Source of the DNA: Alphaproteobacteria bacterium
Lineage (GTDB): Bacteria > Pseudomonadota > Alphaproteobacteria > Rs-D84 > CACZYB01
Assembly (NCBI GenBank): GCA_017938435.1
Contig: JAGBBO010000038.1
Location: forward strand, 1 to 64,000
Length of the DNA: 64,000 nucleotides
Reading direction: 5' to 3'
Below the pieces are notes generated by a model. It made no database searches and was not told the DNA's origin. It saw only the letters and a list, made by a program, of their open reading frames with translations. Below are positions 1-64,000 of the stretch, piece after piece; positions within the stretch are counted from its first letter, which is position 1, and each line of letters starts with the position of its first letter. Position numbers and translations under genes: made by a program.

Positions 1-1
1 A

Positions 2-448
2 GAAAAAGAAAAAGAAAAAGAAACAGAAGACGATTCCGTCCCAAGTTTTTCCATCCCTGAATTTTCAAATCCTGCATTTGAACCTATTGCAGAAGAAGAA
101 ACACCTGAATTTTCTGCACAACAACCAAACGAAAATGATGATGTTCCTACATTTGAAATGAATTTTGATACTCCAAGTTTTGAAGAAACTTCCACAGTTG
201 AATTTGCACAAGAAACATCACCATCAGTTAAAACTTCATCTGAATCGAATGAGGCTACTCCTACTTTTACACCTGCACCTGAATCAACTGTTATAGCAGA
301 AGAAACTCTTGCAAATGAATTTATCGAACAATCGGAAAATGGGAAAAATTTATCACTTGATGAAATGTTTGAAATGGGGCAAAAAAAGCTTCTTGAACTT
401 ATGCAAGCCGACAATGAATTGACTAAAACATCTGATTTTACACGCTAA
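2..448 (+). CDS. C-terminal part of an acidic, Pro/Phe/Glu-rich protein (5' truncated by the window)
   Basis: The reading frame is open from the first bases of the window, so the methionine codon at 158 is probably internal. The visible 148 residues begin with a Lys/Glu run, followed by a low-complexity acidic stretch in which short P-x-F units recur (VPSF, IPEF, TPEF, VPTF, TPSF). It ends in a predicted helical tail (around LSLDEMFEMGQKKLLELMQ). No catalytic motif is visible. Such acidic linkers plus a short helix are typical of scaffold or envelope proteins, but no function is assigned. The next gene starts 91 bases downstream with its own ribosome site. Confidence 0.75.
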   Translation, partial: EKEKEKETEDDSVPSFSIPEFSNPAFEPIAEEETPEFSAQQPNENDDVPTFEMNFDTPSFEETSTVEFAQETSPSVKTSSESNEATPTFTPAPESTVIAEETLANEFIEQSENGKNLSLDEMFEMGQKKLLELMQADNELTKTSDFTR

Positions 449-539
449 TTTAATACTTTACATTACTCTTTTTTTAGGATAAAATTCTCAAATGACAGGA
501 TGAAAATCTTGTATGTTTAACTAAAAAAGGAGATATAAT

Positions 540-1253
540 ATGAAAAAAGTATCAATCGTATCAATGCTCGCTGTATTGGCTATTTCAACTGCTGCAAGTG
601 CAAATGTAGAAAATCCACTTTACGCACCTGCAAAGGGAAAACTTTACTCAAAAACTTCTCTTGCAAAAGCAGATAGCACACTTACATTGCAACAAAAATT
701 TGGTTACGGTATTACAAATAGATTAGTTATCGACGGTTTTGTAAACTATATCGACCAAGACAAAGATGATGGAGATGATGGCTTTGGTTCATTCAACATT
801 GGTGGTGCATACAGACTTTCATCAGGTTCTTTGATTACAGATGTTTACGCACATTACGAAACAGCAATCGATGAAGATGTTCCTTTTGGTGGTAATGATT
901 ACACTGCATGGGATGCTGGTTTGAAATTTGGTAAAAGAACTGCAAAATACACAATCGCTGCACAAGCAGGTGTTGAAAATATAGATTTAAAAGATTTAGA
1001 TATGGATACAAACAACATCATCCTTGGTTTAGAAGGTGCATACACATTTGATGACCGTGTATCAGGAAACCTTGGTTTGAAATACACAATCACAGATGAT
1101 TTCAACAGAAGTATGGTTGAAGAAGACACAATGGCTTTGACTGCACAAGTAAATTACCTAAAGGGTGGTCTATGGTCATTGGCATATACTCATGAATTAA
1201 AAGCTGATGATGTTGACAATGTATGGACAGTAAAATACGGTCTTGCATTCTAA
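540..1253 (+). CDS. outer-membrane beta-barrel protein (paralogue of 41378-42277)
   Basis: The 237-residue product starts with a signal peptide (residues 1-21, ending SAA-SA-N) and ends in Leu-Ala-Phe, the terminal aromatic typical of outer-membrane barrels. Between them are alternating polar/hydrophobic strands with Gly and aromatic residues. After the signal peptide, ENPLYAPAKGKLYSKT closely matches ENPMYKPMEGKFYSKT in the protein encoded at 41378-42277, so the two are paralogues. An AAAAAAGGAG ribosome site precedes the ATG. A hairpin terminator follows. Role (porin or structural barrel) cannot be told from sequence. Confidence 0.8.
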   Translation: MKKVSIVSMLAVLAISTAASANVENPLYAPAKGKLYSKTSLAKADSTLTLQQKFGYGITNRLVIDGFVNYIDQDKDDGDDGFGSFNIGGAYRLSSGSLITDVYAHYETAIDEDVPFGGNDYTAWDAGLKFGKRTAKYTIAAQAGVENIDLKDLDMDTNNIILGLEGAYTFDDRVSGNLGLKYTITDDFNRSMVEEDTMALTAQVNYLKGGLWSLAYTHELKADDVDNVWTVKYGLAF

Positions 1254-1274
1254 TATTTAATTAGTTAAAAATTT

Positions 1275-1300
1275 CCCCATCACCAAGATGGGGATTTTTT
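1275..1300. terminator. bidirectional rho-independent terminator
   Basis: CCCCAT (1275-1280) pairs with ATGGGG (1288-1293), followed by a T run on the plus strand and preceded by an A run that serves the converging minus-strand gene. Confidence 0.8.
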
Positions 1301-1895
1301 ATTTTGCCTCTATTTCAATTACTGTTTCATCAATCGCCTGTTTGATATTCATATCCTTTTCTTCCTGAGTTTTGTTCATAATCCCACCAAAGAAAATATG
1401 TTTAATTTTATTAAATCCACAAAATCTAAAAATCCCATCATCAACAACTTTTCGCATAGCAGGATAAAATCCTTCATTTTCATAAAGTTCATACGGCGAA
1501 CCATTGGAATTTATTACAATAGCCCGTTTATCAGTCAAAAGTCCAACAACCTTATTCCCCCTATACATATATGCAAATCCATAAGAAAAAACTCTATCAA
1601 TATACCCTTTTATAATTGCAGGACTTCCTGCCCACCAAATAGGATAAATAAAGATTATCACATCGGCATTTTTTATAAATTCCTGCTCTTGTTTTATATC
1701 ATCTGGAATTTCATTATTATGCAATTTTGCTAAATCTTCAGATGATAAAAGAGGATTGAAACTTACCTCATACAAATCTCGAACAAGAACATTATACCCC
1801 TTTGATTTAAGCACAGATACAAGTTTTTCTTTTAGTGAAAAATTAAAACTTGTTGGTGTTTTTGGATGACCATAGACAAGCAAAATATTTACCAT
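1299..1895 (-). CDS. NAD(P)H-dependent oxidoreductase, flavodoxin-like fold (Flavodoxin_2/quinone reductase type)
   Basis: The product (198 residues) opens with MVNILLVYGHPKTPTSFN, the FMN/FAD-binding beta-loop of the NAD(P)H dehydrogenase (quinone)/modulator-of-drug-activity family. It also has IFIYPIWWAGSPAIIKGYIDR, the conserved P-x-W-W-x-x-P-A-x-x-K segment. The likely activity is two-electron reduction of quinones or similar acceptors in the cytosol. An upstream in-frame GTG at 1913 exists, but the GGAGG at 1904-1908 sits 8 nt before the ATG at 1895, so 1895 is taken as the start. It converges on the outer-membrane barrel gene and shares its terminator. Confidence 0.85.
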   Translation of the reverse strand: MVNILLVYGHPKTPTSFNFSLKEKLVSVLKSKGYNVLVRDLYEVSFNPLLSSEDLAKLHNNEIPDDIKQEQEFIKNADVIIFIYPIWWAGSPAIIKGYIDRVFSYGFAYMYRGNKVVGLLTDKRAIVINSNGSPYELYENEGFYPAMRKVVDDGIFRFCGFNKIKHIFFGGIMNKTQEEKDMNIKQAIDETVIEIEAK

Positions 1896-1962
1896 AAATT
1901 TTTCCTCCCTCACTAAAAGAAAGGTAGCATATTTTAGAACTTTTTGCTATGAGAAGAAAATC

Positions 1963-1995
1963 AAAAAAAATCCCCATCTAAAAGACAGGGATTTA
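1963..1995 (-). terminator. terminator after infC
   Basis: On the minus strand AAATCCC pairs with GGGGATTT around a 12-nt loop and is followed by a run of T residues, a few bases past the infC stop. Confidence 0.75.
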
Positions 1996-1999
1996 AAAC

Positions 2000-2524
2000 T
2001 TATTTATTTGGAACAACAAACATTACCATCTGTCTGCCTTCCATCATAGGCTCCTTATCAACTTTCATTTTATCCCCAAGTTCAGCCTTAACTCTGTTTA
2101 AAAGTTGAATACCAGAATCTTGGTTTGTAATTTCACGACCCTTAAAACGAACGGTAAATTTAACCTTGTTTCCATCTTCAATAAAACGCTCCGCCGCCTT
2201 AATCTTAACTTGGAAATCATGAACATCAATATTTGGGCGTATTTTAAGTTCTTTAGTTTCAACAACCTTCTGAGCCTTTTTTGCCTCTGATTGTTTTTTA
2301 CTTTCTTCATACTTCCATTTACCATAATCCATAATTTTACAAACAGGAGGATTTGCCTGTGGTGAAATTTCAAGAAGATCAAGACCAGCATCGCGTGCCA
2401 TATCCAATGCTTCCATCAAAGAAACAATTCCTACATTATCACCATTTTGATTTATTAAGCGAACCTCGCGAGCGCGAATTTTTTCATTTACATTAAGCGA
2501 CAAGCTATTGTTTTTATCTGCCAA
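2000..2524 (-). CDS. infC: translation initiation factor IF-3
   Basis: The 174-residue product matches IF-3 throughout. It has the N-terminal domain with LINQNGDNVGIVSLMEAL and LDLLEISP, the linker with PVCKIMDYGKWKYE, and the C-terminal domain with KELKIRPNIDVHD and KVKFTVRFKGRE. It binds the 30S subunit and checks start-codon pairing. The start is a TTG with AAAGGAG 7 nt upstream. An in-frame ATT lies 6 nt further up but only 1 nt from the ribosome site. The usual partners thrS, rpmI and rplT are absent; the gene instead follows tRNA-Cys (27 nt) and is closed by its own terminator, so it is probably co-transcribed with the tRNA. Confidence 0.96.
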   Translation of the reverse strand: MADKNNSLSLNVNEKIRAREVRLINQNGDNVGIVSLMEALDMARDAGLDLLEISPQANPPVCKIMDYGKWKYEESKKQSEAKKAQKVVETKELKIRPNIDVHDFQVKIKAAERFIEDGNKVKFTVRFKGREITNQDSGIQLLNRVKAELGDKMKVDKEPMMEGRQMVMFVVPNK

Positions 2525-2549
2525 AAAAATACTCCTTTAAAAATAAATT

Positions 2550-2623
2550 TGGAGGTCGATACCGGATTCGAACCAGTGTACAAGGATTTGCAGTCCTCTG
2601 CATAGCCTCTCTGCCAACCGACC
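2550..2623 (-). tRNA. tRNA-Cys (anticodon GCA)
   Basis: Read on the minus strand, a 7-bp acceptor stem GGTCGGT/ATCGACC (one G-U) encloses D, anticodon and T arms. The loop GACTGCAAATC carries GCA (2589-2591). The T-arm has GGTTCGAATCC, and CCA is encoded (2552-2550). Confidence 0.95.
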
Positions 2624-2635
2624 ACTATGGCAGAC

Positions 2636-2664
2636 AGTATAAACGACATTTTCAAAAAAATCAA
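2636..2664 (-). promoter_or_regulatory. sigma70-type promoter for tRNA-Cys/infC
   Basis: Minus strand: TTGATT (2664-2659), 17-nt spacer, TATACT (2641-2636), ending 12 nt before the tRNA. Confidence 0.65.
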
Positions 2665-2676
2665 TAAGTATTTTTA

Positions 2677-2705
2677 TTGAAAGAGTGAATAAAATCTGCT
2701 ATTAT
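2677..2705 (+). promoter_or_regulatory. sigma70-type promoter for the LOG-family gene
   Basis: TTGAAA (2677-2682), 17-nt spacer, TATTAT (2700-2705). It is divergent from the tRNA-Cys promoter. Confidence 0.7.
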
Positions 2706-2742
2706 ATAGAAACAGTTCAATTTAACAAATAAAGGAATACAA

Positions 2743-3348
2743 ATGTCTATTTTTAAAAAGCAAATTTCTGTGTGTGTCTTTTGCGGTGCACAAATCGGAA
2801 ATAAGAAAAAATTTCAAGATATCGCAACCGAAGTTGGCAATCTTATTGCAAAAAATAATATGCGACTTGTTTATGGCGCTGGTGGAACTGGACTTATGGG
2901 AAAGGTTGCTTATGGTGTTTTGGATTTAAAGGGTAAAATTTTTGGTATTACAACAAAAATTATTGCAGATTTTGAAAAACCAATTAAGGGAACAAAATTT
3001 AAAATAGTTAAAAATATACAATTAAGAAAACGCGGTTTCATTGATAATTCTGATGCCTTTATCGTTACACCTGGTGGATTCGGAACATTTGATGAATTAT
3101 TTGAAATACTTGTTAGCAAAGAAGTTATAGAAAAACACAATAAACTTTTTGGAAGTAAAGATTCAGCAAATATTGTAAAAAAACCTCTTGTCTTAGTGGA
3201 TGTAGATGGATTTTTCAAACCATTTGAAAAACTTGTTGATTCGCTTATTGCTAATGGATTTATGCCTGAAACCAATAAAAAATATTTCAAAATAGTAAAA
3301 ACTCCAAAAGAGGCTGTTAACTATATAAAGAAATATATAAAAAAATAA
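2743..3348 (+). CDS. LOG family protein (TIGR00730; Rossmann-fold nucleotide phosphoribohydrolase type)
   Basis: The 201-residue protein has the two family hallmarks: the glycine-rich LVYGAGGTGLMGKVA (about residues 42-56) and the catalytic PGGFGTFDE (110-118). The latter corresponds to the PGGxGTxxE signature of lysine-decarboxylase-like/LOG enzymes. Characterised members hydrolyse nucleoside 5'-monophosphates to base plus ribose 5-phosphate; in bacteria this is mostly a nucleotide-salvage or house-cleaning role. Length and fold fit a single cytosolic domain. It is monocistronic, with its own promoter and an AAAGGA site before the ATG. Confidence 0.88.
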   Translation: MSIFKKQISVCVFCGAQIGNKKKFQDIATEVGNLIAKNNMRLVYGAGGTGLMGKVAYGVLDLKGKIFGITTKIIADFEKPIKGTKFKIVKNIQLRKRGFIDNSDAFIVTPGGFGTFDELFEILVSKEVIEKHNKLFGSKDSANIVKKPLVLVDVDGFFKPFEKLVDSLIANGFMPETNKKYFKIVKTPKEAVNYIKKYIKK

Positions 3349-3439
3349 TAAGAAAATGTTGCTTTTTTTAAAGAAACACTTTATTATTTAACTAACTGTG
3401 TAAAACAGATTTATTAACTTAAGAAAGAGGTTATTCAAA

Positions 3440-4597
3440 ATGAGAAAACTTATTGCATTACTTTCCGTAGTTGTTTTGGGTGCATGTTCTTCAACATCTG
3501 AAACATTATTTGCAGGTAGTGAACAAACCAATAAACCAGTAAAGGAAACATCAACTGCATTTGATGGAACTTTTATTAAAAACAAAATTGCAAATTTCGC
3601 TTCTGAACAAGCTGAGCTTAAAAAACTTGTTGATAGCAGAAAAGATTCTTTGCAAGCAATGAGAAATGAAACAAACACTGCTGTTTCTGATTACAGAAGT
3701 GCTGTTGCTCAAATAAATTCAAAATTGCAACTTGGCACAACACCTGGAAATCCTGAACTTATGGATGAATGGAAGGATGCCCGTGCAAAACTTGAAAAAA
3801 TAAACAACATTGCATTTGATATAAAAAGACTTGTTGCTGATGTTGAATCTGATCAATCAATGGTTGATTATATGGTTGGTTCTATCCAAGCATCATATAA
3901 AATCCGTGGTGCAACAGAAGATGAACACAAACAATTAAAAGCATTAGAAGAAGAAGCAAGACAAATTGGTTCAAACATTTCAATCTTTGCTCGTCAACTT
4001 AATGCCGAAGCAGAAAGACAACAAGCATATGTTGAAAATGAAAAATACAACCTTAACGATGTTGCTCTTAACATAAAGAACGGCAAACTTTACGGTATGG
4101 GAAACTCAACTGATTTCTTCGCAAACGGTGGTTCAATGTTCTCAAGTGACGAAGCATACAACGCTTTCATGGAAGAAAATGATCAAGAATACAACTTTGC
4201 TTCAAGAAGAGCTCCTGCTCCAAGAAGACAAATAGTAAGGGAAAACCGTGCTGAAAAAAATGTAATGGTTCCAATGCGTGCTCCAACACCTGTTGTTGAA
4301 AAAGCATCTGCTCCTATTTCAACTCGTCCAATAGTTGTTGTAAAATTCGACAAGGCAAATGTTGAATTCGAAGAACCACTTTACCAAGCATTAAGCCGTG
4401 CTTTGGAAAGAAACCCATCTGCAACATTTGAAGTATCTGGTATCGCTCCACAAGGCAAACCATCAACAAATGTAAAAAAAGATGTTAAAGCAGTTATGAA
4501 CGCATTAACAGAAATGGGACTTCCTGCAAGCCGTGTTGCAATCACAATGTCAACAGACAATGTTGAATTTGATGAAGTTCGCGTTTTCGAAAGATAA
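3440..4597 (+). CDS. lipoprotein with coiled-coil middle and OmpA-like C-terminal segment
   Basis: The N-terminus MRKLIALLSVVVLGAC has a signal-peptidase II lipobox (LGAC, Cys16), so the 385-residue protein is membrane-anchored. Residues about 45-200 are rich in heptads (Ala, Glu, Lys, Leu) and predict long helices. A basic, Pro/Arg-rich linker follows. The last 90 residues (VVVKFDKANVEFEEPLY ... ATFEVSGIAP ... GLPASRVAIT) have the beta-alpha-beta rhythm of OmpA/MotB-like peptidoglycan-binding domains, though the classic NxxLSxxRA motif is not clear. A cell-envelope tether is plausible, not proven. It has a strong terminator and no operon partner. Confidence 0.7.
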   Translation: MRKLIALLSVVVLGACSSTSETLFAGSEQTNKPVKETSTAFDGTFIKNKIANFASEQAELKKLVDSRKDSLQAMRNETNTAVSDYRSAVAQINSKLQLGTTPGNPELMDEWKDARAKLEKINNIAFDIKRLVADVESDQSMVDYMVGSIQASYKIRGATEDEHKQLKALEEEARQIGSNISIFARQLNAEAERQQAYVENEKYNLNDVALNIKNGKLYGMGNSTDFFANGGSMFSSDEAYNAFMEENDQEYNFASRRAPAPRRQIVRENRAEKNVMVPMRAPTPVVEKASAPISTRPIVVVKFDKANVEFEEPLYQALSRALERNPSATFEVSGIAPQGKPSTNVKKDVKAVMNALTEMGLPASRVAITMSTDNVEFDEVRVFER

Positions 4598-4616
4598 TTG
4601 CTAACAAGATTACAAA

Positions 4617-4646
4617 GTCGCCCTTGGTTTTCCCTGGGCGATTTTT
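4617..4646 (+). terminator. terminator after the lipoprotein gene
   Basis: TCGCCC (4618-4623) pairs with GGGCGA (4636-4641), followed by TTTTT. Confidence 0.85.
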
Positions 4647-4648
4647 AT

Positions 4649-4677
4649 TTGACTAAAAATAAATTTTATGATATAAT
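4649..4677 (+). promoter_or_regulatory. promoter for the small exported protein
   Basis: TTGACT (4649-4654), 17-nt spacer, TATAAT (4672-4677). It starts directly after the preceding terminator. Confidence 0.75.
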
Positions 4678-4710
4678 AAGGAATAGGTAACAAAAGAAAA
4701 GGAGAATAAA

Positions 4711-4893
4711 ATGAAGAAAATACTTTTAGTTACACTATTGACTGTAATCGCAAACACTGATGTTTTTGCTGGCACAATCTCTGGTGCTGAATGCACAAAA
4801 AACGGTCAAGTTATTCGCACAACTGATGATATTTATGGTTTTATGAAGGCTAACAAAGCTGCTGGCTGGAAATGTAAATACACAAGAAATTAG
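4711..4893 (+). CDS. small exported two-cysteine protein, unknown function
   Basis: This is a 60-residue product with a clear signal peptide (residues 1-20, ...NTDVFA before Gly21). The mature part is about 40 residues and has two cysteines (C28 and C55) that could form a disulfide, plus an aromatic/basic C-terminus (GWKCKYTRN). It has its own consensus promoter, an AAAAGGAG site and a strong terminator, all of which argue that this short gene is real. No family recognised. Confidence 0.75.
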   Translation: MKKILLVTLLTVIANTDVFAGTISGAECTKNGQVIRTTDDIYGFMKANKAAGWKCKYTRN

Positions 4894-4916
4894 TTTGCAA
4901 ATTAAATAAAATTTAG

Positions 4917-4945
4917 AAAGCCCAAATATAATGGGCTTTTTTTTA
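4917..4945 (+). terminator. terminator after the small exported protein
   Basis: AAGCCCA (4918-4924) pairs with TGGGCTT (4932-4938), followed by a long T run. Confidence 0.85.
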
Positions 4946-4986
4946 TTTGCTTAACACTTCACTAAACACAACAATGTAATAAAAAC

Positions 4987-5010
4987 AAAGGGGGAAATTC
5001 ATCCCCCTTT
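4987..5010 (-). terminator. terminator of the efflux operon
   Basis: AAAGGGGGA (4987-4995) and TCCCCCTTT (5002-5010) form a 9-bp stem. On the minus strand it is followed by TTTGTTTTT. Confidence 0.8.
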
Positions 5011-5031
5011 TCGTCTTATAAACAAATTATA

Positions 5032-6288
5032 TTATTGATACCTCAAAGCCTCAATCGGATCTAACTTTGTCGCCTTAATCGCAGGGAAAATTCCTGATGC
5101 AATTCCAACAATAATCGCAACAGAAAACGAAATCACAACCGTCAACATAGAAATAGGCACAGATTTTTCAAGTATTACCCCCACAACCTGCGATATACCA
5201 ATACCCAAAACCATACCAACCATACTTCCAATAAACGAAATCAAAATCGCCTCCAAAAGGAATTGATAAAGTATATAAGAATTTTTCGCCCCAATAGCCT
5301 TTCTTATACCAATTTCTCTTGTCCTTTCTGTCACGGAAACAAGCATCATATTCATAATACCAATACTTCCCACAATCAATGAAATAGAGGCAATAGAAGC
5401 AAGCAAAATAGAAATATATGTTCCAACCGATTTAACTGTTTCCACCATTTCGGTCATATCATCAACCCTAAAATCATTTTCCGCCCCAGGTTTAAGTCGT
5501 CTTGATTCACGAAGTGCATTTTCAATATATCTTTTTGCCTTATTGATATTTTTATCACTATCCACCTGTGCCATAATATAATTTACACGATTAGGGATAT
5601 AACTTCCTCTAATTCTTCTACGATAAGTTGTAACTGGCATAATAACAGTTTCATCCCTGTCAACACCACCCATACCTTGACCTTTTGCCTTTAAAACACC
5701 CTTTACAATAAACGGAATATTACTTACACGCACAGTTTTTCCAATCGCACTTTCTCCACTGGGAAAAAGATTCGATTCAATAGTTTTTCCAATAAGGATA
5801 TAAGCCTGTGCCGACTTTACATCACGATCGGAAAGTCCCTCACCCCGTTCTATCTCCCATTTTCCGGTATAAAGATAGTCTGGTGTAGATGCGACAATAG
5901 ACGCCATATAATTTTCATTTCCATAAATAATTTGTGCAGTTCCATTAACAATAGGAGATACCGCCTTTATATATTTAAGTTTTTTTATTACATCAGCATC
6001 CCCTGTTTTTACAACAGATTGACCACCACTTTTCACACCTGATGTAGCAACAAATTCCGGTCTAACAAGCAAAAGATTACTTCCCATTCCTTCAAAACTA
6101 TCGTTAATCATATTTTGCACAGTTTGCCCCGCAGCAACCATAATAACAACGGCACAAACTCCAATAATAATTCCAAGGGTCGTCAAAAATGAACGAAGTT
6201 TATTTGACTTTATCGAAATCCACGACTCACGAAATACCGCACGCGACATGTGGATTTTTTGATCAATTATTTCTACATTTTTTTCCAT
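5032..6288 (-). CDS. MacB-type ABC transporter permease (MacB_PCD + FtsX domains)
   Basis: The 418-residue permease starts with a short cytosolic segment and a first membrane helix (LRSFLTTLGIIIGVCAVVIMVAAG, about 32-55). A large periplasmic MacB-like domain (about 60-285) follows, then an FtsX domain with three helices (about 295-410) containing RTREIGIRKAIGAK. It would use the ATPase encoded upstream to drive conformational changes of the periplasmic domain in a tripartite pump. Its ATG overlaps the ATPase stop (TAATG), indicating translational coupling. In enterobacterial MacB the ATPase and permease are one chain; here they are split. Confidence 0.92.
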   Translation of the reverse strand: MEKNVEIIDQKIHMSRAVFRESWISIKSNKLRSFLTTLGIIIGVCAVVIMVAAGQTVQNMINDSFEGMGSNLLLVRPEFVATSGVKSGGQSVVKTGDADVIKKLKYIKAVSPIVNGTAQIIYGNENYMASIVASTPDYLYTGKWEIERGEGLSDRDVKSAQAYILIGKTIESNLFPSGESAIGKTVRVSNIPFIVKGVLKAKGQGMGGVDRDETVIMPVTTYRRRIRGSYIPNRVNYIMAQVDSDKNINKAKRYIENALRESRRLKPGAENDFRVDDMTEMVETVKSVGTYISILLASIASISLIVGSIGIMNMMLVSVTERTREIGIRKAIGAKNSYILYQFLLEAILISFIGSMVGMVLGIGISQVVGVILEKSVPISMLTVVISFSVAIIVGIASGIFPAIKATKLDPIEALRYQ

Positions 6289-6995
6289 TATCTTTTTCCC
6301 TTAAATTCACTAACTGGACCATCATAATGAACAACCCCATCCACAATATAAATAAGTCGCTTTGCAAAATCTGCAATATCAGGTTCATGCGTAACAAGGA
6401 CAATAGTTTTTCCATCCTCGTTTAATTTTTGGAAAAGGTTCATAATTTCAACCGAAGTTTTAGTATCCAAATTTCCTGTTGGTTCATCTGCTAAAATAAG
6501 TTTTGGATTATTGACAAGTGCGCGTGCAATCGCAACCCTTTGTTGCATACCACCCGAAATCTGGCTTGGAAATCTTTCTACAAAATTTTGAAGTCCAACA
6601 TGGGAAAGCATTTCTTCTGCCTTTTTATGTTGTTCATCCAAACCATACCCAGCATAAATAAGTGGAATTGAAACATTATCAAGCAAAGTTCTTTTCATTA
6701 AAAGATTAAAACCCTGAAATACAAAACCAATTTTTTCACTCCGAACATTGGCAAGTTGATCTTCATTCATACCTGATACTACCTCACCACCAATTTTATA
6801 CACACCAGATGTTGGTGTATCAAGACAGCCCAGCGTGTTCATCAAGGTTGATTTACCACTTCCACTTGGTCCCATAATTGCAACAAATTCACCCTCTTCT
6901 ATTGAAAAATTTACATCCTTTAAAACAGGATACGGATCCCCAATAGCCATAGGATAACTTTTATATAAATGTTCAACTTCTATAACTTTTGCCAT
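6288..6995 (-). CDS. MacB/LolD-type ABC transporter ATP-binding protein
   Basis: The 235-residue ATPase has Walker A GPSGSGKST (42-50), the ABC signature SGGMQQR, Walker B LILADEPTGNLD and the H-loop VTHEPD. The length and the insertion between Walker A and the signature fit the MacB/LolD/FtsE subfamily, which powers mechanotransmission rather than classical import. It sits between macA-type (9 nt upstream) and permease genes in a four-gene operon. Confidence 0.93.
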   Translation of the reverse strand: MAKVIEVEHLYKSYPMAIGDPYPVLKDVNFSIEEGEFVAIMGPSGSGKSTLMNTLGCLDTPTSGVYKIGGEVVSGMNEDQLANVRSEKIGFVFQGFNLLMKRTLLDNVSIPLIYAGYGLDEQHKKAEEMLSHVGLQNFVERFPSQISGGMQQRVAIARALVNNPKLILADEPTGNLDTKTSVEIMNLFQKLNEDGKTIVLVTHEPDIADFAKRLIYIVDGVVHYDGPVSEFKGKR

Positions 6996-7004
6996 AGGCT
7001 TTTC

Positions 7005-8213
7005 CTACATCATCGGACCGCGTCGTCTTCCACCACCAAAGGCAGATGATTTTGACTTTTTGGCTTTAAGTTCGCCATCATAAACGAAATCAGAAATAAT
7101 TATATCCCCATCTTTAAGTTCAGAAGAAGTAATTTCCGTAATTGCACCATTTGTAATACCTTTTACTATTTTAACAGCTTTTATATCCTTATCACCCTTT
7201 TTAAAAGTATAAACAAATGTTTCATTAGGAAGCAAAGATTTATCTTCTGGATAAATTATATAACTTTGCAACGCATCATCAGGTTTAAACTGCAAAACAT
7301 AATTTTCCACAGTCAATACATTATTTTTTCGTAATGTATCAACATCAACAAACGCAGTCATCCCAGGAAGAAGTTTTCCCTCTTTATTATCAATTTTAAT
7401 TATAACATTATAGATAACAACATTTTGTTCTGTTGTTGGGTTAAGTCTAACTTGATCTACAACACCATGAAATGTTTCAACAGGAAAGGCATCAACCGTA
7501 AAATCTACATTCTGTCCTTTCTTAATATTTCCAATATCGGCCTCGGAAATACTTGCTTCTATCTGCATTTTAGTTAAATCTTCTGCAATAGTAAAAAGTG
7601 TCGGTGCAGAAAAAGATGATGCAATAGTTTGTCCTTCTTCCACATCCCTAGAAATCACAACACCTGAAACCGGAGATTTAATTTCTGCATACTCAATATT
7701 GCGTTTACTTCTCTCATTATTTGCCCTTGCCGCAATATAATCTGCTTCGGCACTTGTTAAATCAGTAATTACCTGATCAAGTTCAAGTTTGGCAATATAC
7801 CCTTCATTAAACAAAGCCTCTGTTCTATCCTTATCAAGTTTAGCCAAATCATACCTTGCCTTTGCCTGAGCCATTTTTGCCTCAGTCGAATTTATATCTT
7901 CAATAAGTAAGGATTTATCAATCTGTGCCAAAAGCTGTCCCGTTTTTACATCATCATTGTAATCGACATAGATTTTATCAATAATTCCAGAAACCTGTGC
8001 ACCAACAGAAACCACATTAACTGGATTTATTTTCCCAGTCGCACTAACTGATGAATGAACATCTTGATAAGACAACTTTGCAAACTCAAAAAGTTCAGGT
8101 TTAAGGGTAAGTGTTTTATTCCTACCAAAGAAAAGTTTGTAAATTCCAAAAACTGAAACGGCACCAACTGTCCAAATTAAAACTTTCTTTTTATTTATAT
8201 TTTTTAAAATCAT
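7005..8213 (-). CDS. macA: MacA-like periplasmic adaptor (HlyD/RND membrane-fusion family)
   Basis: The 402-residue protein has one N-terminal membrane helix (about 10-28). It then has the split biotinyl-lipoyl hairpin (VSVGAQVSGIIDKIYVDYNDDVKTGQLLAQID ... IKSPVSGVVISRDVEEGQTIASS), a coiled-coil hairpin (about 100-165) and a beta-barrel domain. The MacA-type signature of two-part lipoyl domain plus membrane anchor is clear. It links the inner-membrane ABC pair to the TolC-like channel encoded immediately upstream (15 nt). The C-terminus ends in a Gly/Arg-rich tail. Confidence 0.9.
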   Translation of the reverse strand: MILKNINKKKVLIWTVGAVSVFGIYKLFFGRNKTLTLKPELFEFAKLSYQDVHSSVSATGKINPVNVVSVGAQVSGIIDKIYVDYNDDVKTGQLLAQIDKSLLIEDINSTEAKMAQAKARYDLAKLDKDRTEALFNEGYIAKLELDQVITDLTSAEADYIAARANNERSKRNIEYAEIKSPVSGVVISRDVEEGQTIASSFSAPTLFTIAEDLTKMQIEASISEADIGNIKKGQNVDFTVDAFPVETFHGVVDQVRLNPTTEQNVVIYNVIIKIDNKEGKLLPGMTAFVDVDTLRKNNVLTVENYVLQFKPDDALQSYIIYPEDKSLLPNETFVYTFKKGDKDIKAVKIVKGITNGAITEITSSELKDGDIIISDFVYDGELKAKKSKSSAFGGGRRRGPMM

Positions 8214-8228
8214 TTACCCTCCATTATT

Positions 8229-9608
8229 TTATTTAAATTCGCCAAGGTTTTTCAAACTAAGTTCACCCGCAGACTTTAACAATGCAATCTTCGCAGTATA
8301 AAGCCCATATTGTGCAGAAATAAGTTCTTGTCTAGCAGAAAGAAGTTTTGATTGTGCTTCCATAAGGCTTATAATATCACCCTTTCCTGCCCTAAATGAA
8401 CCAAGTGCAACTTTTTCATTTTCTACGGCACTTTCAAAAAGTTTTTTAGCAATAGACAATGCCTTTACACTTGTTTTATAACCATTATATGCAGTAACAA
8501 CACTAAGTTCTACATCTTGTTCTAATTGTTTTAATTCTTCCTTGTCTGCAGCATACTGATATTTTGCATTTCGTAAAGAATAAGTATTCTCAAATCCTGT
8601 AAATATAGGCATTGTCACCTTTACACCCAAAGCCCAAGAATCTCTATCCCTATCCAAATTATGACTATCTGGCTCATCATCATACCATGATTTAGAACCA
8701 AATGCAGAAATTGTTGGAAAATATGTTGCACTTGCAGAACGAACATTTGCATAACTTGCTTTAACAGCAGCAGCCTTTGCCTGTAAATCAGGTCGTTTTA
8801 ACATTGCAATTCTAACAATTTCATCAACAGATTTTGAAATAAGTTCATCCGTTGTATCAGCAAATGTTTGTGAAAGTTTTATTTCTTGTGAAGGAGGAAG
8901 TCCCAAATAACTTGCCAATTTTGCATTTGCAACCTTTACAACTTGCTCCTGTTTTGTCACTTGAAGTTGAGCTTGTGCATACGCTGTTTCAGCCTGCAAA
9001 GTATCTGCCTTTGATGACATTCCAAGTTCAAATTTTTTACTTGCAAGTTCAAATGATTTCAAATTTGCATCTTCATTGGCCTTTAATGCAGCCAATTCCT
9101 CAACCGAAGAAAGTGCATCATAATATGCAACAATAGTATTATATGCTACTTGTTGCAAAGTATTATTGTATTGAAAATTCATAGAATTCATAGATTGAAA
9201 AGTTTTTTCAACATTGGATTCTCTTTTTCCAAAATCATACAAAAGCCAACTTAATGACAACCCAGCATCAGCACCTTTTCTAATAACTTCACCTGTTGGT
9301 TCAACAGTGTAATCTTTTGAATTAGATTTTGAATATTCTGCACTTGCAGAAATTTGTGGAAGATATGAGCCCAAAGTTCTTTTATATGCAGTTTCACCAA
9401 CTTTTGTTGAAAGCCACGCTTGTCTTGTTGTTGGATTATTACACATAGCAAGTTCAATCACATCAGCCAAATTCAAAGCATCCTTTGTAACATCTTTTGA
9501 AATATTACAAGAATTACTTATTGATATATTTTTATTTTCTACATTTTCACCAGCCATAGCATTTGTTGATAAAAGCAATGCCAAAGCAAATATTGATACT
9601 TTTTTCAT
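8229..9608 (-). CDS. tolC: TolC-family outer-membrane efflux protein
   Basis: The 459-residue product has a signal peptide (1-19, ...TNAMA) and two repeated halves of the outer-membrane efflux family. Each half has long helices bracketing short strands (e.g. YLPQISASAEYSKS in the first, YFPTISAFGSKSW in the second). It is the first gene of a tolC-macA-ATPase-permease operon, so a complete tripartite exporter is encoded in one transcript. Substrate (macrolide, peptide, siderophore or lipid) cannot be told from sequence. Confidence 0.9.
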   Translation of the reverse strand: MKKVSIFALALLLSTNAMAGENVENKNISISNSCNISKDVTKDALNLADVIELAMCNNPTTRQAWLSTKVGETAYKRTLGSYLPQISASAEYSKSNSKDYTVEPTGEVIRKGADAGLSLSWLLYDFGKRESNVEKTFQSMNSMNFQYNNTLQQVAYNTIVAYYDALSSVEELAALKANEDANLKSFELASKKFELGMSSKADTLQAETAYAQAQLQVTKQEQVVKVANAKLASYLGLPPSQEIKLSQTFADTTDELISKSVDEIVRIAMLKRPDLQAKAAAVKASYANVRSASATYFPTISAFGSKSWYDDEPDSHNLDRDRDSWALGVKVTMPIFTGFENTYSLRNAKYQYAADKEELKQLEQDVELSVVTAYNGYKTSVKALSIAKKLFESAVENEKVALGSFRAGKGDIISLMEAQSKLLSARQELISAQYGLYTAKIALLKSAGELSLKNLGEFK

Positions 9609-9637
9609 TAAAATACTCCTTAAATCTATATTGGAAA

Positions 9638-9666
9638 ATTATAGTTTAAAAAGCAGCTTCTGTCAA
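9638..9666 (-). promoter_or_regulatory. perfect consensus sigma70 promoter for the efflux operon
   Basis: Minus strand: TTGACA (9666-9661), 17-nt spacer, TATAAT (9643-9638), about 30 nt before the tolC start codon. Confidence 0.85.
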
Positions 9667-9739
9667 ATTATTTAAACTCCTAACATTATATTTTTATTAT
9701 TTTTGTCATTTACTTAACAAAAAGAAAAAATAAAATACA

Positions 9740-9766
9740 AAAAGCCCCCTGATACCAGAGGGCTAC
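9740..9766 (-). terminator. terminator of the 9786-11417 gene
   Basis: On the minus strand AGCCCTCT pairs imperfectly with AGGGGGCT (one mismatch), followed by TTTTTG and a T-rich stretch. Confidence 0.7.
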
Positions 9767-9785
9767 TATATACATAAAGGTAAAA

Positions 9786-11417
9786 TTAATTTGCTGAATT
9801 TATAGCATCAAGACATTCTTTTGCCATATCAGCATCTTTTGAAACTTTTGCAATCGCAGTTGCAGAAAGCACTATTGATGCACCAGATGTTCCAGCAGTA
9901 ACACCTGCCAAAATATTTGTTGTCAAATTCAATGCCTTTTCTTTCTTTTTTCCACTTTCAGAATTGTCATTTCTTGTCTTATCAGTATTTGCTAAAACAG
10001 ATGTAACAGTTCCAGCACCCGCAGTTCCAACTCCAATAGCAGATACTATTCCTGATGCAGTCATAGATGTTGCAACTTTTTTCATATTATCAACATCAAA
10101 TGACGAACATTTTTCTGAAATATTAGATGCAAGTTTATATGTTGCATCGTCTTTTGAAAAATCTTCTGCTTCAAACATAGCTTTAATTATTTTTAATTTT
10201 TCAATCTTAGCATTACATGCAGCCATTCTATTTACCAAAGTTTTTGCTCTACCTGATGAAACAAACGAAGAAAGTGTTGAAACACCAGATGTAGCAGTTG
10301 CACCAGCCATAAGTCCAGTTCTTACATTACCCAAAGTTTTTGAAGTTTTTTCATCTTTTGCATTTTGAACTTTGTTTCTTGCATTAACTTCATCAACTTT
10401 TGCTTGTAATGTTACTTCATTATCTTTTTCTGCATCATAAGAAGCAAGTCTTTCAGATAACATTCCAGTATTAACAACGAATGAATGAGGTTCAATTTTT
10501 TGTAATGCATCATATTGTTGTCTAAGAATACTTGCATTAACCGAAGATCCTTCTTCAAAAGGATTTAAAAATTTTCCACCATTTCTAGCTACAACATACC
10601 TTAAATATAAGTTATCTATCTTTTTTGCTTCTTCAATCATTTTTTCATTATCTTCAGCATTTTTAGCTTCATCAAAAGCAAACCATGCTTCACCAGCCTC
10701 ATCTTTTACTTCATCAATTTCTTCTTGTGTAAGTTCAGATTTTAGCAAATCAATTTCTTGACTATTTTCGATTCTTTTATCAGTCACACCTTTTACAATA
10801 CCAACAGCCAATGCACCACCAGCAGCCAATGTTCCCAAACCTGATGATACTGTTGTTGCAGTAGCCCAACCTTTTATAATATCCAAATCCTCTTCGATTC
10901 CAGAACATGCACTTGATGCTTCTGTCAATGCTTTTGCAAATTCAGTTTTAACAACATTTAATGCTTCTGCATTTGCAAGTCTTGCTGTTAAATCTGCTGT
11001 ATTTCTTGCAGCAATTTGTTCTTCAGAAAGTTCTGTTCCATCTTCATTTATCACATTTGTTTCTGTATTACCATCAGAAAAAGTTTTTGTCACTGTCACA
11101 GTTCCATCTTCGTTTGAAACAGTATTTGTTGATACCAATCTTGCAGTTTCAACAGTTTCTGTTGCTGGCTCTGTTACTTCTGTTACTATTTCAGTTTCTG
11201 TATTTTGTGTAGTTGTCAATTCACTACTATTAGAAATATTATTCATTCCTGCCATAGAATTATTATTTGTTGCATTTGTTGCAGCCCTTTTATTTCCTGT
11301 TCTAAATGCACGAGCAGCAACCCTTTTATTTCGTCCTGCCTCTGCTGTTAATGGGAAAACAAAAAGTTCATTCAAAACCAATGCACTTAATGTAATCATA
11401 CTTATTTTGCTTTTCAT
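9786..11417 (-). CDS. exported protein with four Gly/Ala/Ser-rich hydrophobic segments, unknown function
   Basis: This 543-residue protein has a signal-like N-terminus (MKSKISMITLSALVLNELFVFPLTAEA). A Thr/Glu/Asn-rich stretch (about 45-140) follows, then helical regions broken by four similar hydrophobic, small-residue segments. These begin GLGTLAAGGALAVGIV, GLMAGATATSGVSTL, GIVSAIGVGTAGAGTV and ILAGVTAGTSGASIVL, each followed by a charged Lys/Asn/Asp patch. They resemble glycine-zipper hairpins. Four cysteines occur in pairs near helix ends. No family recognised; a surface or periplasmic membrane-inserting protein is possible. AAAAAAAGGAG precedes the ATG. It follows the structured RNA at 11456-11690 on the same strand. 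Confidence 0.7.
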   Translation of the reverse strand: MKSKISMITLSALVLNELFVFPLTAEAGRNKRVAARAFRTGNKRAATNATNNNSMAGMNNISNSSELTTTQNTETEIVTEVTEPATETVETARLVSTNTVSNEDGTVTVTKTFSDGNTETNVINEDGTELSEEQIAARNTADLTARLANAEALNVVKTEFAKALTEASSACSGIEEDLDIIKGWATATTVSSGLGTLAAGGALAVGIVKGVTDKRIENSQEIDLLKSELTQEEIDEVKDEAGEAWFAFDEAKNAEDNEKMIEEAKKIDNLYLRYVVARNGGKFLNPFEEGSSVNASILRQQYDALQKIEPHSFVVNTGMLSERLASYDAEKDNEVTLQAKVDEVNARNKVQNAKDEKTSKTLGNVRTGLMAGATATSGVSTLSSFVSSGRAKTLVNRMAACNAKIEKLKIIKAMFEAEDFSKDDATYKLASNISEKCSSFDVDNMKKVATSMTASGIVSAIGVGTAGAGTVTSVLANTDKTRNDNSESGKKKEKALNLTTNILAGVTAGTSGASIVLSATAIAKVSKDADMAKECLDAINSAN

Positions 11418-11455
11418 AAAAAACTCCTTTTTTTAAAATTAACCAAAGTATCGTC

Positions 11456-11690
11456 AAAAAAGGCGGGGAGTTCGAAAGTCATATAACCTGAAACGACTTC
11501 TTTGGTCTTTAAGAAGATTTTCCTTTCAAAGAAAAGCCTCTCTGGACATACACCAAAGACTCCCCATTATGATTTATGGGGAAACTTAACGGGGCATAAC
11601 ACAGAAATTATGCCACGCAGGTTAATTTTGAGCTTTCGACAGCCCGTATCATCTCTGATACTAGGAACAAGAACCTTCTCCTATTCCATA
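11456..11690 (-). ncRNA. candidate structured RNA, unidentified class (leader or independent sRNA)
   Basis: The 380-nt gap between the 543-residue gene and dut holds no credible protein but much paired sequence. The long-range helix TCGAAAG (11472-11478)/CTTTCGA (11633-11639) encloses TAACCTG (11484-11490)/CAGGTTA (11618-11624). That in turn encloses CTTTGGT (11500-11506)/ACCAAAG (11552-11558) and two hairpins, CCCCAT/ATGGGG (11562-11581) and GGCATAA/TTATGCC (11593-11614). A separate hairpin GTATCA/TGATAC (11646-11661) has a GAGA (GNRA) loop only on the minus strand. On that strand there is a good promoter at 11725-11697 and six T residues at 11461-11456. The tmRNA, RNase P, SRP and 6S core motifs were looked for and not found. 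Confidence 0.6.
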
Positions 11691-11696
11691 CTAGAA

Positions 11697-11725
11697 ATAA
11701 TATCATATTTTTGGTTATATGTAAA
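11697..11725 (-). promoter_or_regulatory. promoter of the structured RNA
   Basis: Minus strand: TTTACA (11725-11720), 17-nt spacer, TATTAT (11702-11697); start expected near 11690. Confidence 0.6.
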
Positions 11726-11798
11726 TAAAATTTTAAATATATTCATTTGCTTTTCAAAACACTTATGCTAAACTCCCAAAAAAAGAAAAGGAGTAATT

Positions 11799-12263
11799 AT
11801 GCCAAAAGTAAATGCAAAAATTTTATATCTTCCAAATTATGATAAATCATGGGGACCTATGACTTATGCTCATACAACTGATACTGGATTCGATATTCGT
11901 GCATGCAACACCGATGATATTATTGTAAAAAAAGGTGAACGCGTTATCGTCCCAGCGGGATTCAAAATTATGCCACAAGAAGGATTCGCTTTTCAAATCC
12001 GTGCCAGAAGTGGCAACGCTTTCAAACTGGGACTTTCTATGCCAAATGGTCTTGGCACAATAGACAATGGCTATCTTGGAGAAATAGGAGTTTTAATTGT
12101 AAATGTTGGAAACGAACCTTTTACCATCACCCGCGGTATGAAAATCGCCCAAGGTGTTGTTGAACCAGTTTATCAATTCGAATTCGAAGAAGTTTTCGAT
12201 GAAAAAGATTTAGGTCCATCCGACCGAGGCAACGGCGGATTCGGTTCTACTGGCACAAAATAA
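11799..12263 (+). CDS. dut: deoxyuridine 5'-triphosphate nucleotidohydrolase (dUTPase)
   Basis: The 154-residue protein contains all five motifs of trimeric dUTPases: DTGFDI (28-33), RARSG (68-72), GTIDNGYLGE (86-95, with the catalytic Asp), RGMKIAQ (112-118) and the C-terminal glycine-rich RGNGGFGSTG (143-152). It converts dUTP to dUMP and pyrophosphate, keeping uracil out of DNA and feeding dTMP synthesis. AAAAGGAG precedes the ATG. It is slightly longer than the E. coli enzyme owing to an N-terminal extension. Confidence 0.96.
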   Translation: MPKVNAKILYLPNYDKSWGPMTYAHTTDTGFDIRACNTDDIIVKKGERVIVPAGFKIMPQEGFAFQIRARSGNAFKLGLSMPNGLGTIDNGYLGEIGVLIVNVGNEPFTITRGMKIAQGVVEPVYQFEFEEVFDEKDLGPSDRGNGGFGSTGTK

Positions 12264-12280
12264 ATACTAAAAAATAACTT

Positions 12281-12610
12281 TTAGTTGTGATGATGGTGGC
12301 AATGGCAATCACAGTCATCATCATCGCATTCATCTTCACAATGACATTCATCACATTCACAATCGCCACAATGACAATCTTCGCAACCACAATCGCATTC
12401 ATCTTCTTCGTCATCAAGAAAAACTTCTTCTTCCAAAGCACCATTTTCAATCAAAGCCTGCTTTTTCTTGTCAATTTTTACATTAACCGAAGAATATTCA
12501 TCTTCAAATCCATATTTTTTAGCCACAGCTTCATTTTCAATAAATTTCGAGATTTCTTCTTCCGAAAGTCCCATTTCTCTTGCTTTTTTAATAATTTCTT
12601 CTGTTGTCAT
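12281..12610 (-). CDS. Cys/His/Asp-rich small protein, putative metal binder
   Basis: The 109-residue protein has an N-terminal helical part (TTEEIIKKAREMGLSEEEISKFIEN, UBA/HTH-like in style) and a remarkable tail. In the last 40 residues there are 13 cysteines, mostly as Cys-x-Cys or Cys-x-x-Cys, interleaved with Asp/Glu and closed by HCHHHHN. Such a tail would bind Zn, Cu or Ni. The ATG at 12610 is preferred over an in-frame ATG at 12625, because AAAGGT lies 6 nt upstream of it. It converges on dut with 17 nt between stops, and no cofactor enzyme is next to it. Confidence 0.75.
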   Translation of the reverse strand: MTTEEIIKKAREMGLSEEEISKFIENEAVAKKYGFEDEYSSVNVKIDKKKQALIENGALEEEVFLDDEEDECDCGCEDCHCGDCECDECHCEDECDDDDCDCHCHHHHN

Positions 12611-12676
12611 TTTATAACCTTTCATTCAAAATAAAGTTTACCGAAAATTTAATATAAATCAATAAGAAAAAAGTTC

Positions 12677-12704
12677 TTGCAATTTAAAAAATATATTATA
12701 TAAT
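12677..12704 (+). promoter_or_regulatory. promoter of tRNA-Val
   Basis: TTGCAA (12677-12682), 16-nt spacer, TATAAT (12699-12704), 13 nt before the tRNA. Confidence 0.75.
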
Positions 12705-12717
12705 TGTCCTATCCTTT

Positions 12718-12794
12718 GGGTGACTAGCTCAGTTGGCTAGAGCATCTCGTTTACACCGAGGAGGTCTGGGGTTCGAGTCCCTAGTCACCCACCA
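12718..12794 (+). tRNA. tRNA-Val (anticodon TAC)
   Basis: Acceptor stem GGGTGAC/GTCACCC, D-arm GCTC...GAGC, anticodon stem TCTCG/CGAGG with loop TTTACAC (anticodon TAC), T-arm GGGTTCGAGTCCC, encoded CCA. Its 3' end is the left edge of a direct repeat that recurs at 21015. Confidence 0.97.
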
Positions 12795-12824
12795 TTCTTC
12801 ACAATCATCATTATTTAATAAAAA
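12788..12824 (+). repeat. left copy of a 37-nt direct repeat at the tRNA-Val 3' end (attL-like)
   Basis: The last seven bases of the tRNA plus 30 downstream bases recur at 21015-21051 with one mismatch. The position at a tRNA 3' end is typical of integrase attachment sites. Confidence 0.7.
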
Positions 12825-12913
12825 ATCAAACGATTTAGCTATTGAAAATACTTGTTTTTCAGCGAAAATCAAAAAATCGTCCTTATATGTCTTTATATAA
12901 GTATTTTATAAAT

Positions 12914-12947
12914 ATAAAAAATCCCCACCATTTTGATGAGGATTTTT
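12914..12947 (-). terminator. terminator of the HAD gene 12963-13772
   Basis: On the minus strand AAAATCCTCAT pairs (two G-U) with GTGGGGATTTT, followed by T residues. Confidence 0.75.
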
Positions 12948-12962
12948 CATTTGTTTTAAAAT

Positions 12963-13772
12963 TTATCTTTGATTTTGTGTAATGTTTTCCAAAGATAAAG
13001 CGTTTTTATTTTCTTTTCTTTTTTCTAACATAATAATTTTTGCAACCAAAGAATCGTATGTTGTAGCAACGGCAACTTCTTCTGGGAAAATACGAACTTT
13101 TCTATCTTCGAAATCTAATCCGATAAAAGTTGTAGTTGGTTTCTTTGTCGCTTTATACTCACTCATTGCATCACCAGTTGCAAAGATTTTTTTATCTGGG
13201 TATTGAACTGTTATATCTTCAACCCATTCAGTCTTTTTCTTTTGGGAACCAAGAATTCCATCAAAGTATGTTTCAATTTTATGATTTTTAAGTGAGGCTT
13301 CAATCATATCATTTTCCATGCCTGTAAGAATATATTGTTTTACACCTAAAAGATGAAGAAGTTCATGATATTCACCAGCTTTGTCATACATTTTTCTGTT
13401 CATATAATTTGGGCGGATATAATTATTAAGGTTTTCAGTAATTTCTTGACCTTTTTCCAAAGAAATTTCCCGACCATAAACTGTTTTTACAATATCCACA
13501 AAAATCATATTCATAGGAAGTCCATGTGCACCACGATGAATTGCATTTACGGTTGCATCTTGAACAACTTTTCCATTTTTATCAAAATTGCCAAGTTGAC
13601 TGCGGCAGAATTCACCCAAAAGTTCATCCTTTACTTGATTTGTATCACAGATAGAACCATCATGATCAGCAAGAATTATTTTATCACTAAAAAAGTTTTT
13701 GAAACTTTCAAAGTCAGCATCTGTCATATTGAAAACTTTTTGAAGTTCTTTAATTCTGCTTGTTTGTTTCAT
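12963..13772 (-). CDS. HAD-superfamily hydrolase
   Basis: In this 269-residue protein, motif I is ADHDGSICDTN with Asp36 and Asp38 as nucleophile and acid/base. Motif II is ILTGMEN, a Lys-rich motif III lies in GSQKKKTEW, and motif IV is ATGDAMSEY. A helical cap domain lies between motifs I and II (about 45-150). This is the layout of a subclass I HAD phosphatase. The substrate is unknown; neighbours suggest a small phosphorylated metabolite or sugar. It lies 28 nt downstream of the kinase gene in the same minus-strand unit inside the tRNA-Val island. Confidence 0.8.
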   Translation of the reverse strand: MKQTSRIKELQKVFNMTDADFESFKNFFSDKIILADHDGSICDTNQVKDELLGEFCRSQLGNFDKNGKVVQDATVNAIHRGAHGLPMNMIFVDIVKTVYGREISLEKGQEITENLNNYIRPNYMNRKMYDKAGEYHELLHLLGVKQYILTGMENDMIEASLKNHKIETYFDGILGSQKKKTEWVEDITVQYPDKKIFATGDAMSEYKATKKPTTTFIGLDFEDRKVRIFPEEVAVATTYDSLVAKIIMLEKRKENKNALSLENITQNQR

Positions 13773-13800
13773 TGTTTGTGTCCTCTTATAAAATTAACAA

Positions 13801-14589
13801 TTATCTTTGTTTTGAATTTTCAATCAAAGCATTTACAATATTTTGTGATTGAAGTTCTTTATCAAAATCTTTTTTCCAACTAGTAAAAAGTGCGTTATAT
13901 TTTTCTGTTTTTGAAAGATTATTAATTGCAATCATCATAATCACTTTTTTAGCAATAGCATCAACACTCCAATCAATACCATTCAAATCCAAAGTAAAGT
14001 TTGCTTTTGAATATATAAAATCAACCCTTTTAAGTGTTCCCATATGACGAGCGAGCCATCCTTCTTCTAAAGTTTTACCTTCTTCAACAGCTTTTTTTGC
14101 ATCCTTTACATATCCAGAACGACGAGCCCAGTTTTCATAACCTTTTTCGCCAGTAATTGGGTTAACAGATTCAGGATCATATCCTTTTAAATGCTTATTA
14201 ATTGAAACAGCAATATCGTTATTAAGGAAAACAGTTTGAACTTTATTTTCCTTTAATTTATCAAAAACTTCTTTGTATCCAATATCGTATGAACCAAAAC
14301 CACCAAAATCAAGAACACTTTTTTCTTTAATATCAAATTGATTCATAAGAAGTTCTTTTTCATATTTTCTCCATTCAAGTTCACCTTCATTATTGATGAT
14401 ATCTTTTGGCATAACACCACGATTTTCAAAAGTCTTTTGTTTAAGTGTAGCATCAACACCAACAACTTCACGACCAAGAATTTCACCGATTTTCTTACTT
14501 ACAGTAGATTTTCCAGTTCCAGGAACTCCTAAAACACCAAATGTTGGAAGTTCATTATTAAGTTCGTTCATTAAAGATACATTTTTCAT
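13801..14589 (-). CDS. P-loop kinase-like protein (shikimate kinase/AAA_33 style)
   Basis: The 262-residue protein has Walker A GVPGTGKST (21-29) followed by GEILGREVVGVDATLK. This is the arrangement of shikimate/gluconate-type small-molecule kinases, in which the Asp after the second strand binds substrate. A downstream VLDFGGFGSYD matches the glycine-rich second substrate loop of shikimate kinases. The C-terminal 100 residues are helical and not typical of AroK. A phosphotransfer role in the island pathway is inferred; the acceptor is unknown. Confidence 0.7.
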   Translation of the reverse strand: MKNVSLMNELNNELPTFGVLGVPGTGKSTVSKKIGEILGREVVGVDATLKQKTFENRGVMPKDIINNEGELEWRKYEKELLMNQFDIKEKSVLDFGGFGSYDIGYKEVFDKLKENKVQTVFLNNDIAVSINKHLKGYDPESVNPITGEKGYENWARRSGYVKDAKKAVEEGKTLEEGWLARHMGTLKRVDFIYSKANFTLDLNGIDWSVDAIAKKVIMMIAINNLSKTEKYNALFTSWKKDFDKELQSQNIVNALIENSKQR

Positions 14590-14642
14590 TTTTTAACCCT
14601 TTCTTCTTGTTTTTTTTATTCTTTTACGAATCTATTAGTTAT

Positions 14643-14671
14643 AATTTATACAAAAATAAATAGAAAGTCAA
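14643..14671 (-). promoter_or_regulatory. promoter for the kinase-HAD pair
   Basis: Minus strand: TTGACT (14671-14666), 17-nt spacer, TAAATT (14648-14643). It separates these two genes from the radical SAM gene upstream. Confidence 0.6.
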
Positions 14672-14702
14672 TAATATTTTACAAAAATAACATTTTGTTT
14701 AT

Positions 14703-15698
14703 TTATCTTGTTTTTAATATTTCTTTTACGGCTTGAACTTGTGCAACATGAGGTTTAAACATACATGTTTTGCATGGTGTTGGAATATTATCTTTGTTAA
14801 ATTCATCAGTTAATGATTTTATCATAGGGAGGCCTTTTGCATAAATATCCCATATTTTTTCATTATTGATATTTCCAAAAATATATGGTCTATGGGTATC
14901 AGTCAATGCTCCAGTAAAGTTTGTGCAAAGTGAAACATCTCCATTTGCATCGATACCCAAAAAATGTCCAATTTGAGGACATGGTTCAGTTCTTATGCCT
15001 TGTTCTCCTGCGGTTACGGCTTCGGCACGGTTACAACCAAGTTTTGTTAAATTTTTTGCATACATAACGATTTGTTTATCATTACCGTAATCAGAAATTT
15101 TCCATTCGTAATAATATCCATCCATAATTTTTGTTTTAGTTGTATCAAGATTTACACCAAGTCTTTTTACATAATTATCACGACCAGCTTCAGCAAATTC
15201 ACGACCAAATTCAATTCTATCTTTTTCATTTTTTGGATAGATTTGAATATTCATACCAGTCAAACCTGCATCAACAAGTTTATCCAATTTTTCACGAGTT
15301 AAAAGAGAACCGTTTGTGTTAAATCCAATCTTTTTACAATTTGGAAGATTATCTTTTATATATTTTATACGACGGCAAAGGTCGTCAATGTCCATAAGTA
15401 ATGCTTCGTTATAGCGTATTAAAGACATATTTCCAGAATAATTTGCCTCAGCTAATTCACCAATAAATTTTTCAAATGTAGCCCATGGCATAATATAATC
15501 ATCCTTTGGATCTTTTTTATTACACTTTGGACACCAAGTACAAATGCCAGTTCCTGCAAAATTACAGTTATTATTAAATGCGATATCAATATTAGCATTA
15601 ACATTATTTGAAAAAATTTCCTTATTTGTTCCTTCGAAAATCAAACCATTTATATTTGCATAACCATCAGAAATATTTGTCTTTTTAATCAAATTCAT
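14703..15698 (-). CDS. radical SAM protein with SPASM-like C-terminus
   Basis: The 331-residue protein has a candidate 4Fe-4S site, C45-x7-C53-x2-C56, with C59 nearby. The usual CxxxCxxC appears enlarged by four residues (NNCNFAGTGICTWCPKC). The barrel segments that follow look right: NMSLIRYNEALL, KKIGFNTNGSLLT, GLTGMNIQIY. The C-terminus has the SPASM pattern: CPQIGHFLGIDANGDVSLC, then FGNINNEKIWDIY and CKTCMF. Members modify peptides, sugars or cofactors by radical chemistry. A single base separates it from the HAD gene upstream. A decayed copy of its 5' end lies at 19301-19364. Confidence 0.8.
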   Translation of the reverse strand: MNLIKKTNISDGYANINGLIFEGTNKEIFSNNVNANIDIAFNNNCNFAGTGICTWCPKCNKKDPKDDYIMPWATFEKFIGELAEANYSGNMSLIRYNEALLMDIDDLCRRIKYIKDNLPNCKKIGFNTNGSLLTREKLDKLVDAGLTGMNIQIYPKNEKDRIEFGREFAEAGRDNYVKRLGVNLDTTKTKIMDGYYYEWKISDYGNDKQIVMYAKNLTKLGCNRAEAVTAGEQGIRTEPCPQIGHFLGIDANGDVSLCTNFTGALTDTHRPYIFGNINNEKIWDIYAKGLPMIKSLTDEFNKDNIPTPCKTCMFKPHVAQVQAVKEILKTR

Positions 15699-15699
15699 T

Positions 15700-16752
15700 T
15701 TATCTTCCTTTTTCCTTCTTTAATATTAAAAATTTGTTTGTATTTACATTATCATCTGCAACAGATTTAATAAGATAATCAGCAACACCTTTTTCATCTG
15801 TATAAAGTTTATTAAGTGCATCAAAATCAATCTTGCCATTCTTTGAAATTTTACTTGCACTTATACCTGTTCCAACACTAAGCACAGCTTTTATTCCGGC
15901 ATTATTAGCACCACGAATATCTGTTCTAACTGTATCACCAATCATCGCAATACGATTTTTATTTACACTAATACCATTTATTTCAAGTTGTTTAAAAATG
16001 TAGTTATAAACAATAGAATGAGGTTTTCCAATTTCAAAAATTTCTCCTCCTATATTTTTATAGTATTCTACAATTGAACCTTGTGCTAAACCATATCTTG
16101 TTGAATTATTTATAATATCATTTTTAAATGCTCCTAAATCAGGATTTGCGTTAACTGCAGGAAGGTTAAGTTTTTTCATTTTTTCAAGTTCAGATTTAAA
16201 AAATTCTGGCGTTGTTATGGAATATTGTTTATCAGAACCATCTTCATTTATTTTTGAAAGAAAGAATTTATCATAAAAATTTTTAGGTAAAGTTTTTATT
16301 TGTTCTTCTGTAAGAACAGGAATTCCCATATAAAAGAAATCTGCATCTTTTGGATTTTCAACTTGGGTATATATAGTTCCTTCAAATAAAGATTTATTTC
16401 GCATCAAACCAATAGTATAGAATTTTGTTGGATTTGTATTGTTTTTAAACTTAAGTTTTTTATTTAAAAGAAAATTATGTGTCACTTCACCAGATGTGAC
16501 TACATTATCATAATGAATTCCTTTTATTAATCCTTTTTTTGTATAACTTTTTTCCCATTCAGCAGAAAGTTGAGTTCCATTTGAAAGAATATAAATTATC
16601 TTACCTTCATTTTTAAGAATTTGCAAAGTTTCAGGGATATTTTTATATATTTCATTACCACTCCAAATAACACCATAAACATCAAAGATAAAAACATCAA
16701 ACTTATCTTTTATGCTTAAAATATTATCAAATACCAAGTTTTTTATATTCAT
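15700..16752 (-). CDS. HAD-superfamily class IIA hydrolase (NagD-like)
   Basis: From the ATG at 16752 the product has 350 residues. Motif I is IFDVYGVIWSG: the nucleophile Asp24 is present but the usual second Asp is Tyr26, a variant seen in some class IIA hydrolases with DxW/YGV. ILSNGTQLS is motif II, GKPHSIVYNYIF carries motif III Lys, and AMIGDTVRTDIRGANNAG is motif IV. The cap between motifs II and III is of C2 type. An in-frame start further upstream (to 16866) would add a poor, Asn/Lys-rich tail. The AAGA-containing stretch before 16752 is only a weak ribosome site, so the start is uncertain. Confidence 0.8.
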   Translation of the reverse strand: MNIKNLVFDNILSIKDKFDVFIFDVYGVIWSGNEIYKNIPETLQILKNEGKIIYILSNGTQLSAEWEKSYTKKGLIKGIHYDNVVTSGEVTHNFLLNKKLKFKNNTNPTKFYTIGLMRNKSLFEGTIYTQVENPKDADFFYMGIPVLTEEQIKTLPKNFYDKFFLSKINEDGSDKQYSITTPEFFKSELEKMKKLNLPAVNANPDLGAFKNDIINNSTRYGLAQGSIVEYYKNIGGEIFEIGKPHSIVYNYIFKQLEINGISVNKNRIAMIGDTVRTDIRGANNAGIKAVLSVGTGISASKISKNGKIDFDALNKLYTDEKGVADYLIKSVADDNVNTNKFLILKKEKGR

Positions 16753-16941
16753 TTTCATTCTTTCGTTTTTTATTTTTATGTCTATATTATCATTTATTTG
16801 TTCTGTGTCAAGAATTTTTGTCAAAAATACATACATGCATGCATACATATTTCCTAAGTTTTGCAAGGATTTATTTTTAAAATTTTTAATTGATAAATAT
16901 TGTTTATGAGGTATTATAAGAATTGTATACTGGAAAATAGA

Positions 16942-17643
16942 ATGTGTATAAATTTATTTTTTGTAAGACATGGAATGACTGAATATAATAAAAATGTTAT
17001 TATTCAGGGGCAAACTAATCGTTCTAATATTATTGATATTTGTGATAAACCACTTCTTCCTAATGGATATACCCAAGCTGAAACTTTGGTTAAAATAATA
17101 ATAGAGAGAAATTTAAAGCCACAAATTATTCTGTCATCACCACTTCTTCGTGCTTATCAAACTGCACAAATTTTATCAAAAAAATTAGGACTTGATGTTA
17201 TAAAAAATGATGGATTAAAGGAAATGTTCTTTGGTGCTGAAAATGAAGGTATGCCTGTTTCTGAGTTTAAAAAGAAAATTTTTAATCCTGCTTTAAAGTT
17301 TGTAAATCCATTGGATTATACTGAATATTATGTTAAAACAGGTGAGGAATTACGAGAATATCACAAGGATATAAATCCGAAATATGATTTACTTTCTCAT
17401 CCGAATGGGGAAACAAAAAAAGAAGTAAGAGATAGAGCTAAACAAGCAATTAGAAATTTTGTTTTAGCTAATCCAACTTATAAAAACATATTGATACCAA
17501 CGCATAATGCTTTACTTAGATTCTTAATGGGAGAGTTAGATGTTAACTCAGCACAAAATACAGTTGGACATGAAGAAATTGTTTATATTCAATATGATAT
17601 TAACAAAAATTCATGGAAATTGATCGAAAGATATATGAATTAA
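16942..17643 (+). CDS. histidine phosphatase (phosphoglycerate mutase-like)
   Basis: The 233-residue product begins MCINLFFVRHGMTEYN, with the RHG phosphohistidine motif directly after the first strand. It also has LSSPLLRAYQTAQIL (the conserved S-x-x-x-R-A-x-Q-T), KEMFFG and the second His in IPTHNALL. These make a complete histidine-phosphatase active site. The ATG at 16942 is chosen because it places the first strand at the N-terminus as in homologues; the frame extends upstream without a good start. It diverges from the HAD gene at 16752. Substrate unknown. Confidence 0.85.
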   Translation: MCINLFFVRHGMTEYNKNVIIQGQTNRSNIIDICDKPLLPNGYTQAETLVKIIIERNLKPQIILSSPLLRAYQTAQILSKKLGLDVIKNDGLKEMFFGAENEGMPVSEFKKKIFNPALKFVNPLDYTEYYVKTGEELREYHKDINPKYDLLSHPNGETKKEVRDRAKQAIRNFVLANPTYKNILIPTHNALLRFLMGELDVNSAQNTVGHEEIVYIQYDINKNSWKLIERYMN

Positions 17644-17646
17644 AAC

Positions 17647-17675
17647 TTTACATAGAATCAAAATTGTGATATAAT
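17647..17675 (+). promoter_or_regulatory. promoter for the HAD-kdsB pair
   Basis: TTTACA (17647-17652), 17-nt spacer, TATAAT (17670-17675), 37 nt before the ATG at 17712. Confidence 0.7.
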
Positions 17676-17711
17676 AAATCGAAAATGATAACCTGAATGA
17701 AAGGAAAAAAT

Positions 17712-18452
17712 ATGACTAAACCTGTTATTAAAAATATTATGTGGGATGTGGATGGTGTGCTTGCAAATCTTGACCATGCTTACTATCGTTTTTTAACTGA
17801 ACATGAAAATTATAAAGATGATTACAAGGATTTAAAATGGGAAGATTTACCAAAGGCTTTGCCTATTGATCCAAAATTTGGCTCTTTGGAACTTACTTCT
17901 CATCCAACAAAAGGTAAAGAATTTAATGAAGATTTTTGCCATAACAGTGGAGAAATTTATTTTGATAGACCTCTTTATCCAAATGTTGTTGATACATTAA
18001 CTGAACTTCATAAAAAAGGATATTTGCAACTTACTATGTCATCTGGTTTCAATGCTGAAGTAAAAAGAAAGATGATTGCTGATACACTTGGCGATAAACT
18101 TTCATTTGTTCATATTGAAGTTGTTGAACATCAAAAGTCAACAAAGGATGCTGGTCATGGAAAGGCTATGGTTGGTGAAAAAGAACAAAGAATTATTGAA
18201 TGTTTGAAAAAATACAATCTTAAACCAGAAGAAACAGTTTTGGTTGATGATAGAATTTTCAACTGTCAAACTGCTGTAAAGGTTGGTATGCACACTGTTC
18301 GTTGCCGTCCTGGATTTACAACTGATACACCAGCCGATGTAAAGGCAACTTTTGATGCAGAAGTAAAAAGTGTTGCAGAATTCAAAGATTGGCTTTTGAA
18401 TAACACAAATTTTTTAAATTCAGAAGAATTAAAAAATCAAAACGAAAGATAG
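17712..18452 (+). CDS. HAD-superfamily hydrolase
   Basis: The 246-residue product has motif I IMWDVDGVLANLD (Asp12, Asp14), motif II TMSSGFN, a Lys in KAMVGEKEQ as candidate motif III, and motif IV VLVDDRIFNCQTAVKVG. This is a full HAD active site with a cap inserted after motif I. AAAGGA lies 8 nt before the ATG at 17712; the in-frame ATG at 17697 lacks a site. Six bases before the CMP-Kdo synthetase-like gene, it is likely co-translated and may supply or trim the sugar phosphate precursor. That role is inference. Confidence 0.82.
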   Translation: MTKPVIKNIMWDVDGVLANLDHAYYRFLTEHENYKDDYKDLKWEDLPKALPIDPKFGSLELTSHPTKGKEFNEDFCHNSGEIYFDRPLYPNVVDTLTELHKKGYLQLTMSSGFNAEVKRKMIADTLGDKLSFVHIEVVEHQKSTKDAGHGKAMVGEKEQRIIECLKKYNLKPEETVLVDDRIFNCQTAVKVGMHTVRCRPGFTTDTPADVKATFDAEVKSVAEFKDWLLNNTNFLNSEELKNQNER

Positions 18453-18458
18453 GTAAAA

Positions 18459-19232
18459 ATGAGTAAAGTTATTACAATGATACCTGTTAGAATGGCAGCA
18501 ACTCGCCTTCCTAACAAACCGCTTTTGGATATTAACGGAAAAAGTGCTATACAACGTGTTTATGAAAATGTTAAGGCTGTTATTCCTGGTGATGTAGTGG
18601 TTGCAGCTGGTGATCAAGCTATTGTTGATGAATGTGTAAAGTTTGGTGCAAAAGCTGTTTTAACCGATCCAAAACTTCCAAGTGGTACTGATCGTATTGC
18701 TGCTGCGTTAAAAGAAATTGATCCTGATGGAACAAAGTATGATATTGTTGTAAATTTTCAAGGAGATAATATCAATGTCGATCCAAAGGTAAATCTTCCA
18801 CTTATTGAAATGGTAGAAAAAACAGGTTGTGATATTGCAACTTGTGGTCGTGTTATGCTTGATGAAAAAGATATAAACGATCCAAATATGGTAAAAATAG
18901 TTATGGGTATTAAAGATGGAGAAACAGAAGGTCGTTGTTTATATTTTACACGTGCATCTGCTCCTTATATCCGTAATCCAGAAAAATCTATGACACATAA
19001 TTTTTATCATCATATTGGAATTTATGTATTTAAAGCATCTTCTCTTCAAAAAATGGTATCACTTCCTGTAGGTGTGTTAGAGGATAGGGAGGCTTTGGAA
19101 CAACTTCGTGCTTTGGAAGCAGGAATGACAATCCGTGCAAAAGTTGTTGATAATATCAAATTGATAGAAGAAGCTCCTGCTGATATAAACACTCCAGAAG
19201 AGTATGAAGAAGCTAAAAAATGGATTAAGTAA
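18459..19232 (+). CDS. kdsB: 3-deoxy-manno-octulosonate cytidylyltransferase (CMP-Kdo synthetase) or close relative
   Basis: The 257-residue protein follows KdsB closely. It has IPVRMAATRLPNKPLLDI (nucleotide-binding loop), TDPKLPSGTDRIAAAL, VNFQGDNINVDP (metal and base binding, the QGD signature), HHIGIYVFKASSL and the C-terminal EDREALEQLRALEAG. KdsB couples Kdo or a related ulosonic acid to CMP for lipid A-core or capsule assembly. Its place inside a putative island, not with kdsA/kdsC/lpxK, raises the chance that it is a second or specialised copy acting on a modified sugar. A strong terminator follows. Confidence 0.85.
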   Translation: MSKVITMIPVRMAATRLPNKPLLDINGKSAIQRVYENVKAVIPGDVVVAAGDQAIVDECVKFGAKAVLTDPKLPSGTDRIAAALKEIDPDGTKYDIVVNFQGDNINVDPKVNLPLIEMVEKTGCDIATCGRVMLDEKDINDPNMVKIVMGIKDGETEGRCLYFTRASAPYIRNPEKSMTHNFYHHIGIYVFKASSLQKMVSLPVGVLEDREALEQLRALEAGMTIRAKVVDNIKLIEEAPADINTPEEYEEAKKWIK

Positions 19233-19248
19233 ATCCTAGTTTTTAAAT

Positions 19249-19280
19249 AAAAAGCTCTCATAAACGAGGGCTTTATTTTT
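19249..19280 (+). terminator. terminator after kdsB
   Basis: AAAGCTCTC (19251-19259) pairs with GAGGGCTTT (19266-19274, one G-U), followed by ATTTTTTATTTATTT. Confidence 0.8.
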
Positions 19281-19300
19281 TATTTATTTGTTAATTCTAC

Positions 19301-19364
19301 TAAATTAAACCACCAATGTTAGCATATCCATCATAATTATTTGTATTTTCTTAACTAAATTCAT
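19301..19364 (-). pseudogene. decayed fragment of a second radical SAM gene 5' end
   Basis: On the minus strand this begins ATGAATTTAGTTAAGAA and runs parallel to the first about 60 bases of the radical SAM gene at 15698, with scattered substitutions and a 2-nt insertion that shifts the frame to an early stop. Homology ends after about 64 nt. The fragment follows the small gene at 19361-19591 with an ATGA stop/start overlap, so it was probably once translated with it. Confidence 0.65.
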
Positions 19365-19591
19365 CTGAAGTTCCAAAATTTTAGTTTATCAAGAATATCT
19401 CTAAGAATGCAATTTTGTTTATCTAATTTATCAAGAACTTTTCCTTCATATTCAGCAATGTGTTTCATATAATATGTTTGTTTTTCTATCAACTCAACAA
19501 TTGCATTTGCATATGCAACAAATGTATCTTCTGTTAATTTTTCAGATTTATTATTTTTGATAGTTTCATTTGTTTTTTTGGTATTTTTCAT
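19361..19591 (-). CDS. small helical protein, unknown function
   Basis: This 76-residue, Lys-rich protein has a basic N-terminus (about 20 residues), followed by an amphipathic helical stretch (AYANAIVELIEKQTYYMKHIAEYEGKVLDKLDKQN). Its stop overlaps the start of the radical SAM remnant. A strong promoter (TTGACA, 18 nt, TATAAT) precedes it. The ATG at 19591 is favoured over 19600 by an AAGG site 8 nt upstream. No family recognised; a toxin/antitoxin or leader role is only speculative. Confidence 0.5.
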   Translation of the reverse strand: MKNTKKTNETIKNNKSEKLTEDTFVAYANAIVELIEKQTYYMKHIAEYEGKVLDKLDKQNCILRDILDKLKFWNFR

Positions 19592-19643
19592 TTTTTTCAT
19601 CCTTATAATACTATTATACTTCTATATCATTAGAATCGTCAGT

Positions 19644-19673
19644 ATTATATTAACAAAAAAAATAGATTGTCAA
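19644..19673 (-). promoter_or_regulatory. strong promoter for the small helical protein
   Basis: Minus strand: TTGACA (19673-19668), 18-nt spacer, TATAAT (19649-19644). Confidence 0.7.
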
Positions 19674-19681
19674 TAATTTTA

Positions 19682-19837
19682 TTAAAAAACTTTTTTTATA
19701 AAGAAATCACAGGTCGCATCATATTTTTTTAATAACTCTTCAAGTTTTTGTTTATTTATTTGGTTATCTTTAAAAACTTCATTTGCAGTCACCCCAGTTT
19801 CTAATGTTAAGTAGGAAATTATACAATAGATATTATT
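19682..19837 (-). pseudogene. possible gene fragment (C-terminal piece of an unknown protein)
   Basis: The minus strand holds an open frame of about 51 codons without a good start, ending at a TAA (19684-19682). The translated piece reads like a globular C-terminus (ETGVTANEVFKDNQINKQK, then LEELLKKYDATCDFF), unlike random AT-rich translation. It probably is the remains of a gene cut off upstream. Identity unknown. Confidence 0.35.
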
Positions 19838-19885
19838 TTAAAAGCAAAAGTGTTTTATCCTGGAATGATTAAGTTTTTTTTTACC

Positions 19886-20674
19886 TTATTTTTTCTTACA
19901 TATATAAAGTAAGTGACAACTAAGTCCTTGGTGGTCTAAACGTTCACAAGTCATAAAATGCCAATTTTTAAATGCTTCATAATCTTTTTTAGATAACTGT
20001 TCAATCCATTCTCTCATATAAGGAGAAATACCATCTGTAGCAATATTAGTAATGTATTTTGATTTTGTTTTTTCAAATAATTTTTTAAAATCTTCTATAT
20101 AAGAACAAGCAAATATTTCTTCTGGAATATCTTTTGCTCTTCCTGTTTTATCCATCAAAGAAACAACATGTAAAACATCATTTGTTCTTACACTATAAGG
20201 AATCAGAGAACTACTTGATAAATAAGCAAACATACAAATTGCATTTTTCTTTGCAACTCTTAATGTTTCACTAATTGCCTTATTCTTATCTTTTAGATTA
20301 AATAAATGATACATTGGTCCAAAATTTAAAACTAAATCAAAAGAGTTATCTTTAAACATATTTAAATCTAAAGCATCAGCTACCATACATTGAAAATTCT
20401 TTAATCTTTTTGATTTTTGTTTCATTATTTCAACATGTTTGGGGGTTAAATCAACAGCGGTAACATCGTATCCCATTTTTGCCAAAGTAATAGAATATCT
20501 TCCAGTTGCCGCACCAATTTCCAAAATTTTTGCACCTGGTTTTAAATATTTTTGGATATAACGCATTGTCGTTAAAAACTCAATATTATGAGCTCTATCT
20601 TTAACAAGTCTTTCATCTTCATTATAGTTTGTATACTTGTTTATGATAATATTTTTACTTTTATTTAAAACCAT
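19886..20674 (-). CDS. class I SAM-dependent methyltransferase
   Basis: The 262-residue protein has the SAM-binding core in order: motif I KILEIGAATGRYS (about 49-61), acidic post-I VTAVDLTP, CMVADALDL (adenine contact), FDLVLNFGPMYHL (motif II/post-II) and SETLRVAKKNA. This is the Methyltransf_11/25 layout used by small-molecule and quinone-type methyltransferases. The C-terminal 80 residues include EWIEQLSKKDYEAFKNWHF. The substrate is not evident. It is the last intact gene before the recombinase remnant at the right end of the island. Confidence 0.82.
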   Translation of the reverse strand: MVLNKSKNIIINKYTNYNEDERLVKDRAHNIEFLTTMRYIQKYLKPGAKILEIGAATGRYSITLAKMGYDVTAVDLTPKHVEIMKQKSKRLKNFQCMVADALDLNMFKDNSFDLVLNFGPMYHLFNLKDKNKAISETLRVAKKNAICMFAYLSSSSLIPYSVRTNDVLHVVSLMDKTGRAKDIPEEIFACSYIEDFKKLFEKTKSKYITNIATDGISPYMREWIEQLSKKDYEAFKNWHFMTCERLDHQGLSCHLLYICKKK

Positions 20675-20784
20675 ATTTACTCCTATTATAATTCCTTTTT
20701 AAGTTTAGGTTGTATTTACTTCCTCATATAAAAGGGAATTATCTATCCTTATTGCCTTTAGTTAATGGTAAAATTTATGTATTA

Positions 20785-20813
20785 ATTGTAGCATAAATTT
20801 AATTCTAAATCAA
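20785..20813 (-). promoter_or_regulatory. promoter for the methyltransferase gene
   Basis: Minus strand: TTGATT (20813-20808), 17-nt spacer, TACAAT (20790-20785); leaves a leader of about 100 nt. Confidence 0.55.
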
Positions 20814-20852
20814 CAATACTTAGAAAATTAAATATTACTAAAACTCCTAAAA

Positions 20853-20988
20853 CATCTAAAAAAAGGGGACATTTTGATTGCATCGGAATTATCAAGATTA
20901 GGCAGAAATTTGCTTGAAGTTATGGGGATTTTACAGAGTTGTTTAGAGAAAGATTGTCAGATTTGGACATTGAAAGAAAACTATAAAC
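20853..20988 (+). pseudogene. serine recombinase (resolvase/invertase) remnant
   Basis: The frame reads KKGDILIASELSRLGRNLL followed by EVMGILQSCLEKDCQIWTLK and ENYKL. This is the middle of the catalytic domain of resolvase-family recombinases, where (V/I)SELSRLGRNxxE and a following beta-strand with T-x-K-E-N are conserved. The N-terminal part with the catalytic Ser and everything beyond about residue 110 of the intact family are missing. It lies 27 nt left of the right-hand tRNA-Val repeat. It is the only mobility gene trace seen in the island. Confidence 0.75.
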
Positions 20989-21014
20989 TTAAATTCGTAA
21001 ATCTTACAATCTCT

Positions 21015-21051
21015 CCCACCATTCTTCACAATCATCGTTATTTAATAAAAA
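21015..21051 (+). repeat. right copy of the 37-nt tRNA-Val repeat (attR-like)
   Basis: This matches 12788-12824 with one A/G difference, starting at CCCACCA of the tRNA 3' end. No tRNA body precedes it, so it is a duplicated 3' end rather than a second gene. Confidence 0.7.
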
Positions 21052-21124
21052 CTTATTCCTTAAGATTTTATACTTATAGCATTTTTTACATCTATTTTTT
21101 ATAATTTATATTCGGAGGAAAAAA

Positions 21125-21952
21125 ATGCAAAAATTATATTTACGCATCTTACCATATTTTATAAGCACAATAGTCGGCATTTTGATTTTCATAGGAATTA
21201 ATTACATAGAAAATCCAGATTGGAAAGATTTAACATTAAATATATCTGCTGGTTTAATAAGCATCCCTTTAATTTTTATTTTTTATGAACTTATAAAAGA
21301 GTTATCAGAAAAAAAAATTAAAAATAAAATTAGAAATTATATAAAATTTCATACCGAAAAAAGTCTATTTGCATTATTAAAATATCTCTATAATTGGTTT
21401 TTTCCATTACAAAAAACACCTATCATAATGGATGATAATAAAATTCAAAGATTAATAGATCTTTCCAGTCAAGATATAGAACAAATATTAACAGAAAAAA
21501 CTTTACTAGGATTTTTTATATACAAAGATATTTCTGATACAATAACAACAATAAGTACAATAATTAAAAATAATAATTTAAACGAATATATAACAGATAA
21601 TGAAATGATACATTTTATGGATATATTAAGAAATATAACATTAATAAAAAAAGAAACCTTAGAATTTATCCCAATAGGAAAAAATAAATTACTAAAAATA
21701 AAAAATGACAATAATCCACACAATCAAGAATTAGAATTATTTTACAAAACAATAAAATTAGATTCATATATATTTAAAGAAATAGATAAAACTAAATTAC
21801 TTGAATATTTCAAAGTACCAACAGAAACAATAGAACTTATATCACATCAAATATATGATTTGATCAATGATATAAACGATTTAATAAAAATAATGGAAAT
21901 TGATTTTTGGAAAGAAGAAAACCCTTATGGAATAAAATCACCAAACTATTAA
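21125..21952 (+). CDS. membrane protein with two N-terminal helices, unknown function
   Basis: The 275-residue protein has two hydrophobic helices near the N-terminus (about 8-27 and 36-56: FISTIVGILIFIGINYI and SAGLISIPLIFIFYELI). A long Lys/Ile/Asn-rich, mostly helical cytosolic part follows. Its coding region is more AT-rich than neighbouring core genes, in line with transferred DNA. A GGAGGAAAAAA ribosome site precedes the ATG. It lies between the right tRNA-Val repeat and tRNA-Glu. No family or motif recognised. Confidence 0.65.
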   Translation: MQKLYLRILPYFISTIVGILIFIGINYIENPDWKDLTLNISAGLISIPLIFIFYELIKELSEKKIKNKIRNYIKFHTEKSLFALLKYLYNWFFPLQKTPIIMDDNKIQRLIDLSSQDIEQILTEKTLLGFFIYKDISDTITTISTIIKNNNLNEYITDNEMIHFMDILRNITLIKKETLEFIPIGKNKLLKIKNDNNPHNQELELFYKTIKLDSYIFKEIDKTKLLEYFKVPTETIELISHQIYDLINDINDLIKIMEIDFWKEENPYGIKSPNY

Positions 21953-21960
21953 AGAAAATG

Positions 21961-21989
21961 TTGCAAAAAAATAAATTTTAATATATCAT
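21961..21989 (+). promoter_or_regulatory. promoter of tRNA-Glu
   Basis: TTGCAA (21961-21966), 17-nt spacer, TATCAT (21984-21989), 21 nt before the tRNA. Confidence 0.6.
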
Positions 21990-22010
21990 TTTGAAATGAT
22001 TTTAAATTTT

Positions 22011-22086
22011 GTCCCTATCGTCTAGAGGCCTAGGACACAAGATTCTCATTCTTGCAACATGGGTTCGACTCCCATTAGGGATACCA
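22011..22086 (+). tRNA. tRNA-Glu (anticodon CTC)
   Basis: Acceptor GTCCCTA/TAGGGAT (terminal G-U), anticodon stem CAAGA/TCTTG with loop TTCTCAT (anticodon CTC), T-arm ATGGGTTCGACTCCCAT, encoded CCA. The 3' end is repeated at 22183. Confidence 0.93.
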
Positions 22087-22121
22087 AATCTAAAAAAACG
22101 ATTGCCATCCGTCGGAAATAA
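22064..22121 (+). repeat. first copy of a 57-58-nt direct repeat at the tRNA-Glu 3' end
   Basis: The 3' 23 bases of tRNA-Glu plus 35 downstream bases recur at 22183-22239; the only difference is one A in an A run. Confidence 0.85.
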
Positions 22122-22182
22122 CCTTGTTCCTTTCTAAACTCCTCACTAACACCGTTCGTCGTTAAGATGTCACAAGAACATT

Positions 22183-22239
22183 TTCGACTCCCATTAGGGA
22201 TACCAAATCTAAAAAACGATTGCCATCCGTCGGAAATAA
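22183..22239 (+). repeat. second copy of the tRNA-Glu 3'-end repeat
   Basis: Near-identical to 22064-22121, separated by 61 nt of unrelated sequence. It has no tRNA 5' half, so it is a duplicated 3' end, as left by an integrated and lost element. Confidence 0.85.
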
Positions 22240-22297
22240 AAAACACACGACTATTTTCTAATAAAAATAATCTCATTCTATAAACAAAGCTAAAATT

Positions 22298-22537
22298 TTA
22301 AACTGAAAATACCTCGTTAATAAAACCAGAAATATCAGCATGCTTTTCGCTTTTTGCATACTGACACAAAAGCAATAGTTCACTTACATCCATCGCCTTT
22401 TCTGCATTTTCGTATTCTTCCAACTCATCTAATGTTACGCCCATAACTTTGCATAACTCAGCAGAAGAGATATCATATTCAAATTTCAAATCTTTTAAAA
22501 ACTTACTAATAACTAATAAAATTTTATTTTCTCTCAT
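22298..22537 (-). CDS. small helix-turn-helix-like protein
   Basis: The 79-residue protein has a five-helix pattern. The stretch YDISSAELCKVMGVTLDELEE followed by YENAEKAMDVSELLLLCQYA resembles a Cro/CI (XRE) domain, in which a recognition-type helix is followed by the conserved YE and a Leu-rich helix. The recognition helix is atypical, so this could be a degenerate regulator or a protein-interaction module. AAGGTG lies before the ATG. Placed downstream of two tRNA-Glu 3'-end repeats and convergent to nothing obvious. Confidence 0.55.
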   Translation of the reverse strand: MRENKILLVISKFLKDLKFEYDISSAELCKVMGVTLDELEEYENAEKAMDVSELLLLCQYAKSEKHADISGFINEVFSV

Positions 22538-22599
22538 TTTAACACCTTAATACTTTCTTATTCCATAAAAGAATTTATACTAAAACGGTTTAAAAAGCA

Positions 22600-22632
22600 A
22601 GAAAAAAAACCTCCGTAAAAGAGGTTTTTATT
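22600..22632. terminator. terminator downstream of clpP
   Basis: AAACCTC and GAGGTTT pair around CGTAAAA, with A runs and T runs on either side, so it can act on both strands. Confidence 0.7.
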
Positions 22633-22648
22633 TTTTTTCGTAAAACTA

Positions 22649-23254
22649 CTACTTTATATCATCACGATTTGTGATAACTTTATCAATCAAGCCAAAGTTC
22701 AAAGCCTCCTCTGCACTCATAAAATTATCTCGTTCCACAGCTTTTTCCACTTCTTCGATAGGCCTATTACAATGTTCACTGTAAAGTTTATTCATACGCT
22801 TGCGAATATTCAAAATTTCCCTTGCATGAATTTCAATATCCGTAGCCTGCCCCTGAAATCCGCCAAGTGGTTGGTGAATCATAATCCTTGAGTTAGGAAG
22901 AGAAAATCTCTTACCCTTTGCTCCACCAGCAAGAAGGAATGATCCCATAGAACAAGCCTGCCCTATACAAAGTGTTGCAACATCCGGCTTGATATATTGC
23001 ATAGTATCATAAATCGCCATACCAGAAGTAATCACTCCACCAGGACTGTTTATATACATATAAATATCTTTATCCGGATTTTCAGATTCTAGAAATAAAA
23101 GTTCAGCCACAATCAAACTTGCCGATGCGTCATTAACTTCACCATTTAAAAATACAATTCTTTCTTTTAATAACCTAGAAAATATATCATAACTTCTTTC
23201 CCCACGACCAGTTTGTTCAACCACCATAGGAACCAAATCCATCTTTTCGTTCAT
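22649..23254 (-). CDS. clpP: ATP-dependent Clp protease proteolytic subunit
   Basis: The 201-residue ClpP has the full Ser-His-Asp triad in the expected spacing: Ser102 in [11 protein letters not shown], His127 in IMIHQPLGG and Asp176 in AVERDNFMS. The oxyanion loop SPGGVITSG is also present. It forms the double-heptamer chamber used with ClpX/ClpA for regulated protein turnover. clpX is not adjacent, unlike in many bacteria. TTACTCCTTTG on the plus strand corresponds to a CAAAGGAG ribosome site. Confidence 0.97.
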
Positions 23255-23286
23255 AATTTACTCCTTTGTTAATTTTTATATGTATT

Positions 23287-23314
23287 ATTATACATTTTTT
23301 TCTTGCAATTTCAA
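23287..23314 (-). promoter_or_regulatory. promoter of clpP
   Basis: Minus strand: TTGAAA (23314-23309), 16-nt spacer, TATAAT (23292-23287). Confidence 0.7.
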
Positions 23315-23357
23315 AGGAAAATATATAAAATGTAACTACATTCTTGAAATCAGAAAG

Positions 23358-23386
23358 AGTGGGAGCCCAAAAGCCCCGCTTTTTTT
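23358..23386 (+). promoter_or_regulatory. rimP leader hairpin with T run (attenuator-like)
   Basis: AGTGGG (23358-23363) pairs with CCCGCT (23375-23380), inner GC/GC pairs, followed by seven T residues and 19 nt before the rimP ATG. Rho-independent-like hairpins in rimP leaders are known in other bacteria and fit feedback control of the rimP-nusA-infB operon. Confidence 0.65.
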
Positions 23387-23404
23387 AATAAATAAAGGAA
23401 TAAA

Positions 23405-23929
23405 ATGTTAATAAACGAAAAAATTGAAAGTATTTTAACATCAACTGCAAATGAATATGGACTAAATATTGTCCAAGTTTCATATTTAAGACAGGTTTTA
23501 CAAATTTTGGTTGAAAAAAATGACCTTTCTCCTGTTGGTGTTGATGAAATTGAAAAAGTAAGCAAAGCATTTTCTGCAATCCTTGATGTAGAAGATTTAA
23601 TTAAGGATAAATATATGCTTGAGGTAAGTTCTGCTGGTATGGATCGTCCACTTGTAAAACTTAATGATTACAATCGTTTCTGTGGTCGTGATGTAAAACT
23701 TGAACTTAAAATGCCCCGAAATACTGAAGATAATAGAAAGCGTTTAAAGGGAAAAATTGCCAAAGTTGACGGTTCAAAAATATTTTTGGAAACAACTTTG
23801 GATGGTAAATTACAAACAGTTGATTTCGAGTTTGACAATGTTTTGAAATGCAAACTTTTAATCTCTGATGATTTTATTAAACAACTTTTAAAAGAAGATA
23901 AAAATGAAAGGAAAAATAAAAATGTATAA
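23405..23929 (+). CDS. rimP: ribosome maturation factor RimP
   Basis: The 174-residue protein has the N-terminal alpha/beta domain and the diagnostic YMLEVSSAGMDRPL, followed by an SH3-like C-terminal domain (about 95-150). RimP assists late 30S assembly. It is the first gene of a rimP-nusA-infB operon, in the conserved order. Its end overlaps the nusA start by 8 nt. Confidence 0.93.
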   Translation: MLINEKIESILTSTANEYGLNIVQVSYLRQVLQILVEKNDLSPVGVDEIEKVSKAFSAILDVEDLIKDKYMLEVSSAGMDRPLVKLNDYNRFCGRDVKLELKMPRNTEDNRKRLKGKIAKVDGSKIFLETTLDGKLQTVDFEFDNVLKCKLLISDDFIKQLLKEDKNERKNKNV

Positions 23930-25463
23930 ATCTTTATCTTTGCCAAGACCTGAACTTGTTGCTATTGCAAATAGTGTTAGTTTAGAAAAAAATATTGATA
24001 CAGAAATAGTTTTCAAAGCATTGGAAGCTGCTGTTGAAAAAGTTGCAAAAAATAAATATGGTTATGATTACAACATAATCGCAAACATTGATAGAAAAGA
24101 TGGAAAAATCACTATCATAAAAAGACTTACTGTTGTTGGTGATAAGATTACTGATGAAAATGGAGAAGAAATTCCATTCGATGCCAACACAATGATTTCT
24201 GTAAAAGATGCAAAGAAAAAAGATTCTAGTTTAGAAGAAGGTTCTTTCGTTGATGAAGAATTGCTTCCTGTTGATTTTGGTCGTTCAAATTTCCAAGCCG
24301 TTCGCCAAATTGTTCTTCAAAAAATAAAATCCGCAGAAAAAGAAAAAGAATTTGCTGAATTTTCTGATAAAGGTTTGACTATCATCAACGGTGTCGTAAA
24401 ACGTAATGAATACGGCGTTGTTTATGTTGATATCAATGGAAAAGCTGAAGGTATTATCAAAAGAAACGAAGGTATTCCTCGCGAAAATCTTCATGTCGGC
24501 GACAGAATTCGTGCTTTAATCCTTGAAGTAAGAAGGGATAACAACGGTCCACAAATTTTCTTAACAAGATCACATCCTATGTTCCTAGCTAAACTTTTCG
24601 AAGCTGAAATTCCAGAAGTTTACGAAGGTATTATCGAAGTAAAATCTGTTGCTCGCGATCCTGGTTCAAGGGCAAAAGTTTCAGTTATTGCAAAAGATGC
24701 TTCTCTTGATCCTGTTGGTGCATGCGTTGGTATGAAAGGAAGTCGTATCCAAAACATCGTAAATGAACTTGCCGGTGAAAAAATTGATGTTATTGAATGG
24801 ACTGATAATGTTGCAAACCTTGCTGTAGAAGCATTATCGCCTGCAAAAGTTGTAAAAGTTATTGTTGATGAAGAAGCAAAGAAAATTGATGCTGTTGTAG
24901 AAGATGATCAACTTTCACTTGCAATAGGTCGTCACGGTCAAAATGTTCGTTTGGCATCACAACTTCTTGGTTGGGGTATTGATGTTATGAGCGAAGATCA
25001 ATCTTCTGAAAAACGTCAAAAAGATGTAAAGGAAAGAACTGATAAATTCATAAATGCTCTTGATATTGATGATGTTATTGCACACCTTTTGGTTGTAGAA
25101 GGTTTCTCTGATGTCGAAGAAATTGCATTAGTTTCAATCGATGAACTAAAAGCAATCGAAGGATTCGATGAAGATTTAGCAAAAGAACTTCAATCTCGTG
25201 CAAAGGCATTTGTTGAAAAACAAAAGAAAGAATTCGAAACAGAATCAAAAAAGATTGGTATCGACAACACTCTTGCTTCATTTGATGGTTTAACACAAGA
25301 TATGATTTTAAAACTTGGTCAAAACGGTGTTAAAACACTTGATGATTTAGCAGACCTTGCATCTGATGAACTTGTTGAAATCTTAGGTAAAGATTCTATG
25401 AATGAAAAAGATGCTGAAAAAATTATTATGAAAGCAAGAGAACATTGGTTTGAAAACAAATAA
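23922..25463 (+). CDS. nusA: transcription termination/antitermination factor NusA
   Basis: From the ATG at 23922 the protein has 513 residues. It has the N-terminal RNA-polymerase-binding domain, an S1 domain (GLTIINGVVKRNEYGVVYVD), two KH domains (VGACVGMKGSRIQNI and LAIGRHGQNVRLASQLLGW) and helix-hairpin-helix C-terminal repeats (HLLVVEGFSDVEEIA; ILKLGQNGVKTLDDLA). The upstream in-frame ATG at 23904 is rejected because the AAAGGA site lies inside that extension. NusA modulates pausing, termination and rRNA antitermination. Confidence 0.95.
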   Translation: MYKSLSLPRPELVAIANSVSLEKNIDTEIVFKALEAAVEKVAKNKYGYDYNIIANIDRKDGKITIIKRLTVVGDKITDENGEEIPFDANTMISVKDAKKKDSSLEEGSFVDEELLPVDFGRSNFQAVRQIVLQKIKSAEKEKEFAEFSDKGLTIINGVVKRNEYGVVYVDINGKAEGIIKRNEGIPRENLHVGDRIRALILEVRRDNNGPQIFLTRSHPMFLAKLFEAEIPEVYEGIIEVKSVARDPGSRAKVSVIAKDASLDPVGACVGMKGSRIQNIVNELAGEKIDVIEWTDNVANLAVEALSPAKVVKVIVDEEAKKIDAVVEDDQLSLAIGRHGQNVRLASQLLGWGIDVMSEDQSSEKRQKDVKERTDKFINALDIDDVIAHLLVVEGFSDVEEIALVSIDELKAIEGFDEDLAKELQSRAKAFVEKQKKEFETESKKIGIDNTLASFDGLTQDMILKLGQNGVKTLDDLADLASDELVEILGKDSMNEKDAEKIIMKAREHWFENK

Positions 25464-25487
25464 AAATAAAAGTAAAAGAGGTATTTT

Positions 25488-27989
25488 ATGGCTGAAAAAT
25501 TAACATTAAAACTTGGAACGAAACTAAGTTCTTCCGCATCTCGTGGTGGTATCGAAGTTGAAGTTATTAAGAAAAGACGTGTATTTTCAAATGCTGGAAA
25601 TACCTCTGAAACTTCAACCGTTCAAACTGTTTCAAAACAAGAAAAGGAACAGGCTGATAAACTTAAATCTATCCTTGAAAATGCAAGAAAACTTGAGGAA
25701 CAATCAAAACTTGAAGCTGAAAAAGAAGCCGAAGTTGAACGCGAACGCCAAGCATTGATTGAAAAGGAAAGAAAAGAACAAGAAGAACTTCAAAAACAAG
25801 CTCAAGAAGTATTAGAAGAAACAAAAACCGAAGAAGTTGAAACTTCTACTTCTGTTGCCCCTACTTCTATAGAGGAAAAACAAGAACCTGTTGAAAAAGT
25901 TAAATATAAAAAGAACAAAGACGCATACGAAGATGATGACGATGACGCAGAAATGTCTTCCAATGGAAAGAAAAAATCTTCTGATAAAAATAAATCTTCG
26001 AAAAAATTCTCTGATAGAAAGATGAATTTTTCAAATGTTGTTGTTTCCAATAGTGATCTTGATTTTGATGACGATGATGAGCAAGAAGAACGCTCTGCAT
26101 CTTTGACATCCGCAATGGAATTTGTTGGAACACACCAACATCGCCGTTCATTTGCTTCCATAAAAAGACAAAAGGAAAAAAATTACCGTAAATTTATGGA
26201 ACATCAAGAACACCAGGAACCAAAGGAAATTCAAAAAACTTATCACGAAGTTATTCTTCCTGAAACAATTTCTGTTAAGGATTTAGCAATTCGTATGGCT
26301 GAAAAAAGCAGTGATGTTATCAAAACAATGATGAAACTTGGTATCATGGCAACAATCAACCAAGTTATTGATGCCGATACTGCAGAACTTATCGTTATGG
26401 AATTTGGTCACACTGTAAAACGTGTTTCTGATGCAGATACTGTAACATCAATTTTGAAAAATGATACCGAGGAGGCAGTATGGCAATCTCGCCCACCTGT
26501 TGTCACAGTAATGGGGCATGTTGACCACGGTAAAACATCACTCCTTGACGCATTCAGACAAACTGATGTCGTAAGTGGTGAAGCTGGTGGTATTACACAA
26601 CACATTGGTGCATACCAAATTACAAACAAAAATGGTAGAAAAATTACATTCATTGATACACCAGGACACGAGGCATTCTCTGCAATGCGTGCGCGTGGTG
26701 TGAATGTTACTGATATTGTTATTTTGGTTGTTGCAGCAAACGATGGAATTATGCCTCAAACTATCGAAGCTATTAACCATGCAAAGGCAGCAAAGGTTCC
26801 AATGATTGTTGCAATCAATAAAATCGATTTACCAGAAGCAAACCCTGAAAAAGTTCGTATGGATTTATTGCAACAAGGTTTAGTTGTTGAAAAACTTGGT
26901 GGTGATGTTTTGGATATTGAAATTTCTGCTAAAAAGAAACTTAACCTCGATAAACTCGAAGAACTTCTTCTTCTCCAGGCGGATGTTTTGGAATTAAAGG
27001 GAAATACTGCAGGTCATGCAACTGGTGCTGTTATCGAAGCAAAAATGGAACAAGGTCGTGGTTCAACCGCAACCGTTTTGGTTCAAAAAGGTATTCTTAA
27101 AAAAGGTGATATTTTCGTATCCGGTTCATCCGTTGGTCGTGTTCGTGAACTTCTTGATGAATTCGGAAGAAAAGTTCAAAAGGCCGAACCATCACAACCT
27201 GTTGTCGTTCTTGGATTCGAAGGAACACCTGTTGCAGGCGACGATTTCGTTGTTGTTGAATCTGATGCAAAGGCTCGTGAAGTTGCAGAATACAGAAAAC
27301 GCAAAGAAAAAGAACGCCAAATGGTTGCTAAAAAATCCAACTGGCAGGAACTTTTCCAAAATATTAAAGAAGGTAAAGCCGAAACTCTTCCTGTTATTAT
27401 TAAGGCAGATACCCAAGGTTCAGCCGAAGCTATTGCCGATTCGCTTTTGAAAATCAAATCTGAAAAGGTAAAGGTTCAGGTTATGCACTCTGGTGTTGGT
27501 GCGATAAATGAATCCGATATAACATTGGCAAAAACTACTGGTGCAGTTATTCTTGGTTTCAATGTTCGTGCAAATACTAATGCAAAGGATCAGGCAAAAC
27601 ATGATGATGTCGATATTCGCTATTACTCAGTCATTTATAATATGATTGATGATGTAAAAGTATTGATGTCTGGACTTCTTGCTCCTGTTATCAAAGAAAA
27701 CTTCATCGGATATGCTGATGTTCTTCAGGTTTTCAACGCTGGTAAAGCAAAGGCTGCCGGCTGTAAAGTCACCGAAGGTATTGTTAAGAAAGGTTGTGGC
27801 GTTCGTATGCTTCGTGATAATGTTGTTATTTTCGAAGGAAAACTTGCTCAACTAAAGCGTATGAAGGAAGATGTGAAAGAAGTTCGTTCCGGTATGGAAT
27901 GTGGTATTTCATTTGAAAACTTCAACGACATACTTCCTGGTGACAGGCTTGAATGTTTCGAAACCGAAGAAATCAAAGCAACCCTTTAA
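25488..27989 (+). CDS. infB: translation initiation factor IF-2
   Basis: The 833-residue protein has a long charged N-terminal region (Lys/Glu coiled segment, then an Asp-rich DDDDD patch) and the IF2 N2 region [16 protein letters not shown]. The GTPase domain has G1 GHVDHGKT (about 343-350), G3 DTPGHEAF and G4 NKID, followed by domains II-IV. It delivers fMet-tRNA to the 30S subunit. Only 24 nt separate it from nusA, and the small ylxR gene that often lies here is absent. The operon ends with a terminator, so rbfA, truB and rpsO are not downstream. Confidence 0.97.
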
Positions 27990-27992
27990 AAA

Positions 27993-28018
27993 AAGCCTCC
28001 CATCTGGGAGGTTTTATT
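27993..28018. terminator. bidirectional terminator between infB and parE
   Basis: CCTCCC (27996-28001) pairs with GGGAGG (28006-28011) around ATCT, with A and T runs on the two sides. Confidence 0.8.
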
Positions 28019-28021
28019 TTA

Positions 28022-29992
28022 TTAAATATCCAAATCTTTGGTAAACTTTGCCCCTTCCTGAATAAATCGGAAACGATAGTCCGGATTTTTTCCCATAAGA
28101 TTCGCAACCAAGTTTTTCGTATTTTGCAAATCTTCCAATCCCTCTTCTGTCTTTGGTGGAATTTCGATTCGCAAAAGTTGTCTTGTTTTTGGATCCATAG
28201 TAGTTTCCTTCAACTGTGATGGCATCATTTCACCAAGACCTTTAAATCTATTTATTTCAACTTTCTTACCCTTAAAATGTTTTGCAATAATTTTATCTTT
28301 TTCCTCATCATCCATCGCATAGAACGAAGTCTTTCCATCCGTCACCTTAAAAAGCGGTGGAAGAGCAATATAAAGATGTCCGTTTTGAATCAAATCAGGC
28401 ATCTGTTCAAGGAAAAATGTCATAAGAAGCGACGCAATATGCGCACCATCAACATCGGCATCAGTCATAATAATAACCTTATCATAACGAAGTTTATCCT
28501 CATTATAATCACGACCAACACCACAACCAATCGCTTCTGTAATATCTTGGATTTCCTTATTGGCTTGAAGTTTTTCATTACTTGAACTTGCAACATTCAA
28601 AATCTTACCACGAAGTGGAAGAATTGCCTGAGTAAGTCTGTTTCTTGCCTGTTTAGCAGAACCACCCGCAGAATCTCCCTCAACAATAAACATCTCTGTA
28701 TCACTTCTATCCTTACTCGAACAATCAGCAAGTTTTCCAGGAAGACGAAGTTTTTTCGTAGGAGTTTTACGAAGTGTTTCCTTTAATTTTTTAAGTTTTA
28801 ATCTCGATTCGCTTTTTTCAACTATATAATCAAGCAAAAGATTCGCTTCCTTTGGATTTGATGTAAGGTAATAATCGAAATAATCCTTTACCGCATTATC
28901 AACCAATCTTGTTGCCTCAGCCGATGAAAACTTTTCCTTTGTCTGTCCCTGGAATTGTGGATTCTTAAAGAACAAAGATAAAATAACAACTGCATCATCA
29001 AAAACATCTTCGGTAATAACATTTGAAAACTTTTTATTTCCAACCATATCCGCAAAATTTTTAAGACTTCTAAGCACTGCTGACTTAAGACCAGATTCGT
29101 GTGTTCCCCCCTCTGGTGTTGGAATAGTATTACAGTAAGAATTGAAAAATCCGCCATCATTTCCTTCTTCATGAGGAGTATCAATCCACGACATCGCAAC
29201 TTCAACCTTTCCCATTTCGGATGCAAGATTCGATTCAGTATAGAAAATATTTGAAACAACCTGTGGCCTTGTTTTAATAGTTTCTGCTAAATAATCTTTA
29301 ATTCCGTTTGGAAAACAAAGCACAGTTTCAGCTGGAACATTACCATCCTGTGGAAGCAAAGATTCGTCACATTTCCAATTTATTTTCACACCTTTAAAAA
29401 GGAATGCCTTTGACCTTATCATTCTGTAAAGTCGCAAAGGTTTAAATATATTATTTTCCCCAAAAATTTCAGCATCAGGTTTAAATGTAATTTTTGTTCC
29501 TCTTGCCTTGGTTTTTCCAATAATTTCCAATTTTGTTTGAGGAATACCGCGTGAATATTTCTGTGAATAAATATTTCCATCACGAAAAACTTCTACATTC
29601 ATAAATTCAGAAAGTGCATTCACAACCGATGATCCCACACCATGAAGTCCACCTGATGTTTGATAAACTTTATTCGAAAACTTTCCACCACTATGAAGTG
29701 TAGTCAAAATAACTTCCAATGCAGATTTATCTGGATACTTTGGATGATTATCAACCGGAATACCACGACCATTATCTGTCACACAAATTGTATTATCAGG
29801 AAAAAGTTCCACCCAAATTTCATTTGCAAATCCAGCACCAACTTCATCCATAGAATTATCAACAATTTCCGACACCAAATGATGAAGTGCAGTTGCATCA
29901 ATTCCACCAATATACATACCAGGACGAAGCCTTACTGGTTCCAAACCTTCTAAAACTTGAATATCTTTTGCTGAATAAGAACTTTCTACCAT
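28022..29992 (-). CDS. parE: DNA topoisomerase IV subunit B
   Basis: The 656-residue protein has the GHKL ATPase domain (EIVDNSMDEVGAG, TDNGRGIPVD, GGLHGVGSSVVNAL), transducer domain and Toprim (MFIVEGDSAGGSAKQARNR, TDADVDGAHI). The C-terminus reads NRFKGLGEMMPSQLKETTM. The length and KLRLPGKLADC favour ParE over GyrB (about 800 residues). With ParC it decatenates replicated chromosomes. parC is not in the window. Confidence 0.92.
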   Translation of the reverse strand: MVESSYSAKDIQVLEGLEPVRLRPGMYIGGIDATALHHLVSEIVDNSMDEVGAGFANEIWVELFPDNTICVTDNGRGIPVDNHPKYPDKSALEVILTTLHSGGKFSNKVYQTSGGLHGVGSSVVNALSEFMNVEVFRDGNIYSQKYSRGIPQTKLEIIGKTKARGTKITFKPDAEIFGENNIFKPLRLYRMIRSKAFLFKGVKINWKCDESLLPQDGNVPAETVLCFPNGIKDYLAETIKTRPQVVSNIFYTESNLASEMGKVEVAMSWIDTPHEEGNDGGFFNSYCNTIPTPEGGTHESGLKSAVLRSLKNFADMVGNKKFSNVITEDVFDDAVVILSLFFKNPQFQGQTKEKFSSAEATRLVDNAVKDYFDYYLTSNPKEANLLLDYIVEKSESRLKLKKLKETLRKTPTKKLRLPGKLADCSSKDRSDTEMFIVEGDSAGGSAKQARNRLTQAILPLRGKILNVASSSNEKLQANKEIQDITEAIGCGVGRDYNEDKLRYDKVIIMTDADVDGAHIASLLMTFFLEQMPDLIQNGHLYIALPPLFKVTDGKTSFYAMDDEEKDKIIAKHFKGKKVEINRFKGLGEMMPSQLKETTMDPKTRQLLRIEIPPKTEEGLEDLQNTKNLVANLMGKNPDYRFRFIQEGAKFTKDLDI

Positions 29993-30018
29993 AATACTTT
30001 CCTCTTTAATTCTTTCAA

Positions 30019-30047
30019 ACTATACTTTTTTTATTTGCAAAAGGCAA
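30019..30047 (-). promoter_or_regulatory. promoter of parE
   Basis: Minus strand: TTGCCT (30047-30042), 17-nt spacer, TATAGT (30024-30019). It overlaps the divergent pgi promoter. Confidence 0.6.
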
Positions 30048-30063
30048 GTTTTTTTAATAAACT
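30035..30063 (+). promoter_or_regulatory. promoter of pgi-mutL
   Basis: TTGCAA (30035-30040), 17-nt spacer, TAAACT (30058-30063). Its -35 lies inside the parE promoter spacer. Confidence 0.55.
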
Positions 30064-30096
30064 TAAACCATAAGGAATAAACAAAAGGAGATAAAA

Positions 30097-31737
30097 GTGA
30101 ATTTCGAAGAAATCCAAAGTTATAATCAATTAAAAAAACATTCTATATTTCTAAGCGACACAACTATCTATGACTTATTTAAACAAGATAAAGACCGATT
30201 TTCAAAGTTTTCTCGATCATTTGGTAATATACTTTTTGACTTTTCCAAAAACTTAATAGATGAAAAAGCATTTGAATTTCTTATCAAAAGTGCAGAACAA
30301 TTAAATTTAAAAGAAAAAATCGAAGATATGTTCGATGGTGTAAAAATAAACTCTACCGAAAGACGCGCCGTTCTTCATACTGCACTTAGGACTCAAAAAC
30401 AAAGTATAAAAGTTGATGGCAAAAATATTATTGATGATATAAAAGCAACAAACAAGGCAATGTTCACATTTGCAGAAAATGTTCGAAATGGTGTTTTCAA
30501 GGGAATAAATGGAACACGAATTCTTGATGTCGTAAATATTGGTATTGGTGGTTCATACCTTGGTCCACTTATGGCTGTCGAAGCATTAAAACCATACAAA
30601 ACACCACTTATCAATTTTCACTTTGTTTCAAATGTTGATGGAACTGATATAAAAGAAACATTAAAAAAACTATCCCCTGAAACAACATTATTTATCGTTG
30701 CAAGTAAAACATTCACAACCGATGAAACTATGACTAATGCCCAAACTGCAAAAGATTGGATTGTAAAAACCTTGGGTGAAAAAGCTATTGGATATCACTT
30801 CTGTGCAGTAAGTTCCAATGTTGATTTAGCAGTTAAATTTGGTATTGAAAAAGAAAATATTTTTGGATTCGGTGATTATGTTGGTGGCCGTTATTCAATG
30901 TGGGGACCAATAGGACTTCCTTTACTAATTGCAATAGGTCGCGAAAAATTTATTGAATTTCTTGATGGTGCGAGAAAGGCTGATGAACATTTTTTAAACG
31001 CCCCATTTGAAAAAAATATTCCTGTTATTATGGCACTTGTTTCAATATGGAATGTCAACTTCCTTAATACAACAGCTCAGGCAATTCTTCCGTATGACAA
31101 CTATTTAAAATATGTTCCTCTTTACTTACAACAACTTGTTATGGAAAGTAATGGTAAATCGATTGATAGAAATGGACGACCTGTTTCATATAAAACTTGT
31201 CCTACTGTTTTTGGAGAAGTTGGCACCAACGGGCAACATTCCTTTTATCAACTTTTACACCAAGGAACCGAAAAGATTATGTGCGATTTCATACTTCCTG
31301 TAATTTCACATAACAAAACCGGTAGTCACCAAGAAAAACTTCTTGCAAACGGAATTGCTCAAACCGAAGCGTTGATGAAGGGTAAAACTCAAGACGAAGT
31401 CATATATGAATTAAAAGCTCAAAAATTACCAGATAATGAAATTGCAAAACTTTTACCATATAAAATCTTCACGGGAAATCGTCCGTCAAATACTTTTCTT
31501 ATAAAGGAAATTACTCCTGAAACACTTGGTATGTTGATTGCATTTTACGAACATAAAACATTTACCGAAGGTGTATTTTGGAACATAAATTCATTTGATC
31601 AATTCGGAGTCGAACTTGGTAAACAACTTGCAAAACGAATTCTAAAGGATTTACAAAATCCATCAATGGATTTATTGAATGAATACGATTCTTCTACTGC
31701 AAGTTTAATTGAAATAGTAAAGGATATAAGAAAATAA
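30097..31737 (+). CDS. pgi: glucose-6-phosphate isomerase
   Basis: The 546-residue enzyme has the phosphosugar-binding loop VNIGIGGSYLGPLMA, KTFTTDETMTNA, and the family signature EVGTNGQHSFYQLLHQG with the catalytic His nearby. It interconverts glucose 6-phosphate and fructose 6-phosphate, linking glycolysis and envelope-sugar synthesis. Translation starts at a GTG with AAAGGAG 7 nt upstream. mutL follows after a single base, an unusual pairing that implies co-transcription. Confidence 0.97.
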   Translation: MNFEEIQSYNQLKKHSIFLSDTTIYDLFKQDKDRFSKFSRSFGNILFDFSKNLIDEKAFEFLIKSAEQLNLKEKIEDMFDGVKINSTERRAVLHTALRTQKQSIKVDGKNIIDDIKATNKAMFTFAENVRNGVFKGINGTRILDVVNIGIGGSYLGPLMAVEALKPYKTPLINFHFVSNVDGTDIKETLKKLSPETTLFIVASKTFTTDETMTNAQTAKDWIVKTLGEKAIGYHFCAVSSNVDLAVKFGIEKENIFGFGDYVGGRYSMWGPIGLPLLIAIGREKFIEFLDGARKADEHFLNAPFEKNIPVIMALVSIWNVNFLNTTAQAILPYDNYLKYVPLYLQQLVMESNGKSIDRNGRPVSYKTCPTVFGEVGTNGQHSFYQLLHQGTEKIMCDFILPVISHNKTGSHQEKLLANGIAQTEALMKGKTQDEVIYELKAQKLPDNEIAKLLPYKIFTGNRPSNTFLIKEITPETLGMLIAFYEHKTFTEGVFWNINSFDQFGVELGKQLAKRILKDLQNPSMDLLNEYDSSTASLIEIVKDIRK

Positions 31738-31738
31738 A

Positions 31739-33511
31739 ATGAATATCAGAGTATTATCACAAAATTTAATTAACCAAATTGCTGCTGGTGAAGTAATTGA
31801 ACGCCCAGCCAGTGTTGTAAAGGAACTTATGGAAAATTCCATTGATGCTGGTGCAACAAAAATTGAAATCACAGTTCGTGATGCTGGAAAATCATATATT
31901 TGTGTTTGTGATAATGGTTCTGGTATGAATAAACAGGATTTACAAAATTGTATCCTTCGCCATGCAACATCAAAACTTCCAACTGATGATTTAATGAACA
32001 TAAATTATCTTGGTTTTCGTGGTGAAGCAATTCCATCCATCGCCTCTGTTTCAAAAATGAAAATTACAACAAATGATGGCAATGAATGTTGGTGTCTTGA
32101 AATAGAAAATGGCGATGTCAAAAATCTTGCTCCAGCTTCACATACAAAAGGAACAAAAATCGAAGTATCTGATTTATTTTACACTGTCCCAGCAAGACTT
32201 AATTTTTTAAAAACTGATCGTGGCGAAATGTCAACCATTATTGATACAGTCGAAAGAATTGCCCTTTGCCACCCTGATAAAACATTTATTTTAAATGATA
32301 CTTTGGTATTAAGGCCAACCGACAAACTTTCGCGTGTATGCTCTGTCCTTGGAAAAGATTTCAAACAAAATGCAATCGAGGTAAACGAAACCGCACACAA
32401 TTTAAAAATCGAAGGTTTTATTTGTCACCCAACTTATACAAAGGGCACATCTGCAAACCAATATCTTTATGTCAATGGTCGAAGTTTAAAAGATAAACTT
32501 TTGTTTGGTGCATTAAAAGCAGGATATATGGATACTATGGAAAAAGGTAAATACCCAAGTGTTTGTCTTTGGCTTACTATTCCTAACTCTGATATTGATG
32601 TAAATGTCCACCCACAAAAGGCAGAAATAAGATTTAAGGAACAAGGTTTAATTCGTGGCGTTTTAATAAATATAATAAGGAAATATGTTGCTACGGCTCC
32701 TGTAAATCCTAATGTAATAAATCTTAATCAAACAATCAGACCTCAACCTACTCAATTTAATTCTCAAAATATTTTGGATTTAAATACAAATATTCAAAAC
32801 AATAATTTTACAAATCCAAATAATAATCATAATTCTGTGTCTGAACATATCCAAACAGCATTTGATAATAAAATTTTACCACTAAGCATAAATAAGGAAA
32901 CAGTTGCAACTGAACTTCCTGCTGACTATATAACTTATCCACTTGGAACTGCACGCGGACAACTTCACAATACCTATATCATATCACAAACCACAGATGG
33001 AATTGTTATTGTTGATCAACATGCGTGCCACGAAAGATTGGTTTACGAAAAAATAAAACGACAACTTGCCGAAGGTGGCATCAAACGACAAATAATGCTT
33101 ATTCCAGAAGTAATAGAACTTGGTGAAAAAAAAGCAGGTGCTGTTCTTGATATTGCCGACGAACTTGAAAAATTTGGTTTGGTAATAGAAGCCTTTGGTA
33201 AGGGGGCAATAGTGATTCGCGAAATGCCATCCTTGCTTGGCGATGCCGATCTTCAAGGTTTAATGAAACAAATTGCCGAAGATATCGACGATTTAAACAA
33301 AGCACATATCCTTGAAAATAAAATTGCAATGATGGCAAAAACCTATGCCTGTCATACATCTATTCGTGCCGGTAAAACTTTAACCATAGACGAGATGAAC
33401 GAACTTCTTCGTCAAGTCGAAGCCTCTGAAAATGCTGGTGAATGTAATCACGGCCGTCGTGCATACATAAAAATGAATCTTTATGATTTAGGAAAACTTT
33501 TCGATAGATAA
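31739..33511 (+). CDS. mutL: DNA mismatch repair protein MutL
   Basis: The 590-residue protein has the GHKL ATPase motifs (GEVIERPASVVKELMENS with the catalytic Glu, DNGSGM, NYLGFRGEA), a variable Asn/Gln-rich linker (about 330-375) and the C-terminal dimer domain. The latter contains DQHACHERLVYE, the DQHAx2Ex4E metal-binding motif of the endonuclease-type MutL found in bacteria without MutH. So this organism likely uses nicking MutL. It is coupled to pgi (1-nt gap). Confidence 0.95.
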   Translation: MNIRVLSQNLINQIAAGEVIERPASVVKELMENSIDAGATKIEITVRDAGKSYICVCDNGSGMNKQDLQNCILRHATSKLPTDDLMNINYLGFRGEAIPSIASVSKMKITTNDGNECWCLEIENGDVKNLAPASHTKGTKIEVSDLFYTVPARLNFLKTDRGEMSTIIDTVERIALCHPDKTFILNDTLVLRPTDKLSRVCSVLGKDFKQNAIEVNETAHNLKIEGFICHPTYTKGTSANQYLYVNGRSLKDKLLFGALKAGYMDTMEKGKYPSVCLWLTIPNSDIDVNVHPQKAEIRFKEQGLIRGVLINIIRKYVATAPVNPNVINLNQTIRPQPTQFNSQNILDLNTNIQNNNFTNPNNNHNSVSEHIQTAFDNKILPLSINKETVATELPADYITYPLGTARGQLHNTYIISQTTDGIVIVDQHACHERLVYEKIKRQLAEGGIKRQIMLIPEVIELGEKKAGAVLDIADELEKFGLVIEAFGKGAIVIREMPSLLGDADLQGLMKQIAEDIDDLNKAHILENKIAMMAKTYACHTSIRAGKTLTIDEMNELLRQVEASENAGECNHGRRAYIKMNLYDLGKLFDR

Positions 33512-33518
33512 AAACACC

Positions 33519-33547
33519 TTGCTTTTATCCTCAAATTTGAGTATTAT
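33519..33547 (+). promoter_or_regulatory. promoter of the small lipoprotein gene
   Basis: TTGCTT (33519-33524), 17-nt spacer, TATTAT (33542-33547). Confidence 0.6.
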
Positions 33548-33573
33548 ATAAAAGGAATTATAAGGAGGATAAA

Positions 33574-33924
33574 ATGAAAAAATTTTTATGTTATTTAAGT
33601 GTGGCTTTTGCACTTACCGCATGTGCAACATCAAATAAAAAACCTGCCCTTGAAAAAATAGAAGAAAGTGAAACATTACAACTCCCATCTGAATTTGCTG
33701 CTGCATTTACAGAAAGTTCTGTTAATACATGCATTACAAATGGTAACGATGTAAACGATTGCACTTGTTATTCAAATGAAATACTTAAAACTTTCACTGT
33801 CGAAGATTTTGCAACAGTATATTCTTTAACCACAAATTCCGAAGATATGAATAATATTATTTCACATCCAGAAATTGGACCAAAAATAATAGACGCATCT
33901 ATCAAATGCTTTTATAAAGAATAA
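33574..33924 (+). CDS. small lipoprotein, unknown function
   Basis: The 116-residue product has a lipoprotein signal ending in LTAC (Cys17). The mature part is short and helical, with four further cysteines (TCITNGNDVNDCTCYSNE and a late KCFY), which could form two disulfides in the periplasm. Own promoter, GGAGG site and terminator. No family recognised. Confidence 0.7.
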   Translation: MKKFLCYLSVAFALTACATSNKKPALEKIEESETLQLPSEFAAAFTESSVNTCITNGNDVNDCTCYSNEILKTFTVEDFATVYSLTTNSEDMNNIISHPEIGPKIIDASIKCFYKE

Positions 33925-33951
33925 TAAGTTTTTAAAAAATTACCATAACAA

Positions 33952-33980
33952 AAAAAACCTCCCCATTGGGAGGCTTTTTA
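33952..33980. terminator. bidirectional terminator between the lipoprotein gene and the HU gene
   Basis: CCTCCC (33958-33963) pairs with GGGAGG (33968-33973), flanked by A7 and T5 runs. Confidence 0.85.
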
Positions 33981-33998
33981 AATCAAAATACTTTTAAC

Positions 33999-34274
33999 TT
34001 ATTTGTTAACAGCATCTTTCAAAGTTTTACCAGCTTTGAATTTTGGTTGAACAGAAGCTGGGATTTTAATTTCTTCACCAGTTCTTGGGTTGTGACCCTT
34101 TGTTGCTTTTCTCTTAGAAACTGAGAAAGTACCAAAACCAATAAGTTTAACTTCTTCTTTTTTCTTTAATGCTTTTGTAACAACATTGATGAATGCATCA
34201 ACAACTTCAGCTGTTTTTGCTTTTGAAAGATCTGTTGCTTCTGCAATTGCATTGATGATATCATTTTTATTCAT
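33999..34274 (-). CDS. hup: HU-family DNA-binding protein
   Basis: The 91-residue protein starts MNKNDIINAIAEATDLSK and has the HU/IHF signature GFGTFSVSKRKATKGHNPRTGEEI, in which the Pro-containing arm inserts into DNA. It bends and compacts the nucleoid. Sequence alone favours HU over IHF (NPRTGEEIKIPAS). It has a consensus-like promoter and a strong AAAAGGAG site; such genes are usually highly expressed. Confidence 0.96.
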   Translation of the reverse strand: MNKNDIINAIAEATDLSKAKTAEVVDAFINVVTKALKKKEEVKLIGFGTFSVSKRKATKGHNPRTGEEIKIPASVQPKFKAGKTLKDAVNK

Positions 34275-34333
34275 AGTATATCTCCTTTTTAGTTTTTACC
34301 TTTTCTATGTATTGATCTTCAACACATACCTTG

Positions 34334-34363
34334 ATTCTAACTATTAAAAACAGCAGAAGTCAA
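34334..34363 (-). promoter_or_regulatory. promoter of the HU gene
   Basis: Minus strand: TTGACT (34363-34358), 18-nt spacer, TAGAAT (34339-34334). Confidence 0.65.
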
Positions 34364-34487
34364 CAAAAAAAATCGAGAAAACCTAGAAAAACACCCTATT
34401 TTGCTCAAAAAATACAAATTTTACCCAAAAACTAAGGATTTGTCGCTATTTTCATAGCATAAAAGCCTAAAAAATCAGCAAGATTCT

Positions 34488-35123
34488 CTAGTAAAGTCCA
34501 TTATATAATCTTGAACTATTAGTCCTTGATTCACCAGAAATTTGCAAGAAATATCGTGAATCATAAAGTGTTGCCCCATCATCATTTGTTCCGCACTTAT
34601 AATACGCATCATCCGTTTTCTTATCTCTACAATCTACATACACACCATTATTCACAACATCTTCCAATGACACCCTATTCGTAGCTAAATCAAGAAGGAC
34701 TTCTGCAAACGCAAGAATTATAACTCCAATAATAAGCATTGCAATATGCATCCACTTCATATCCCCTTCGTATGCTGCTTTAACAAAAATCCACAAAATC
34801 ATAAACACCGCAGCAACATAAATAAGGCGTCTAAATTGTTTAAAAAGTTTTTCTGCCCTAGCAATAAACTTTTTCCATGGTCCTAAATCAGATTCACCAA
34901 AATGTAAATCCCTAACAGAACAAAAAGCCTCTAAATTTTCTTTTTTATTTTTTGCTCTTTTAAGAGTATTAGGACAATTATTTTTTATCCTTCTAACCAT
35001 ATCCTCAGTAAAACGAAAAGTTTGTGTATTAGAAGAAGAACGACGATTTGAATATCTTCTTTGAGCCATAGTTGGGCTTGATAAAAATACTGCTAATACT
35101 AAAAACAAAATAAACTTTTTCAT
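34488..35123 (-). CDS. exported protein with paired membrane helices (VirB2/TrbC-like topology)
   Basis: The 211-residue protein has a signal peptide (1-20, ...SPTMA), an Arg/Ser-rich segment and a basic region. Two adjacent membrane helices follow (about 98-117 and 125-147: RLIYVAAVFMILWIFVKAAY and MHIAMLIIGVIILAFAEVLL). The C-terminal tail contains two cysteine-containing turns. Signal peptide plus a short double-helix hairpin is the topology of VirB2/TrbC pilins, but the protein is about twice as long and no other secretion gene is near. Function unassigned. Confidence 0.65.
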   Translation of the reverse strand: MKKFILFLVLAVFLSSPTMAQRRYSNRRSSSNTQTFRFTEDMVRRIKNNCPNTLKRAKNKKENLEAFCSVRDLHFGESDLGPWKKFIARAEKLFKQFRRLIYVAAVFMILWIFVKAAYEGDMKWMHIAMLIIGVIILAFAEVLLDLATNRVSLEDVVNNGVYVDCRDKKTDDAYYKCGTNDDGATLYDSRYFLQISGESRTNSSRLYNGLY

Positions 35124-35177
35124 TTTACATCTCCTATAACTTATATATTACCATAATTAAGGATTGAATGCAAACAT

Positions 35178-36386
35178 TTATTCAGTAATACTTTTGATAT
35201 CATCTTTAATATCAATACCAATTTCCTTTGTCGTTTTTGCACCCAAAGATTTCATATCTTCGGCAATAGAGATAGCATTTCCACGCCCCGAAGATAATTG
35301 TTTAAACGCTTCATCATAAGCCTTTTTTGCAGTATTAAGCCCCTTATCAATACCTTCCATATTACCAACAAATCCAACTAATTTATCATAAAGTTGACCT
35401 GCCTTATCTGCAATTTTACTTGCATTCTGATTTTGCTTTTCTATGTTCCACAAATTTTTCACAGTCCTAAGTATAGGAAGAATTGATGACGGAGTTGTTA
35501 TTGCAACATTATTTTTATAGGCGTTATCATAAATTGTATTATCTGCCTTTAATGCCTCTATATACGCATGTTCATTTGGAATAAACATAAATACGAAATC
35601 CAAACTATTATCTTTCAAAAGTTTTTGATACTCCTTTGTCGAAAGTTCAGAAATATGTTTTTTAATTGATGATATATGAAGATCCAAAAAATGTCTTTTT
35701 TCTGAATTATCTTCTGACTTAACATAATCAACATAATTTGATATAGACACCTTTGAATCAACAATAAGTTTTTTTCCATCAGGAAGAGAAATTATACAAT
35801 CCGGACGAAGATTTTCACCATCCTCCCCTTTTAAATTAAATTGCATTTGATAATCAATTCCTTCCAAAAATCCAGCCATATCCAAAATGTTTTTAAGTTG
35901 ATTTTCACCCCAATCTCCCTGAATTTTTGTATTACCCTTCAATGCCTTAACTAAATCATCAGCATTTTTTGATAAAGTAGTATTCATATTTTTTAGGTCT
36001 TCAAGATTCTTTTTCAAAAAGCCCTTATCTTCTCTATTTATTTCATTTGTCCGTTCAATAAGGCTTTTAAAATTATTTATGTCCATTTTAAATGGATTAA
36101 GTATAGTAGAAAGATTTTCCTTTTGTTCCCTATCCAAATCCGCCTTTTGATTTTTAAGGACACGATTCGAAATATTTTCGAATTTTTCCTCCATAGTCTT
36201 TTGAATTAAATCCAAATTTTTCGAAGCATTTTCTTTCTCGGTTTTTAAAATAAATTCCAATTTATCTTTTTCAAATTTTAGTTTAGTAAAATTATCTTTT
36301 ATCCTGTTTTTTTCATTTAATTCTTTTTGCCAATAAAATACAGCCACTATTGAAATTATAAAAAGTAAAATTGTTGCTATTTCCAT
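35178..36386 (-). CDS. rmuC: DNA recombination protein RmuC
   Basis: The 402-residue protein has an N-terminal membrane helix (about 3-19), a long coiled coil (about 20-150) and the RmuC nuclease-like domain with RPDCIISLPDGKKLIVDSKVS, FVFMFIPNEHAYIEAL and AITTPSSILPILRTV. RmuC limits recombination at inverted repeats; the mechanism is poorly known. It diverges from def. Confidence 0.92.
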   Translation of the reverse strand: MEIATILLFIISIVAVFYWQKELNEKNRIKDNFTKLKFEKDKLEFILKTEKENASKNLDLIQKTMEEKFENISNRVLKNQKADLDREQKENLSTILNPFKMDINNFKSLIERTNEINREDKGFLKKNLEDLKNMNTTLSKNADDLVKALKGNTKIQGDWGENQLKNILDMAGFLEGIDYQMQFNLKGEDGENLRPDCIISLPDGKKLIVDSKVSISNYVDYVKSEDNSEKRHFLDLHISSIKKHISELSTKEYQKLLKDNSLDFVFMFIPNEHAYIEALKADNTIYDNAYKNNVAITTPSSILPILRTVKNLWNIEKQNQNASKIADKAGQLYDKLVGFVGNMEGIDKGLNTAKKAYDEAFKQLSSGRGNAISIAEDMKSLGAKTTKEIGIDIKDDIKSITE

Positions 36387-36454
36387 TTTTATACCTTATA
36401 TTATTAAACATCGGACAAATTATACTAACAAAATTACAAAAAAGAAAGATTAAA

Positions 36455-36994
36455 GTGGAAACAAAAAGAAAATTAACTTTGGTAATTGAACCTGATCCAA
36501 TTCTTCATCAGGTTTCAGAAGAGGTCAAAGAAATTACTTCTGACCTTAACGACATTTTAGACGAGATGGCTTCTATTATGGGACAATTTGATGGTATTGG
36601 TCTTGCTGCACCACAGGTTGGTATCTTAAAACGAATGATTATAATTGATGCCGAAACCATTGCCCGCGAAGACAAAATTCCATTACCTAATGAAAGATAT
36701 CTTAAAATAATAAACCCTGAAATTATAGAGGTATCAAGGGAAACTTGTTTAAAAGAAGAAGGTTGCCTTTCACTTCCTACAATTTACTACACTGTTGAAC
36801 GCCCAGAAAGGATTCGCATAAAATATTTTAATGAAAAAGGTGAAGAATTACATCTTGATGCTGATGGACTTTTAGCGCGTTGTATTGAACACGAAATTGA
36901 CCATCTAAACGGTAAAATTTTCATTGATTATGTTGGTCCATTAAAAAGAAAACTTGCAATTTCTAAACTTAAAAAAATGAAACCAAGAAAATAA
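36455..36994 (+). CDS. def: peptide deformylase
   Basis: The GTG at 36455 gives a 179-residue enzyme. All three metal motifs are present: GIGLAAPQVG, EGCLSLP (Cys ligand) and HEIDHLNG (two His ligands and catalytic Glu). It removes the formyl group from nascent proteins. The frame runs on upstream to 36371 across the rmuC start, but that hydrophobic extension is not a deformylase feature. def-fmt-truA form one operon, so deformylation and formylation enzymes are co-expressed. Confidence 0.94.
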   Translation: METKRKLTLVIEPDPILHQVSEEVKEITSDLNDILDEMASIMGQFDGIGLAAPQVGILKRMIIIDAETIAREDKIPLPNERYLKIINPEIIEVSRETCLKEEGCLSLPTIYYTVERPERIRIKYFNEKGEELHLDADGLLARCIEHEIDHLNGKIFIDYVGPLKRKLAISKLKKMKPRK

Positions 36995-37013
36995 ATAATA
37001 AAGGAGTTTAATT

Positions 37014-37997
37014 ATGATTGAAACCGTTGCGACAGAAAATACTACGGATAAAGAAACAACTGAAACAACAGCCCCAAAAAAATTAAAAATTGTTTTTATG
37101 GGAACACCTGATTTTGCAGTTCCAGCTCTTAAAAATCTTATCGAAAGACATAATGTTGTTGCTGTTTTTACCAAAGAAGCAAAACCGGTTGGTCGCAATA
37201 TGGTTTTAACAAAATCTCCTGTCCAAGTCGTTGCCGAAGAACACGGTATTCCTGTTCATACCCCACATAACTTCAAAAACATTTTGGATATTACAAAGGT
37301 TCAAATGTTTCATCCAGATATGATTGTTGTTTGTGCATACGGTGTGATTCTTCCTGAACGAATTCTTGATGTTCCACAAATTGGTTGCATAAACATTCAC
37401 GCATCTATTTTACCACGTCACCGTGGTGCTAATCCAATCCAAAGGGCAATTATGGCAGGCGACAGAATGGCTGGTGTCACAATTATGAATATGAATGTTG
37501 GTGTTGATACTGGAGAAATGCTTTTAAAGGATGCTATTCCTGTTCCCGAAAATATGACATACGGTGAACTTGAAAATGAATTAAGCCTTATGGGTGCAAG
37601 ACTTATTCTAGAATACATTGATAATATGGATAATATTCTTCCTCAACGACAAACTCGTGAATTCACACTTGCCCCTAAACTTGCAAAGGAAGAGGCCAAA
37701 ATAAATTGGGAAAAATCTGCATACGAAATTCATAACCTTGTTCGTGCATTATCACCTCATCCTTACGCAAATTTCACACACAACGATAACACTATAAAAC
37801 TTATCAAAAGTGAACTTGTAAAAGGTGAAAAAACTGATAAACCAGCAGGCTCAGTTCTAAATAGCAATTTGGATATTGCTTGCGGTGATGGAAATATTTT
37901 AAGGATTCTTTCCCTCCAAAAATCAGGTGGTAAAATTCTTGATACAAAATCATTTTTGAATGGTTATAAAATTGAAATTGGTGAAGTATTAAAGTAA
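37014..37997 (+). CDS. fmt: methionyl-tRNA formyltransferase
   Basis: The 327-residue protein has IVFMGTPDFAVPAL at the start of the fold, the catalytic NIHASILPRHRGANPIQ and GVDTGEML, and a C-terminal OB-like tRNA-binding domain. It formylates Met-tRNA for initiation. A strong AAAGGAG places the start at 37014, which adds about 22 Thr/Glu-rich residues ahead of the usual N-terminus. It follows def by 19 nt. Confidence 0.95.
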   Translation: MIETVATENTTDKETTETTAPKKLKIVFMGTPDFAVPALKNLIERHNVVAVFTKEAKPVGRNMVLTKSPVQVVAEEHGIPVHTPHNFKNILDITKVQMFHPDMIVVCAYGVILPERILDVPQIGCINIHASILPRHRGANPIQRAIMAGDRMAGVTIMNMNVGVDTGEMLLKDAIPVPENMTYGELENELSLMGARLILEYIDNMDNILPQRQTREFTLAPKLAKEEAKINWEKSAYEIHNLVRALSPHPYANFTHNDNTIKLIKSELVKGEKTDKPAGSVLNSNLDIACGDGNILRILSLQKSGGKILDTKSFLNGYKIEIGEVLK

Positions 37998-38740
37998 TGA
38001 CAAAATATCTTCTTGAAATTGAATATGTCGGAACAAATTATTCTGGTTGGCAAATCCAAGATACTGCTCCATCTATCGAGGAAGCATTGGAAAATGCCAT
38101 AGAAAAGTTTTGTGGTGAAAAGACCCTTGTATATTCAAGCGGAAGAACTGATGCTGGTGTTCATGCAATAAAAATGCCTGCCCACATCGAGCTTTCAAAA
38201 GAATACGACCCATACAAAATTTTAATGGGAACAAATTTCCATTTAAAAGATGCAGGCCACACAATTTCGATTCTTAATGTTCAAAAAGTTGATGATGATT
38301 TCCACGCAAGGTTTAGTTGTAAAAAACGACATTACATTTATAAAATTTTAAACAGACCAACCCGACCTGTTATAATGGAAAATCGTGCATGGTGGATTTA
38401 CAATGAACTTGATGTTGATCTTATGAACGAAGTTGCTCAATATCTTTTGGGTCGTCATGATTTTTCAACATTCCGTGCCTCAGAATGTCAGGCAAAATCA
38501 CCAATCAAAACCCTTGATGAAATACGATTCGAAAAAAAAGGTGAAGAAATTGATATGTTCGTTTCCGCACAATCTTTTTTACATCATCAGGTTCGAAATA
38601 TGGTTGGCACACTTGTCCTTGTTGGAAAGCATAAATGGACTAAACAAGATTTTATTGATGCTTTCAACGCCTGTGATCGTCGCCGTGGTGGCCCTACTGC
38701 ACCTGCATGTGGATTATATTTTGATTATGCCGAGTATTAA
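37997..38740 (+). CDS. truA: tRNA pseudouridine(38-40) synthase
   Basis: The 247-residue protein has YSSGRTDAGVHA with the catalytic Asp, RHYIYKILNR and the C-terminal HHQVRNMVGTLV. It modifies the anticodon stem-loop of many tRNAs. Its ATG overlaps the fmt stop (TAATG), showing coupling in the def-fmt-truA-yggU operon. Confidence 0.95.
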   Translation: MTKYLLEIEYVGTNYSGWQIQDTAPSIEEALENAIEKFCGEKTLVYSSGRTDAGVHAIKMPAHIELSKEYDPYKILMGTNFHLKDAGHTISILNVQKVDDDFHARFSCKKRHYIYKILNRPTRPVIMENRAWWIYNELDVDLMNEVAQYLLGRHDFSTFRASECQAKSPIKTLDEIRFEKKGEEIDMFVSAQSFLHHQVRNMVGTLVLVGKHKWTKQDFIDAFNACDRRRGGPTAPACGLYFDYAEY

Positions 38741-38742
38741 AA

Positions 38743-38991
38743 ATGACTAAACAAATTTTTCAAATACACCTTTGCCCTAATGCAAAAAAAGAAGAAATAA
38801 ATGGATTATTTGATGGAAGGATAAAAATATCCATCACTGCACAACCAATAGATGGTAAAGCAAACGATTCTTTAATCAAATTTTTATCAAAACATTTTCA
38901 CATTTCAAAAAGTTCTATTGAAATAGTAAAGGGTCTTACCAGCCGTGATAAAACCCTTTGCATTGATTCGGAAAAAGAAATCAAATTCTAG
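38743..38991 (+). CDS. DUF167 (UPF0235/YggU) family protein
   Basis: The 82-residue protein has the family core: QIHLCPNAKKEEING, ISITAQPIDGKANDSLIKFLSK and the final IVKGLTSRDKTL. Function unknown in the family. It starts 2 nt after truA and ends on a CTAG where its TAG overlaps the TAG of the converging RNase D-like gene. Confidence 0.85.
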   Translation: MTKQIFQIHLCPNAKKEEINGLFDGRIKISITAQPIDGKANDSLIKFLSKHFHISKSSIEIVKGLTSRDKTLCIDSEKEIKF

Positions 38992-39602
38992 TGTGCAAAA
39001 ATATCATCCTCACCAAAACCATTCAAATCCAAAGCACACCTTGTTGGTAAAAATTTAAAAGCATCTTTTGCATACTCCAAACGATTCTCTCTTTTTAATT
39101 TTTCAATCAAAATATCTTTGATTCGGTGAAGATATTCAACATCACCAGCGGCATACTTAATCTGTTTTTCAGAAAGATGAGGCACAGCCCAATCACTTGT
39201 TTGTTCATCCTTATTCAAATCCACATCAAACATTTCTTTTACTAATGCTTTTAAACTATGTTTATCAGTCGAAGTTCTTGAAAGTTTCGATGCAATCTTT
39301 GTGCAAAAAATAGGATTAACATCAACACCTAAACACTTTTTAATCATTGCAACATCAAATCTTGCAAAATGAAAAATTTTTTCAATTTTTGGATTCGCAA
39401 GTAATGCTTTTAAATTAGGACAATTATACGGTGGATTTACCTTAACAACATAAATTGTTCCCTTTCCATCAGTAAGTTGAACAACACAAAGTCTATCCCT
39501 TAACATAGAAAGCCCAGTTGCTTCTGTATCCACAGCAATAGATTTTGAAAACTTTAAATTTTTAGGAAGATCACCTTCTAAATATATGATTTTATTTTCC
39601 AT
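38988..39602 (-). CDS. RNase D-like 3'-5' exonuclease (DEDDy family)
   Basis: The 204-residue single-domain protein has ExoI SIAVDTEATGL (Asp, Glu), ExoII HFARFDVAMI and ExoIII YAAGDVEYLH (Tyr, Asp), the complete DEDDy site. Unlike E. coli RNase D (about 375 residues) it lacks the HRDC domains. Short versions of this kind are common in alphaproteobacteria. The ATG at 39602 is preferred to 39614 because TGAGG lies 6 nt upstream. Likely acts in RNA 3'-end trimming. Confidence 0.88.
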   Translation of the reverse strand: MENKIIYLEGDLPKNLKFSKSIAVDTEATGLSMLRDRLCVVQLTDGKGTIYVVKVNPPYNCPNLKALLANPKIEKIFHFARFDVAMIKKCLGVDVNPIFCTKIASKLSRTSTDKHSLKALVKEMFDVDLNKDEQTSDWAVPHLSEKQIKYAAGDVEYLHRIKDILIEKLKRENRLEYAKDAFKFLPTRCALDLNGFGEDDIFAH

Positions 39603-39954
39603 TTTTAACCTCATAAAATTTTATATAGAATTATTATATTATGATTCTCTAATTTAAGCAAGAAACAAATTACCGATTCTTTCCCAAAAAAGCTAAGGTT
39701 TTCAAAAACTGAATTTATGCAAAAGAAAAATTATTTTTACATAACTTCTTGATTTTAAAGTATTTTTATATTCCTAAGAAAGGATTCTTTAAAAAAATAA
39801 AGTAGCCTGTCAACCTTGAATCGTGTCAAGAATAAAAAAATAATTTAACTATAGATTTTTATTTTTTTACTTTGCTAATATAACGGTGTATCGAAAATGA
39901 TACGACATTGAGAAAAGGATTTGAATATTAACAAAGGAGAGAAGGTTTTCTAAA
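39603..39954. other. 352-nt AT-rich gap upstream of dnaA with four GANTC sites
   Basis: No gene is seen. Four GANTC sites lie at 39643, 39675, 39783 and 39818. Small inverted repeats occur (CTTGA/TCAAG near 39815-39830; GTATC/GATAC just before the ribosome site). No TTATCCACA-type DnaA box was found, so an origin is not supported. The gap probably holds dnaA promoter and control sites; AAAGGAG lies before the ATG. Confidence 0.5.
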
Positions 39955-41304
39955 ATGGAGTGTTGGAAAAAGATACAGGAGACTGTTCAAAAAAGCATTT
40001 CTTCATCTGCATACAGCAGTTGGATTGCCCCGCTTAGTTTTGACAAGATTGATCTTGATACTATATATCTTTGTGCGCCGACCCGTTTTATTGCCGATTG
40101 GGTAAAAAGAAATTACTTCTCTCACCTTCTCTCTGCAATAAATGAGTCTTATCCTAATATAAAAGAAATAAAGTTAAATGTTGGTAGTGTTAAATTTGAA
40201 CCAAAAACTATAGTTGACGAAGTTTCTAATTCAAAGGATGAACTTTTAAATATAGAAACAAAACCTTTGATAAGGGATATTGGCACAAAAACATCACCAA
40301 GATTTACATTTAATTCTTTTGTAAAGGGAGATTCGAACGCACTTGCATTTGAAAGTATCAAACGCGTTGCAAATCAAGATTCCGTATCTTTTAATCCATT
40401 GGTTATTCATTCACCATCTGGATTCGGAAAAACTCACTTATTAAATGCTCTTGCAAACGAATTATCTGTTTCAAAACCTTCAACAAGTGTTATTTACATA
40501 TCTGCTGATAAATTTATGTATTCATTTGTAAAGGCATTAAAAGAAAATGACACATACCGTTTTAAACAAAGTTTCAAATCTGCTGATATTTTAATGATTG
40601 ATGATATTCAATTTATCGCAGGCAAAGAATCTACAGCAAAGGAATTATTCCATATAATTGATGATTACATTACAAACGGAAAGCAAGTAATTATTGCATC
40701 AAACAATTCTCCATTTTTGATTGATGGATTAAATTCTTCACTTAAATCAAGAATTGCATCTGGACTTATTGTTGATATAACACCTGCAAACTTTGATTTA
40801 AGAAAGAAAATTGTTGAAGCAAAGTGCAAAACCTTAAATTTAACATTACAGGCTGGTATTGGTGATTTTATTGCATCAAAAATTTCTTCATCAATAAGGG
40901 AACTTGAAGGTGCATTAAACAGAATTTCCGCACATACAATTTTAATGAACGAAGCTCCTACTCTTTCAAACATAAGAAAGATTCTTGCTGATATTTTAGC
41001 TGTTAATACAAAACCTCTTGATATTCAAGACATCAAAAAAACTGTTGCTGAAAAATGGGGTGTAAGCGTATCTGATATAGATAGTGAGAAAAAACAAAAG
41101 GATATTGTTATCCCAAGACAAGTTGCAATGTATATTGCAAAAAATTTAACATCAAAATCTCTTCCTGAAATTGGAAAAAATTTTGGTGGTCGTGATCATG
41201 CTACTGTGATTTATGCAGTCAAGAAAGTTCGTGAACTTATGATTGCAAATCCACGACTTGAAAACCTTATAAAAGAAACTGAACAAATTTGTTCAAACTT
41301 GTAA
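39955..41304 (+). CDS. dnaA: chromosomal replication initiator DnaA
   Basis: The 449-residue protein has domain I (CWKKIQETVQKSI), a short linker, and the AAA+ domain with SPSGFGKTHL (153-162; the first residue of the P-loop is Ser instead of Gly) and ADILMIDDIQF. The C-terminal DNA-binding domain has the DnaA signature GGRDHATVIYAVKKV. It binds DnaA boxes to open the origin. dnaN, recF and gyrB are not next to it, in keeping with many alphaproteobacteria. A strong terminator follows. Confidence 0.96.
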   Translation: MECWKKIQETVQKSISSSAYSSWIAPLSFDKIDLDTIYLCAPTRFIADWVKRNYFSHLLSAINESYPNIKEIKLNVGSVKFEPKTIVDEVSNSKDELLNIETKPLIRDIGTKTSPRFTFNSFVKGDSNALAFESIKRVANQDSVSFNPLVIHSPSGFGKTHLLNALANELSVSKPSTSVIYISADKFMYSFVKALKENDTYRFKQSFKSADILMIDDIQFIAGKESTAKELFHIIDDYITNGKQVIIASNNSPFLIDGLNSSLKSRIASGLIVDITPANFDLRKKIVEAKCKTLNLTLQAGIGDFIASKISSSIRELEGALNRISAHTILMNEAPTLSNIRKILADILAVNTKPLDIQDIKKTVAEKWGVSVSDIDSEKKQKDIVIPRQVAMYIAKNLTSKSLPEIGKNFGGRDHATVIYAVKKVRELMIANPRLENLIKETEQICSNL

Positions 41305-41306
41305 TT

Positions 41307-41336
41307 AAAAAGGAGGCATTAAAACCTCCTTTTTCT
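41307..41336 (+). terminator. terminator after dnaA
   Basis: AAAAAGGAGG (41307-41316) pairs with CCTCCTTTTT (41325-41334), 10 bp, with T run. Confidence 0.85.
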
Positions 41337-41377
41337 ATTCACTCAACTTTATTATATAATGATGTATCTATATTAAA

Positions 41378-42277
41378 CTAGAATTGAACACCCATTCTCA
41401 CACCATATGACCATCTGTTGTCATCACCATCTGTTCCAACAAGAGCGGTTGAATGTGCATCCAATCTGTTTTCTTTACCTGTTGCATCATAATCAACATA
41501 AAGAGTCAACAAAGCCATATCTGTAGCTTGCCAATTTCCTGATACAACAACATTTGAACTATCTGCTTTATCAAATCCATCTTTATCAATGAATTTTTTA
41601 TATTTATAAGCAACATTCATTGACCAATCATCAGAAAATACTAATTGACCTTCTACACCAGCATTCCAGTATGATGTATCACCAAGTTCTTTTTTAGCAT
41701 AATCTTTTTTATCATCAGTATCATACATATATCCAGCGTTGAAAGCCATAATGAAATCCTGACTAAGGTTCAAGCCAAGTTTTGTTCCAATGAAAACACC
41801 TGTATCTTTTTTACCATAGTCTTCAATAGGAAGAGTGATTGAATATTGATCAACCATATCATCAGCAATATCAACACTTACACCAGCAGTAATATCCCAA
41901 ACCAAATCTTGGTTAGCAACAGGTCTATACAAACCACCGATTGTCATATTTGATACTTGGCTATCTTTACCAAAGAAATTTGCATCTTTAGACATCCAGC
42001 CATAACCAATCGCAGCAGATATAGCCCAATCTTGACTTATGCCATAACCAAATTCTTCTGTTAATGAGTAAGAATCATCATGATCACTAACAGGAGTATA
42101 GTTAAAGTTAGTCTTGGAATAAAACTTTCCTTCCATAGGCTTATACATTGGGTTTTCCATATTTGTTAAAGATGGAGTAACCATATTTACACTACTATTT
42201 CCTTGATACATCTGAGCAGATGCCATTGAGGAAATCAAAGTAGCCGTTGCCAAAGTTAATAGACTTACTTTTTTCAT
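41378..42277 (-). CDS. outer-membrane beta-barrel protein (paralogue of 540-1253)
   Basis: The 299-residue protein has a signal peptide (1-21, ...SSMASA), then an N-terminal motif ENPMYKPMEGKFYSKT shared with the smaller barrel at 540. Alternating strands with Tyr/Trp at ends follow, and it finishes with GVRMGVQF, a classic terminal-Phe beta-signal. It is about 60 residues longer than its paralogue. AAAGGA and a possible operator lie upstream. Likely a porin-like or structural barrel; specificity unknown. Confidence 0.8.
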   Translation of the reverse strand: MKKVSLLTLATATLISSMASAQMYQGNSSVNMVTPSLTNMENPMYKPMEGKFYSKTNFNYTPVSDHDDSYSLTEEFGYGISQDWAISAAIGYGWMSKDANFFGKDSQVSNMTIGGLYRPVANQDLVWDITAGVSVDIADDMVDQYSITLPIEDYGKKDTGVFIGTKLGLNLSQDFIMAFNAGYMYDTDDKKDYAKKELGDTSYWNAGVEGQLVFSDDWSMNVAYKYKKFIDKDGFDKADSSNVVVSGNWQATDMALLTLYVDYDATGKENRLDAHSTALVGTDGDDNRWSYGVRMGVQF

Positions 42278-42364
42278 AATTATTATCCTTTCTTTGTGTT
42301 AAAATTCACAACTCTCACTTGTGGAATTGCTTGATTTCAACTATAAATAGAAAAAAGGATTAAA

Positions 42365-43102
42365 TCAACAAGTAGATTTTCCTAATAAAGTATTGAAATC
42401 TTTAACAAAACAACTGACCATAAATTGTTTATTATCAAGACGCTCTTGCCCTAATAAACGACCAGCCAATCTTATACTATCATCAATTACAAAAGCATTA
42501 GATAAATGATTATCAAATAAAAAATCAATTCCCAACGCTGTTGAACTTTTTGCCTCTTCCAATATTGCATTAAGATGATTGATAGAAGAATTTTCCGAAT
42601 AAAGCCCAGATGCAGTTTTCAAATAATCTATTTTATATTTTGAAAGCAAATAAACTATCGCTTTCAGATTCGATGGATGTTTTAAAAACGAAGATTCGCA
42701 ACTTACCTTAACTTTTTTAACACCTTTTGCTTCACTAATTGCAAGTAAATATTCATCCATTTCAGCAGGAATATTTTCAATATCTACATCAAAAAAGAAA
42801 GGCGGTAAAAAAACCTCTATTGCATCAGCCCCCCTATTACACGAAGTTTTTATTCTTCTAAACATTTCATCCAAAGTAATACTTCCATCAAAATTATTTA
42901 TAATGGAATTAAGTGAAACATCCGAAAGTTCTAACCACTTCCAAACATTTTCCACATATTCATCTTTCACAGAAATACTTCCCACCTGATTATCAACAGC
43001 CGTCTTACAAAGACTTATCAATGCAAAATCATCAAAATCCTTTAAATTTGCATAAAGGTTTACATATTTAAAATCATTCTGTTTAAGAAAAAGTTCTTGC
43101 AT
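42365..43102 (-). CDS. deoxyribose-phosphate aldolase-like (DeoC/LacD) barrel protein
   Basis: The 245-residue TIM-barrel protein has GADAIEVFLP, KVSCESSFL and YLKTASG, which match DeoC segments, with Lys162 as the Schiff-base lysine. The second conserved Lys of DeoC (in the K-x-x-G-G segment of strand 7) is not visible; the matching place reads GIDFLFDNH. So it may be a divergent aldolase or a repurposed barrel. Divergent from the mlaA-like gene. Confidence 0.65.
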   Translation of the reverse strand: MQELFLKQNDFKYVNLYANLKDFDDFALISLCKTAVDNQVGSISVKDEYVENVWKWLELSDVSLNSIINNFDGSITLDEMFRRIKTSCNRGADAIEVFLPPFFFDVDIENIPAEMDEYLLAISEAKGVKKVKVSCESSFLKHPSNLKAIVYLLSKYKIDYLKTASGLYSENSSINHLNAILEEAKSSTALGIDFLFDNHLSNAFVIDDSIRLAGRLLGQERLDNKQFMVSCFVKDFNTLLGKSTC

Positions 43103-43166
43103 TATTTTCCTCTTGTAAAAAAGCCATTTTTAAATATAATAACATAAATTAAGGAAATATTAAAGA

Positions 43167-43976
43167 ATGAAAAAAATTTTTATTTGTTTTTTTATAGTTT
43201 TCAATATTCTTACCCTTTCCGATGTCAGGGCACAAGGGATTCTTGCAACAAACAAAAATGATAAAATTGATCAGTCTGAAAATGTTCAAATCACAACTGA
43301 TTTATTCCCTAAAACAAGTCATTATATGCACGATTTAAATATGAAACTTATTTACGCATTAAAACCTGCCCTTGATGAATATAAAGAAGAAAAAATTTCT
43401 GGCGTTCACAAGGGATTTACAAATTTTTTAAAAAATTTACAGGAACCATTAAATGCTGCAAACTCAATACTTCAACTTGATTTTTCAAGTGCATTTAAAA
43501 CCATCGGACGATTCGTTATAAATACCACTGCTGGTATTGGTGGTATCATTGATGTCGCAGGACACATGGGACTTAAACGCGATAATCGTGATTTTGGTCA
43601 AACACTAGGTGTCTGGGGCGTTCCAATGGGTGGATTTTTTGTTATGCCATTTTATGCACAAACGACAACTCGTGATTTTGCAGGAACTATTGTTGATACT
43701 ATTTTTAATCCTATAAATTACTACACAACATGGGGTGTTGGATTATTCCTTGATGTTTCAATCGGACTTATGAGTTTATATGAAAATTACGATTTCATTA
43801 TTGCGACAAATGAAACTGCTGTTGATAGTTATGAAACATTTAAAAGTATGTATCTACAACATCGCAAAAATATGATTGAACAACATCAGCTTTTCTTTAA
43901 GGATAGTCCAAAGGAAGCCGAAGAAAAAAATAAACTTGGTGGGTCATACGACTACGACTTTGATATGGAGTATTAA
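43167..43976 (+). CDS. mlaA: MlaA (VacJ)-family outer-membrane lipid-asymmetry protein
   Basis: The 269-residue protein contains the MlaA core: RFVINTTAGIGGIIDVAGH followed by MGLKRDNRDFGQTLG and the pore-ring segment VWGVPMGGFFVMPF. MlaA extracts misplaced phospholipids from the outer leaflet and hands them to MlaC. The N-terminus (...LSDVRAQG) looks like a signal-peptidase I site with no lipobox Cys, whereas the E. coli protein is a lipoprotein. The pseudouridine synthase gene begins at its stop. Confidence 0.88.
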   Translation: MKKIFICFFIVFNILTLSDVRAQGILATNKNDKIDQSENVQITTDLFPKTSHYMHDLNMKLIYALKPALDEYKEEKISGVHKGFTNFLKNLQEPLNAANSILQLDFSSAFKTIGRFVINTTAGIGGIIDVAGHMGLKRDNRDFGQTLGVWGVPMGGFFVMPFYAQTTTRDFAGTIVDTIFNPINYYTTWGVGLFLDVSIGLMSLYENYDFIIATNETAVDSYETFKSMYLQHRKNMIEQHQLFFKDSPKEAEEKNKLGGSYDYDFDMEY

Positions 43977-44916
43977 AATTATAAAAAAGACAGTTACACA
44001 AGACAGAATTAAATTAAATGTATGGATGAAAAAAAACTATCCATCATTAACCCTTTCACATTTACAAAAATTATGTCGTAAAGGGGAGATTCGCATAAAC
44101 GGATCTCGGACATCAGCTACTAATTCACTAAACAATGGTGATGAAATAAAACTTCCACCATATATTGTCGAATATGAAAAAACTCCTGATGTTATTGTAA
44201 AAAAAGATGCAAAATATACTCGTGAAGATATTGACGATATTCTTAAAACAATAATTTACGAAGATGATGAAATCCTAGTATTAAATAAACCTGCTGGGCT
44301 TGCAACCCAAGGTGGAAGTGGCATTACAAAACACATAGATTCTCTTATCAATATTGCACTTCCTCAATACAATGGGAATCTTCGTCTAACTCATCGTATT
44401 GATAAGGAAACCAGCGGTGTTTTAGTAATAGCAAAAAATTACAATTCAGCACTTAAAATAACAACATTATTCAAAGAACAAAAAATCCATAAAACATACC
44501 ACGCTTTGGTTTACGGAAATTTTGATGATAAAAGAAAAAATGGCATAATCAAAGAACCAATTATTGATAAAACTTCAAGACCTAATGAAAAAGGTGAATA
44601 CGAAGCAAAATATGCTTTTACAGAATACAAAGTTTTAGATGAAGCCTTTGGCACATTAAGTCTTGTCGAGTTCAAACCAAAAACTGGGCGTATGCACCAA
44701 CTTCGTATTCATTCATCTCATATTGGACATCCAATAATTGGTGATTTCAAATATGGAAAGGGTGATGAATTTGCAAAATTAAAGGATTCGTTTGATTTTG
44801 AACTACCACGAAAACTTTACTTGCATGCATATATGATTGAAATAGAAGGAAAACCACTTATAAAAGCAGAATATCCAACTCACTTTAAAAAAATTTGTAA
44901 ATATCTAAATTTTTAA
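43960..44916 (+). CDS. RluC/RluD-family 23S rRNA pseudouridine synthase
   Basis: The protein has an S4-like RNA-binding domain (SLTLSHLQKLCRKGEIRING), then the catalytic domain with LRLTHRIDKETSGVLVIAKN (Asp of HRIDxxTSG), KTYHALVYG and KTGRMHQLRIHSSHIGHPI. The start is unclear. The TTG at 43960 is the last conventional start before the fold, but it lacks a ribosome site and overlaps mlaA by 17 nt. An ATT at 43978 has GGAG 7 nt upstream and would give MIKKTVTQDRIKL, a more usual N-terminus. Frames further upstream run inside mlaA and are not credible. Confidence 0.85.
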   Translation: MIWSIKIIKKTVTQDRIKLNVWMKKNYPSLTLSHLQKLCRKGEIRINGSRTSATNSLNNGDEIKLPPYIVEYEKTPDVIVKKDAKYTREDIDDILKTIIYEDDEILVLNKPAGLATQGGSGITKHIDSLINIALPQYNGNLRLTHRIDKETSGVLVIAKNYNSALKITTLFKEQKIHKTYHALVYGNFDDKRKNGIIKEPIIDKTSRPNEKGEYEAKYAFTEYKVLDEAFGTLSLVEFKPKTGRMHQLRIHSSHIGHPIIGDFKYGKGDEFAKLKDSFDFELPRKLYLHAYMIEIEGKPLIKAEYPTHFKKICKYLNF

Positions 44917-44926
44917 GAGGGGAAAA

Positions 44927-47179
44927 ATGAAGAAAACAAAAGTTGCACTAAAAACAACTATCAACATTTACAAACAATTAAAATTTTTATTGCGTCTTGC
45001 TTTAATAACTTTTATTGCTGGAATAATTGGTATTATTATTATAATCAAAAATACTGACCCTAATAAATACAAAGATGATATAACTTTTTCCATTGAAAAA
45101 ATCACTGGTTCAACAGTAAAAATCAACGGTGATTTAAAATGGAAAATATTTTCATTTGAACCTGCCATAAAAATAGAAGAACTTTCTATTAAAAATGAAT
45201 CGTGGGGAAAATCTGAAAATATATTCACCGCACAAAATATAACTGCAACAGTATCCCTCAAACATTTAATCCGCAGGGAAATCTCTCTTGATACACTTAT
45301 CATAAATTCACCTAAAATTTATTTCGAAGTTTCACCAAAAGGTATAAAAAATTGGCAACTTACCGAAGAAAAGAAAACTAAAATTAAAAAGAATAAAGAA
45401 CTTCAACTTCCAAGCCAAAAAGACAAAGAATTCGAATTTGATATGCGAAGCATTCACATAACAAATGCTGAAATTTTCTACGACAATCGCCAAACGAAAA
45501 CAAAGGATAAAATTGATATTTCAAAAATTCTTATTACCTCAAATGACTATGCCGACCCTATTCTATTTAATATAGAAACTAATTATAAAAACACTCCTAT
45601 ATCCGGAAATTTTAAAACTAATTCATTAAAAGAAATTATTGATGATAGCAACAAAATTTCCCTTACCGGAATAATAGATTTAAATAATATAAAGGCAAAT
45701 TTTTCTGGTAAAATTGATATAGAAAAAAATATTCCATCATTATCTGCAACATTATCAATATTTGCTCCAAATTTAAAAGATTCGCTTCAGAATATAACTG
45801 AACTTCCAAAATTTGCAGCTATCAACGGAGATATAGAAGTCATTGCAACACAAAACTTTATTTCTCTTAAAAAGATTGATTTAAAATACCTTTCTGCAAA
45901 CCTTACTGGCACAATGGAAATAAATTTACAGAAAAATAACAAACCTAATATAAAAGCTGACTTAAACATACCATTCTTTGATATACCAAATTTATTCTAT
46001 CCAAATTGGGAAAAGGCATATTTCCATCGTCTTGCAACAGGCGAGGAAAAACCTTCCACACCATCAAAAATAATCAAAGATCCAAAGGCATTCCGTAATA
46101 TTCCACTTCCCGTATCCGAACTTAATTGGATTGATGGAAATATAAATCTCACAATCGGAAAATTAAAAGCAATGCCAGAAATGGAAATAGAAGATATAAA
46201 AATAAATGCAATATTAAATAATGGTCAAGGAATAATATCTCCATTTTCATGCAAATATATGGGAGGAACAATCTTACTTAACGCTATAACAAACAATAAA
46301 AATAATACATTCAATGCTGATATTTCTATAAAGGTAGAAGATGTAAATGTGGGTAAAATAATCGACAGCACAGGATATAAAAAATTCTTTACCGGTGGCA
46401 ACACAAACATTGACGCCATTCTAAAAGGCTCAGGTCCAAACCTTGCAATATTTATGCAAAACTTAAATGGTTATATAAAAGCCTATACAACAGATGAAAT
46501 GGTTGGATACAAAGTTGAAAATATGCTTATGGCAAATGATTTAATTTCATCAATTTTCAAATTCATTGGCAATGATATAATCGGAACAATCACTCAAAAA
46601 GATAAGAAGAAAGAACAAAGTAAAATTCAATGTATGGTCCTTAACCTTAACATTGAAAACGGTAAAACTATTAGTAACAGAGGTATCGCAATGCAAACCT
46701 CTACTGCAAACATAATTATTGATGGTTCTGCAGATTTCGGCACTGAACAACTTGATATTTCTATTATCACCGTTGTAAAAGAAGGTTTCCGTGTATCAAA
46801 TACCCTTACTGAAATGATAAAGATAAAGGGAGCTATGGCCGAACCTAATATTATAATAAGTAAGGATGGAGTAATAAACAATGTTGCAAAAACTGCATTT
46901 ACAACTGCACTTTTGGGAACATTAACCGGTGGTGTAACCTTAATTACAACAGGATTGGGTTTAATAACAAAATCATGGCTTAACAACATCCAAGCCGATG
47001 AACGCCCTTGCCTAACTGCATTTGAAGGAAAAGCAAGTAAATATCCTGAAGATTTTTCAAATCAAATCATTATAAAAGAAAAACTTCAAACCGATATTGA
47101 AAAACAAAAGAAAAAACTTGATATCATTACAAATAAGAAAATAGAAGACGAAAAACAAAAAATCAAGTCGGAACAATAA
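44927..47179 (+). CDS. AsmA-family protein
   Basis: The 750-residue protein has an N-terminal membrane helix (about 20-41) and the AsmA start (VKINGDLKWKIFSFEPAIKIEELSIKN). Long beta-rich repeats follow, with a C-terminal AsmA_2 segment (LDISIITVVKEGFRVSN) and a hydrophobic Gly/Thr hairpin (LLGTLTGGVTLITTGLGL). AsmA-like proteins bridge the inner and outer membrane and are thought to move lipids, which fits its place behind an mlaA gene. A coiled C-terminus ends 1 nt from the converging glycosyltransferase gene. Confidence 0.82.
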   Translation: MKKTKVALKTTINIYKQLKFLLRLALITFIAGIIGIIIIIKNTDPNKYKDDITFSIEKITGSTVKINGDLKWKIFSFEPAIKIEELSIKNESWGKSENIFTAQNITATVSLKHLIRREISLDTLIINSPKIYFEVSPKGIKNWQLTEEKKTKIKKNKELQLPSQKDKEFEFDMRSIHITNAEIFYDNRQTKTKDKIDISKILITSNDYADPILFNIETNYKNTPISGNFKTNSLKEIIDDSNKISLTGIIDLNNIKANFSGKIDIEKNIPSLSATLSIFAPNLKDSLQNITELPKFAAINGDIEVIATQNFISLKKIDLKYLSANLTGTMEINLQKNNKPNIKADLNIPFFDIPNLFYPNWEKAYFHRLATGEEKPSTPSKIIKDPKAFRNIPLPVSELNWIDGNINLTIGKLKAMPEMEIEDIKINAILNNGQGIISPFSCKYMGGTILLNAITNNKNNTFNADISIKVEDVNVGKIIDSTGYKKFFTGGNTNIDAILKGSGPNLAIFMQNLNGYIKAYTTDEMVGYKVENMLMANDLISSIFKFIGNDIIGTITQKDKKKEQSKIQCMVLNLNIENGKTISNRGIAMQTSTANIIIDGSADFGTEQLDISIITVVKEGFRVSNTLTEMIKIKGAMAEPNIIISKDGVINNVAKTAFTTALLGTLTGGVTLITTGLGLITKSWLNNIQADERPCLTAFEGKASKYPEDFSNQIIIKEKLQTDIEKQKKKLDIITNKKIEDEKQKIKSEQ

Positions 47180-47180
47180 A

Positions 47181-48044
47181 TCAAAGCGACGATATTTTAC
47201 TTGTTAAAACTTTTTCCATCATATTTAAAGCATATTGCACTTCGTTTGCATATGAAATATCAATAGCATCTTTGTTTGCATAAATTTTGTGTTTTTTCAT
47301 AAAGGAAAATACACTTTCATGAGCCCTTACACAATCATAAAACGAATTTGTATTCTCAAATCTTTTTCCCATAACGGAATCATCTCTCCTAAAATAAGAG
47401 TAAAGTTTTTCGCGTAAAAAGAAAACTGATTTTGATACAAGCAAATATTTCAAACAAAATGCAACATCTTCAGCCATAAAAAGGCGTGGAAAATCAATTT
47501 TAAACTTATCAATAATTGATTTTTTAAAAATCTTGTTCCAAAGAACACGTGTAGTTTTCAAAATAACAACATCATTGATGGGCATTTTTCCATTCAAATT
47601 TTCATCCATTACAAAAGCATTAGTCGGATGCTCAAACTTTGCCCTATCAGACTTGCACTCATCAACAATATTCACATCACACACAGCCAAATCAACATCA
47701 TTCAAAATCAAAGCATTATACATATCTAAAATCATATCAGATGAATAAACATCATCGCTATCACAAAACATCACATATTCGCCTTTTGCAAGCCTAAGCC
47801 CACGATTTCGAGAATATGCCACACCTCGGTTCCACCAATTACGAACAACTTTAATATTTTTATGTATTTTTGAATAAGATTTCAAAACACGAAAGGTCCC
47901 ATCTTTGGACCCATCATCAACACAAATAATTTCTATATTTTTATAAGATGAGCAAAGCAACCCAGTCAAACACCTACCAACAAACTTTTCCACATTAAAA
48001 CATGGAACAATAACGGAAATAATAGGACAAAAACTAATTGCCAT
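47181..48044 (-). CDS. family 2 glycosyltransferase
   Basis: The 287-residue protein starts with IISVIVPCFNVEKFVGRCL and has ICVDDGSKDGT (nucleotide binding) and YVMFCDSDDVY (the DxD-type metal site). This is the GT-A fold of family 2 enzymes that add sugars to lipopolysaccharide or exopolysaccharide. Its start overlaps the end of the preceding small exported protein by 11 nt, so the two are coupled. Donor and acceptor unknown. Confidence 0.88.
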   Translation of the reverse strand: MAISFCPIISVIVPCFNVEKFVGRCLTGLLCSSYKNIEIICVDDGSKDGTFRVLKSYSKIHKNIKVVRNWWNRGVAYSRNRGLRLAKGEYVMFCDSDDVYSSDMILDMYNALILNDVDLAVCDVNIVDECKSDRAKFEHPTNAFVMDENLNGKMPINDVVILKTTRVLWNKIFKKSIIDKFKIDFPRLFMAEDVAFCLKYLLVSKSVFFLREKLYSYFRRDDSVMGKRFENTNSFYDCVRAHESVFSFMKKHKIYANKDAIDISYANEVQYALNMMEKVLTSKISSL

Positions 48045-48411
48045 AATTATATGATGTAGATGTCAATGCAACCTTGTTCAAAGTAATTGCCTGATTAATC
48101 TTTGATTTCAAACTTGAAATATTACCAGAAAGAGTTCCAGCCTCTGTTCTTAATGCAGAAATCTCGGAATAAAGGGAACTTAATCCACTAGAAGACGAAG
48201 CCGAAAGATCCATAACTTTAATTTTATTTTCCAAACTTTTAATTTTTGCAACAATATTATTATACCTTTGAGTAAGTTGTGTTAAATTAGTATTTGTTGC
48301 TTGTTGAAAAGAAGTTGCCCTTGCATTTCCAGAAAATGAAAACAAAGAAACCAAAACTGCAAAAATTCTGGACCAAATAGATATTGTTTTTTTGTAAACT
48401 AATTTTACCAT
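48034..48411 (-). CDS. small exported coiled-coil protein
   Basis: From the ATG at 48411 (GGGAGG 9 nt upstream) the product has 125 residues. It has a signal peptide ending near GNARA and a heptad-rich helix pair (NNIVAKIKSLENKIKVMDL ... LYSEISALRTEAGTLSGN). It ends with the tail TSTSYNYGN. An in-frame ATG at 48438 is possible. No family known; translational overlap with the glycosyltransferase hints at a shared envelope role. Confidence 0.6.
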   Translation of the reverse strand: MVKLVYKKTISIWSRIFAVLVSLFSFSGNARATSFQQATNTNLTQLTQRYNNIVAKIKSLENKIKVMDLSASSSSGLSSLYSEISALRTEAGTLSGNISSLKSKINQAITLNKVALTSTSYNYGN

Positions 48412-48492
48412 GTCGTGTATCCTCCCAAATAATCCCATATCGCTCCAAACGATAACGAAATGATTATAACACTATATAAAAACAATTACAAC

Positions 48493-48521
48493 AAAAAAAT
48501 AACCCCCAAACGGGGGTTATT
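48493..48521 (-). terminator. terminator of rplU-rpmA
   Basis: AATAACCCCC (48498-48507) pairs with GGGGGTTATT (48512-48521); on the minus strand it is followed by a T run. Confidence 0.88.
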
Positions 48522-48543
48522 TCAAAACTTATATAAGCAAAAC

Positions 48544-48801
48544 TTATGCAGGAATAACAGAAATATATGTTCTTCCCTTTGCATCGCCCTTCTTAAATGA
48601 AACAGCACCATCAACAGTTGCAAATATAGTATAATCAGTTCCCATACCAACATTTGTTCCTGGATGATACTTTGTTCCACGTTGACGAACAATAATAGTT
48701 CCACTTGTTACTTTTTCACCACCAAAGTGTTTGATTCCAAGTCTTTTTCCTTCGGAATCACGACCGTTCTTTGAACTACCGCCAGCTTTCTTATGTGCCA
48801 T
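48544..48801 (-). CDS. rpmA: 50S ribosomal protein L27
   Basis: The 85-residue protein starts [19 protein letters not shown], the L27 N-terminus that reaches the peptidyl-transferase centre, followed by [12 protein letters not shown] and [12 protein letters not shown]. No N-terminal leader of the Firmicutes type is present. Second gene of rplU-rpmA (20-nt gap); obgE is not downstream. Confidence 0.97.
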
Positions 48802-48821
48802 TTTTTACCTCTTATACCTTA

Positions 48822-49115
48822 TTATGCAATTATATCAGTTATTTTAATAACAGTTAAATATTGTCTGTGACCTTGTTTTCTTCTGTAATTTTGTCTTCTT
48901 TTCTTTTTGAAAACAATAACTTTATCATCACGAATTTGGTCAACAACTTCAGCTTTTACTTTTGCACCAGCAACCAAAGGTGTTCCAACCTTGTCACCAG
49001 CCATAAGAACTTCTTCAAAAACGATTTCTTTATCAGCATCAAGTTTTTCAACGCTAAGAACTTCGCCTTTTTGAACTTTATATTGTTTTCCACCAGTTTT
49101 AAATATTGCAAACAT
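48822..49115 (-). CDS. rplU: 50S ribosomal protein L21
   Basis: The 97-residue protein starts [20 protein letters not shown] and has [20 protein letters not shown], the conserved L21 C-terminal RNA-binding segment. First gene of the rplU-rpmA operon with a good promoter upstream. Confidence 0.97.
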
Positions 49116-49150
49116 TTTTATTTACCTCGATTCTTTAATAATGTTTTGAA

Positions 49151-49179
49151 AATATATAATACTTTCCTATAAAAGTCAA
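49151..49179 (-). promoter_or_regulatory. promoter of rplU-rpmA
   Basis: Minus strand: TTGACT (49179-49174), 17-nt spacer, TATATT (49156-49151). Confidence 0.7.
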
Positions 49180-49191
49180 CCTTTTTCTTAA

Positions 49192-49950
49192 TTATCTTTC
49201 TTTTTCAGGATTGAATAATTTGAATTTATTACCTGCCTTCTCTAAATCCTCTTTTGTAACCCTTAAATCTTTGCTTGTTTGAGGTTCATCTGACTTCTCT
49301 AATTCACTCATAGGAATAGGTTCAAATAAAGGAATATAGTCATTTGGGCCAACCTTCATACTAAACAAAGTTTGAATACTTGATAAAAGGTTATTATATT
49401 CTTCCCTATCATAATTATCACTAAAACACATATAATCTCTTTTTTCTTTAAACAAACCAATCACACCTTTTTTATATTGGTCAAGAGTTTTATTATCAGG
49501 AACGAAAAAGTCCATAAGGTTTCTGATATAATTTATATTAAATCCAGCCTGAAGCGATTCTAAAATAAAATAATTAAGATTGAAATCGAATGTTGGGCTA
49601 TCAGGATTCGTATCATACCCCTCTAACATCGAATTTTTTATCAAAGAAAGACTATTTGCTTCATCCCAAAATGTTGCCTTTAAAAAATCTTCATCAAATC
49701 TTTCTTGATACAAAGAATAAGTAAAATCTTTATCATCTTGATAAAATTGATTACAAACATCTTGATAAAGCATTATTGCTTGAAATCTTGCGACATTATA
49801 TCGTTGTGTTTTCTTTACATAATTAGGTAGAAATTGTATTCCTTTGATATGTCTTTTTTCTCTATCTATCTTATCAGAATACTTTTTCATTAACTTAATC
49901 AAACCTGCCATATATGGCATCTCTGGAAACATAATATCTATCTTTTTCAT
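49192..49950 (-). CDS. protein of unknown function
   Basis: The 252-residue, soluble-looking protein has no signal peptide or membrane helix. It is rich in Asp, Tyr, Phe and Lys, largely helical, and has no catalytic motif I recognise. It is last in a three-gene minus-strand run (lipoprotein, membrane protein, this gene) with gaps of 4 and 12 nt, which suggests that the three act together at the membrane. Confidence 0.6.
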   Translation of the reverse strand: MKKIDIMFPEMPYMAGLIKLMKKYSDKIDREKRHIKGIQFLPNYVKKTQRYNVARFQAIMLYQDVCNQFYQDDKDFTYSLYQERFDEDFLKATFWDEANSLSLIKNSMLEGYDTNPDSPTFDFNLNYFILESLQAGFNINYIRNLMDFFVPDNKTLDQYKKGVIGLFKEKRDYMCFSDNYDREEYNNLLSSIQTLFSMKVGPNDYIPLFEPIPMSELEKSDEPQTSKDLRVTKEDLEKAGNKFKLFNPEKER

Positions 49951-49962
49951 AATAAACCTCTA

Positions 49963-50403
49963 TTAGTCTTCATTACTTTGTTTGTAGAATATATAAATTT
50001 TGTATAAAAGAGTCAAGCACAATATTCCTAAACCAACTTTTACAAAAGATAAAAACGGAATTATAAATAACCCAGCGGGAAATTCCCAATCAACATTACC
50101 AAATGCCAAAAGTTTCACCCAATCAAAAACAGTAAATGCCCACATAAACACTGCACTTGTATTTGAAACTATATCCGTAAATTTTTGGTTAAGTTCTGCC
50201 TTTTCAATTAAATATTTAAGCATATACACTGGTGACATAAAACATAAAAAATGCCAAACTATCACCAACAAAAGCATAAGTATAAGTTTTTCTGATGGAT
50301 TAAATATAAAAATAGGTAAAAATAAAAGTATTGGTAAATACACAATTTGCTTTTTAATAAACTTTACCCTATCTTGCACTTTTACCTTTGGTTTCTCTGC
50401 CAT
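49963..50403 (-). CDS. small multi-pass membrane protein, unknown function
   Basis: The 146-residue protein has a basic N-terminus (MAEKPKVKVQDRVKFIKKQ) and four hydrophobic stretches (about 20-35, 37-60, 84-103 and 112-138). The helices have few charged residues, so a channel or transporter motif is not evident. Middle gene of the three-gene run 50929-49192. Confidence 0.6.
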   Translation of the reverse strand: MAEKPKVKVQDRVKFIKKQIVYLPILLFLPIFIFNPSEKLILMLLLVIVWHFLCFMSPVYMLKYLIEKAELNQKFTDIVSNTSAVFMWAFTVFDWVKLLAFGNVDWEFPAGLFIIPFLSFVKVGLGILCLTLLYKIYIFYKQSNED

Positions 50404-50407
50404 TTAT

Positions 50408-50929
50408 TCACCTTTGTTTTAAATATTTTTCTTCAAAAATTTTATCCAATTCTTGAATTCTTTTTGTATTTTTATAAAAAGGATAAACTCGTGATGGTTT
50501 AGTCAAAACATAAGAAGAATCATTATTTACAATAGCCATCAAATATCCCACTTTTCCAAAATCTTTTTTTATATAAATCATCTTGCTCCCTTTTTTAGCA
50601 AAAGAAAAAATATCTTCCTCTATTGCATCAAAGGTATTCAATTCTATTTTTTTATCTTTACCTGTAAATATTCCATCACCATCCAAATCAAGATAAATCA
50701 ATCCCTTATAAAGATAATGATTTCTTTTTTGATAATAACCACCATAAATATGTGTAGTAGTTGTATAACTTAAATCTAAAAGTTCGGAATCTAAAACGGA
50801 AACTTCTTGAATAAAAGCATTTTTTATTTTTTCTTCCCTCTTTGCTTGCATCTTTTCCTTATCACATCCAGTAATAAAAAGCGAAGATAAAATCAATGCC
50901 ATCAAAATTTTATTCTTTTTATTTCTCAT
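50408..50929 (-). CDS. lipoprotein with EF-hand-like loop
   Basis: The 173-residue protein has a lipoprotein signal ending FITGC. The mature part contains YLDLDGDGIFTGKDK, close to a calcium-binding D-x-D-x-D-G loop of the Excalibur/EF-hand type. It also has several Tyr-rich strands. It is first in the three-gene run. Ca2+ binding is inferred from the loop only. Confidence 0.65.
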   Translation of the reverse strand: MRNKKNKILMALILSSLFITGCDKEKMQAKREEKIKNAFIQEVSVLDSELLDLSYTTTTHIYGGYYQKRNHYLYKGLIYLDLDGDGIFTGKDKKIELNTFDAIEEDIFSFAKKGSKMIYIKKDFGKVGYLMAIVNNDSSYVLTKPSRVYPFYKNTKRIQELDKIFEEKYLKQR

Positions 50930-50998
50930 ATTTATATCCTATAAAACTTCTCGAATAGATTATAGACAAAAATATTTATTGTCAAGTATAAATTTCAT

Positions 50999-51036
50999 AA
51001 AAAAAAGAGGAAAACCCTAAGGTCTTCCCCTCTTTC
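50999..51036 (-). terminator. terminator of rpoBC
   Basis: On the minus strand AAGAGGGGAA pairs with TTTTCCTCTT (two G-U) and is followed by T residues. Confidence 0.8.
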
Positions 51037-51053
51037 AAATCACCTTACCGATA

Positions 51054-54000
51054 TTATGCAATACCAGGAAGTGTAAGATCAGCAGATTCTTTTTTGTTAA
51101 GTTCTTCAACTTGTTCTGCTTCTAATTCTTGATCTTGTGCTTTTGCAATAGCTTTAAGTCTGTTAACATAAGCACCAGTTCCAGCAGGAATAAGTCGTCC
51201 AACAATAACATTTTCCTTCAAACCTTCTAACATATCTTCCTTTCCGGCAATCGCTGATTCGATAAGAACCTTTGTTGTTTCCTGGAAGGATGCAGCAGAA
51301 ATAAATGATCTTGTCTGCAAACTTGCCTTTGTGATACCAAGGAGGTATGGTCTTGCTTGTGCAGGTTTTCCACCAGCTTCCAAAGCCTTCTTGTTTTCTG
51401 CCAAAAGTTCTTCTTCATCAACATATTCACCAACAACGAAAGTAGTTGCACCGGCATCAATAATTTCTTTCTTTCTTAACATTTGACGAACGATAACTTC
51501 AATATGTTTATCATTGATTTCAACACCTTGAAGTCTATAAACGCCCTGGATTTCTCCAACAAGATATTTTGAAAGTTCTTCAACACCAAAGATTCTTAAA
51601 ATATCATGTGGATCTGTCTTACCTTCGATAAGTTTATCACCGCGTTTAACAATATCACCGTCTTGAACATTAAGAGCAGTTGTTTTTGAAATCAAGTATT
51701 CAACAGGATCGCCTTCGTTTGGAACAATTGCAACCTTGTATTTAGATTTATAATCTTCTTCAAATCTAATTATTCCATCAATATCAGCGATAAGTGCAGC
51801 ATCCTTTGGTCTTCTTGCTTCGAAAAGTTCAGCAACACGTGGAAGACCTCCGGTAATATCTTTTGTCTTGCTGTCTTCACGAGGAATATAAGCAATAATA
51901 TCACCAGCTTGCACTTCATCACCATTGTTCGATGACAAGATTGTTCCAGTTGAAATAATATATCTTGCGATTGAACCAGTTGAAAGTGTCTTTGTATTTC
52001 CTTTTTCATCGATAACAAAGATAGCAGGATTCAAATCTTTCTTCTTAAGTCCTGTCTTCCAATCAACAACAACTCTCGAAGAAACACCTGTTGCTTCATC
52101 TCTTACTTCATTAACAGAAACACCATCAATCAAATCAACAAAGTTAAGTTTACCTGAAACTTCTGTAATAATAGGTCTGATGTATGGGTTCCATTCAGCC
52201 ACTTTTTGACCTTTTGTAACCTTATCACCTTCTGCTACATAAAGTTTTGAACCATAAGGTAATTTTTCTCTGTTAATTTCTTTACCTGTTGCATCAATAA
52301 ATACGAGTTCAGCATTTCTTGACATAACTATTTTTTCACCATCAGAATTTGTAACAACTGAAGTATTTTCAAATTTAATAGCTACATCATATGGTGATTC
52401 AATAGATGACTTTGTTGCAGCTTTAGATGCAGTTCCACCAATATGGAATGTTCTCATGGTAAGCTGTGTTCCAGGTTCACCAATTGATTGTGCAGCAATA
52501 ATACCAACTGCTTCACCAACATTAACCATATTACCACGAGCCAAATCACGACCATAACATTTTGCACAAATACCATGATGTGCATCACAAGTAAGAACTG
52601 AACGAATCTTTACCATTTCGATACCAGCAGCTTCTATAGCTTTAATATCATCTTCTGTAATTTGTTCACCTTTCTTTACTATAACATTACCGTTATGATC
52701 TACAACATCTTCTGCAGTTACACGACCAAAGATTCTGTCGCCCAAAGATTCAACAACATTACCACCATCAACAATCGCAGAAACTTCGATATATCTATCT
52801 GTTCCACAATCATCCATAGTAATAATCGCATCTTGAGAAACATCAACCAATCTTCTTGTCAAATAACCAGCATTAGCTGTTTTCAAAGCAGTATCTGACA
52901 TACCCTTTCTTGAACCGTGGGTTGAGTTAAAGTATTCAACAACGGTCAAACCTTCTTTAAAGTTTGAAATAATAGGTGTTTCAATAATTTCACCATTAGG
53001 TTTTGCCATCAATCCACGCATACCAGCCAACTGCTTAACCTGAGCTTTCGAACCACGGGCACCAGAATTTGCCATCATATAAATAGGATTTTCTGGTCTA
53101 CCCTCTTCTTGTTTCGAAAATTCCTTCATCATAACATCAGCAACAGCTTCTGAACATGTTGACCAAGCATCGATAACTTTGTTGTATTTTTCCTTTGAAG
53201 TAATAAGACCTTCTTGATATTGCTTTTCGAATTCGATAACTTTCTTTTCTGTTTCAGCAATCAAAGATTTCTTAGCTTCTGGAATGATAATACTATCTTT
53301 ACCGAATGAAATACCAGAATACATCGCATTCTTGTATCCAAGATCCATCACTCTATCAGCAAACATAACTGTTTCTTTTTGACCACAATGTTTGTAAACA
53401 GCAGCAAAAAGTTCACCAATCTTTTTCTTTGTCATTGGTTGATTAACCAAAGAGAATGGAACACCTTCTTGTCTTGGAACAATTTCATATACCAAAATTC
53501 TTCCAGCAGTTGTTTCAACAAGTTGTTCTTTTAATTGACCATCTTCACCAATAACTTCAATTCTTGCTTTAATTTTTGCATGCATATCAAGTTTCTTTGA
53601 AGCCAAAGCAAGTTTGATTTCATCAACTGAACCAAAAATCATACCTTCACCCTTGGCTTTTTCTATACCAATAGTCATATAGTAAATACCAAGCACAATA
53701 TCCTGGTTAGGTGTAATAATAGGTTTACCATTAGCTGGGTGCAAGATGTTGTTTGTTGACATCATCAAAACACGAGCTTCTAATTGAGCTTCTAATGACA
53801 AAGGAACATGAACAGCCATCTGGTCACCATCGAAGTCGGCGTTGAACGCTGTACATACGAGTGGGTGAAGTCTGATTGCTTTACCTTCAATAAGAACTGG
53901 TTCAAATGCTTGTATAGAAAGTCTATGAAGAGAAGGAGCACGGTTCAAAAGAACAGGATGTTCCTTAATAACTTCTTCCAAAATATCCCATACAATAGAA

Positions 54001-55223
54001 AGTTCCTTATCAACCATCTTCTTTGCAGATTTAATTGTGTTTGCGTGTCCATAGAACTCTAACTTTGAATAAATAAATGGTTTAAAGAGTTCCAAAGCCA
54101 TACGTTTTGGAAGACCACATTGATGTAATTTCAAGAATGGTCCTGACACAATAACTGAACGACCTGAATAATCAACACGTTTACCAAGCAAGTTTTGACG
54201 GAAACGACCTGATTTACCTTTAAGCATATCAGCCAAAGATTTCAATGGTCTTCTGTTGTTTGCAACAACAGGACGTGGACGTCTTGAGTTATCAAACAAA
54301 CTATCAACAGCTTCTTGAAGCATTCTCTTTTCATTTCTAATAATGATTTCCGGAGCTTTTAATTCCATCAATCTTTTTAAACGATTGTTTCTGTTGATAA
54401 CACGACGATATAAATCATTCAAATCAGCAGTTGCAAATCTTCCACCATCAAGAGGAACCAATGGTCTTAACTCTGGTGGAATAACTGGAATAACATCCAT
54501 AACCATCCATTCTGGTTTTGAACCTGACTCAAGGAAAGCTTCAATAATTTTTAATCTTTGAATAACTTTCTTTCTTGTCATTTCCATCTTCATTTCTTTT
54601 AATTCAGAACGAAGTTTTTCTGCTTCTTCTTTAAGATTAACAGATGCAAGCATTTCTTTTAATGCCTCGGCACCAATACCTGCACGGAAAGCATCTTGAC
54701 CATATTCTTCCAATGCCATTTGATATTCATCTTCTGTTAAAAGTTGATGAAGTTTCAAAGATGTCAAACCTGGTTCAATAACAATATAATTATCAAAATA
54801 AAGAACCTTTTCCAACTTTTTAAGTGGCATATCCAAAAGAACACCGATTTTTGAAGGAAGTGATTTCAAGAACCAAATATGTGCAACTGGTGATGCAAGT
54901 TCAATGTGTCCCATTCTTTCACGACGAACTTTTGAAAGAGTAACTTCCACACCGCACTTTTCACAAATAATACCACGATATTTTATTCTTTTATACTTAC
55001 CACAAAGACATTCATAATCCTTTACTGGTCCAAATATTTTAGCACAGAAAAGACCATCCTTTTCAGGTTTAAATGTTCTATAGTTAATAGTTTCGGTTTT
55101 CTTTACTTCACCATAAGACCAAGATCTGATTTGTTCAGGAGAAGCAACCGAAATCTTTAACTTGTTAAAGCTATCTTCAGGAAGTGCTATTGCATTTTTA
55201 AAAGCGTTTTGAATTTCATTCAT
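51054..55223 (-). CDS. rpoC: RNA polymerase beta' subunit
   Basis: The 1389-residue subunit has the N-terminal zinc ribbon ([19 protein letters not shown]), [17 protein letters not shown] and the catalytic [12 protein letters not shown] (about 461-472, three Asp ligands of the active-site Mg). The second zinc site ([11 protein letters not shown]) and the trigger-loop region ([20 protein letters not shown]) are also present. Length is close to E. coli (1407). It follows rpoB by 16 nt and ends the operon. Confidence 0.98.
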
Positions 55224-55239
55224 TTTATTTTGCCCCTTA

Positions 55240-58200
55240 TTATTTCTTAGTTTCTAGGTTAAGTCCAAGTGATTTAATTTCTTTTACAAGAACATTAAAG
55301 CTTTCTGGTGTTCCATATTCGAAGTCATAATTACCACGAACAATAGACTCATAAACTTTTGTTCTTCCTGTTACGTCATCGGACTTAATAGTCAACATTT
55401 CTTGTAAAGTATATGCAGCACCGAATGCTTCCAATGCCCAAACTTCCATTTCACCAAATCTCTGACCACCGAACTGAGCCTTACCACCCAATGGTTGTTG
55501 TGTAACCAAAGAGTAAGGACCAACAGAACGAGCATGAATCTTTTCATCAACCAAGTGGTGAAGTTTTAACATATACATATAACCAACAGTCACTGGCAAA
55601 TCAAACTTTTCACCATTTTCACCGTTATAAAGTTCGACTTGACCTGAACTATCAAGACCTGCTTCCTCTAATAACTTAGAAATATCTGCTTCTTTTGCAC
55701 CATCAAATACAGGAGTTGCCATTGGCACACCATTAGAAAGTGATTTTGCAAAAGCTTTAATTTCTTCATCAGTAAAGTCTTTAATCTTTTCATCATATTC
55801 TTCTTTACCGTAAATTTTTTCAAGTTCTTTTCTAATATCTGCAACTTGAATATTCTTTGCATAAAGATCTTCCATCATCTTACCAAGTTTGATACCAAGT
55901 CCCTTTGCAGCCCATCCAAGATGAGTTTCCAAAATCTGACCGATATTCATACGAGATGGCACACCCAATGGATTTAATACTATATCAACAGGAGTTCCAT
56001 CAGCTTGGTATGGCATATCTTCCACAGGAACAACACGACAAACAATACCCTTGTTTCCATGACGACCTGACATCTTATCACCAACTTGAAGTTTTCTCTT
56101 AATAGCAATAAATACCTTTACTACCTTAAGAACACCAGGAAGCAAATCATTACCTTGCTTAATCTTTTCAACTTTATCATCAAATTTTGCTTCATGTGCC
56201 TTAATCACTTCAGCAAATTCTTCAATCATAGAAGTCAAAGTTTCCTGAGCTTTTTCATTTTCAAGTTTAATCTTGCCAAGTTTTGCAGAAGGAATACCAT
56301 TCAAATCTTTTGCACTCAAAGTAGAACCTTTTGCAGCAACATCTTTTGGAGCATCAAGAACAACTTTTCCATCAAGGAATGTTTTAAGTTTTTCATTGAA
56401 ACCATTTTCCAAAATTTGTCTTTCATCGTTTCTATCTTTATTAAGTTTTTCAATTTCCATATATTCGATAGACAATGCTCTTTCATCTTTTGCAATACCA
56501 CGACGGAAGAACATACGAACATCAAGAACTGTTCCTTCTGTTCCAGGTGGAACTCTCAAAGATGTATCACGAACTTCAGTTGCCTTTTCACCAAATATTG
56601 CACGAAGCAATTTTTCTTCTGGTGTAACAGGTGTTTCACCCTTTGGTGTAACTTTACCAACCAAAATATCGCCAGCTTTAACATGAGCACCAATATGAAT
56701 AACACCAGTTTCATCCAAATTCTTTAATGCTTCTGCACCAACATTTGGAATATCACGAGTGATTTCTTCTGGGCCAAGTTTTGTATCACGAGCCATAATT
56801 TCAAATTCAGAAATATGAACAGATGTAAACACATCATCTTTTACAATTCTTTCGCTTATAACGATAGCATCTTCGTAGTTGTAACCTTGCCATGGCATAA
56901 ACGCAACACGAATATTTCTACCCAACGCTAATTCACCAAGATCTGTACATGGTCCATCAGCCAAAATATCACCTGCTTTAACCTTATCACCAACATTAAC
57001 AATAGGCTTTTGGTTAATACATGTATCTTGGTTTGAACGAACATACTTTTGAAGTCTGTAAATATCAACACCAGTAGCAGATTTTGCTTTCTTTCCAGTT
57101 GTTTGAACAACGATTCTTGTTGAATCAACTTGTGTAACAACACCATCATTCACAGCTTGGATAGTTGCCTTTGAGTCAGTTGCAACACGATATTCAATAC
57201 CTGTTCCAACAAAAGGGGCCTCTGATTTAACCAAAGGAACAGCCTGTCTTTGCTGGTTAGATCCCATCAATGCACGGTTAGCATCATCGTTTTCAAGGAA
57301 TGGAATAAGTGCAGCTGTAACAGAAACAAGTTGCTTTGGCGAAACATCCATAAGTGTAATTTCACTTGCAGGAAGCAATACGAACTCACCATTCTTACGG
57401 CAACTTACTAATTGTTCAGCAAATGAACCATCTTTGTTAAGAACAGAATTTGCCTGAGCAATAATGTATTTATTTTCTTCCATAGCAGAAACATAAATAA
57501 CTTCATCTGTAACTTTACCATCAATAACTTTTCTGTATGGTGTTTCAATAAATCCATATTTATCAATAACAGCATAAGTTGCAAGCGAGTTAATAAGACC
57601 AATGTTTTGACCTTCTGGTGTTTCAATAGGACAAATACGTCCGTAATGAGTTGGATGCACATCTCGAACTTCGAAACCAGCGCGTTCACGTGTCAATCCA
57701 CCAGGACCCAAAGCAGAAAGTCTTCTCTTATGTGTAACTTCTGACAATGGATTGTTTTGATCCATAAATTGTGAAAGTTGTGATGAACCAAGGAATTCTT
57801 TAATAGCAGAAAGAACTGGTCTAGCATTAACCAAATCTTGTGGCATAATAGAATCAACTTGAGCAGAAGACATTTTTTCTCTGATTGCTCTTTCCATTCT
57901 AACAATACCAATTCTGTATTGATTTTCAAGAAGTTCACCAACTGATCTAATACGACGGTTTGAAAGGTTATCAATATCATCAACTTCACCTTTACCATCT
58001 CTTAAATCAACCAAAGCCTTAATTGTTTTAATAACATCATCACGACGAAGAATTGTTAAATCTTCTGGTGCTTCATCAAAACTAATATCAAGTCTTGTAT
58101 TCATTTTATATCTACCAACAGAAGACAAATCATAGAAATCCTTATCAAAGAACATTCTAAAGAACATATTTTCTGCTGATGTTACTGTAGGTGGTTCACC

Positions 58201-59412
58201 TGGACGCATAACTTGATAAATATCAAATAATGCTTCTTCTCTTGTTTTATTTTTATCAACAACCAAAGTATTTCTGATATGTGGACCTACTGTAACATTA
58301 TCAATATAAAGAACACCAAATTCTTTTATCTTCGCAGAATCCATTTTTTCCAAAACTTCAGTTGTAACTTCTTGACCAGCCTCTGCAATAACTTCAAATG
58401 TTTCTTCATCCAAAATATCATCAGAAAGATAAAGTCCAGCTTCGGCAAATGCCTCATTAGTCATATAAACTTCTTTCAAACCTTCTTCTGCAAGTTTTTT
58501 TGCAGCACGAGGAGAAAGTTTTGCACCCTTTTCAAGAACAACTTTACCTGACTTTGCATCAACTAAATCATAATTAAACTTTACACCTTTTGTGACAAGT
58601 GCAGGATTGAAAGCCTTTTTCCAACCATTTTTAAATTTTGTAAATATTTCCTCAGTATAGAAAAGTTTTAAAACTTCATTTGAAGACATACCAACTTTTT
58701 CAATGCTTTCAGTATCTTTACCTTCCTTCAATGCTTCTTCAACTTTTTGTTCTGTTTCATCATTATAGAACGAAGCAAGCAAAGTTGTAACAGGAAGTTT
58801 ACGTTTCTTATCAATTCTTACATACAAAATATCTTTTGCATCAAATTCAAAATCCAACCAAAAACCACGGGATGGAATAATTTTACCACTGAAAAGCAAT
58901 TTTCCAGAAGCATGAGTTTTTCCTTCATCATGAGAGAAGAATACACCAGGAGATCTTTGCATCTGTGAAACGAAAACTCTTTCTGTTCCATTGAAAATCA
59001 AAGTTCCCTTTTCTGTCATCAAAGGAATTTCACCCATGAAAATTTCTTGTTCTTTAACATCTTTGATGGTTCTTTTACCATCTTCATCAATATCCCAAAG
59101 GATAAGTCTTAATGTAACTCTTAAAGGTGCAGCAAAAGTAAGTCCACGACGAAGACATTCTTCAGCATCATATTTTGGAGTATCAAATTCATATTTTACA
59201 AACTCAAGATCTACTAGACCTGAAAAATCGTGTATAGGAAACACAGATTTGAAAACAGCCTGAATACCAACATCTTTACGGTCCTCAGGTTTTTCTTCTA
59301 ATTGAAGAAAACTTTTATAAGATTCTTCTTGAATTTTTATAAGATTTGGAAGTTCAACCGGAGATTTAATCTTACCAAAATCTTTTCTGATTCTTTTATA
59401 AGCATTAAACAT
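55240..59412 (-). CDS. rpoB: RNA polymerase beta subunit
   Basis: The 1390-residue subunit has the rifampicin-pocket stretch [17 protein letters not shown] (Asp551 matches E. coli Asp516) with [13 protein letters not shown] intact, so there are no known resistance substitutions. It also has the catalytic [11 protein letters not shown] and the C-terminal [20 protein letters not shown]. It forms the catalytic half of RNA polymerase with rpoC. It is separated from rplL by 162 nt holding a strong hairpin, which could set the polymerase to ribosomal protein ratio. Confidence 0.98.
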
Positions 59413-59522
59413 ATTTTCACCCTTTTTTGTTTTGCTAACCTTAAAAGTTTATCATCTTTTTAAAGTTAATTTTAACTTTATTTTGCTTTTTCAAACGAAC
59501 AATCAACCTTTAGAGTCGAAAG

Positions 59523-59552
59523 GGAGGAAGGAGAAAAAGCTCTCCGACCTCC
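59523..59552 (-). promoter_or_regulatory. hairpin between rplL and rpoB (processing or partial termination)
   Basis: GGAGG (59523-59527)/CCTCC (59548-59552) and GGAGA (59530-59534)/TCTCC (59541-59545) form a stacked stem with a 2x2 internal loop, 22 nt past the rplL stop. E. coli has an attenuator and RNase III site at the same place; similar function here is inferred. Confidence 0.65.
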
Positions 59553-59574
59553 ACCAACAATGTAAATAGAATTA

Positions 59575-59940
59575 CTATTTTAATTCTACAGTTGCACCAG
59601 CAGCTTCTAATTTAGCTTTCATTTCTTCAGCAGCTGCTTTTGCTACATTTTCTTTAACAGTCTTAGGAGCACCATCAACTAAGTCTTTTGCATCTTTAAG
59701 ACCAAGACCTGTGATTTCACGAACTTCTTTAATAACTGCAATCTTGTTTCCACCAGCAGAAGCCAAAACAACATTAAATTCTGACTTTTCTTCTGCTGCA
59801 CCAGCTGCTGCACCACCTGCCATTACAACAGGAGCTGCTGCTGATACGCCCCAAGTTTCTTCTAATTTTTTTGAAAGCTCTGCTGCTTCCATAACTGTAA
59901 GTGTTGAAAGTTCATCAACTAATTTTTGTAAATCTGCCAT
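59575..59940 (-). CDS. rplL: 50S ribosomal protein L7/L12
   Basis: The 121-residue protein has the N-terminal dimer domain ([18 protein letters not shown]), an Ala/Gly-rich hinge ([14 protein letters not shown]) and the factor-binding C-terminal domain ([20 protein letters not shown], then [16 protein letters not shown]). It forms the stalk that recruits translation GTPases. Confidence 0.98.
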
Positions 59941-59995
59941 TTTATTTTTTCCTTTTTATTTTTTTTAAATGGTTAATATTAAATTCTTGTTAAAC

Positions 59996-60478
59996 TTACG
60001 CTGCTTGTTTTTCTGAATAAGCCTTGAAAACACGAGCAAGATTTCCAGCAGGAGTTGTAAGTACTGCACAAATCTTTGCACGAGCTTCGTCGAGAGAAGG
60101 AAGAAGAGCAACGGATTTTACACCATTAACATCCAAAATTTCCTTACCCATAGCGCCACCAAGTATTTCAACTTTATCATTAGTTTTTGCAAAGTTATAA
60201 ACAGCTTTTGCTGCTGATACAGGATCATTTGACCATGCAACTAATGTAACACCTTTAAATAAAGGAGCAAGTTCTTCATAGTTGGTTCCTTTTAAAGCAA
60301 GTTTAGTAAGTCTGTTTTGAGTAACTTTGATTGAAGCACCAAGTTCTCTTGCCTTGTTTCTTAATTCTGTAAGTTCAGAAACTGTCAATGCATTAAATTT
60401 TGCAACAACAGCAGATTCAGAAGAAGAAAGAGCACTATTCAAACTTGTAATCCAATCTTGTTTATCGTTACGATTCAT
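59996..60478 (-). CDS. rplJ: 50S ribosomal protein L10
   Basis: The 160-residue protein has the L10 fold (ALTVSELTELRNKARELGAS, VTQNRLTKLALKG) and a helical C-terminal tail that binds L7/L12 dimers (NLARVFKAYSE). The L10-(L7/L12) complex represses its own mRNA through the leader at about 60560-60645. Starts with ATG after AAAGG. Confidence 0.96.
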   Translation of the reverse strand: MNRNDKQDWITSLNSALSSSESAVVAKFNALTVSELTELRNKARELGASIKVTQNRLTKLALKGTNYEELAPLFKGVTLVAWSNDPVSAAKAVYNFAKTNDKVEILGGAMGKEILDVNGVKSVALLPSLDEARAKICAVLTTPAGNLARVFKAYSEKQAA

Positions 60479-60559
60479 TTACAAACCTTTCTTTTTTCTT
60501 GGTTAATATTAAGTTTCAAAAAATTTTCACTTTTTAAAACCACCTTTCTTGCCCCAAGA

Positions 60560-60645
60560 TAAAAATTTTCAAATTTTTGTCTTGTCTTGGTAGGGCGGGA
60601 AACCCATTTAAACTTTCAAAAGTCCCTACTGTCTTGGACAAGTAT
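60560..60645 (-). promoter_or_regulatory. L10 leader: autoregulatory RNA upstream of rplJ
   Basis: The 180-nt rplA-rplJ gap contains, on the minus strand, CCAAGACAGTAGGG and CCCTACCAAGACA, which pair via TAGGG/CCCTA (60624-60628 with 60591-60595). Conserved AGACA-type internal-loop bases flank the helix. This is the arrangement of the bacterial L10 leader bound by L10-(L7/L12). Confidence 0.7.
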
Positions 60646-60659
60646 TCTTTACAATCTGA

Positions 60660-61352
60660 CTATTTTAAATCAGATAAATCTATTTTAAGACCAATACCTT
60701 GTGTTGTTGAAAGAGATACTGCCTTAATATATGTTCCCTTTGAAGAAGCAGGTTTTGCCTTTTGAATAACTTCAACAAATGCACGAACATTTTCTTCCAA
60801 TTTTTGTTCACCGAAAGATAATTTTCCAAGTCCAGCATGAACAACACCAGATTTTTCAGCTCTGAATTCAACTTGTCCTGCTTTTGCCTTTGAAACAGCA
60901 CCCTTAACATCCATTGTCACTGTTCCAAGTTTTGGATTTGGCATCAAACCTTTTGGTCCCAATACTTTAGCAACTTTTCCAAGTGTAGCCATCATATCAG
61001 GTGTAGCAATACATCTATCAAAATTGATTTGACCTTTTAAAATATTTGCGATTAAATCATCATCACCAACGATATCAGCACCAGCTTCCTTTGCTTCTGT
61101 AGCTTTTGGACCTTTTGCAAAAACTGCAACAACGCATTTTTTACCAGTTCCATTAGGAAGACTTACCATACCACGGATATTTTGATCTGATTGTTTTGTA
61201 TCAATACCAAGGTTCATTGCAATATCAACTGTTTCATCAAATTTAACTGTTGATTTTTCTTTTAAAACCTTAAGAGCTTCAGGAATTGTATAAAGTTTTG
61301 CTTTATCAAGTCCTTCAGTCATTTTTTTCATTCTTTTAGAAATAAATGTCAT
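60660..61352 (-). CDS. rplA: 50S ribosomal protein L1
   Basis: The 230-residue protein has FDETVDIAMNLGIDTKQSDQ, GTVSLPNGTGK-like VSLPNGTGKKCVVAVF, and the signature LGPKGLMPNPKLGTVTMDV. GGAGG lies 9 nt before the ATG at 61352, inside the end of rplK. L1 forms the E-site stalk and represses the rplK-rplA mRNA. Confidence 0.97.
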   Translation of the reverse strand: MTFISKRMKKMTEGLDKAKLYTIPEALKVLKEKSTVKFDETVDIAMNLGIDTKQSDQNIRGMVSLPNGTGKKCVVAVFAKGPKATEAKEAGADIVGDDDLIANILKGQINFDRCIATPDMMATLGKVAKVLGPKGLMPNPKLGTVTMDVKGAVSKAKAGQVEFRAEKSGVVHAGLGKLSFGEQKLEENVRAFVEVIQKAKPASSKGTYIKAVSLSTTQGIGLKIDLSDLK

Positions 61353-61356
61353 AATA

Positions 61357-61797
61357 CTAGCCCTCCACTACTTCAACGTTCATTGATTTACATTGACCTT
61401 CAATCATAGACATAGCGGCCTCGACTGTATGGCAGTTCATATCTTTCATCTTACCTTCTGCAATTTCGCGGATTTTAGATTTTGTAAGTTTACCAACAGC
61501 TGGACCTTTACCTGGTGTTTGACTTCCAGATTTAATACCAGCATTTTTCTTAATAAGGAAACTTACAGGTGGTAATTTTACTACGAAATCAAAAGATTTA
61601 TCTTTATAAACTGTAATAATAACAGGACAAGGAATACCCTTTTCCATATCAGCAGTTTTTGCGTTAAATGCTTTACAGAATTCCATAATATTAACACCAG
61701 CTTGACCCAAAGCAGGACCAACCGGTGGAGATGGATTTGCTGAACCAGCATTGATTTGCAACTTTACATATTTTGCAATTTCTTTTTTGCTTGCCAT
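61357..61797 (-). CDS. rplK: 50S ribosomal protein L11
   Basis: The 146-residue protein has [35 protein letters not shown] and the C-terminal [20 protein letters not shown] signature. It forms the GTPase-associated centre with L10 and the stalk. It is four bases before rplA. Confidence 0.97.
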
Positions 61798-61831
61798 TTT
61801 AAACTCCTTTAAAGTTTTTTGTTATTAGGAT

Positions 61832-61861
61832 GGTAGTTTGGTTGTGGCTCAACCTACTACC
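61832..61861 (-). promoter_or_regulatory. hairpin in the rplK leader (candidate L1-binding or processing site)
   Basis: GGTAGT/ACTACC and GGTTG/CAACC (61832-61844 with 61850-61861) form a long stem with a small internal loop, 35 nt before the rplK start. In other bacteria L1 binds a hairpin here; the match is by position only. Confidence 0.55.
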
Positions 61862-61869
61862 GGTTAATT

Positions 61870-62115
61870 TTATCTGCCATTATAAACAGATGTTTGTAAT
61901 TCCCATTCACGATATGGACAGGAAGCACAATTTTTACATACATAATTCTCAGGAACTTTATATCTAGCTTTTTCCTTTGAATAATCTCTTTTTCCAAGTT
62001 CAACACTTGGATATAAACCTTTTAATGCATCAATAATATAATATTTCAAAAACAATGCCTTTCCCAAAGCATTTTTCTTTAATTTTGTCTGTATTTTTCT
62101 AATAAGCCTCATCAC
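61870..62115 (-). CDS. small basic protein with CxxCxxC motif, in the nusG-rplK gap
   Basis: The 81-residue protein is basic and helical at the N-terminus. It ends with YVCKNCASCPYREWE, where Cys60, Cys63 and Cys66 form C-x2-C-x2-C, suggestive of a metal site (Zn or Fe-S) though a fourth ligand is not clear. GAGGCGAG precedes the ATG, 7 nt after the nusG stop, so it belongs to the secE-nusG operon. Not part of this operon in model bacteria. Function unknown. Confidence 0.65.
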   Translation of the reverse strand: MMRLIRKIQTKLKKNALGKALFLKYYIIDALKGLYPSVELGKRDYSKEKARYKVPENYVCKNCASCPYREWELQTSVYNGR

Positions 62116-62122
62116 TCGCCTC

Positions 62123-62692
62123 TTATAATTTTTCTACTTGTGTAAATTCCAAATCAACTTGGGTTGGTCTTCCAAAAATAGAAACCGAAACCTTAACTCT
62201 TTGTTTTTCATCATCAACTTTCTCAACAACACCATTAAATGATGCGAATGGACCTTCGCAAACTTTAACTTGTTCACCAACTTCGTATGAAAGTCCAGTT
62301 GAAAGAGATTGATCATTATTTTCAAGTCTATGAAGAAGTGCATCAGCATCTTTTTCACTAACTGGCGATGGTTTTGTTCTTGAACCAAGGAAACCAGATA
62401 CCAAAGGAATATCACGAACCATATGCCATGTATCATCGTTCATAACCATACGGATAAGCACATATCCAGGGAAAAACTTTTTTTCAACAGAAACTTTTTT
62501 ACCATTTTTAACTTCGGTTGCTTCCTGTGTAGGAATAAGTATTTCCTCAAAAAGATTTTCAGCATGGAATTTTTTAATTTTTTCTTCCAAACGTGTTACA
62601 ACAGCCTTTTCACAGCCTGAATGAACATAAACAACATACCATCTAGCATTACTTGTTTTTGTTTCAACCATTTTTTGTTCGTTATTTTCCAT
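62123..62692 (-). CDS. nusG: transcription antitermination factor NusG
   Basis: The 189-residue protein has the NGN domain (ARWYVVYVHSGCEKAVV, KKFFPGYVLIRMVMND, VRDIPLVSGFLG) and a C-terminal KOW domain (GEQVKVCEGPFASFNGVVEKV). It couples RNA polymerase to Rho or to the ribosome. Position between secE and the rplKAJL genes is standard. Confidence 0.96.
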   Translation of the reverse strand: MENNEQKMVETKTSNARWYVVYVHSGCEKAVVTRLEEKIKKFHAENLFEEILIPTQEATEVKNGKKVSVEKKFFPGYVLIRMVMNDDTWHMVRDIPLVSGFLGSRTKPSPVSEKDADALLHRLENNDQSLSTGLSYEVGEQVKVCEGPFASFNGVVEKVDDEKQRVKVSVSIFGRPTQVDLEFTQVEKL

Positions 62693-62709
62693 AATAATAT
62701 ACCTTTTTA

Positions 62710-62898
62710 TTAAAAGTTAAAAATAAAACTCATAACCCACATAAAAAATCTATCAACAAGAAAGAAAAATACGGCGGTTACAACAGAAAAAACTGCAATC
62801 ATAATTGCCGAAGACACAGTTTCGCGTTTGGTTGGCCAAACAACTTTTGCCACCTCTTGCTTTACTTGTTCAAAAAAAGTTACAATTTTACCAAACAT
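62710..62898 (-). CDS. secE: preprotein translocase subunit SecE
   Basis: The 62-residue protein has the SecE amphipathic segment (FFEQVKQEVAKVVWPTKRET) and one membrane helix (IMIAVFSVVTAVFFFLVDRF). The one-helix form is typical outside enterobacteria. It stabilises SecY in the translocon. 17 nt upstream of nusG. Confidence 0.95.
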   Translation of the reverse strand: MFGKIVTFFEQVKQEVAKVVWPTKRETVSSAIMIAVFSVVTAVFFFLVDRFFMWVMSFIFNF

Positions 62899-63035
62899 AA
62901 AAACCTCACAGTTCTTTCAAAATTCTATCAAAAACCACATTTTACCGCGATTCTATTCTTTTAAGCACAAATCATCGCCGATTCGCACCAATATATAAAA
63001 ACAGCACCAAGCCTAGACTTTCTCTAGGTTTTAAA

Positions 63036-63111
63036 TGGCAGGGGCAGAAGGATTCGAACCCTCGACACCTGGTTTTGGAGACCAGTACTCTACCAGCTGA
63101 GCTATACCCCT
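63036..63111 (-). tRNA. tRNA-Trp (anticodon CCA)
   Basis: Minus strand: acceptor AGGGGTA/TGCCCCT (one G-U), D-arm GCTC...GAGT, anticodon stem CTGGT/ACCAG with loop CTCCAAA, T-arm GAGGGTTCGAATCCTTC, encoded CCA. It sits upstream of secE as in many proteobacteria. A small hairpin CCTAGA/TCTAGG (63012-63028) follows and may mark the processing site. Confidence 0.97.
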
Positions 63112-63122
63112 AACTCATTGAA

Positions 63123-63188
63123 TTTACAGGATAGACTCTTCCCAAACCATTTATTGTAGGAAAGAGTCTATTAAATTTTGCCTGTAAA
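63123..63188 (-). promoter_or_regulatory. long inverted repeat in the tRNA-Trp leader, carrying two GANTC sites
   Basis: ATAGACTCTT (63131-63140) is perfectly repeated inverted at 63162-63171, and TTTACAGG (63123-63130) with CCTGTAAA (63181-63188). Together they give an 18-bp interrupted stem with one 9-nt bulge and a 21-nt loop. GACTC and GAGTC lie in the arms. Confidence 0.7.
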
Positions 63189-63214
63189 ATCAAGCAGTTT
63201 TTAAAATCCTCAGT

Positions 63215-63243
63215 AATATACATTAAAAAAAATTAAATTTCAA
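63215..63243 (-). promoter_or_regulatory. promoter of tRNA-Trp-secE-nusG
   Basis: Minus strand: TTGAAA (63243-63238), 17-nt spacer, TATATT (63220-63215). Transcripts would start near 63208 and contain the long inverted repeat. Confidence 0.65.
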
Positions 63244-63365
63244 CCAAAAACATAAGGCAAAGACTCTATTTGACTCAATTTTTTATAAAAAACTATGGAC
63301 TCTTTGAAAATTTTTTTCTAAAATCCAAACCAATAATAGAAAAATAACCAAAAGAGGTATAAAAA

Positions 63366-64000
63366 ATGAAAAAGGCATCTAATAAAAATTACAAACCACT
63401 AATCGACGCAGTAATAGAAGGTTGGTACAGAGAAAAAGTTAATGAAATATTAGAAAGATTTGAAAAAGATAATATAACACTTGATTACACTATAAAAAAC
63501 ATCCAAGCCTTAAATAAAGAAGATAATAAAGACGGTTCCTATGCCTTCAACAAAATTGTTGAAAAAGTTAAGGCAAAAAAATTCCCAAAGGATGTTGAAA
63601 ATCAAATAATCGAAGAATTCAAACACGCTTTTCTTACTGAATTTTATAAAAAAGAAGAGAAAAAGAAAGAAAATAAAGAAGATAAACAAGAAAATAAACG
63701 CTTAGAACAAAAACAACAAATAATTCAATATGTGGACAAACACATATTTGAATGGGCTTACAGTGATTTTGAAAATGAAGACTTAGAGGCTATAGGAAAC
63801 CAAATTGCCTCTGCACCAATCGAAATTCAAAAACTTATCATTGATTTTGATCAATTCAGATATTTTACAAAAACATCTGATGAAATAGTTGAATATGCAC
63901 TTAAAACAAAAAACACTCCTCTTGATTGGCTTAAACCCGAACAAAGAAACAAAAATATTAATTTAATTGCTGCAAAACTTGGTCTTATCTATGACATAAA
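63366..64000 (+). CDS. protein of unknown function (3' truncated by the window)
   Basis: An AGAGGT site precedes the ATG at 63366, and the frame stays open for 211 codons to the window end. The product is helical, rich in Lys, Glu and Asn, with a KKEEKKKENKEDKQENKR-like charged stretch (about 96-117) that predicts a coiled coil. Aromatic-rich segments follow (FEWAYSDFENEDLEAIGNQI). No family or catalytic motif is recognised. It diverges from the tRNA-Trp operon across the GANTC-rich gap. Confidence 0.65.
   Translation, partial: MKKASNKNYKPLIDAVIEGWYREKVNEILERFEKDNITLDYTIKNIQALNKEDNKDGSYAFNKIVEKVKAKKFPKDVENQIIEEFKHAFLTEFYKKEEKKKENKEDKQENKRLEQKQQIIQYVDKHIFEWAYSDFENEDLEAIGNQIASAPIEIQKLIIDFDQFRYFTKTSDEIVEYALKTKNTPLDWLKPEQRNKNINLIAAKLGLIYDI

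Follow-up and report, generated by a model that had tools for sequence, protein, structure and literature searches.

The window, by which we mean the complete stretch of 64,000 nucleotides that was analysed, carries on its minus strand a compact, folded RNA of roughly 220 nt (about 11465-11690). Between its end and the start codon of the next gene lie 47 nt; this gene (9786..11417, minus strand) encodes an exported protein of 543 aa that matches no Pfam family, is presumed to be the regulated gene and is preceded by the Shine-Dalgarno sequence AAGGAGU (11423..11429, minus strand). Further downstream on the same strand, genes for MacB-like ABC transporter, HlyD-type and OEP (TolC-like) efflux proteins occupy 5032-9608, and on the opposite strand a dUTPase gene (11799-12263, plus strand) stands head to head with the RNA. 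A sigma70-like promoter (11697..11725, minus strand), proposed in the first-pass annotation of this DNA, is indeed present in the sequence, with TTTACA as -35 element (11720-11725), TATTAT as -10 element (11697-11702) and a spacer of 17 nt. It recurs in relatives, where a promoter-like motif is found upstream of hairpin H2 at a similar distance (p = 1e-13 compared to mononucleotide shuffles). The multi-helix RNA claimed at the same place is likewise borne out by its folding energy, which is far more favourable than that of shuffled sequences (z = -5.5, or -4.9 with the start codon included); none of the shuffles folded equally well.

When the copies in relatives are read side by side, one common architecture becomes visible, in the 5' to 3' order promoter, 5' hairpin, H1, H2, PK2 strand, P3, P4, PL 5' strand, P5, P6, segment K and PL 3' strand. 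In the window copy, where all parts lie on the minus strand, the predicted fold begins with the 5' hairpin P0 (11664..11687) directly 3' of the predicted transcription start; a hairpin at this position is visible in most copies of the genus, as judged by reading these copies and not by covariation. Hairpin H1 (GUAUCAGAGAUGAUAC, 11646..11661) also comes from the fold, and relatives have at this place a hairpin with varying sequence. H2 (GGGC-UGUCGAAA-GCUC, 11630..11645) has an 8-nt loop that pairs with segment K just before the PL 3' strand to give PK1, which in the window joins UCGAAA (11634..11639) with UUUCGA (11472..11477). PK2 is formed between UAACCUG (11618..11624) and CAGGUUA (11484-11490) in the loop of hairpin P6 (GUCGU/AUGAC, 11478..11497). 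P3 (11593..11614) is taken from the fold, P4 (11562..11581) pairs CCCCAU with AUGGGG, and PL, the closing helix around hairpins P5 and P6, combines GGGGAGU (11559..11565), placed from alignments, with ACUCCCC (11465..11471), placed from alignments and covariation. P5 (11500..11558) contains a conserved internal loop, GUAUGUYCAG/UUAAAG. The two nested helices of 7 + 7 bp that had been described earlier correspond to PK1 and PK2 and show strong covariation, but both are pseudoknots relative to PL, a helix that had been missed. Two smaller elements of that description, a GNRA loop (GAGA of H1) and a run of six U residues (in 11452-11461), are present in the window and are not general in the family.

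The first-pass annotation had made its proposal dependent on compensatory changes among relatives, and such changes were found in 25 of the 32 pairs of a 30-sequence alignment, in which 94.5% of the cells are paired. The covariation score of 0.573, compared to 0.235 after shuffling, was reached by 0 of 500 shuffles, and the signal was lost when the alignment was slid by one column. Compensatory changes occur in five of five pairs of the lower and four of four pairs of the upper stem of P5, in three of four pairs of P6, and in three of four pairs of H2 and four of five pairs of PK1, the latter two with 100% of the cells paired; it must be mentioned that H2 was picked partly by its match in PK1, which biases the H2 and PK1 figures of this alignment towards structure. 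An assay free of this selection bias, in which the same search was applied to matched and mismatched pairs, revealed that the H2 loops fit their own K far better than the K of other copies (p = 6e-36). For PK2, the comparison of own versus cross complementarity resulted in p = 1e-37 with a negative shifted control, on copies that had been selected for H2 and PK1 and not for PK2. All p values given here are inflated, because paralogous copies in one genome are not independent, and weak or degenerate copies are under-represented, because the loci were selected by model score. Of the two alternative pairings that had been proposed, CUUUGGU/ACCAAAG is real and belongs to P5, but GUCUUU/AAAGAC found no comparative support.

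By blastn, copies were detected in the genome of the window and in seven further genomes from its genus and family. A covariance model built from the 3' half of the RNA, here called R1, found seven copies in the 1.1-Mb genome of the window, matched 165 of the 201 genomes of the order with 1-21 copies per genome, and matched 23 of the 289 genomes sampled across the class. With a class member as blastn query, 267 plasmid records were obtained, mainly from Agrobacterium and Rhizobium; the window RNA gave no blastn match in plasmids, and a strict window pattern gave none in a scan of viral contigs. Judged by these sequence comparisons, the RNA is real and part of a very widespread multi-copy family. 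A single match of the bare pattern in a genome collection, in Paenibacillus, was set aside as probable chance, since it lies approximately 150 nt after a TPP riboswitch and apparently within coding sequence.

The first-pass annotation had seen no core motifs of tmRNA, RNase P, SRP and 6S RNA; a search of 4227 Rfam families yielded no gathering-level match for the window RNA, and nothing relevant was found at E <= 10, including 6S RNA, RNase P, SRP and HEARO. A divergent tmRNA was also considered; the alpha_tmRNA model (RF01849) has no match in the window, and the alpha-type tmRNA of this genome sits on its contig C37, so that the idea was rejected. Its alpha type points to Alphaproteobacteria as the likely source. 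The earlier assignment to an unknown class has to be revised, as the multi-copy family is linked to sRNA-Xcc1 (RF02221). The RF02221 model matches neither the window nor its genome even at E <= 10 (gathering threshold 53 bits), and the window copy, being below the Rfam cut-off, is not to be labelled RF02221. In rhizobial relatives, the same model produces a sub-threshold match to the 3' half that is full-length (1-87) and correctly oriented; it scores 32.6 bits at a Bradyrhizobium plasmid site (E = 4e-4 in 301 nt) and 39.7 bits in an order-mate of the window's genome (G014), both below gathering. R1 matches plasmid copies of Paracoccus, Bradyrhizobium and Afipia with E values down to 1e-10, coincides with RF02221 at the same Bradyrhizobium site on the same strand, and, with E of 0.1-0.8, reaches three RF02221 members in the correct position and orientation. 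The 87-nt RF02221 model spans only the 3' half, from PL onward; upstream of the modelled part, genuine RF02221 members possess H2 and PK1 (p = 5e-15), and PK2 could be detected in them as well (p = 5e-10). The sites shared by R1 and RF02221, together with H2, PK1 and PK2 in both sets, make the common descent of the whole architecture well supported at the sequence level. The likeness includes PL, P5 and P6 of the relatives, which align over the full RF02221 model, the upstream elements, the multiple copies and the position upstream of genes. The window family differs in its own P5 internal loop and in preceding surface-protein genes, whereas RF02221 members precede antirepressors or SymE; moreover, window relatives use a terminator overlapping PL, whereas RF02221 members use a pairing of P6 with the translation start.

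ORFs in the alpha set were predicted with a simple script; counted within 350 nt, the next ORF shares the strand of the RNA in 44 cases and lies on the opposite one in 6 (p = 3e-8), and upstream ORFs are unbiased (32:28). The first-pass annotation had allowed for a leader or a separate RNA; the leader is favoured, because the same-strand bias exists downstream and not upstream. With a strict ORF caller, the downstream bias in the RF02221 set is weaker (15:5, p = 0.04). A signal-peptide-like N-terminus was assigned by a simple hydrophobicity score to 63% of the alpha-set downstream proteins compared to 28% of control ORFs, and Pfam recognised glycosyltransferases (GT2), OMP, Opacity and pilins (PilS) among the former. 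RF02221 members are found in phages, plasmids and integrons and precede Rha, Bro-N, P22_AR_N and KilA-N antirepressors as well as SymE. In the phages Aaphi23, PhiR5_2 and 4316, an annotated antirepressor or KilA-N gene starts approximately 40-50 nt after the match, and in Stenotrophomonas phage Smp131 the match is overlapped by an annotated antirepressor CDS. In E. coli, 159 of 5426 complete genomes contain the prophage leader region, and the matches listed have an annotated antirepressor. Annotated copies also precede traM in Agrobacterium salinitolerans and, in Afipia and Bradyrhizobium, a group of genes that includes one for a RES-family protein. For some copies the downstream gene is not obvious or is 220-310 nt away. 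In the window's genome, loci L073-L077 precede short Cys-rich exported proteins at this distance of 220-310 nt; their near-identical signal peptides (MKKLLLIALLLSGGVAHSAT...) were noted, and the proteins are suggested to form an amplified surface-protein family.

The literature reports seven sRNA-Xcc1 copies in Xylella (PMC12189769) and fifteen in Aeromonas salmonicida (PMC8780938), and places sRNA-Xcc1 upstream of symE in Xanthomonas integrons (PMC12444791). The latter arrangement resembles the SymE/SymR type I toxin-antitoxin system; however, SymR is a cis-antisense RNA, whereas the family RNA is located upstream of the gene and on its strand. In our literature search, of partial coverage, we found neither the pseudoknots nor the 5' half nor any action in cis described, and papers on antirepressors, traM or structured leaders gave no account of the element.

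Several pairings of the family compete for the same bases. The GGGG at the PL 5' strand is also part of P4, hence P4 and PL are mutually exclusive; in relatives, the P4-type match of upstream sequence to the PL 5' strand is far better than that of shuffled upstream sequence (p = 3e-36). An intrinsic terminator follows the RNA in 39 of the 89 alpha copies (mononucleotide shuffles: 1.8%). In 32 of these 39, the 5' arm of the terminator overlaps the PL 3' strand by exactly 4 nt, the last 4 nt of PL being the first 4 nt of the terminator. No terminator is present in the window copy, and only two of 43 RF02221 members have one at the 3' end. The P6 segment of RF02221 members shows complementarity to the site where translation of their own downstream gene begins (p = 2e-8), and this pairing often uses the PK2 loop bases, which makes PK2 and the pairing with the translation start exclusive. 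At the RF02221 loci L151-L189, the P6 loop has two complementary partners, the PK2 strand on its 5' side and the region around the start of the following gene; the start region hence mimics the PK2 strand, which would make a specific, testable switch for phage antirepressors. The P6-to-start pairing is absent from the alpha set (p = 0.94), where pairing of the PK strands with the downstream leader is weak (p = 0.04 and 0.11), and a 10-bp match in the window (AAAAUUAACC/GGUUAAUUUU) may be chance. Furthermore, GGAGUUU at the Shine-Dalgarno sequence of the window copy can pair with GAACUCC of K and the PL 3' strand, a pairing without statistical specificity in the genus (p = 0.12). The switch that had been considered possible is thus matched by other exclusive pairings in the family, but the pairing named for it is not the conserved one.

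Taken together, the overlap of terminator and PL, the exclusion between P4 and PL and the P6-to-start pairing suggest a switch. The RNA is probably a cis-acting 5' leader of the gene for the 543-aa protein and a divergent member of the sRNA-Xcc1 superfamily that would act as an attenuator or in a riboswitch-like manner. By comparison of sequences, H2-PK1, PK2, PL, P5, P6, the multiple copies, the same-strand upstream placement and the architecture shared with RF02221 are established; from there we infer the attenuator or riboswitch-like action. In the ON fold, PK1 and PK2 would lock the P6 loop and segment K and support PL. In the OFF fold, the PL 5' strand would be taken by P4. The released strands may then be used in three ways: in many relatives of the order and class, the freed PL 3' strand would complete the intrinsic terminator; in the window's genus, it may pair with the Shine-Dalgarno sequence (GAACUCC/GGAGUUU); and in RF02221 members, the freed P6 loop would bind where translation of the downstream gene begins. 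One logic would hold for all three, with the pseudoknotted fold as ON and released strands as OFF, a polarity that we infer. The fold might be selected by a metabolite, an ion or a protein, by temperature, by cleavage with an RNase or by an RNA that acts in trans. Three mutually exclusive helices (P4, PL and terminator), with pseudoknots that stabilise one state, are reminiscent of known riboswitches and attenuators; however, the window family is without a known ligand or Rfam riboswitch match, and its downstream genes are functionally mixed, with no common metabolic pathway. More tentatively, the superfamily could be an unrecognised class of riboswitches or protein-sensing leaders, in which phages, plasmids, toxin genes and host surface genes employ one conserved 3D fold with interchangeable outputs to sense one common cellular signal.

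The proposed cis-acting leader has to be weighed against the present view of sRNA-Xcc1, which Chen et al. 2011 describe in their title as trans-acting (as cited in PMC12444791). In Xanthomonas, Northern and RACE experiments defined an 88-nt RNA (PMC2996969), the RNA is abundant in E. coli O157:H7 with approximately 40,000 RNA-seq reads and little ribosome coverage (PMC5331693), and the family has its own promoter and, in 39 of 89 alpha copies, a terminator after the RNA. All this would suit a stand-alone trans-acting small RNA that lies upstream of genes by chance and uses the P6 loop as antisense seed for target mRNAs. However, the 88 nt represent the 3' half only, whereas the full conserved RNA exceeds 200 nt; the same-strand bias, the short gap to the next gene and downstream genes with a common theme speak against a chance location, and the P6 loop of RF02221 members fits the start of the very gene that follows it. 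Hence, we regard a stand-alone trans-acting role as unlikely.

The terminator-like hairpins, which are found inside the RNA in 39 of 89 and after it in 39 of 89 alpha copies, could also indicate a processive antitermination element, put- or EAR-like, that lets the polymerase pass them. This is still less probable, because the overlap of exactly 4 nt between PL and the downstream terminator fits a direct competition of structures, and most RF02221 members are without a 3' terminator (two of 43 have one). It is very improbable that the structure serves DNA transactions or mobility of a cassette-like mobile or recombination element instead of expression. The many copies per genome and the RF02221 members in phages, plasmids and integrons (PMC12444791) agree with such an element, but the copies diverge in sequence yet keep strand-specific loops and pairings, the order promoter-RNA-gene is fixed, and no common boundary or flanking recombinase was noticed in the loci that were read, non-systematically.

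So far, this family, which is large and abundant, has been catalogued by its 3' half only and as a trans-acting sRNA. The complete architecture, the two pseudoknots with copy-specific sequences and the steady placement before genes for antirepressors, toxins, conjugation regulators and surface proteins suggest a switch that acts in cis throughout the family. If confirmed, such a switch would account for the role of sRNA-Xcc1, offer a testable control point for prophage antirepressors and imply a large surface-gene regulon in streamlined uncultured bacteria.

Among the loci, L094 3945 (reverse orientation) has a shortened R1 match without most of P5 and is possibly degenerate or a distinct variant. 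A second subtype is represented by loci L002, L003, L013, L019, L025, L028, L030 and L031, with the 3' end AACTGCCCGGCC or AACTCTCCCGGCC and an internal terminator-like hairpin with a U run; RF02221 members have similar hairpins with U runs within the RNA.
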